DNA from: Nitrospirales bacterium | GTDB lineage: Bacteria > Nitrospirota > Nitrospiria > Nitrospirales > UBA8639 | Assembly: GCA_007570995.1 (NCBI GenBank) | Contig: RKSG01000062.1 | Span: 1-32,761 of the forward strand | DNA: 32,761 nucleotides | Direction of reading: 5' to 3' | Part shown: positions 1 to 32,761 of the stretch, piece after piece | Numbering within the stretch: the stretch's first letter is position 1 | Layout of the letters: the number at the start of each line of letters is the position of its first letter | Made by a program: the position numbers and the translations under genes | Notes under the pieces: generated by a model | Seen by the model: the letters and a program-made list of their open reading frames with translations, nothing else | Told to the model about the DNA's origin: nothing | Database searches by the model: none

Positions 1-691
1 GTGGAGTTGTCGGCAAAGGGGCCGGGGCAGTTGGCTGGCCGGCCACGGCCGGTGATTGAGGCGAGCCGTTCGTGAGCAGTTCCGGTACCACGCGTGCGAG
101 TTGGCTGGCCATGGCTTGCGCTGCGCCGCTGATGGTTGCGTCGTATTGCCCGGTGGCGCATGACACGGACTGGCCGGTGAGGGCCGGAGCCCAGACCGTC
201 ATCTGATCGTTGAATCGCAACGGGGTTTGTGCCAGTTGCGTCCCGTCTCGATCAATAAACAGGGCTTCAAGTTGCAGCTCGACAAAGACCAGATAGTTTT
301 CCTCTTCCGCTATGCGGTCGGCTTCCCTGACCGAGTGATGAATCATGCTGAGCTGAATGGTGAGATCCTGTGTCTGTTCCGCACGCACCGCTTCGCCGGT
401 TCCTTCATAGGCCACGACGGACTGAAACCGTTTGTGTCCCACTGCAAGAAAGGCCTGGGGAATCAGCTCCCCTGTGTTCAGCGTGTATGGCAGCCCGCAT
501 GCTTGTATTTCGAGACTGGCCTCTGTCACGCTCGTGTCAAAGGCATAGGCCACGGAGACGGGGATGGGCGCTTCCTGTGTGTCAAATCCGATGCGCGGCA
601 TGGTGATGGTCGGCAGAGTCAGCTCCGGCAGGCCACTCTGGCAACCCGTTGACATCAGACAGGCGGAGAGCAACAACAGACGCAGTTTCAT
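1..691 (-). CDS. Putative lipoprotein, partial (3' end beyond window edge)
   Basis: Reverse-strand reading from ATG at 691 stays open to the window edge: MKLRLLLLSACLMSTGCQSGLPELTLPTITMPRIGFDTQEAPIPVSVAYAFDTS...; lipoprotein signal with lipobox-like STGC. Not in the ORF track because it runs off the edge. Confidence 0.75.
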   Translation of the reverse strand, partial: MKLRLLLLSACLMSTGCQSGLPELTLPTITMPRIGFDTQEAPIPVSVAYAFDTSVTEASLEIQACGLPYTLNTGELIPQAFLAVGHKRFQSVVAYEGTGEAVRAEQTQDLTIQLSMIHHSVREADRIAEEENYLVFVELQLEALFIDRDGTQLAQTPLRFNDQMTVWAPALTGQSVSCATGQYDATISGAAQAMASQLARVVPELLTNGSPQSPAVAGQPTAPAPLPTTP

Positions 692-965
692 GGACAATCC
701 TTTCTCATGGGGCCTGACATACTTGAATACCAGGATGCGTTCAAAGGGGATTCCATACGGTCATACAACAGCAGGCTGTTCGCAGGAACGACAAAACGGG
801 CGATCCGTTTTGGGCCTCAACGAACACCCTGTGCCCTGACGTTTGTCGGTCCCTTCTCATGGTGGTGGCGTTCGTCTCTTCTTCAACGTACCCGATGATC
901 TCACTGGACGCAACATGCCCTGGCTTGTCGTGGCTGCAGGATAACGAGCGAATGAGGAGCCAGGC

Positions 966-1463
966 TCAGCGGTAATTGCCGAACTGCAGATCAATGCCGA
1001 AATCGCGTGCTTTGAGGAAGCCGATGACAGCCTGCAGTTCATCTTTGCTTTTGCTCTGCACGCGCACGTGATCGCCTTGAATCTGCACCTGTGCCTTCAA
1101 CCGGCTTTCCTTGATGCTTTTGGCGATGGCTTTGGCCTGGTCGTCCGCGATCCCGTTCTGAACGGTAATCTGTTGCCGAATGGTGCCCCCGAGCGCCTGT
1201 TCCACCTTGCCGTAGCTGAGGGCTTTCAACGATACGTGGCGTTTGACGCATTTCCCTTTGAGGATGTCAATGATCGCCTTGAGCTTATAGTCATCGTCTG
1301 CCGTGACTTGCAGAACGCTGTCTTTTTCGTTGAACGTGACCGTCGCGCGCGAACCCTTGAAATCAAAGCGTTGGCCGAGTTCTTTCATGGTTTGCTCGAC
1401 CGCATTTTTAACTTCCTGTTTCTCCACCGTTGCTGTGATATCGAACGAGGATGTCTCTGCCAT
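966..1463 (-). CDS. yajQ: YajQ family (UPF0234) nucleotide-binding protein
   Basis: ORF 966..1484; protein MAETSSFDITATVEKQEVKNAVEQTMKELGQRFDFKGSRATV...FLKARDFGIDLQFGNYR is typical YajQ; start placed at internal Met (MAETSS). Confidence 0.93.
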   Translation of the reverse strand: MAETSSFDITATVEKQEVKNAVEQTMKELGQRFDFKGSRATVTFNEKDSVLQVTADDDYKLKAIIDILKGKCVKRHVSLKALSYGKVEQALGGTIRQQITVQNGIADDQAKAIAKSIKESRLKAQVQIQGDHVRVQSKSKDELQAVIGFLKARDFGIDLQFGNYR

Positions 1464-1554
1464 CGGGTCGTCTCCTTGTGACATGGATTATGGACATGAA
1501 TTCGTAGAAGCGGACCACGTGCATGGACACGCACGCCTGTGCAGGCCGATCGCG

Positions 1555-3534
1555 TCAGCAACACTTGCCCGCCGGGAGCCGCAGCCCGCCATCGTCATGT
1601 CCGTCCGCCGTGGTCTCACCGTCGACAATTTCCGTGGTCGTACAGGGCTGTTTCAGGACGAGATACCGGTACCAGTGTCTCGCACTGTCGATCAGCACCA
1701 TGCAGGCCAGCACCGCCACCAGTCCCACCAGTGCCGCGTCGAGCGCCATCGTCAGGAACGTCGCGGAGTCCGTGGCGGTTTGCGCGTTGGTCACAAAGAT
1801 CCACCACAGGTCATGGCAGCCTGCCAGGGTGATGATACCCACGAACACCATGGGTATGGCTGTCACCCAGAGGTAGCGGGTTTTGCCCATTTTGATGAGC
1901 AGGGTCGTCCCGATACATAAGGCCACGGTGCCCAGTAACTGGTTGGCTGCCCCGAACATGGGCCAGACCGTAGCAATCGTTCCCGTTCCGATGAGCCATC
2001 CCCATGCGCCAACCACGAATGCACTGGAGCCGATGACGCCAGGCCACCAGTTGATGTCACGCAACGGCACGTACAGGCGTCCGCCCATTTCCTGCATCAC
2101 GTATCGGGCCACACGTGTACCCGCGTCAATGGTTGTCAGGATAAACAGGGCTTCGAACAACAGCGCGAACTGGTACCAGTAGGCCATCAGCCCGGTCATC
2201 CCCGGCAGCGCAGACATAATCCAGGCCATGCCTACGGCCAGCGACACCGCGCCTCCCGGGCGACCGGCCACGTCGACTTCCACGAGTTGCGAGAGTGTCT
2301 CAATGTTCGTGACAGGGAACCCCATGGCCGCGAGTGCATCTGCTGACAGGCGCGTATTGATGGCGAAATAATCGCCGGGGATAAGCAGGGATGCCGCGAT
2401 CAGTGCCACCACGCCGACAAAACTTTCCAGCAACATGGCGCTGTAGCCCACCAGTGCCTGCGATTCACGCGCGATGATTTTTGGAGTGGTGCCAGATGAC
2501 ACGAGGGAATGAAATCCGGAGATGGCGCCACAGGCGATGGTGATAAACAGAAAGGGAAAGAGGGGGCCGGGGATGATCGGCCCGCCGCCGGCAATGAATC
2601 TGGTGACTCTCGGCATGTGAATGTCGGGAGCGAGCACGACGACGCCAATGGCCAGCAATCCAATCACGCCGAGTTTCATAAACGTCGAAAGATAATCCCT
2701 GGGAATCAGCAGCACCCACATGGGGAGCACCGACGCGAGAAACCCGTATCCGGCCAGCAGCCACACCAGCGTGGTGCGGTCATGGGTGAACCAGCTTGCC
2801 AGTTCTGACTGTGCCACCGTTTTGCCAAACGCGACGGCCAGCCCAAGCAGCACAAGGCCGATGAGGGACATTTCTCCTACCTGCCCGGGGCGCAGGTGGT
2901 GTTGATACCAGCCCATCAACAGCGCGATGGGGATGGTCATGGCGATTGTGAACGTGCCCCATGGATTGTGCTCGAGCGCGTTGACCACGGCCAGTCCAAG
3001 GCCGGCCAATGCCACAATGACGATAAAAAACACGGCCACGGCGGTGGCCGTTCCCGTGATCCATCCAATCTCCGCCCGCGCAATTTCAGGCAGGGAGCGT
3101 CCGTTGCGGCGCAGGGATCCGACAAGAATGATAAAGTCCTGGACGGCACCGGCCACCACAGCTCCGATCACAATCCAGAGCAACCCCGGCAAAAACCCGA
3201 ACTGCGCCGCCAGCACGGGGCCCAGCAACGGCCCTGCACCGGCGATGGCGGCGAAATGGTGTCCAAACAGCACGTATTTGTTGGCGGGATAGTAGTTGGT
3301 GTTATCCCGGATTCGAAAGGCCGGGGTCTGTCGCTGGTCATCCAGCTCCATGACCCGACGAGCCAGAAATCGTCCGTAAAAGCGATAGGCCAGGATATGA
3401 AAGCAGCCGGCTGCCGTGACCAGCCAGAGACCATTGACGTGTTCTCCGGTGTGCAACAGGCCGGTGACGAAGCCGAACGAGATGGCGCACAGCACGGAGA
3501 CCAGCATCCACGCAATGATGCGCCATGGCTTCAT
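1555..3534 (-). CDS. cstA: Carbon starvation protein CstA family (peptide/pyruvate transporter)
   Basis: 659 aa polytopic membrane protein; CstA-like segments such as NKYVLFGHHFAAIAGAGPLLGPVLAAQFGFLPGLLWI and ISGFHSLVSSGTTPKII. Confidence 0.93.
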   Translation of the reverse strand: MKPWRIIAWMLVSVLCAISFGFVTGLLHTGEHVNGLWLVTAAGCFHILAYRFYGRFLARRVMELDDQRQTPAFRIRDNTNYYPANKYVLFGHHFAAIAGAGPLLGPVLAAQFGFLPGLLWIVIGAVVAGAVQDFIILVGSLRRNGRSLPEIARAEIGWITGTATAVAVFFIVIVALAGLGLAVVNALEHNPWGTFTIAMTIPIALLMGWYQHHLRPGQVGEMSLIGLVLLGLAVAFGKTVAQSELASWFTHDRTTLVWLLAGYGFLASVLPMWVLLIPRDYLSTFMKLGVIGLLAIGVVVLAPDIHMPRVTRFIAGGGPIIPGPLFPFLFITIACGAISGFHSLVSSGTTPKIIARESQALVGYSAMLLESFVGVVALIAASLLIPGDYFAINTRLSADALAAMGFPVTNIETLSQLVEVDVAGRPGGAVSLAVGMAWIMSALPGMTGLMAYWYQFALLFEALFILTTIDAGTRVARYVMQEMGGRLYVPLRDINWWPGVIGSSAFVVGAWGWLIGTGTIATVWPMFGAANQLLGTVALCIGTTLLIKMGKTRYLWVTAIPMVFVGIITLAGCHDLWWIFVTNAQTATDSATFLTMALDAALVGLVAVLACMVLIDSARHWYRYLVLKQPCTTTEIVDGETTADGHDDGGLRLPAGKCC

Positions 3535-3974
3535 CGTGGGGATTCCACCGATGCCAGCGCGGGCTTGCCGAATTTCTGTCGAATGACGTTCATGGCGCGA
3601 AAGACCGCAGGTTTCGTGAGCAACCGGTGCTCGATGTGCCGTTTGCCGGGAAAATCAAGGAGAGAAATGCCGATGACCATGGTGAGTAATCCTTGCCCTG
3701 GAAGGACAAGCATGGCGATCCCCGCCACGAGAAACACGAGGCCAACCGCGTTTTTGGCGGCCAGGCCGACGTAGCGCAGAGTCGGATGGTAGCCCTTCAT
3801 CCATACGCGTGCGTCGGTATGGAGAAAGTAATCTGTCGGCAGGCGTATCACGATCAGGGGAATCAGCAACAGCGTTCCCACGAACATCAGAGCCGAGGCG
3901 GCGCCAATGATGAGCAGTGCGCCATCGGGCATCATGCGCACGAGTTCGAGAACAACAGTCTGGATGGAGGCCAT
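3531..3974 (-). CDS. Small membrane protein with LPGQGLLT motif (PGPGW-like)
   Basis: Start placed at MASIQTVVLELVRMMPDG within the longer ORF; hydrophobic segments and VLPGQGLLTMVIGISLLDFPGKRHIEHRLL. Confidence 0.6.
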   Translation of the reverse strand: MASIQTVVLELVRMMPDGALLIIGAASALMFVGTLLLIPLIVIRLPTDYFLHTDARVWMKGYHPTLRYVGLAAKNAVGLVFLVAGIAMLVLPGQGLLTMVIGISLLDFPGKRHIEHRLLTKPAVFRAMNVIRQKFGKPALASVESPR

Positions 3975-4117
3975 CAGTGACTCTCCTGGTGTCTGCTGGA
4001 CGTGGTGTGGCTGATGAACAGGTGACACGTCTGTGCAACGGTTCTGACGCTGACCTTCCCCGCCCTCCGGAGGGGGAAACAATGTTCCGCGTGCCTGTCG
4101 GCTTGTCTGGGAATGTG

Positions 4118-4146
4118 TTGAACGGTTGAAGCGGGAGAAGTAGAAT
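4118..4146 (+). promoter_or_regulatory. Candidate sigma70-type promoter for EVE-domain gene
   Basis: TTGAAC - 17 bp - TAGAAT, about 50 bp upstream of the ATG at 4195. Confidence 0.4.
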
Positions 4147-4194
4147 GGTGGCCCCGGTCTGTGGCGCCCCACGTCTTGAGAGCGAGGATCGACC

Positions 4195-4665
4195 ATGCCA
4201 GCCTACTGGTTGTTGAAATCGGAACCCTCAACGTTTTCCATTGACGATCTGGCAGGTTCGCCCCACAGGACGACGTGCTGGGAAGGCGTGAGAAACTATC
4301 AGGCGCGCAATTTTCTGAAGGCCATGGCGGTCGGGGATTTGGCGTTTTTTTACCACAGCCAGGCCGATCCTCCGGCGATTGTCGGCGTGGTTGAGGTGGT
4401 CCGGGCAGCCTATCCCGATCATTTTGCCTGGCGGCGTCACAGTGTCTATTTCGACGAGAAGAGTTCAAAGCAGAATCCGCGGTGGGTGATGGTGGATGTG
4501 CGTTTGCGGAAGACGTTCCGCGAGCCGCTCCCGTTGGAGCAGCTTCGAACGGTGAACGGCCTGGAAGAGATGGAACTGCTCCGAAAAGGCTCTCGCCTGT
4601 CTGTGCAACCGGTGCGTGAACGGGAGTGGGAGATTGTCCTGGGATTGTCTCAAGCGGTTCGTTGA
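4195..4665 (+). CDS. EVE domain-containing protein
   Basis: 156 aa, MPAYWLLKSEPSTFSIDDLAGSPHRTTCWEGVRNYQARNFLKAMAVGDLAFFYHSQADPPAIVGVVEV is characteristic of the EVE/thymocyte nuclear protein family. Confidence 0.93.
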   Translation: MPAYWLLKSEPSTFSIDDLAGSPHRTTCWEGVRNYQARNFLKAMAVGDLAFFYHSQADPPAIVGVVEVVRAAYPDHFAWRRHSVYFDEKSSKQNPRWVMVDVRLRKTFREPLPLEQLRTVNGLEEMELLRKGSRLSVQPVREREWEIVLGLSQAVR

Positions 4666-4762
4666 ACGGTTCGTGCCACAGGCCACACATTCACTCACTC
4701 GTGCAATCAGCCGTTATGCCGGGGGGCGGGGCAGGGAGGCGATCCTGGTGAAACAGCGTGGA

Positions 4763-5179
4763 TTATGCCATTCCGTTGGAGAGTGCCTGCCGGCCGTTGT
4801 AGCCATCTTCGATTTCATGCCACCACCCGATGGTGTCTTCGCCGAGCTTCCAGCACAGATAGACCACACGGCCTTCCAGAAGACAGGGGAAATCGCACAG
4901 TCCCGTTTCCAGGTCTTTGACCAGCACGCCCATTTCGTGAATGCCGTTGAGGCTTTCGTAAATCTCTTCCAGGGCTTGAATGTAACGGGGGCCTTCGGAA
5001 CTGCCTCCGTTATAGGGTGCGTTGGCACTCGCTTTTTTGATTTCGTCTCTGGTGCGGAGCAGGATGGTTCTTCCTTCTTTGGCTTTGGTCAGGTGCGTCG
5101 CGAGACGCGGGATCAGCGCCGTCGCCTCGGCCAGCGAAAACAGACGGTCATGAGAAAACGATTCTTCGTGTTGAGCCAT
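4763..5179 (-). CDS. DUF2203-like protein
   Basis: MAQHEESFSHDRLFSLAEATALIPRLATHLTKAKEGR...DLETGLCDFPCLLEGRVVYLCWKLGEDTIGWWHEIEDGYNGRQAL matches the DUF2203 pattern (FSLAEA...L; GL.DFP....GR.V.LCW..GE..I..WH....G..GR). Confidence 0.82.
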   Translation of the reverse strand: MAQHEESFSHDRLFSLAEATALIPRLATHLTKAKEGRTILLRTRDEIKKASANAPYNGGSSEGPRYIQALEEIYESLNGIHEMGVLVKDLETGLCDFPCLLEGRVVYLCWKLGEDTIGWWHEIEDGYNGRQALSNGMA

Positions 5180-5355
5180 GGTTAGAGCGAGTATGAGCCG
5201 GTTTCCATGAGAGGAGAATGCACCCCCTCTGTGTACCATAAACGACTGTGACGGGGCAAACTCATGTCGCTGTCCACCACAAACGGTCGGGCATGGCCAC
5301 AGGTGTCTTTGTCAAGTGTGTGAGGACCATGGTAGAGAATTCCCCATATGGGCTA

Positions 5356-5383
5356 TTGACAATCGTTGAACTCATGTTATACA
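5356..5383 (+). promoter_or_regulatory. Candidate sigma70-type promoter upstream of rho
   Basis: TTGACA - 16 bp - TATACA; about 480 bp upstream of the rho start. Confidence 0.5.
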
Positions 5384-5860
5384 ACCCAGCGACAGGCCCT
5401 CTTACTGGATCTTCTGCCTGCGTGATTTTTCAAGCCCACGAAGTGTCAATCCACTTTTAAACAACCGAACACTGAACGTGCTGCTATCCAATGCTATCCA
5501 AACAGGGAGTAGTTTTCCTTCATTGACTGCGAAGCGGCGGGTTGTCTGACCGTCCATCCTTCCACCGTGAGGCTTGCTTGCACCAAACGTTGTGTACGGA
5601 AACTGTGTGCCGTGCACTCGTCCGTATCCGGGACCTGGTGTCGTGGTACGGGTCAACGGTCATTGGACAGCAGCTGGCCTTCGCACAGATGGTCGTTTGT
5701 CGGTGCGGATCATACCAGGGACATGAGAGCCGACAGCGAACATGAGAAAGGCGTGCAGGGCATTGCAGCGGATATGTGCAGGAGACTGATGTTCACAACA
5801 TGATAGGGACCCTCCACCTTCTTGCCTGTCATCTTTTACCCACCGCAGGAGTTTCACGAT

Positions 5861-7111
5861 ATGCATCTCGCAGACTTAAAACGACAGTCCATTAGCGAAC
5901 TGGCCGAGCTGGCCCGCTCATTGAACGTTGAAGGAGCCTCGAACCTCAAAAAGCAGGAATTGATCTTTGCCATCCTGCAGGGACAGGCAGAGAAAAACGG
6001 TGTTATTGTTGGAGAAGGGGTGTTGGAAACCCTGTCCGATGGCTTTGGGTTTCTGCGTGCACCGGATTCGAATTATTTACCCGGTCCCGATGATATTTAT
6101 ATCTCGCCTTCTCAAATCCGTCGGTTTGGTCTTCGAACGGGCGATATTGTCTCCGGCCAGGTTCGTCCTCCCAAAGGCGGGGAACGGTATTTTGCCCTGT
6201 TGAAAGTTGAGACCATCAACTACGACGGCCCTGAAGCACAGCAGGAGGAGATTTTATTCGACAACCTGACACCGCTCTACCCGGAAGAACGCATTAACCT
6301 GGAATACGATCCGGAGGAATACTGCACGCGGGTGATCGAACTGATCGCGCCTGTGGGCAAGGGGCAACGCGGGCTGATCGTGGCCGCACCACGCACGGGA
6401 AAAACCATGTTGCTCCAGGCCATGGCCCGGGCCATCCTGTGCAATCATCCGGAGATCATGCTGATTGTCCTGCTGATTGACGAACGTCCGGAGGAAGTCA
6501 CCGACTGGCAGCGGCAGGTCAAAACGGCTGAGGTCATCAGTTCCACGTTCGACGAACCTCCACAACGACACGCGCAGGTCGCGGAGATCGTGATGGAAAA
6601 GGCGAAACGGCTGGTTGAGCGCAAACGTGACGTGGTCATCCTGCTCGACAGTATCACCAGGTTGGCCCGGGCCTATAATACCATCGTGCCTCCGAGTGGA
6701 AAGGTGTTATCCGGCGGGTTGGATTCCAACGCGTTGCAACGGCCCAAGCGGTTTTTTGGATCGGCTCGCAACATTGAAAATGGCGGGAGCCTCACCATTG
6801 TGGCGACCACACTGGTGGATACGGGCAGTCGCATGGATGACGTGATCTTTGAAGAGTTTAAAGGCACGGGGAATATGGAAATTCATCTGGACCGTCGGTT
6901 GGCAGACAAGCGTGTCTTCCCGGCCATTGACATCAGTCAGTCAGGGACGCGGAAGGAGGATCTGCTGGTGGACGGGGACCGACTGAACAAAATGTGGGTA
7001 CTCCGCAAGGTGCTGAGCCCCCTGGGGGCGATGGATGCCATGGAGTTTCTCATGGATAAAGTCAGCGGAACTAAGAATAACCAGGAATTTCTTCAGTCAA
7101 TGAATCGGTAA
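5861..7111 (+). CDS. rho: Transcription termination factor Rho
   Basis: Start at [40 protein letters not shown]; full Rho with [21 protein letters not shown] (Walker A), [11 protein letters not shown] and [31 protein letters not shown]. Confidence 0.97.
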
Positions 7112-7208
7112 CATCCAGCCTCTTTGCCACTCTCCGGTCGTTCATGATACAGGGAGGGCGTGCGCAACCCGGTCAACGGGCCGGTCATCTGATGGGGGAC
7201 GTCATACC

Positions 7209-7424
7209 ATGAAGGCAGGCATTCATCCTGAGTACGCCAGGGCAACGGTGAGTTGCGCGTGTGGCGTGAAATTTGAAACTCGTTCCGCCGCAGGCGATTT
7301 GAAGGTGGATATCTGTTCTGCCTGTCATCCCTTCTTTACCGGCACGCAGAAAATCGTTGATACTGAAGGACGAGTGGAACGGTTCAGGAAAAAGTACGCC
7401 AAAAAAACCGGCTCCAAAGCCTAG
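7209..7424 (+). CDS. rpmE: 50S ribosomal protein L31 (Cys-containing, zinc-binding form)
   Basis: 71 aa, [26 protein letters not shown]...[32 protein letters not shown]. Confidence 0.96.
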
Positions 7425-7501
7425 CCCACCCCCGTCAACACCGACCTCGCGAATCTCATGTCTTGCCGGCACCCTGTGCTGCGTGTGGAGTGGCATGTCC
7501 C

Positions 7502-8635
7502 ATGTCCAGTGACGAGATGGAAAACAGCCAGTTTGAGGGATGGTTTGCCCAGTGGGAAGCCGTGGCGCGTCGCTATGACGATTTGACAAGTCAACTGGCG
7601 GATCCCGCGATCCTCGGCCAGCCGTCACTGGTGATTGCCCGTAACAAAGAACGGGCTGACATTGAAGAAGTCAGTCAGCTGTTTGCCGACTATCAGGCCG
7701 TGCGTCGGGATATCGCCAGCACGGAGCGGTTGCTCCATGACCCGCACCTGGATGCCGAATTCCGGTCGTTGGCTGCCGATGAGGCGGACCTGTTGCGGGA
7801 GCGCTGTGCCCGCATGGAACAGCAGGCGCAGATACTTCTGCATCCCAGGAACGCTGAGGACGACAGAAATTCGTTCATCGAAATACGAGCCGGAACCGGT
7901 GGCGACGAAGCGGGCCTGTTTGCCGGCGAGTTGTTGCGCATGTATCTGCGTTATGCGGAAAAACGGGGATTGCGTGCACAGATCGTTGATGCCAGCGAGA
8001 CCGGCGTCGGGGGGATCCGGGAGGCCATTGCGCTGGTGGAAGGCACGGGGGCCTATGCGGCCTTTCGATATGAAAGCGGGGTGCACCGCGTCCAGCGTGT
8101 CCCGACGACGGAAGCGAATGGACGCATTCACACATCCACGGCGACTGTGGCGGTGATGCCGGAAGTCGAAGATGTCGACGTGCATCTTGATCCAAAGGAT
8201 CTTCGCGTTGACACGTTTTGTTCCTCGGGTGCGGGTGGCCAGAGCGTCAACACCACCTACTCGGCCGTTCGCATTACCCATCTGCCCACCGGCCTTGTGG
8301 TAACGTGTCAGGATGAACGGTCACAGATCAAGAATCGGGAAAAAGCCATGCGAACCCTGCGCACACGTATTGGGGATGCCGAACGCGAAAAACGGGTCGC
8401 CTCCATTGCCGAACAGCGTCGTTCTCAAGTGGGTGCGGGGAGTCGAAGCGAGAAAATTCGCACCTATAATTATCCGCAGAATCGCGTCACGGATCATCGG
8501 ATCGGGTTGAGTCTGCATAAACTGGACGCGGTCCTGGACGGGGAACTGCGAGAACTCGTCAACGCGTTGGACGTGGTGCGTGAGCCGGAAAACTGCAGAG
8601 CCGGGATCACGTCCGGGACGCGGGGGCAGCCATGA
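7502..8635 (+). CDS. prfA: Peptide chain release factor 1
   Basis: RF1 with GGQ motif ([38 protein letters not shown]) and [11 protein letters not shown]; start placed at an internal ATG (7502 or 7517). Confidence 0.95.
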
Positions 8636-9552
8636 CGACGGTACCGCTCGACGATGCCCGTCACCCGGAATCCCTCACCCTTCTGTCTGCCTATCAGCGT
8701 GGCGTGACCATGCTGAAGGATGCGGAGGTGGGCAATGCCCGACATGAAGCGTTCTGGCTTCTGGAAGCGGCTCTGGGGTGCCCGCGTCTTGCCGTGTATG
8801 TGGACCCGCACAGCCGGGTGACGCCTGAGGATTGGGAACGGACGGAGGCGGTATTTCGTCGCCGCGCGTCACGAGAGCCCCTGCAGTATATTGTGGGCAC
8901 GCAGATGTTTCTGGGACGGGATTTTCTTGTCCGGCCCGGCGTGTTTATCCCCCGGCCAGAAACCGAGTTGATCGTTGAGGCCGTCGTGGCCGCGTCGGGT
9001 CTGGACGATGGCGGGCCTGTGGTCGATATGGGAACAGGCTCAGGATGTCTGGCCGTCTCGCTGGCGTTGGCGCATTCGTGCTCCACCGTCTATGCCACGG
9101 ATTGCAGCCTTTCGGCTCTTCGCCTGGCCAGGGACAATGCCCGTCGCCACGGCGTTGACCACAGGATACGGTTCGTTCAGGGCGATGGCCTGGTGCCATT
9201 GTCCGGGTCCGGGGTGGCGGGGACGGTGTCCGTGATTGTCTCGAATCCACCCTATATTCCATCGGGAGACCTGGATGGTCTGCCGCCGGACGTCCGGTGT
9301 TTTGAGCCTCTTCGCGCGCTTGATGGTGGGCCGGACGGTCTGAAGTTTTATGACCGTTTGTTGGCCGAAAGCCCGACATGGTTGCGCCCGGGCGGGCTGC
9401 TGGTCATGGAGATGGGCGCGAACCAGTCCGGGGACATCTGTCGCAAGGTGAGCGGGTGCACGGTGCATGGCGCGCCCGCATGGTCTGTCAACCACATTCG
9501 ACGGGATCAGTCGGGTATCGAGCGCGTGCTCTGTCTGGAGCGGACGGAGTAG
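8632..9552 (+). CDS. prmC: Peptide chain release factor N5-glutamine methyltransferase
   Basis: HemK/Prm[39 protein letters not shown]; 4-bp ATGA overlap with prfA. Confidence 0.95.
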
Positions 9553-9554
9553 GC

Positions 9555-10814
9555 ATGGATCGTCTGGTTGTGACGGGAGGGCAACGCCTGGAGGGGTGCG
9601 TCACAGCCGCCGGTGCCAAAAACGCGGTGCTCCCTGTTCTGGCGGCGACCCTGTTGGGAGCGGGCGAGTGCGTAATCTCCAACCTGCCGCAGGTCAGAGA
9701 TGTGGCCACCATGCTGACGCTCCTCGGCTTGCTGGGCGTTTCCGTCAAACGGGAAACGGGACGGGTGATCGTTGATGCGACGACGGTCCGGTCGGTCGAG
9801 GCCCCGTACGACCTGGTCAAAGTCATGCGCGCCTCCATCCTGGTGCTGGGGCCGTTGCTTGCGAGATTCGGGGAGGCGTTGGTGTCCCTCCCGGGGGGGT
9901 GTGCCATTGGTCAGAGGCCGGTTGACCTGCATGTGGACGGACTGCGGAAGCTGGGTGCCACCGTCTCGCTGCAGCACGGACGTATACGTGCACATGCTGC
10001 GCGGTTGGAAGGGCAGCGCATCGTTTTCCGGGTTCCCACGGTAACCGGCACCGAAAATGTCTTGATGGCTGCCTGCCTTGCGAACGGCACCACCGTGCTC
10101 GACAATGCGGCCTGTGAGCCGGAAATCACCGATCTGGCTGATTTTCTGATGAAACGCGGGGCCAGAATTCACGGTGCCGGGTCCAGGCGCGTGGTCATTG
10201 AAGGTGTCCCGTCGCTGCGCGGGGCAGAGCATGAGGCCATTCCCGATCGGGTTGAAACGGGTACCTATTTGTTCGCTGGCGCGATGACGGGCGGGCGGGT
10301 CGAAGTGAACCGGTGCAGGCCCGGCCATATGAACGCTGTACTGTCGACGCTCCGGAATTGCGGGGTGGAGGTGTCGGAGGCAGCGTGTTCGATCACCGTG
10401 AAGGCCCCGCGCCGGTTGCGGGCCCTGGACATTCACACGTTGCCCTACCCTGGATTTCCCACGGACCTGCAGGCACCGGTGATGGCTCTGCTGTGTCTGG
10501 CGGATGGCACGAGCGTGATTACCGAGTCGGTGTTTGAGGGACGGTTTCTTCACATCCCTGAGTTGTGGCGCATGGGGGCGGCGATTACGGTTGATGGGCA
10601 CCGTGCCATTGTGAAAGGATCAGATCGAATCTCGGGTGCTCCGGTCATGGCGTCGGATCTGCGCGCCGGCGCGGGGCTGGTGTTAGCCGGGTTGGGGGCA
10701 TCGGGTGACACGCGGATTTCCAGAATCTATCATGTGGAGCGAGGCTACGAGCACATCGAAGAGAAATTACGGAGCCTGGGAGCCGTTATCCGTCGGGAGC
10801 ATGTTCCCTCATGA
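9555..10814 (+). CDS. murA: UDP-N-acetylglucosamine 1-carboxyvinyltransferase
   Basis: MDRLVVTGGQRLEGCVTAAGAKNAVLPVLAATLL...; start at ATG 9555 inside the longer ORF 9378..10814. Confidence 0.95.
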   Translation: MDRLVVTGGQRLEGCVTAAGAKNAVLPVLAATLLGAGECVISNLPQVRDVATMLTLLGLLGVSVKRETGRVIVDATTVRSVEAPYDLVKVMRASILVLGPLLARFGEALVSLPGGCAIGQRPVDLHVDGLRKLGATVSLQHGRIRAHAARLEGQRIVFRVPTVTGTENVLMAACLANGTTVLDNAACEPEITDLADFLMKRGARIHGAGSRRVVIEGVPSLRGAEHEAIPDRVETGTYLFAGAMTGGRVEVNRCRPGHMNAVLSTLRNCGVEVSEAACSITVKAPRRLRALDIHTLPYPGFPTDLQAPVMALLCLADGTSVITESVFEGRFLHIPELWRMGAAITVDGHRAIVKGSDRISGAPVMASDLRAGAGLVLAGLGASGDTRISRIYHVERGYEHIEEKLRSLGAVIRREHVPS

Positions 10815-11482
10815 GTGACCTGGTGACCATTGCGTTGTCGAAGGGGAAACTCCTGGAGCCGACGTTGACCCTGTTTCGGAAGGCGGGATACCTTGATGCG
10901 AACTCGTCATCCCCGTCGTTTGATGATCGCAGGATGGTGTTGGAGGTGCCGGAGTCGGGTGTGTCGTTTCTGGTGATCCGAGCGACGGACGTGCCCACGT
11001 ACGTGGAATATGGCGCGGCCGACGTGGGTGTGGCGGGCAAAGATTCGTTGCTGGAGCAACAACTGGACGTGTATGAACCTCTGGATCTGCGAATCGGGTG
11101 GTGCCGGATTTGCGTGGCGGCGGTTGACGGGCCGAATCCCCGGACGCGGTTGTCGTCAAAACTTCGGGTCGCCACAAAGTATCCCAACATCACGGAACGG
11201 TACTTTAATCAGCGGGGGACGCCGGTTGAGATTATCAAGCTCTACGGGTCAATCGAATTGGCTCCGCTGGTGGGACTGGCGGACCGGATCGTGGATCTGG
11301 TCTCGACCGGGCGGACGCTGAAAGCCCATCATCTCCGGGAAACAGAACGCATTGCCGAATCCACCGCGCGTTTGATTGTGAATCGCTCCAGTTTGAAAAT
11401 GAAACATCAGATGATTGCCACGATGATCAATCGGCTCCGCGCAAGTCGTCCCGCGGTCGCGGGACACCAGGACGTCTCATGA
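10811..11482 (+). CDS. hisG: ATP phosphoribosyltransferase, short form
   Basis: 223 aa; VTIALSKGKLLEPTLTLFRKAGY, ATDVPTYVEYGAADVGVAGKDSLLE, GSIELAPLVGLADRIVDLVSTGRTLK; ATGA overlap with murA. Confidence 0.96.
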   Translation: MSDLVTIALSKGKLLEPTLTLFRKAGYLDANSSSPSFDDRRMVLEVPESGVSFLVIRATDVPTYVEYGAADVGVAGKDSLLEQQLDVYEPLDLRIGWCRICVAAVDGPNPRTRLSSKLRVATKYPNITERYFNQRGTPVEIIKLYGSIELAPLVGLADRIVDLVSTGRTLKAHHLRETERIAESTARLIVNRSSLKMKHQMIATMINRLRASRPAVAGHQDVS

Positions 11483-12762
11483 ACATTATCTTTTCGCACG
11501 AGGCACGCTATCCGAAGGTGCTGGCGGACGTCTGCAATCGGGCGGCTCGTCAGCATGCCCGGATCGAAGGTGCCGTGAAACGTATCGTGAGCGACGTGGC
11601 ACGAAACGGCGATGCCGCGATCGTCCGATACGTCAGAAAATTCGACGGGTTGTCTCTGTCACCGCAGAAGTTTCGCGTGTCCTCGCAGGAAATTCGACGG
11701 GCCTGTGCACGCGTGCCACGCAAGGATATGCAGGCCTTGAACTTTGCCGCTCGCCGCATTCGCGCGTTTCACCGCAAACAGCGAGTGGCAACCTGGGTGA
11801 TCCACGATCGGGGCGTGGCCCTTGGTCAGCTCATTACACCGTTAGAGGTCGTGGGTGTGTATGTGCCGGGCGGGACAGCGTTGTATCCTTCCACGGTGTT
11901 GATGAACGCGATCCCCGCGAAAGTCGCCGGCGTGAGACGGGTGGTCATGTGCAGTCCGACGACGTCGGGCAACGTGGATCCCTGTCTGCTGGCGGCGGCG
12001 GATATTGCCGGTGTGGATGAAGTGTACCGGATTGGCGGTGTCCATGCGATCGGGGCCCTGGCGTATGGCACCGAGCGGATTCCCCGGGCGGATAAAATCG
12101 TGGGCCCGGGCAATATGTATGTGGCGGCGGCCAAACGCATGGTGTACGGGACCGTTGACATTGACATGATCGCGGGCCCGAGTGAACTGCTGGTGATCGC
12201 CGATGCCTCCGCCAATCCGGCCCATTGCGCCGCCGATCTGCTGTGCGAGGCGGAACACGATCAGGAAGCGCGTGTCTATCTGGTGACGCCCTCGGCGTCA
12301 CTGGCCAGGAAGGTTGAACGGGAGATTCGCGCGCAATTGTCCCAGCTGACTCGTCGGCACATTGCGACACGTTCCGTGGGCCGTCATGCGGTTATTTTCG
12401 TCGTGTCGAATCTGCGGGAAGCCTTTGACGTGGCGAATGCCATCGCGCCCGAACATTTGGAAATCCTGTTACCCAGGCCGTTTGATTATGTGAAACGGAT
12501 ACGGCATGCCGGCGCGATTTTCATGGGGAGCCAGACGCCACCAGCCGTAGCGGATTACGTGGCCGGTCCCAATCACGTGTTGCCAACCGGAGGATCCGCG
12601 AGGTTTTTTTCGGCCTTGTCCGTGGACGATTATGTGAAACGCGCGAATATCGTGGCGTACAACAAGGCGCAACTCCGGGCTGTGACACCCTATGTCACAC
12701 GGTTGGCTGGCATGGAGGGATTGCAGGGGCATATCCGTTCCATGGAAAGTCGGATGTTATGA
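11479..12762 (+). CDS. hisD: Histidinol dehydrogenase
   Basis: 427 aa; VYVPGGTALYPSTVLMNAIPAKVAGV, AYGTERIPRADKIVGPGNMYVAAAKR, DMIAGPSELLVIAD; ATGA overlap with hisG. Confidence 0.97.
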   Translation: MNIIFSHEARYPKVLADVCNRAARQHARIEGAVKRIVSDVARNGDAAIVRYVRKFDGLSLSPQKFRVSSQEIRRACARVPRKDMQALNFAARRIRAFHRKQRVATWVIHDRGVALGQLITPLEVVGVYVPGGTALYPSTVLMNAIPAKVAGVRRVVMCSPTTSGNVDPCLLAAADIAGVDEVYRIGGVHAIGALAYGTERIPRADKIVGPGNMYVAAAKRMVYGTVDIDMIAGPSELLVIADASANPAHCAADLLCEAEHDQEARVYLVTPSASLARKVEREIRAQLSQLTRRHIATRSVGRHAVIFVVSNLREAFDVANAIAPEHLEILLPRPFDYVKRIRHAGAIFMGSQTPPAVADYVAGPNHVLPTGGSARFFSALSVDDYVKRANIVAYNKAQLRAVTPYVTRLAGMEGLQGHIRSMESRML

Positions 12763-13376
12763 CCGTTGCCACCCCACCCTCCCGACAACCACGGCGGTCA
12801 GACGTCGATCGGTCGACCTCTGAGACCTCCATTCAGGTGCAATGGAATCTGGACGGGACGGGTCAGCGGCGGATTGCCACCCCGGTTCCGTTTGTGAATC
12901 ACATGCTGGACGCCTTTGCGCGACATGGCTGTTTTGATCTGGTGGTCGATGCCAGAGGCGATACTCATATTGACGATCATCATACGGTGGAAGACATCGG
13001 CATTGTGTTGGGGATGGCCCTCAACGACTCACTGGGGGACAAAGCGGGGATTGGGCGGTTTGGATGGGCTGCCGTGCCCCTTGACGAAGCGCTGGCCGAA
13101 GTCGTCGTTGATTTGAGCGGACGGCCGTTTCTTGTCTATAACGTCGCGTTGCAACATCGGGACGTGAAAGGATTTGATCTCGGCCTGTTTGAAGATTTTT
13201 TTCAAGCGCTGGTGCATCATGGCGGATTGAATCTGCATATCAATGTTCGGTACGGACGCAATGCTCACCATATGCTTGAGGCCGTGTTTAAGGCATTTGC
13301 CAAAGCCCTGGATCAGGCCACTCGTCGGGACGAACGGGTGACGGGCATCCCGTCCACGAAGGGATCCCTCGCGTAA
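12759..13376 (+). CDS. hisB: Imidazoleglycerol-phosphate dehydratase (monofunctional)
   Basis: FVNHMLDAFARHGCFDL, GDTHIDDHHTVEDIGIVLG, GRNAHHMLEAVFKAFAKAL; ATGA overlap with hisD. Confidence 0.97.
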   Translation: MTVATPPSRQPRRSDVDRSTSETSIQVQWNLDGTGQRRIATPVPFVNHMLDAFARHGCFDLVVDARGDTHIDDHHTVEDIGIVLGMALNDSLGDKAGIGRFGWAAVPLDEALAEVVVDLSGRPFLVYNVALQHRDVKGFDLGLFEDFFQALVHHGGLNLHINVRYGRNAHHMLEAVFKAFAKALDQATRRDERVTGIPSTKGSLA

Positions 13377-13410
13377 TGAGGATCGCCGCCACTGGCCGGC
13401 GAAGAGAGGC

Positions 13411-14025
13411 ATGATCGCCATTCTTGATTGTGAGCTGGGGAATCTGCGAAGCGTCCAGCAGGGATTTGAAACGGTCGGGCATCACGCCGTGGTCACGCGG
13501 GACCTGCGCATGATTGATCGGGCCACCCATGTGGTGCTGCCGGGGGTGGGAGCGTTTGGGGAATGCGTGAACAACCTCCACCGGTTTGGGCTGGTTGATC
13601 CGATTCAGCGGACCATTGCACAGGGCAAGCCGTTTTTGGGGATTTGCCTGGGGTTGCAGGTTCTTTTTTCGGAAAGCGAGGAGTTTGGCGTTCACCGTGG
13701 GTTGGATATTTTCCCGGGGACGGTCAAACGATTCCCACCGGGGGCAGGGCCGTCGCTGAAGATTCCTCATATGGGGTGGAACACGATTCGGGTCAAGCAG
13801 CCCATGCCGCTCTTCAGAGGCATCGCGTCCGAGGCCCATGTGTATTTCGTCCATTCCTACTATGTGGAACCCGCGGAGGCGGATGCGATCTGCACTGAGA
13901 CGCCTTATGGGTTTCCTTTCGTGTCGAGTGTGGCCAAAGACAAGGTCTTCGCGTGCCAGTTTCATCCTGAAAAAAGTCAGAAAGTCGGGCTCCATCTGCT
14001 CAAGAATTTCGGAGACTGGTCGTGA
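13411..14025 (+). CDS. hisH: Imidazole glycerol phosphate synthase subunit HisH (glutaminase)
   Basis: MIAILDCELGNLRSVQQGFE, LPGVGAFGECV, FLGICLGLQVLF, FACQFHPEKSQKVGLHLLKNF. Confidence 0.97.
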   Translation: MIAILDCELGNLRSVQQGFETVGHHAVVTRDLRMIDRATHVVLPGVGAFGECVNNLHRFGLVDPIQRTIAQGKPFLGICLGLQVLFSESEEFGVHRGLDIFPGTVKRFPPGAGPSLKIPHMGWNTIRVKQPMPLFRGIASEAHVYFVHSYYVEPAEADAICTETPYGFPFVSSVAKDKVFACQFHPEKSQKVGLHLLKNFGDWS

Positions 14026-14777
14026 GAGCGTTCTCCGACACAGGTGGCTCCGCGAGCCGGCCACACAGGCGTTCGCTGGTTGCACTCAGCTCGCTCCTAC
14101 TGTGCGCGGGCGGTGTGGCATGTGCTCCGGACACCGTCACCGTTCGGTCGCATCCGAAATTTGCTCCTCATGCCATTACCAAAGTGGCGATTGCGCCGTT
14201 TCGGGCGTTCGAAGAGAGTCAGCGCGCCGTGAAAGGATTCGGATTCACGCCACCGTATCAGGACAGTACAGGGATTCCCCGATCGTTGGGAGGTGACGTG
14301 CTGTCAGGTTCCGACCGCGCACGTGTGACGTCCGTGTCCATCCCGGCACTCGTTCCCGAGGCGATCCGGCGCATGGTGTATTCCCGGTTGTCAGGGCGTT
14401 CCCACATTCAGGTCTGGTTGACCGATGCCGTGCCGTATGATCCACAGGAAGGCGAGAGAGCAGGGGAGTATCACGTGCAGTCCCCGGAACAGCAGCCGGC
14501 AGTGGAGACTGTCCTGGAGGGCGTGGTTCATGTGTATCATGAGCGGGAAGGTCCGCCGTTCGCCGCCATTCCGGCTGCCGTCGGGTTTGAACTGCAGTTG
14601 CATGACGTTCGGGACGGCAGCGTGTTGTGGGTGGGAAAGTATTTCGAAGAGCAGAAACCATTGACGCAGGATATCGAGGGGTTCTTCACACGGGGCGGTG
14701 TGATGGTCACTGCTGAAGAGCTCGCGCGCGATGGAGTCGTGAATGTGCTGCAGCGCCTGCCATTGGGAAAGGAGTAA
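14022..14777 (+). CDS. Hypothetical lipoprotein inside the his cluster
   Basis: GTG start overlapping the hisH stop (GTGA); N-terminal hydrophobic SLVALSSLLLCAGGVACAPD with lipobox-like Cys; no family recognised. Confidence 0.75.
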   Translation: MRAFSDTGGSASRPHRRSLVALSSLLLCAGGVACAPDTVTVRSHPKFAPHAITKVAIAPFRAFEESQRAVKGFGFTPPYQDSTGIPRSLGGDVLSGSDRARVTSVSIPALVPEAIRRMVYSRLSGRSHIQVWLTDAVPYDPQEGERAGEYHVQSPEQQPAVETVLEGVVHVYHEREGPPFAAIPAAVGFELQLHDVRDGSVLWVGKYFEEQKPLTQDIEGFFTRGGVMVTAEELARDGVVNVLQRLPLGKE

Positions 14778-14895
14778 CGAGCATTCGTCATTTCCTGCCC
14801 TCGCGCGATCTTCGACGGGGTGATTTCCGTCCACGTGTCCGTGTTAACCCTGCTAACCCCTGTCTGTCACAACCAGGATACCAGGTTGTTCCCCG

Positions 14896-15618
14896 ATGAT
14901 GGTCATTCCGGCAATCGACTTGAAAGATGGGCGGTGCGTGCGTCTCCGACAGGGCGACATGACACGGGAGACGATGTATTCACGTGACCCAACGGCTGTG
15001 GCCCGGCAATGGGAAGCCCTGGGTGCTCCGCGGTTGCACGTCGTTGATCTTGACGGCGCGGTCAACGGCGCCCCCCGTCATATGGATCTCGTATGCGTGA
15101 TGGCCCGGGCCGTGTCCATCCCGATTCAGGTGGGCGGGGGCATCCGCTCGTTGGACTCCGTCCAGGCGTATGTCTCCCGGGGAATCGAGCGGGTGGTGTT
15201 GGGAACGGCAGCACTGGAAGATCCGTCGTTGTTGGCCGAGGCATGTGAGCGCTTTCCCGATAAAATTTTCGTGGGAGTGGATGTCAAACGGGGACACGTT
15301 GCATTGCGTGGATGGACTGATCTTTCCGATGCCACACCAGGTCAGGTGTGGGCATCCTTGAGGACCTGTCCCGTTGCCGGGGTCATTATGACGGAGATCA
15401 GCCGGGATGGCATGCTGGAGGGCCCGGATGTTGCAGCACTGCGACATGCGGCGGAGGCCTGTCCCGTTCCCCTGATTGCTTCCGGCGGGATCACACGGGT
15501 GGAGGATATTCGCGCGATTAAACAGCTGGATTGCAGGATCAGCGGCGTCATTGTCGGCAAGGCGCTCTACGAAGGGACTATGGATCTTCCGTCGGCACTG
15601 GCTGAGGCTGGTGCCTGA
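14896..15618 (+). CDS. hisA: Phosphoribosylformimino-5-aminoimidazole carboxamide ribotide isomerase
   Basis: [71 protein letters not shown]. Confidence 0.97.
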
Positions 15619-15632
15619 GGTGCGCGCGCACG

Positions 15633-16436
15633 ATGTTGACCAAACGCATCATTCCCTGTCTGGACGTGAAGGATGGCCGTGTTGTCAAAGGCGTCGGGTT
15701 TGTGAATCTTCGTGATGCCGGTGATCCTGTCGAGATCGCGCGGAGGTATGATGACGCCGGGGCCGATGAACTGTGTTTCCTGGATATCACGGCCTCCCAT
15801 GAAAATCGCGGCACGTTGCTGGGCATTGTGTCACGGACGGCCGAGCAGGTGTTTATGCCGCTGACGGTCGGCGGCGGGATTCGGACACTCGAGGACGTTC
15901 GGCAGTTACTGAACGCTGGGGCGGATAAGGTGAGCATCAATACTGCCGCTGTCAACAACCCTGACTTCGTGACGGATGCCGCGCGTCGCTTTGGGTCTCA
16001 ATGTATCGTGGTAGCGATTGATGCGAAACGGGTTGGATCCCGTCACGCCGATCATGCGGGGGAACCTGTGCGATGGGAACTGTTCACTCACGGGGGTCGA
16101 ATACCCGCCGGGGATGATGCCATTGACTGGGCACGCCGGGTGGAAGAAAAGGGCGCCGGTGAAATTCTGTTGACTTCCATGGACCAGGACGGCGTGCGGA
16201 ATGGCTACGATCTCCCGTTGACCAGGGCGGTATCCGAAGCCGTCTCCATTCCGGTGATTGCATCCGGCGGGGCCGGCACCCTGATGCATCTCTATGAGGC
16301 CCTGGGAACGGGGAAGGCTGACGCTGTGCTCGTGGCGTCCATGTTTCATGATCGTACGTACAGCGTCGGCGAAGCGAAAATCTATCTCAAGGATCGAGGG
16401 CTTCCCGTGAGGATTGTGCATGACCATGACACCTGA
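15633..16436 (+). CDS. hisF: Imidazole glycerol phosphate synthase cyclase subunit
   Basis: [76 protein letters not shown]. Confidence 0.98.
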
Positions 16437-17151
16437 ACGGGACGCTGTCTCCCGTGGCACAACAGATGAGAGGCCGGCCACTGTGACCCTGCGGTTTGAT
16501 GAACACGGACTGATACCGGCGGTTGTTCAGGACTGGCGCGACGGGGCAGTGTTGATGGTGGGCTATATGACGCAGGAGTCACTCGACCGGACGCTGCAAA
16601 CCGGCGAGGTGCATTTCTGGAGCCGTTCACGCCGGCAGCTCTGGAAAAAAGGGGAGACCTCCGGTCATACGCTGCGCTGTCGGCGCCTGTTTCTTGATTG
16701 TGACGGGGACACGCTGCTGGTCAAGGCCGAGCCCGTGGGGCCCACGTGTCATACGGAGGCGCGAACGTGTTTCTGGACGGAAGTGACGAGCCGCAGGATT
16801 GTCACATGTCAGGATGGCGAAGAGGCCAATGGAGGCATTGTTGATCAACTGTATGCTGTCGCCCTCCAGCGCAAACATCATCCGCAGGATCGTTCATATG
16901 TGTCATCGCTGATGCAGGGCGGTCCCGACCGGATTCTCAAAAAGGTCGTGGAAGAAGCCGGCGAAGTCGCGCTGGCGGTGAAGAACGAAAATCGGGAAGA
17001 GATTATCCATGAAGTGGCGGATTTGCTCTTTCATACCATTGTGGCACTGGGCCATTGTGACATTCCCATGACGTCTGTGCAGCGGGAACTTGGCAAACGG
17101 TTTGGACATTCAGGCATCAGGGAGAAGCCGTCACAAGAACGTTCCCGGTGA
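16426..17151 (+). CDS. hisIE: Bifunctional phosphoribosyl-AMP cyclohydrolase / phosphoribosyl-ATP pyrophosphatase
   Basis: HisI part: [42 protein letters not shown]; HisE part: [50 protein letters not shown]. Start 16420 or 16426 (overlapping hisF). Confidence 0.95.
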
Positions 17152-17175
17152 ACCTCTGTGCAGGTTGCTCTCTGG

Positions 17176-17204
17176 TTGACTTGATGGTGTTTCCCTGGTA
17201 CGGT
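17176..17204 (+). promoter_or_regulatory. Candidate promoter for dnaG
   Basis: TTGACT - 17 bp - TACGGT about 80 bp upstream of dnaG; -10 is weak. Confidence 0.35.
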
Positions 17205-17286
17205 GGAAAACGCGTTGTTTTACAGTAGGTTGTGTCGTTTGTAGCTCTTGCAGACGTAGTCAGGACAAAGGCTTCGGAGGCAAGCC

Positions 17287-19140
17287 TTGGCAGTAGTTCG
17301 AGCTGGAATCCCTCCTGCGACCCTTCAACAGATCCGCGACGCCATTGACATTGTGGACGTGGTGTCACGCTACGTCACGTTGTCGAAGGTTGGTCAGAAC
17401 CATTGCGGTCTGTGTCCTTTCCACGAAGAAAAAACGCCGTCCTTTACCGTCACCTCGACGCGACAGATGTTTTACTGTTTCGGGTGTGGTGTGGGTGGCG
17501 ATGTCTTTACCTTCCTGATGCGTAAGGAAGGGTTGGGGTTCCTCGAGGCAGTCGGTGAGCTGGCCGAGCAGGGGAGGGTCACGCTTCCGCAACGGCCGTC
17601 ACGATGGGCTTCACCATCTCAATCAGGTCAGCGAAAACGGTTGGAACACCTGCATGCCCTGGCTCAGGCATGGTTTCAACGCAATCTTCACGATTCAGAG
17701 AAAGGCAAACAGGCCATGGCCTATCTTGCAGGTCGTGGTTTTGGCCCGGATATCGTGCAGGAATTTGGTCTGGGGTACGCCCCGCCTGCGTGGGATGGTC
17801 TCGCGCGCTATTTGATCGGTCAGGGGGCCTCCCTCCCCGATCTGGAGGCTTCCGGCCTTGTGGTGTCCAAAGAGACGCAGGGCATCTCGAAAGCCGACCG
17901 GCATTATGATCGTTTTCGGGGACGGGTCATGATTCCCATTGCTGACCTTCGAGCAACCGTGGTGGCATTCGGCGGCCGCGTGCTCGAAGACGGCACCCCC
18001 AAATATCTCAATTCCCCGGACACGCCGCTCTTTCACAAGGGGCGTTGCTTATATGGATTGCACAAGGCACGCGCGGCAAGCCGTCAGCTCGACTCCCTGT
18101 TTCTCGTCGAGGGATACTTTGACGTGTTGGCCCTGTCGCAGGCTGGCATTCCTCAGGTGACCGCGCCGTTGGGGACCGCGCTCACCCGCGATCATGTCAG
18201 CCTGCTTCGCCGTTTTGTCGACAAGGTTGTGCTGACCTTTGACGGTGATGTGGCGGGAATCAATGCGGCGTTACGCGCGCTGGATGTGTTTCGCGATAGC
18301 GGGATCGCGGTCACGGTCGTGGTGATGCCTTCGGGACATGATCCGGATTCGTATGTGCGTGCCCGTGGGGCGGAAGGGATTCTGGCATTGCGGGACCAGG
18401 CCCCGACGTTACTGGAGTTTGCCGTGACGCAAAGTCTGGATGGTGCGACCCACGAAACGGTTGAGGCACGGACCCGGCGCGTTGATGCCGTGCTCAGCAT
18501 CGTCGCCAAAGGCTCAAATCCCGTTGAAAAGAGCGAGCAGGTCCAGCGCATTGCTGACCGACTTGGTGTCAGACCGCAGCTGCTTCTCGACCGCTATCCG
18601 ACATTGGTCGGGCGTCAACGGAGCGTCGTGTCCCCTCGCCAGTCTGAGGCGTCAGCTTCTCCTTCCCGGATTCGGCACCACGACCAGAAAGAATTTCGTG
18701 AGGAACGTGAATGCGTCTGGTTGATGGTTCAGGACAAATTGCGCCCGGAGCATTTCAGTGCTCTACGGCCGGAAGCGTTTCAGTCTCCCCTGTATCGTCG
18801 TCTTGTGGAGACAGGCTTGCACCGTCTTAATGCCGAGGGCCGTCTCGATGTCCAGGGATTGATCGATGACACCAACACGGATGATCACTGCCGTGATGTG
18901 GTTGCAGAACTGATCGCGTCCCAAAAGGATTTTGATGATCAGGATGAGTATATTCAGGGTTGTCTGAGAGCGTTGGAGCGAAGACATTTGAGAATCCGCC
19001 TGGATGAACTGATTGGACAGCTTCGCATCGCCGAGCGCGAACGCCGAACCGATGACGTGAGCCGCCTGAATTCCCGAATAGAAGTGTTGCGTGGGGAAAA
19101 AGCCGGTTTGTCTGGTTCCACCACCAGTGCTCCGCGATAA
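17287..19140 (+). CDS. dnaG: DNA primase
   Basis: CHC2-type zinc finger (HCGLCPFHEEKTPSFTVTSTRQMFYCFGCGVGGDVFTFLM), Toprim (LFLVEGYFDVLALSQAGI, VVLTFDGDVAGINAA). TTG start with GGAGG about 8 nt upstream. Confidence 0.96.
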   Translation: MAVVRAGIPPATLQQIRDAIDIVDVVSRYVTLSKVGQNHCGLCPFHEEKTPSFTVTSTRQMFYCFGCGVGGDVFTFLMRKEGLGFLEAVGELAEQGRVTLPQRPSRWASPSQSGQRKRLEHLHALAQAWFQRNLHDSEKGKQAMAYLAGRGFGPDIVQEFGLGYAPPAWDGLARYLIGQGASLPDLEASGLVVSKETQGISKADRHYDRFRGRVMIPIADLRATVVAFGGRVLEDGTPKYLNSPDTPLFHKGRCLYGLHKARAASRQLDSLFLVEGYFDVLALSQAGIPQVTAPLGTALTRDHVSLLRRFVDKVVLTFDGDVAGINAALRALDVFRDSGIAVTVVVMPSGHDPDSYVRARGAEGILALRDQAPTLLEFAVTQSLDGATHETVEARTRRVDAVLSIVAKGSNPVEKSEQVQRIADRLGVRPQLLLDRYPTLVGRQRSVVSPRQSEASASPSRIRHHDQKEFREERECVWLMVQDKLRPEHFSALRPEAFQSPLYRRLVETGLHRLNAEGRLDVQGLIDDTNTDDHCRDVVAELIASQKDFDDQDEYIQGCLRALERRHLRIRLDELIGQLRIAERERRTDDVSRLNSRIEVLRGEKAGLSGSTTSAPR

Positions 19141-19434
19141 GGAAGGCCCATGCGGTAACCATGCTTGTCTTCAGGGCACGGAAGACATTCCAAGTGTTCG
19201 TGCAGGGGAGCAACATGGGGCGGCATGATCCTCATTTGTAGGGGGAGACGATCCTGGCCAGCCATCCCGGAGGTTGAGCCGGACTCGCGTGCGACCTCGT
19301 TTGTGACGTCCGGAGCAGGGCAACCGGCCGCAGTCATGTTCTGAAACACGGATCAGGCCACGTGCTGGTCCATCCGTGATGCCAGTGGGTACGTTGCGGA
19401 ACGGGAGAGGCGGCTGGTGTCCAACGTGCGATCA

Positions 19435-19511
19435 GGGCCCATAGCTCAGTTGGTTAGAGCGGCTGACTCATAATCAGTTGGTCCCAGGTTCAAGTCCTGG
19501 TGGGCCCACCA
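19435..19511 (+). tRNA. tRNA with CAU anticodon, probably tRNA-Ile2 (CAU, lysidine-modified)
   Basis: GGGCCCATAGCTCAGTTGGTTAGAGCGGCTGACTCATAATCAGTTGGTCCCAGGTTCAAGTCCTGGTGGGCCCACCA folds as a full cloverleaf, CCA encoded; acceptor C4-G69 and C5-G68 match known TilS/Ile2 features, but elongator Met is not excluded. Confidence 0.9.
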
Positions 19512-19591
19512 CTTTTGCTATTGTGTATCAGATGCGGTAGAATGGCCGTTCAGCTGTCCCGCCTCATCGTTGTAGACATTGGGAGGTCTTC

Positions 19592-20332
19592 TTGAATTTG
19601 CAACTTTCTCGCTTGGTGCAGCTCCAGCAGCTTGACCTCAAGTTACACGATCTTGAACAACAGCAACAACAGATTCCCCAGCGCCTTCGCGAGATGCAGG
19701 CACCGATTGACCAGGATCAGAAACGGCTGGAAGAGCTTCAGAGGTCGAGGAAGACGGTGGCGTCCGATCGGCGCCGGAGTGAACAGGACTTAAGCGATCA
19801 TGAAAGTCATCTCAAAAAAAAACAGGAACGACTCAGCGAGTTGAAAACGAATAAAGAGTATCAAGCCCATTTATTTGAAATTGAACAGGCCAGGAAGGAA
19901 AAAGATAAACTTGAGGACAAAATCCTCCAGTGCATGGAGCGTGACGAAACCATCTTGAAAGAACAGGAAGAAGTCCAGACACGGTTGCAGGCCTCGACCC
20001 GGGATATGGAGAAAGAAAAGGTTGAACTTGAGTCTCGTGGCGCGAGACTGACAGACGAGATTGCGACAGTCGAGCAACAAAAGCAAACCCTTGTGGGCAC
20101 ATTGGACAAGCGAGTCTATCATCGTTACTCCGCACTCAAATCTTCGCTGAAGCTTGTTGTGGTTGCCCAGGTTCGCGGGGGCACCTGCCTGGGATGTCAA
20201 TTACAAATTCCTCCGCAATTAGTCGCAAGTGTGAGGCGATCCGATCAACTGCTGACCTGTCCCTACTGCCATCGCATTTTGTATGCAGAAGAAGCTCTCC
20301 ACGAAGCAACCGAATCCCTGAGTACACCATAA
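19592..20332 (+). CDS. Coiled-coil plus C4-type zinc-ribbon protein (CT398-like)
   Basis: Long charged coiled-coil, then GGTCLGCQLQIPPQLVASVRRSDQLLTCPYCHRILY (CxxC...CxxC). Confidence 0.88.
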   Translation: MNLQLSRLVQLQQLDLKLHDLEQQQQQIPQRLREMQAPIDQDQKRLEELQRSRKTVASDRRRSEQDLSDHESHLKKKQERLSELKTNKEYQAHLFEIEQARKEKDKLEDKILQCMERDETILKEQEEVQTRLQASTRDMEKEKVELESRGARLTDEIATVEQQKQTLVGTLDKRVYHRYSALKSSLKLVVVAQVRGGTCLGCQLQIPPQLVASVRRSDQLLTCPYCHRILYAEEALHEATESLSTP

Positions 20333-20468
20333 CCCGGCGTGCCCGGGAAGTCCTGAAGGGCGTACAGGCCCACGTGGACGTGGCAATCTTCCAACCGTTT
20401 CCCCACAGCGTTTTTTCTGTTTTCGTGCTGTCTCTTGCGTCAGAGAGGGGGGGAGCGTACCATGTTAC

Positions 20469-20945
20469 GGGTATGAAAGGTGTGGGTCAGGTGGCCGCTC
20501 GCCGGGCTTGAGGCTTCCCGGTGAGAGGAAAGTCCGGACTCCAGAGGGCAGGGTGCTGGGTAACGCCCAGGCGGAGTGATCCGACATGAGCGCCACAGAA
20601 AACAAACCGCCACGGGATACGCTGTTCAACCGTGAATGGGTTCCCGGGGTAAGGGTGAAAAGGTGGGGTAAGAGCCCACCGCATCCATGGTGACATGGAT
20701 GGCAGGGTAAGCATCACCCGGAGCAAGACCAAATAGGAGGACGCTCCGAACGGCCTGATCGGCTTCCGTGTTGCAAGCCTCCTTGTGAAGCTGATTCGGT
20801 GGTGTTCGGGAGAGGTTGGCCCGACCAAGGTTCTCGGGTAGGTCGCTGGAGGCGTGTGGTAACATACGCTGTAGAGACATGGCTGCCACCATGTTGCTCA
20901 GTCAGCATGGAACAGAATCCGGCTTATCGACCCACACCCATACCC
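20469..20945 (+). ncRNA. rnpB: RNase P RNA (bacterial type A)
   Basis: Conserved blocks GAGGAAAGTCCGGACTCC, CACAGAAA, GGTAAGGGTGAAAAGGTGGGGTAAGAGCCCACC, GAGCAAGACCAAATAGG, ACAGAATCCGGCTTATCGACC; 5' GTGTGGGTC (20480-20488) pairs with 3' GACCCACAC (20929-20937) as P1, extendable outward to the given limits. Confidence 0.95.
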
Positions 20946-21093
20946 TTTCCCCCGCTGTGTTTCCGGGCGTGCCGGGGCGTATGGTTTCACGGAGAGGTGT
21001 GTCCAACTCCATGGCTGCCTGAGGGCGGTGTGTCTCTCGGTAGAGCGTTGGCCGTGTGTAAAGCAGGATGAGCGAACCATGCCCGTGTGACGT

Positions 21094-21122
21094 TTGACTC
21101 GGTCTGTCCTCTTTGTTACCAT
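21094..21122 (+). promoter_or_regulatory. Candidate promoter for tRNA-Glu
   Basis: TTGACT - 17 bp - TACCAT, about 31 bp upstream of the tRNA. Confidence 0.45.
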
Positions 21123-21153
21123 CGTCCCTTCCCCTTTTCCGAACACCGCTTTT

Positions 21154-21231
21154 GTCCCCATCGTCTAGCCTGGCCCAGGACGCCGGCCTTTCAAGCCGGC
21201 AACACGGGTTCAAATCCCGTTGGGGACACCA
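21154..21231 (+). tRNA. tRNA-Glu (TTC)
   Basis: GTCCCCATCGTCTAGCCTGGCCCAGGACGCCGGCCTTTCAAGCCGGCAACACGGGTTCAAATCCCGTTGGGGACACCA; cloverleaf with TTC anticodon and encoded CCA. Confidence 0.96.
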
Positions 21232-21240
21232 TCATACAAA

Positions 21241-21267
21241 AGCCGCTGAACCGTGGGTTCAGCGGCT
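21241..21267 (+). terminator. Hairpin 9 nt after tRNA-Glu, probable terminator/processing structure
   Basis: AGCCGCTGAACC-GTG-GGTTCAGCGGCT, a perfect 12-bp stem; following tract (cttgtgtgt) is only moderately T-rich. Confidence 0.6.
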
Positions 21268-21434
21268 CTTGTGTGTCAAGCCGTGTGATTCGGCCACATC
21301 TTCGGTACAGGATCAGTCACACCCCTCTCTCCCCGTTGTGATATCCGACCTCGCTTTGTACAATGCCGGATGACTGTGACCTGGACGTTCACGGTAGGGC
21401 GCAATGTAATGGACGTGGTGGAAGGAGGAAAATC

Positions 21435-22349
21435 ATGCTTCGGGAAAAAGTGCGTGCACGGTGGTTGGCCCTTGGTCTTGGAGTACTGTGGGGAATAGTG
21501 GGAGTGGCTCCTGGCTGGCAACCGGTGGCGGCTGAGTGGACGTATGAGTCATCCGAACCACCGATCGAATCCAAGTTTGACATGATTGAAGGCCAAGACG
21601 GAGCACCGATGATCAGGATCCCCGAAGGGGAATTTCTGATGGGGGACAATGACGGGGCGCGGAATCAACGCCCCGAACATACGGTCTGGCTGGACAGTTA
21701 TTATATTGATCAGTTTGAAGTGACGATGGAGCGGTATCAGAAATTTCTCGATGAGACCAGGCATGATCTGCCGCCCTTGTGGGATGATTACGCGGCCACG
21801 GAGAAAGCGAAAGATCATCCCGCCGTCGGCATGGCGTGGGACAGTGCGAAAGCCTATTGTGCATGGGCAGACAAGCGACTGCCGACTGAAGCCGAATGGG
21901 AGAAGGCGGCTCGAGGGGATGATGGCCGCAGGTATCCCTGGGGGCATATGCAACCGTTTGTTGATATCGCACGTTACAATCTTGGCACAACCGGGTGGGT
22001 CAGCTACGAGGTGACGTTGGCGTCCGTGACGAGCGGTGTGTCGGGAATGAGTATACGTCATGGATTAACGCAAGGGACAAAAAGCCCCTACGGTCTCTAT
22101 CACATGGCGGGAAATGCGTCGGAATGGGTGGCGGACTGGTACGATCGGACGTCTTACGAAAAGAGTGCGAAACGCAACCCGACTGGCCCTGCCGAGGGAT
22201 TGCGAAAAGTCTATCGGGGCGGGTCATGGGAGGATCCCCCGAAATGGCTGGAAGTGACCGCACGGCGAAGCGCCGAGCCGAATTTCCCCATTGATGCGAA
22301 TGATTTGACCATCGGGTTCCGGTGCGCGATGACGGATGTGAAAAAATGA
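21435..22349 (+). CDS. Secreted formylglycine-generating-enzyme/sulfatase-modifying-factor domain protein
   Basis: GGAGG RBS and signal peptide MLREKVRARWLALGLGVLWGIVGVAPGWQPVAA; RIPEGEFLMGDND, LDSYYIDQFEVTMERYQKFL, KRLPTEAEWEKAARG, GLYHMAGNASEWVADWY, VYRGGSW, IGFRCAM. Confidence 0.9.
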   Translation: MLREKVRARWLALGLGVLWGIVGVAPGWQPVAAEWTYESSEPPIESKFDMIEGQDGAPMIRIPEGEFLMGDNDGARNQRPEHTVWLDSYYIDQFEVTMERYQKFLDETRHDLPPLWDDYAATEKAKDHPAVGMAWDSAKAYCAWADKRLPTEAEWEKAARGDDGRRYPWGHMQPFVDIARYNLGTTGWVSYEVTLASVTSGVSGMSIRHGLTQGTKSPYGLYHMAGNASEWVADWYDRTSYEKSAKRNPTGPAEGLRKVYRGGSWEDPPKWLEVTARRSAEPNFPIDANDLTIGFRCAMTDVKK

Positions 22350-22534
22350 TGAAGCCTGCACGAAAGATGCTGAAAGGTGTCGTCGAGGCTGGTTATAAGA
22401 CCCGACGGGTGATTGCGCAGAAATCACCGCTCGCATGATGGGAAATGTGTTTCGATCAGCTACCCTTAATCAACCGCGCCGCCAGCGGCTTTTTGCAATG
22501 CTCGCGAAGTCAAAACTTTGCCAAAATTTGCAAC

Positions 22535-22940
22535 TTAGAAGAGACTCCAATCTCTTGCCTGCTGGAGATCCTCTTTTGAGCCTGCCAGGATGGCGTTAAG
22601 ACACGCATCATTTCTTCCAGGCATTGCCTTTGCCATTGTGCATATACTCTTCATGCGGCATATTGTCTTCACAGCTGTCATAGCCCATCTGGATTTTTCG
22701 GCCTTTACTGAAACCTCCACCACCTCGTAACAACCCGCCACCTGTTACGCATGTTATACAGCGGCGATGTCAGGATGACCCCACACTTTCAGCCGGCATT
22801 TTCTTCATCGTTGCTAATGCGTCCCCTGTGTGGATGGTATTTGTCCATTGGTCAATGGGAGACACTGGAGACTGGAGTATATTGCTCGTCATTCCATTGG
22901 CTGCCGTTGTGTCAAGGGTGGTCGTGGCAATGCTGTTCAT
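22535..22940 (-). pseudogene. Decayed DNA methyltransferase (N4-cytosine/N6-adenine type) remnant
   Basis: Reverse-strand frames read piecewise: DQWTNTIHTGDALATMKKMPAESVG / VILTSPLYNMRN / GGGFSKGRKIQMGYDSCEDNMPHEEYM / WQRQCLEEMMRVLTP / KEDLQQARDW, in the order expected for this MTase family but split by several frameshifts and an internal deletion. Confidence 0.82.
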
Positions 22941-22956
22941 ATGATGCCGTCTCATT

Positions 22957-25900
22957 TTACGAACACCCCGTCGTCTCCCCGCAGTAGCAGCACACCAGGC
23001 ACAGCCCGTTTCGGACCAGTTTGAACTGTTTGCAGCTGGGGCAGGGGTCCCCCTCAAACCCCTTTTGATACGCGATCGCTATCTCCGTGGTGGCGGGGAC
23101 CTCCTGCTTCATCTCAAGTCCGTGTGAGATGATCCCGTTACCCCGGTCATGCCCGGCCGTGCCGCTGTTGGCGATATTCTGTTGGGCGGGGAACAACCCG
23201 GGATCAATGTGGGTTGTGGTGATGGTGCTGGGATCGGTGGGTTCATCGTCCGTACATTCAGGGTCCTGTGCGACGGAATCCCCGCGGAGGTCATCCGGGT
23301 TTACCTGCGCGAGTTCTTTCTGTCCGAGATAGGCAATGGCCAGCTCACGGAAGATATAGTCAATGATGGAGGTGGACATCTTGATATGGTCATTGAGGGT
23401 GACGGGGCCATTCGGCTCAAAGCGGGTGAACAGGAACGCCTCGACAAATTCTTCCAGCGGGACGCCATGCTGGAGACCCAGCGAAATGGCAATGGCAAAA
23501 CAGTTCATGAGGCTGCGAAACGCCGCCCCCTCTTTGTGCATGTCCAGAAAAATTTCCCCCAGCGTGCCGTCCTCGTATTCCCCGGTGCGCAGGTAAAGTT
23601 TGTGACCGCCAATCGTGGCCTTTTGCGTATAGCCGCCTCGTCGTGAGGGAAGCGGTCGGCGCTTGGCCAGATACCGGACCAGCACCCGCTCCGCCACGCG
23701 GTGCGCCGTCTGCATGACCTCGTCGTGGTGCCCGGCGTGGCCCGTCGGCTCAACAGAGACGTTCAATGGCTGGCTGAGTTTGGAGCCGTCCCGATACAGG
23801 GCCACGGCTTTGAGCATGGACCGCCAGCTCAGGGTGTAGGCCTGCCGCACATCCCCAATGGTAGCCGCCGCGGGCATGTTGATGGTCTTGCTGATGGCAC
23901 CGCTGATAAAGGGTTGCGCCGCGGCCATCATCAGAATATGCGCCTGCGTCGACAGACAGCGTTGCCCGATGCGCCCGCACCGATTGGCGCAGTCGAAAAT
24001 CGACAGATGCTCCTCTTTCAGATGCGGCGCGCCTTCCACCGTCATGGTTCCGCAGCAAAACGCATTCGCAGCGCGAATTTCTTCTTGGGCAAACCCCAGG
24101 GCCGTGAGCATGTTGAAGTGCGGATCATCGAGCTGCGCGTGGGAAAACCCAAGCACGTCTTGACAAAAGGCTTCGCCCAGAATCCATTTGTTAAACGCGA
24201 ATTGAATTTCAAACACCCCGTCCAGACATGCTTCCAGTCGCTCCAGCACGGTCGGGGTCAAGCCTTTGGCGCGCAACGTGTCATGATTCAGGAATGGAGC
24301 CTGTTTCAGCGTGCGGGTCCCCGTGGCATATGTGATGATGTCATGGATCTGATCCTGGGTATACTCCAGTTTCTTCAACGCCGGCGGCAGGCTCTGGTTG
24401 ATAATTTTGAAGTACCCCCCGCCGGCCAGTTTCTTGAATTTGACCAGCGCAAAGTCGGGTTCGATGCCCGTGGTATCACAATCCATGACCAACCCGATGG
24501 TGCCCGTGGGGGCAATCACCGTGGCCTGAGCATTTCTGAATCCATGGGCCTCGCCCAAGGCGAGAGCACGATCCCAGGTGGCTCGCGCGGCATGCAACAG
24601 TGCAGGTGGTGTGTCATCCGGATCAATGCCTCGTGGCGGAATCGTCAGGCCTTCATATTCCTCAACCGGGGTGTTGTACGCGGCCCGTCGGTGGTTGCGC
24701 ATGACCCGCAACATCGCGTCACGGTTTTTGGCAAACCCGGGGAACGGGCCAAGTTCCGCCGCCATTTCCGCAGAGGTGGCATAGGCTTCGCCGGTCAGGA
24801 TCGCGGTGAGGGCGCCACAGATGGCCAACGCCCGAGGCGAATCATAGGGAATCCCCAGCCGCATAAGGAGCGACCCGAGGTTGGCATACCCGAGCCCCAG
24901 GGTCCGAAATGTAAAACTGTTCTCGGCGATCGGCTTGCTCGGAAACCCGGCCATGAGCACGCTGATTTCCAGCACGATGGTCCAGAGTCTGATGGCGTGT
25001 TGATAGGCTTCGATGTCAAAGTCATCATCCGGGGTGAGAAAGGCGCCCAGATTCAGCGATGCCAGGTTACAGGCGGTATCATCCAGGAACATATATTCGC
25101 TGCAGGGATTGGACGCGTGAATCCATCCATCTTCCGGGCATGTGTGCCATTCATTGATCGTGGTATCGTATTGAATGCCCGGGTCGGCGCAGACCCAGGC
25201 TGCCCAGCAGATTTGATCCCAGAGGGCTTTGGCGCTCAGGGTTTTCGTCACGGTGCCGTCCGTCCGACGGGTAAGACGCCACTCGCCATTCCGGTGGACT
25301 GCGTCAAAAAATTCATTGGGGATACGAATGCTGTTGTTGGAGTTCTGCCCGGAAACCGTTTGATAGGCTTTGCTGTTCCAGTTCGTGTCATATTCATGGA
25401 ACACAAAATGCGTGTAGCCTTCCTGTGCATAAGCAAAGATCCGTTGAATATAGGCCTCGGGCACCTCCGACTGGCGCGCCGAGCGCAGGGCCTCTTTGAG
25501 TGCCGGGTTGCGTTCGGGATCCGTTTCCACGGTCCCGGGATGGTGGTGACAGGCTTGCAGGACGACGTTCAACTGCCGGGCACAGATGCGGGACCCCGTG
25601 ACCATCGCGGCGACCTTTTGTTCTTCCGTGACCTTCCAGTTGACGAATTCTTCAATATCGGGATGGTCCAGATCCAGGCAGACCATTTTGGCAGCCCGTC
25701 GGGTGGTACCGCCCGACTTGATGGCCCCCGCGGCACGGTCACCGATCCGGAGGAAGGACATCAGTCCGGAGGATTTCCCTCCACCCGCCAGCGGCTCGTC
25801 TTCTCCCCTGAGCTTGGAAAAATTGGTGCCGGTCCCCGACCCGTATTTGAACAATCGGGCCTCGCGGACCCACAGATCCATGATTCCCCCATCATTCACC

Positions 25901-26475
25901 AGATCGTCATTGACGGACTGGATGAAACAGGCATGCACCTGGGGACGTTCGTAGGCGTTCCCGGAGCGGGTGAGTCTTCCGGTGTGCGGGTCCACAAAGT
26001 AATGTCCCTGCGCCGGCCCGTTGATGCCATAGGTTTCGTGCAGGCCCGTGTTGAACCATTGCGGAGAATTGGGGGCGGCCATTTGTCTGGCCAGCATCAC
26101 GCACAGTTCATCGTAAAAGGCCTGCGCATCCTCTTCGCTGTCAAAATACCCATACGCCTTGCCCCATTTGGTCCAGCATTCGGCCAAACGATGAAACACT
26201 TGCCGGGCATCCCGTTCTCCGCCTGTCACCGGGTGGCCCTGATCATCGGTGACGGGCTTCTCATTGGCATCGCACTGCGGGACCTCGGCTTTGCGGAAGT
26301 ACTTTTGTGCCAGAATGTCCACGGCCAGTTGGGACCATTGCCGGGGGGCCTGAATGTCACCAAGCTGGAAAACCACGGAGCCGTCCGGATTTCTGATTTC
26401 TGAAGACCTGGTGGAAAACGGAATGTTCTCGTAAGGGCTTTGACCAGCCACTGTGAACCGACGGTCAATTTTCAT
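22957..26475 (-). CDS. nrdJ: Vitamin B12-dependent (class II) ribonucleoside-diphosphate reductase
   Basis: 1172 aa; [128 protein letters not shown]; Cys-rich C-terminus [28 protein letters not shown]. Confidence 0.97.
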
Positions 26476-26560
26476 GCTTGGTGTGATTCCGTTAGATGTT
26501 AGAGGGGAAAGTCAGCTGTCAAAACACTCGGGGCAAAACCCCACCCTGATTTCGGCGTGT

Positions 26561-26607
26561 GCACAATCTATAGCGGGGAACGGTAATTGTCAAACTAAAT
26601 ATAGTGC
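26561..26607 (-). promoter_or_regulatory. Candidate pair of NrdR boxes overlapping nrdJ promoter
   Basis: Reverse strand GCACTATATTTAGTTT (26607-26592) and CCGCTATAGATTGTGC (26576-26561), 31 bp centre to centre, with TTGACA directly between them. Confidence 0.55.
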
Positions 26608-26994
26608 TTGTGTTCTCATCGTTGTGGATACCTGTAGATGGCTTGGGCATAACGCAAGGTATTGTGAAGTAAGGCATTTTTGAGGACAATCCACAGATCG
26701 TCAAGAAGGAATGTGACGTTCATCAACAGGTTACGCCGGATGGAGGAAAAATTTTCCCGACACGAGTTGTCATATTGATGCGAGAAATCCTCATTGGCCT
26801 CTGCCCGGGGACTTCTATGCAGGGGAACAAGGGCCTCTGAGCCAGCTCGCCGCGGGTACTCGATTTTTGCCGACCTCAAGATTATCCTGGCAGCTTCCAC
26901 TGGGTTGCCAACGTACGAGAGGCTCCGATTCCCCGTTCCATGAGAACAACGGGGCGAGCGATCTGTCTTCCTCACACAAACAAGGTGGTGAATC

Positions 26995-27285
26995 GTGTAT
27001 GTATGGAGTCATCGGATTGTCATCACATTACTGGTGGTGTTCAGCGTGTTGCAGCTTGTGTTCTGGATCGCGGGGGAAGGCGGGAGTCGCAGTATGCTTC
27101 CCACGCGCATCACGTACTGGTTGGTGGTCAACTATGTCCTGCTGCTGGTGTGGATTGGGGTCTGGATGTTTGATCAGGCGCGCGTCCGCGGGAAAAGCCT
27201 GTGGGTCTGGTGGGCACCGTTTCTGATTGCCCCGTTGCCCACCCTCATGATTTTTGTCCTGGTTCTTCAGAGACGGTCGCGATAG
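26995..27285 (+). CDS. Small hypothetical membrane protein
   Basis: GTG start after AAGGTGG; 96 aa with about three hydrophobic segments (VITLLVVFSVLQLVFWIA, YWLVVNYVLLLVWIGVWMF, WWAPFLIAPLPTLMIFVLVL). Confidence 0.7.
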   Translation: MYVWSHRIVITLLVVFSVLQLVFWIAGEGGSRSMLPTRITYWLVVNYVLLLVWIGVWMFDQARVRGKSLWVWWAPFLIAPLPTLMIFVLVLQRRSR

Positions 27286-27305
27286 CAGGAGTCCGGCGAA
27301 CATCA

Positions 27306-28706
27306 TCAGCCAATCATGATCCGGGATTCCGGAAACCGGGACCGGGGCGGGGTTGTGGTGTGGATGGCAAACAGGCCAAGCAGGAGCGGGCCGAAACGAC
27401 CCAGGAGCATGGAGACGATAATCACCACCTTGCCAAAATCGGTGAGCAGAGCGGACAGGCTCCGTCCGGCTCCATCCCCGAGGGACATCCCAACGATGCC
27501 CATAGCGGACGTGACTTCAAACATGATACTGAGAAACGGGGACTGTTCCGTGAACGTGAGGGCCAGGGTGAACACGGTGATGGTGGTGAACGCCAGGATG
27601 CAGAGGCAAAACGCGCGGACCACCAGCTCTTTTGAAATTCTCCTGTGGAAGATCTCGACGTCATGCCGGCGGCGGAGCACGGCCCAGATCGTCAACCAGA
27701 TAATGGCGAAGGTCGTGGTCTTGATGCCCCCCGACATGCTGCCGGGTGAGCCGCCAATGGTCATCAGAAGCAGCAGAAAATACAGGGTGGCGTCGTTCAT
27801 CATGCTGAGATCCATGGTCGTGAAGCCTGCCGTGCGGGCCATCGTCTGAAAATGTGCTACGGCCAGTCGTTCACCCATGCCCAGGGGTTGCAACGTGCGT
27901 GGATTGTTCCACTCCAGGACGGTGATGCCCACGGTACCCGATGCAAGAATGAGCAGGGTGACCACGACCACGATTTTTGTGTGCGTCTGGAGCCGGAAAC
28001 GTTTGCCTTTGATATTGTCCCACGTGTCTTGAAAGACCAGAAACCCAATGCTACCCAGGATGACCAGGACGGTTACGATGATATTGATGGGCACGTCCAT
28101 CCGATACGACGCGAGACTGTCGGTGAACAAGGCAAACCCGGCGTTATTGAAGGCTGAAACGGCATGAAAGACCCCGGAATAGAGGGCATCGCCCCACGCC
28201 ATATCCTGTGCAAACCGTAGGGTGAGCAACAGGGTGCCCATGCCTTCCAGCGACAGGGTGGCGAGGGCCACGATTTTGACATAGCGTACCGATCCCTCCA
28301 TATCAAACGTGCTCAACGTTTCGGCCAGCATCATCCGGTCCCGTAGTCCGATCCGATGTCCCAGAGCCAGCAGAATGATGGTGGCCAGCAAGGCGTACCC
28401 CAAGCCGCCGATTTGGATGAGCAGGAGAATGATCGTTTGTCCAAAGGTGGTGAACTCGTGGGGGGTGTCCAGCACAATCAACCCGGTCACGCATACGGCC
28501 GAGGTGGCGGTGAACAAGGCGTCGATAAACCGTATGTCCACGCTCTCCGGGGTGGAAAACGGGAGCATGAGGAGTCCCGCGCCAATGAAGATCAAGGTTG
28601 CTGCGGCTGACGCCACCACCTGCCCCGGCAATAATCGAATGGACGCCAGCCGGCTGAGCAATGAGGGCCGATCCGTGTAGGCCTGGTCACGCACTGCCAT
28701 CGGCAC
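27306..28706 (-). CDS. TrkH/KtrB family potassium uptake protein
   Basis: 466 aa; FIDALFTATSAVCVTGLIVLDT, AVSAFNNAGFALF, MTIGGSPGSMSGGIKTTTFAI, MFEVTSAMGIVGMSLG match the four K+ selectivity P-loops. Confidence 0.94.
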   Translation of the reverse strand: MPMAVRDQAYTDRPSLLSRLASIRLLPGQVVASAAATLIFIGAGLLMLPFSTPESVDIRFIDALFTATSAVCVTGLIVLDTPHEFTTFGQTIILLLIQIGGLGYALLATIILLALGHRIGLRDRMMLAETLSTFDMEGSVRYVKIVALATLSLEGMGTLLLTLRFAQDMAWGDALYSGVFHAVSAFNNAGFALFTDSLASYRMDVPINIIVTVLVILGSIGFLVFQDTWDNIKGKRFRLQTHTKIVVVVTLLILASGTVGITVLEWNNPRTLQPLGMGERLAVAHFQTMARTAGFTTMDLSMMNDATLYFLLLLMTIGGSPGSMSGGIKTTTFAIIWLTIWAVLRRRHDVEIFHRRISKELVVRAFCLCILAFTTITVFTLALTFTEQSPFLSIMFEVTSAMGIVGMSLGDGAGRSLSALLTDFGKVVIIVSMLLGRFGPLLLGLFAIHTTTPPRSRFPESRIMIG

Positions 28707-28792
28707 GATCCTGCAAGGGGTTCATGGTGTGGCCGAACACGCGGCGGTCATGGGTCATACATCCCGGCTGCGGGGCGGAAGAGCGGGTGGTG

Positions 28793-29203
28793 TCAACAGG
28801 GCTGCCCGTTGAACAGACAGGGCTTGTAGCGGCTGGCGTCGAACTCGACGTTTTCCTGATAGACCAGTTCGTTGCCGTTCACGCCATCCTGTTCGGGGTC
28901 GTTCCACATCGTGTGATTCCACCAGTAGAACAGAGGATAGGTTTCAAAATAGTACACGGGGTTCCCATAGGCGCTTTGCCGATGCTCCCAGACTTTTCTG
29001 CCCACCACGTAATCCACGTCGTCGGTTCCCTGCAGAGAATACAAGAACAGAATCAAGCGCGTTTCCTGATCGAAAATTTCCTCCACCCGGGTGTCTTCGT
29101 CCGGCTCACTGGGCAGGAGAAACTGCGCCCGGCTCGGGCTGGCAAGAGGATGACTCAGCAACAATACAAGGACGAGTGGGACAATCCGAACAGGATGGAT
29201 CAT
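28793..29203 (-). CDS. Hypothetical secreted protein
   Basis: Start at MIHPVRIVPLVLVLLLSHPLASPSRAQF (signal peptide) within the longer ORF 28793..29281; no family recognised. Confidence 0.65.
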   Translation of the reverse strand: MIHPVRIVPLVLVLLLSHPLASPSRAQFLLPSEPDEDTRVEEIFDQETRLILFLYSLQGTDDVDYVVGRKVWEHRQSAYGNPVYYFETYPLFYWWNHTMWNDPEQDGVNGNELVYQENVEFDASRYKPCLFNGQPC

Positions 29204-29393
29204 ATGGTGTGTCTCATCACGGCCAAGCCATGGGCTCACACGACTCTCAAACATTCTACGCCGACCTGCTCCTGTCGGCAATGCGTTTTTGGGGATTTTC
29301 CCACACGTGGCGGAAGATGCTCCCGCGGGAAGCTTCTGGAAGGCAACACAGCGATTCTCCCGTAGAAACCGGGCTGTGGCAACATGGTCGCAG

Positions 29394-29423
29394 TTGTCGT
29401 CCGGTGCGCCTGTCCCCTATAAT
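29394..29423 (+). promoter_or_regulatory. Candidate promoter for mtaB-miaB
   Basis: TTGTCG - 18 bp - TATAAT (perfect -10 at 29418-29423), about 14 bp before the tandem repeat. Confidence 0.45.
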
Positions 29424-29436
29424 GTGCCACCCGTCG

Positions 29437-29579
29437 GGGACTAAGTTGGGACTAAGCCGGGATCAAGTTGGGACTAAGCCGGGACTAAGTTGGGACTAAG
29501 CCGGGACTAAGCCGGGACTAAGCCGGGACTAAGTTGGGACTAAGCCGGGACTAAGTTGGGACTAAGCCGGGACTAAGTT
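29437..29579 (+). repeat. 11-bp tandem repeat, 13 units, GGGACTAAG(TT/CC)
   Basis: Units in order end in TT,CC,TT,CC,TT,CC,CC,CC,TT,CC,TT,CC,TT; only unit 3 (GGGATCAAGTT) departs from the core. 13 x 11 = 143 bp with no gaps. Confidence 0.98.
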
Positions 29580-29628
29580 GTATGCCTGTCTCCTGTCAGG
29601 CACCATCCCCCGGGGAGGGCCAGGGTAC

Positions 29629-31014
29629 ATGAACCAACACGTCACATTATACACGGTTGGCTGCCGTCTCAATCAATCAGAGACCGCTGTCTTAGCCGAC
29701 AGGCTGACGGGCATGGGCTACCGGAAGGTGGCCTATGGAGAGCCCACCGATGTGCTGATCGTGAATACCTGCACCGTGACGGACAGTGCCGAGGCTGACT
29801 GTCGCCGGGTCATCCGTCGAACACTGCGACATTCTCCTCAGGCGTTTGTGGCGGTGACGGGCTGTTACGCGCAAACCGGAGTCGCCATTCTGCAGAACAT
29901 TCCGGGGGTGGATCTCGTGCTGGGGAACCAGTACAAAATGCTGTTGCCGGACTATGTGCAAAAGCTGTCTCGTATGCACAAACGTGCAGTGCCGTTGATC
30001 CGGCATTCCGGCGTGATCGACAGGGACGATTTTGTGCAGGACGGGGTTGGGGCCTACTCGACGACGCGCGCCAATGTGAAAATCCAGGATGGCTGCAATT
30101 TCATGTGTGCCTTTTGCCTGATTCCATTTGCCAGAGGGCGTGAACGAAGCCGGTTGATCGAGGATGCAATACGGGAAGCCGAGCACCTCGTGGAACGAGG
30201 GCATCGGGAGCTTGTCCTGACCGGTGTGAATATCGGGCAATTCTCGAATGGTTCCGCGGGGTTGCTCGACCTGATCCGGCGGTTGGAGCCCATTCCCGGC
30301 CTGGCGCGTATACGCATTTCCTCCATTGAGCCGACAACCATCCCTGACGCGCTGCTTGACTATATGCGCACCTCTGGAAAGCTGTGCCATTTTCTCCATG
30401 TTCCCCTGCAAAGCGGGGATGATGCCGTGTTGTCGGCAATGAATCGTCGCTACTCCGTACGTGAGTACGTGGCATGGGTGGAACGCGCCGTGCGCATGAT
30501 TCCGGATCTCTGCGTGGGGACCGACGTGCTCGTGGGATTTCCCGGAGAAACGGAACATCAGTTTGCCGAAACCTGCAGGGTGATCCAGGATCTGCCGCTG
30601 GCCTATGCCCATGTCTTCAGTTATTCCGCTCGTCCGGGGACGCAGGCCGTTCGTACAGGCCACCCCGTGCCTCCGTCACCAACGATCAAAGCCCGGAATC
30701 ACAGGATCACACAACTGTCCCGAGCCAAACGCATGCAGTTCTATCGGCAGTTTCTCGATCAGGAACGTCTGGTGCTGTTTGAATCCATGGACAGGGAGAA
30801 GATGTTCTGGACAGGCATGACGGATAATTTTATTCGTGTGGGCGTCTCCCATTCCAGCCGTCTGGCCAATCAGATCAGGCCGGTCAGACTGACCGGGACC
30901 ACGGAACACATGGTCCTGGGGCACGTGATGGATGCCACGCCGTCACAGCCACGGAAGCCATCCATTCCAGTCCTGCCGTCTTATGAACCTGCAGCCGGTG
31001 TGACATGTCCCTGA
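29629..31014 (+). CDS. mtaB: tRNA t6A37 methylthiotransferase MtaB-like
   Basis: MNQHVTLYTVGCRLNQSETAVLADRL, VNTCTVTDSAEADCRRVIRR, radical-SAM CNFMCAFCLIPFARGRERSR, ELVLTGVNIGQF, HVPLQSGDDAVLSAMNRRY; start at Met inside the longer ORF 29578..31014. Confidence 0.93.
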   Translation: MNQHVTLYTVGCRLNQSETAVLADRLTGMGYRKVAYGEPTDVLIVNTCTVTDSAEADCRRVIRRTLRHSPQAFVAVTGCYAQTGVAILQNIPGVDLVLGNQYKMLLPDYVQKLSRMHKRAVPLIRHSGVIDRDDFVQDGVGAYSTTRANVKIQDGCNFMCAFCLIPFARGRERSRLIEDAIREAEHLVERGHRELVLTGVNIGQFSNGSAGLLDLIRRLEPIPGLARIRISSIEPTTIPDALLDYMRTSGKLCHFLHVPLQSGDDAVLSAMNRRYSVREYVAWVERAVRMIPDLCVGTDVLVGFPGETEHQFAETCRVIQDLPLAYAHVFSYSARPGTQAVRTGHPVPPSPTIKARNHRITQLSRAKRMQFYRQFLDQERLVLFESMDREKMFWTGMTDNFIRVGVSHSSRLANQIRPVRLTGTTEHMVLGHVMDATPSQPRKPSIPVLPSYEPAAGVTCP

Positions 31015-31037
31015 CCAACATTCCCGGAGACAGTCCC

Positions 31038-32375
31038 ATGCCCTACCGCGTCTATATTCAGACGTTCGGATGCCAGATGAATGAGTATGATACCGAACTG
31101 GTACGGTCTCTGTTACGGGACCGCGGATTTGCATTGACTCCGAACCAGGATCAGGCCGATGTGCTGTTGATGAATACCTGCGCGATCCGGGAAAACGCCC
31201 ATGCTCGCGTCTACGGCCATCTGGCCAGTTGGAAAGCCATGAAACAGGTCCGTCGTGTGGTGATTGGCGTGTTGGGGTGCATGGCCCAGAATCTCAAAAA
31301 GGAATTACTGGATACGCATCCCGTCATTGACGTGCTCGCGGGACCGGACGCCTATCGGCACTTGCCCGATTTGCTGGTCCATGCCCTGGAACGCCAGGAA
31401 CAGGCCATGGCTGTGGATTTGTCCGAATACGAGACCTACGACGCGATTCTTCCGGAGCGCAAGCCTGGCGTCAATGCGTGGATTGCCATCATGAGAGGGT
31501 GTGATAATTTTTGCAGTTTCTGCGTGGTGCCCTACACGCGCGGCAGAGAACGGTCGCGTCCCGCGCGGGGTATTCTGGAGGAAGCGCACACCCTCGCGGC
31601 GCGGGGGTACAAGCAGGTCACGCTCCTGGGGCAGAACGTCAATTCGTATGGCAGTCCCGACCATGATGGTTACGATTTTGCCAGGCTGCTTTCAGCTGTC
31701 GCTGATGTGCCTGGCATCGAACGGGTGCGATTTACGTCTCCCCATCCCAAGGACTTTCCTCCCGCCCTCCTGGACGTGGTGGCCCATCACCCTCGCGTCT
31801 GTCGGCACATTCACCTTCCGCTGCAATCGGGTAACGACCGGATTCTCACCATGATGGGCCGGTCGTATACGCGAAATACCTATCGGGACCTGGTCGCGGC
31901 GATCAGGAAACGGGGCGACATCGCCCTCAGCACAGACATCATTGCGGGGTTCTGTACAGAGACGGACGAGGCGTTTTCTGACACGTATGAGCTTGTACGG
32001 GAGATCGAATTTCAATCGGCCTATGTGTTCAAATATTCGGAACGCAAGCACACCATTGCCTGGCGGAAATTTCCGGATGACGTGCCCGACGCCGTCAAAT
32101 CGGATCGGGTCACACGCCTGTTCGATCTTCAGCGAAGGATTTCCGCCGGGCACAATCGGCGGTTGATTGGCTCCGAAGTGACCGTGCTGGTTGAGGGTCA
32201 CGCGAAAAAATCTTCGCAACAGTGGATGGGGCATACGGACAGTAACGTGACCGTGGTCTGGGACAAATCGGCGGCGCCGCTTGCCGTCGGAGACCGGGTG
32301 ACGATTCGGGTGGATGATGCCTCAGCCTCGACGCTCTTTGGCACCCCCGTGACTTCCCTCGTGCCGGTCGTCTGA
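31038..32375 (+). CDS. miaB: tRNA-2-methylthio-N6-dimethylallyladenosine synthase MiaB
   Basis: MPYRVYIQTFGCQMNEYDTELV, LMNTCAIRENAHARVYGHL, GCDNFCSFCVVPYTRGRERSRP, VTLLGQNVNSYG, HLPLQSGNDRILTMMGRSYTR. Confidence 0.96.
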   Translation: MPYRVYIQTFGCQMNEYDTELVRSLLRDRGFALTPNQDQADVLLMNTCAIRENAHARVYGHLASWKAMKQVRRVVIGVLGCMAQNLKKELLDTHPVIDVLAGPDAYRHLPDLLVHALERQEQAMAVDLSEYETYDAILPERKPGVNAWIAIMRGCDNFCSFCVVPYTRGRERSRPARGILEEAHTLAARGYKQVTLLGQNVNSYGSPDHDGYDFARLLSAVADVPGIERVRFTSPHPKDFPPALLDVVAHHPRVCRHIHLPLQSGNDRILTMMGRSYTRNTYRDLVAAIRKRGDIALSTDIIAGFCTETDEAFSDTYELVREIEFQSAYVFKYSERKHTIAWRKFPDDVPDAVKSDRVTRLFDLQRRISAGHNRRLIGSEVTVLVEGHAKKSSQQWMGHTDSNVTVVWDKSAAPLAVGDRVTIRVDDASASTLFGTPVTSLVPVV

Positions 32376-32473
32376 CATCCTGTCCTGCTCCTGTGCGGTG
32401 CCTTTTCCCTGTTCGAGTTGACGCCCCCTGAGGCGGATCGTATAACATGCGCAACCTCGAATAATCAGGCCGT

Positions 32474-32549
32474 GCGCCCGTAGCTCAATGGATAGAGCAC
32501 TTGACTACGGATCAAGAGGTTAGAGGTTCGACTCCTCTCGGGCGCGCCA
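32474..32549 (+). tRNA. tRNA-Arg (ACG)
   Basis: GCGCCCGTAGCTCAATGGATAGAGCACTTGACTACGGATCAAGAGGTTAGAGGTTCGACTCCTCTCGGGCGCGCCA; full cloverleaf, anticodon ACG, encoded CCA. Confidence 0.97.
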
Positions 32550-32687
32550 TCTTATTCTCAATCCCCTTTCCATTTCAAAGTTTTCAAAGTATTAAAAATT
32601 TTAAAATTATTATTAAAATCAAGTAGACTTATCATTTCTTCTTATTTAGATTAACAGCAATCGATCATTAAATTTAGAAAGGTGATA

Positions 32688-32761
32688 ATGAAATTTTTAA
32701 TACTTTTTTTAATCTGCAATCTTTTGATTCTAGAAAAAAGCTATTCTGAAGATGTTGAAAA
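32688..32761 (+). CDS. Start of a secreted/lipid-anchored hypothetical protein in AT-rich DNA (partial)
   Basis: ATG preceded by GAAAGGTGATA; reads MKFLILFLICNLLILEKSYSEDVE... (signal-peptide-like) open to the window end. Confidence 0.55.
   Translation, partial: MKFLILFLICNLLILEKSYSEDVE

Follow-up and report, generated by a model that had tools for sequence, protein, structure and literature searches.

A 13-copy, 11-bp tandem repeat between a conserved promoter and mtaB in a Nitrospirales bacterium

The mtaB-miaB gene pair of a Nitrospirales bacterium is preceded by a run of 11-bp direct repeats that fills most of the distance between a promoter and the mtaB start codon. This location raises the question of whether the repeats are a by-product of DNA amplification in a tolerant place or an element that acts on the expression of the two genes, through RNA or through a DNA-binding protein. 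The window (the whole 32,761-nucleotide stretch of DNA that was analyzed) is one contig of a 1.98-Mb MAG in 186 contigs, and the features on which the argument depends are as follows.

28793–29203, − strand: divergent 136-aa ORF that flanks the intergenic region opposite mtaB (from the ORF list; start chosen at an internal ATG)
29394–29399, + strand: −35-like TTGTCG, 18 bp before the −10; a TTGTSG/TTGTCC-18-TATAAT (or TATACT) arrangement is found in 12 of 13 congeners
29418–29423, + strand: −10 hexamer TATAAT of the mtaB promoter, conserved in congeners and 205 nt before the ATG in the window
29437–29579, + strand: array of 13 11-bp units, GGGACTAAG plus TT or CC (read-out and TRF; one locus in the genome)
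29583–29602, + strand: 6-bp hairpin UGCCUG..CAGGCA in the leader, 3' of the array, predicted in both the MFE and the centroid structures
29612–29619, + strand: putative Shine-Dalgarno-like GGGGAGGG, read directly (GGAGG, 10 nt before the ATG)
29629–31014, + strand: mtaB, tRNA (t6A37-C2) methylthiotransferase (NCBIfam TIGR01579 equivalog, 380.9 bits against a cut-off of 357)
31005–32375, + strand: miaB, tRNA (i6A37-C2) methylthiotransferase (ORF list; TIGR01574 equivalog, 449.4 bits against a cut-off of 355); the ORF overlaps the end of mtaB, and the miaB start may be an internal ATG

Structure and position of the array

The array consists of 13 contiguous 11-bp units without gaps, and both a direct read-out of the sequence and a script reproduced exactly the arrangement of units and TT/CC endings given in the original prediction. 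The endings of units 1 to 13 run T C T C T C C C T C T C T. Only unit 3 deviates, reading GGGATCAAG (GGGATCAAGTT); the 9-bp core is kept in the other 12 of the 13 units, where variation is confined to positions 10 and 11, and the 9-mer is followed by C or T in every unit of the window. TRF called the array both as 12.8 copies of 11 bp (score 198) and as 6.5 copies of 22 bp (score 260). The score of 260 compares with a maximum of 63 in 200 dinucleotide-shuffled windows, and the pair pattern, with up to 3 mismatches allowed, has an expectation of 0.02 per shuffled window. The order of endings had also been singled out as symmetric about its center. It is indeed palindromic, but the symmetry is unremarkable because, of the 66 ways to interrupt an alternating 13-mer with two phase breaks, 6 give a palindromic order.

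The array is non-coding in every frame, as had been proposed. On the + strand a TAA occurs in each unit except unit 3, on the − strand a TAG or TGA occurs in every unit, and no frame in the ORF list crosses the repeats. With every frame closed, a coding repeat was rejected; a CRISPR array was rejected as well, the units being contiguous and spacers absent. Because the source is a fragmented MAG, 13 copies may be an assembly value. A more radical version of this concern holds that short-read metagenome assembly generated the number of copies, or even the array in its regular form, and it draws on the 186 contigs of the MAG and on an array length (143 bp) near that of short reads. However, the array has internal anchors in the non-trivial order of its TT and CC endings and in its distinct third unit, and the sequences on either side correspond to the orthologous promoter and gene, so we find an artefact barely credible.

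The array is located between the divergent 136-aa ORF, for which an NCBIfam search gave no match, and mtaB. It begins 13 nt past the −10 and accounts for 143 of the 205 nt between the −10 and the ATG. The corresponding region was located via mtaB in 13 congeners, recorded as Nitrospirales/Nitrospira MAGs. In 12 of these, a −35 of the TTG(TGG/TCG/TCC) type and a TATA(A/C)T hexamer, separated by an 18-bp spacer, lie 22–40 nt upstream of the mtaB start codon. In G008, the thirteenth, TATAAT occurs 28 nt ahead of the ATG but is not accompanied by a −35 of this kind. Because these orthologous promoters are conserved 22–40 nt before mtaB without an array, the comparison argues both for placing the repeats in the leader and for their gain in this lineage. 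The original prediction had put the array in the mtaB leader, and the conserved promoter, with the array wedged between its −10 and the mtaB ATG, supports this placement: the repeats would be transcribed, from a start predicted near position 29430.

Two other repeats were noted. G008 carries a different 11-bp repeat, AATAAAATTCC, in about 4.5 copies upstream of its mtaB −10 (L107 / L195:95-160), and the window itself contains a short AT-rich 18-bp tandem duplication at 32577–32612, close to the contig end.

Distribution among bacteria and origin of the array

The original prediction had called for a genome-wide search for such arrays, and in this genome the pair pattern was found at the mtaB locus only. 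The exact pair pattern was absent from the 13 congeners and from other relatives, where the few matches at 2 mismatches were single pairs, and a three-unit pattern (up to 3 mismatches) matched no other genome among the 396 Nitrospirota sampled. Nor did exact pairs occur in the 246 Planctomycetota and 289 Verrucomicrobiota genomes scanned. Since the array occurs once here and in no other of the 396 Nitrospirota genomes, it was taken as a lineage-specific gain. Single copies of GGGACTAAG are not enriched in the 455 kb of this genome that were sampled (1 against about 3.5 expected), and a genome-wide regulon motif was rejected on these grounds. In a literature search for the unit and its complement, none of the papers listed made relevant use of either sequence.

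The tandem-repeat content of the genus was compared in sampled stretches, which for this genome amounted to 455 kb. TRF arrays numbered 97 per Mb here, 363 in the closest congener (G002), 32 in G010, and 42 in G008. Counting only short arrays outside long open frames, there were 6 in 455 kb here against 2 in 400 kb of G010. Repeat richness is therefore supporting rather than decisive, because the excess is small once arrays in long open frames are excluded. In the sampled stretches of G000, many scattered arrays are composed of a palindromic repeat resembling GGATTCCTGCGNNCGCAGGAATGACGG (for example L163:1787-1879, L147:3561-3801, L171:11260-11612).

We consider it probable that the array is a lineage-specific, non-coding minisatellite that grew by slippage inside the 5' UTR of mtaB-miaB, with any effect on expression being incidental. 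An 11-bp segment just past the transcription start would have been duplicated, one copy would have gained the TT/CC difference, and slipped-strand mispairing or unequal recombination would have multiplied first the 22-bp dimer and later the array. Transcripts initiated at the conserved promoter would run through the array and so have a leader of about 200 nt instead of about 20–30 nt. The array would be tolerated because it contains no open frame and disturbs no initiation signal, and its influence on mtaB/miaB output would be quantitative and incidental. Slippage and amplification typically leave near-identical units with a higher-order period, here of 22 bp, and this pattern favors such an origin, as do the lack of an array in congeners with 22–40 nt leaders, its restriction to one locus here, and its absence from other Nitrospirota. 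Against it stand the retention of the 9-bp core in nearly all units and the recurrence of that core at 11-bp spacing in nine viral neighborhoods (described below), neither of which neutral slippage predicts. If the array is a plain minisatellite, it provides a clean case of repeat growth in a 5' UTR, with the insertion site fixed by orthologous promoters, and the locus could be used as a strain marker.

Candidate roles and recurrence in viral contigs

An alternative to incidental growth is that the repeated GGGA acts in the RNA, either as a sponge or site for an RNA-binding protein (of the CsrA type, which would use GGA) or by forming G-quadruplexes that throttle translation. The 13 evenly spaced GGGA motifs on the transcribed strand are what such an element would offer. 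However, csrA (PF02599) is absent from all 14 genus genomes, whereas the control searches of E. coli, B. subtilis, and T. maritima were positive, and a CsrA sponge or CsrA-regulated leader was rejected for a genus that lacks csrA. G4Hunter gave 0.62 for the array and a maximum of 0.92 in 25-nt windows, and G-quadruplexes were rejected on these values. The predicted fold of the leader RNA is not stable and is no better than that of shuffled sequences (z of 0.85 and −0.36), and Rfam covariance models gave no match at E ≤ 1 in 28700–31100; a structured leader or known RNA was rejected accordingly. Taken together, the evidence makes a role of the repeats as an RNA element very unlikely.

The unit recurs in viral contigs. 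Scans of such contigs found GGGACTAAGYY pairs in 27 and GGGACTAAG-NN-GGGACTAAG in 55, and the similarity of the array surroundings divides the 55 into nine independent neighborhoods (37, 7, 3, 2, and 2 contigs and four singles). With any spacing of 10–39 bp, the number rises to 99. Among the viral loci examined, spacings of 11 bp (55 contigs) and 21 bp (24 contigs) dominate, all 55 contigs with the 11-bp spacing having also been brought in by the exact-pair scan. C or T directly follows the 9-mer in all fully readable copies of the first 27 viral contigs, and the same holds for the exact copies of a single representative taken from each neighborhood. Arrays of the largest group occupy a constant position within a divergent control region, approximately 300–400 bp from a small-terminase-like ORF; in the second group the array follows a 655-aa primase/helicase-like ORF and adjoins an AT-rich palindromic stretch, these ORF names being a reading of the sequences without a family search. 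Compared by protein with the nearest phage isolates, the primase of the main group reaches at most 46% (to Pelagibacter and Roseobacter phages) and terminase and portal about 20–27%, and for this reason no host was assigned to the viral groups. BLAST of the array against plasmids and phages, and of the viral array regions against phages, found nothing, although the low-complexity filter may have masked the repeats in both searches.

As an observation in its own right, the GGGACTAAGY repeats that these unrelated viral neighborhoods (contigs L214-L240 and L242-L269) carry at spacings of 11 and 21 bp are apparently undescribed. Two other viral contigs (L280:5257-5292 and L281:3040-3075) contain four head-to-tail copies of GGGACTAAG spaced 9 bp apart, next to related repeats of the GTAACTAAG type.

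The weight of this recurrence depends on the controls. Four other 11-bp-spaced patterns were found in 1, 2, 1, and 4 viral contigs; the first of these (1 contig) used the stricter YY form, in which the unit itself was found in 27. A natural 12-bp unit from a congener, also used as a control, was found in 40 viral contigs, a count to which coding repeats may contribute because the period is divisible by three. With a natural control at this level, finding a repeat unit again among viral contigs is not in itself rare. The sharing between phages and the array is suggestive but is not proof of a common binding protein, because natural repeat units recur for other reasons, and no formal probability is attached to it since it was noticed after the scan.

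The viral data bear most directly on the proposal that GGGACTAAGY is the predicted site of a DNA-binding protein, presented in direct repeats spaced by roughly one turn of the helix. Thirteen such sites past the transcription start could serve as an operator or a roadblock, repressing mtaB-miaB or tuning its expression, and the same protein family would serve the phages that carry 2–7 copies in their control regions. The excess of the unit over the four other 11-bp-spaced patterns, the concentration of viral spacings at 11 and 21 bp, the C or T shared by viral copies and window units, and the fixed place in the largest viral group are consistent with this reading. It is weakened by the 40 contigs of the natural 12-bp control, by the absence of the motif from the Planctomycetota, Verrucomicrobiota, and other Nitrospirota sampled, by the lack of a second locus in this genome, and by a cognate protein that is still only putative. 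The row of protein-binding sites envisaged in the original prediction thus gained some indirect backing from the spacing of the 9-mer in viral contigs. A conserved core with a free linker and helical spacing in independent viral loci has to be set beside a single locus in the window genome and mixed controls, and we regard a binding-site array as a minority possibility, clearly less probable than a minisatellite. A site common to the array and the phages is possible. The more specific proposal, that an undescribed DNA-binding protein recognizes GGGACTAAGY spaced at 11 bp in the control regions of several unrelated groups of marine and freshwater phages and that the 13 copies are an operator or decoy at mtaB-miaB, seems somewhat less likely still. 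Should the phage link be real, it would point to an uncharacterized binding motif common to several environmental phage groups and one bacterium.

Gain or loss of units by slippage might also change the length or spacing of the leader and hence mtaB-miaB expression in subpopulations. The array lies between promoter and start codon, and the leader repeats of uspA1 and uspA2 are described in PMC4679880 as altering expression with copy number. Two near-identical viral contigs, with five units in L267 (3489–3541) and four in L269 (4636–4677; motif-strand coordinates), suggest that the copy number of the unit is mutable, but their one-copy difference may be either a natural change or a difference in assembly. 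The target here is a housekeeping tRNA-modification gene, not a surface antigen, and the predicted structure is not special. A leader that varies expression in this way appears improbable to us, and growth of a minisatellite with incidental effects is the reading we prefer.

Comparison with known repeat systems

Operators of the OmpR/PhoB type and the iterons of phages and plasmids consist of direct repeats about 11 bp apart that present their sites on one face of the helix. The array shares this spacing of direct repeats but differs in having 13 copies, in lying downstream of the −10, and in having no adjoining regulator or replication gene. No known box has the sequence of the array.

Other parallels come from repeats in leaders. 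Marine Beggiatoaceae carry direct repeats of the heptamer TAACTGA upstream of start codons, and PMC4679880 gives 169 sets in one genome, of 2–6 copies and mostly directly upstream of starts. Like these heptamers, the array is made of short direct repeats in a leader, has stops in all frames, and has a patchy taxonomic distribution; unlike them, it is one 13-copy set approximately 50 nt upstream of the start. In Moraxella catarrhalis, AGAT repeats are located in the 5' UTR of uspA2 (Attia and Hansen 2006, as cited in PMC4679880). The mtaB array likewise lies between promoter and start codon, with the start site here a predicted one, but its unit is 11 rather than 4 bp and its target is a housekeeping tRNA-modification operon. 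Effects have been measured for the leader arrays of uspA1 and uspA2; for the mtaB array, variability and an effect are both hypothetical.

Long simple sequence repeats with units of 5–11 bp (LSSR5-11) have been described as a class (Mrazek et al. 2007, as cited in PMC4679880). Two properties set the array apart from them, namely the two-state dinucleotide ending that generates a 22-bp higher-order unit and a core that matches a motif recurring in viral contigs. In common with the class, the array has head-to-tail units within the 5–11-bp range, here of 11 bp, is non-coding with a period that is not a multiple of three, extends far beyond chance length, and is specific to a single lineage. LSSR5-11 are the closest described kind, and the array fits them on every testable feature.
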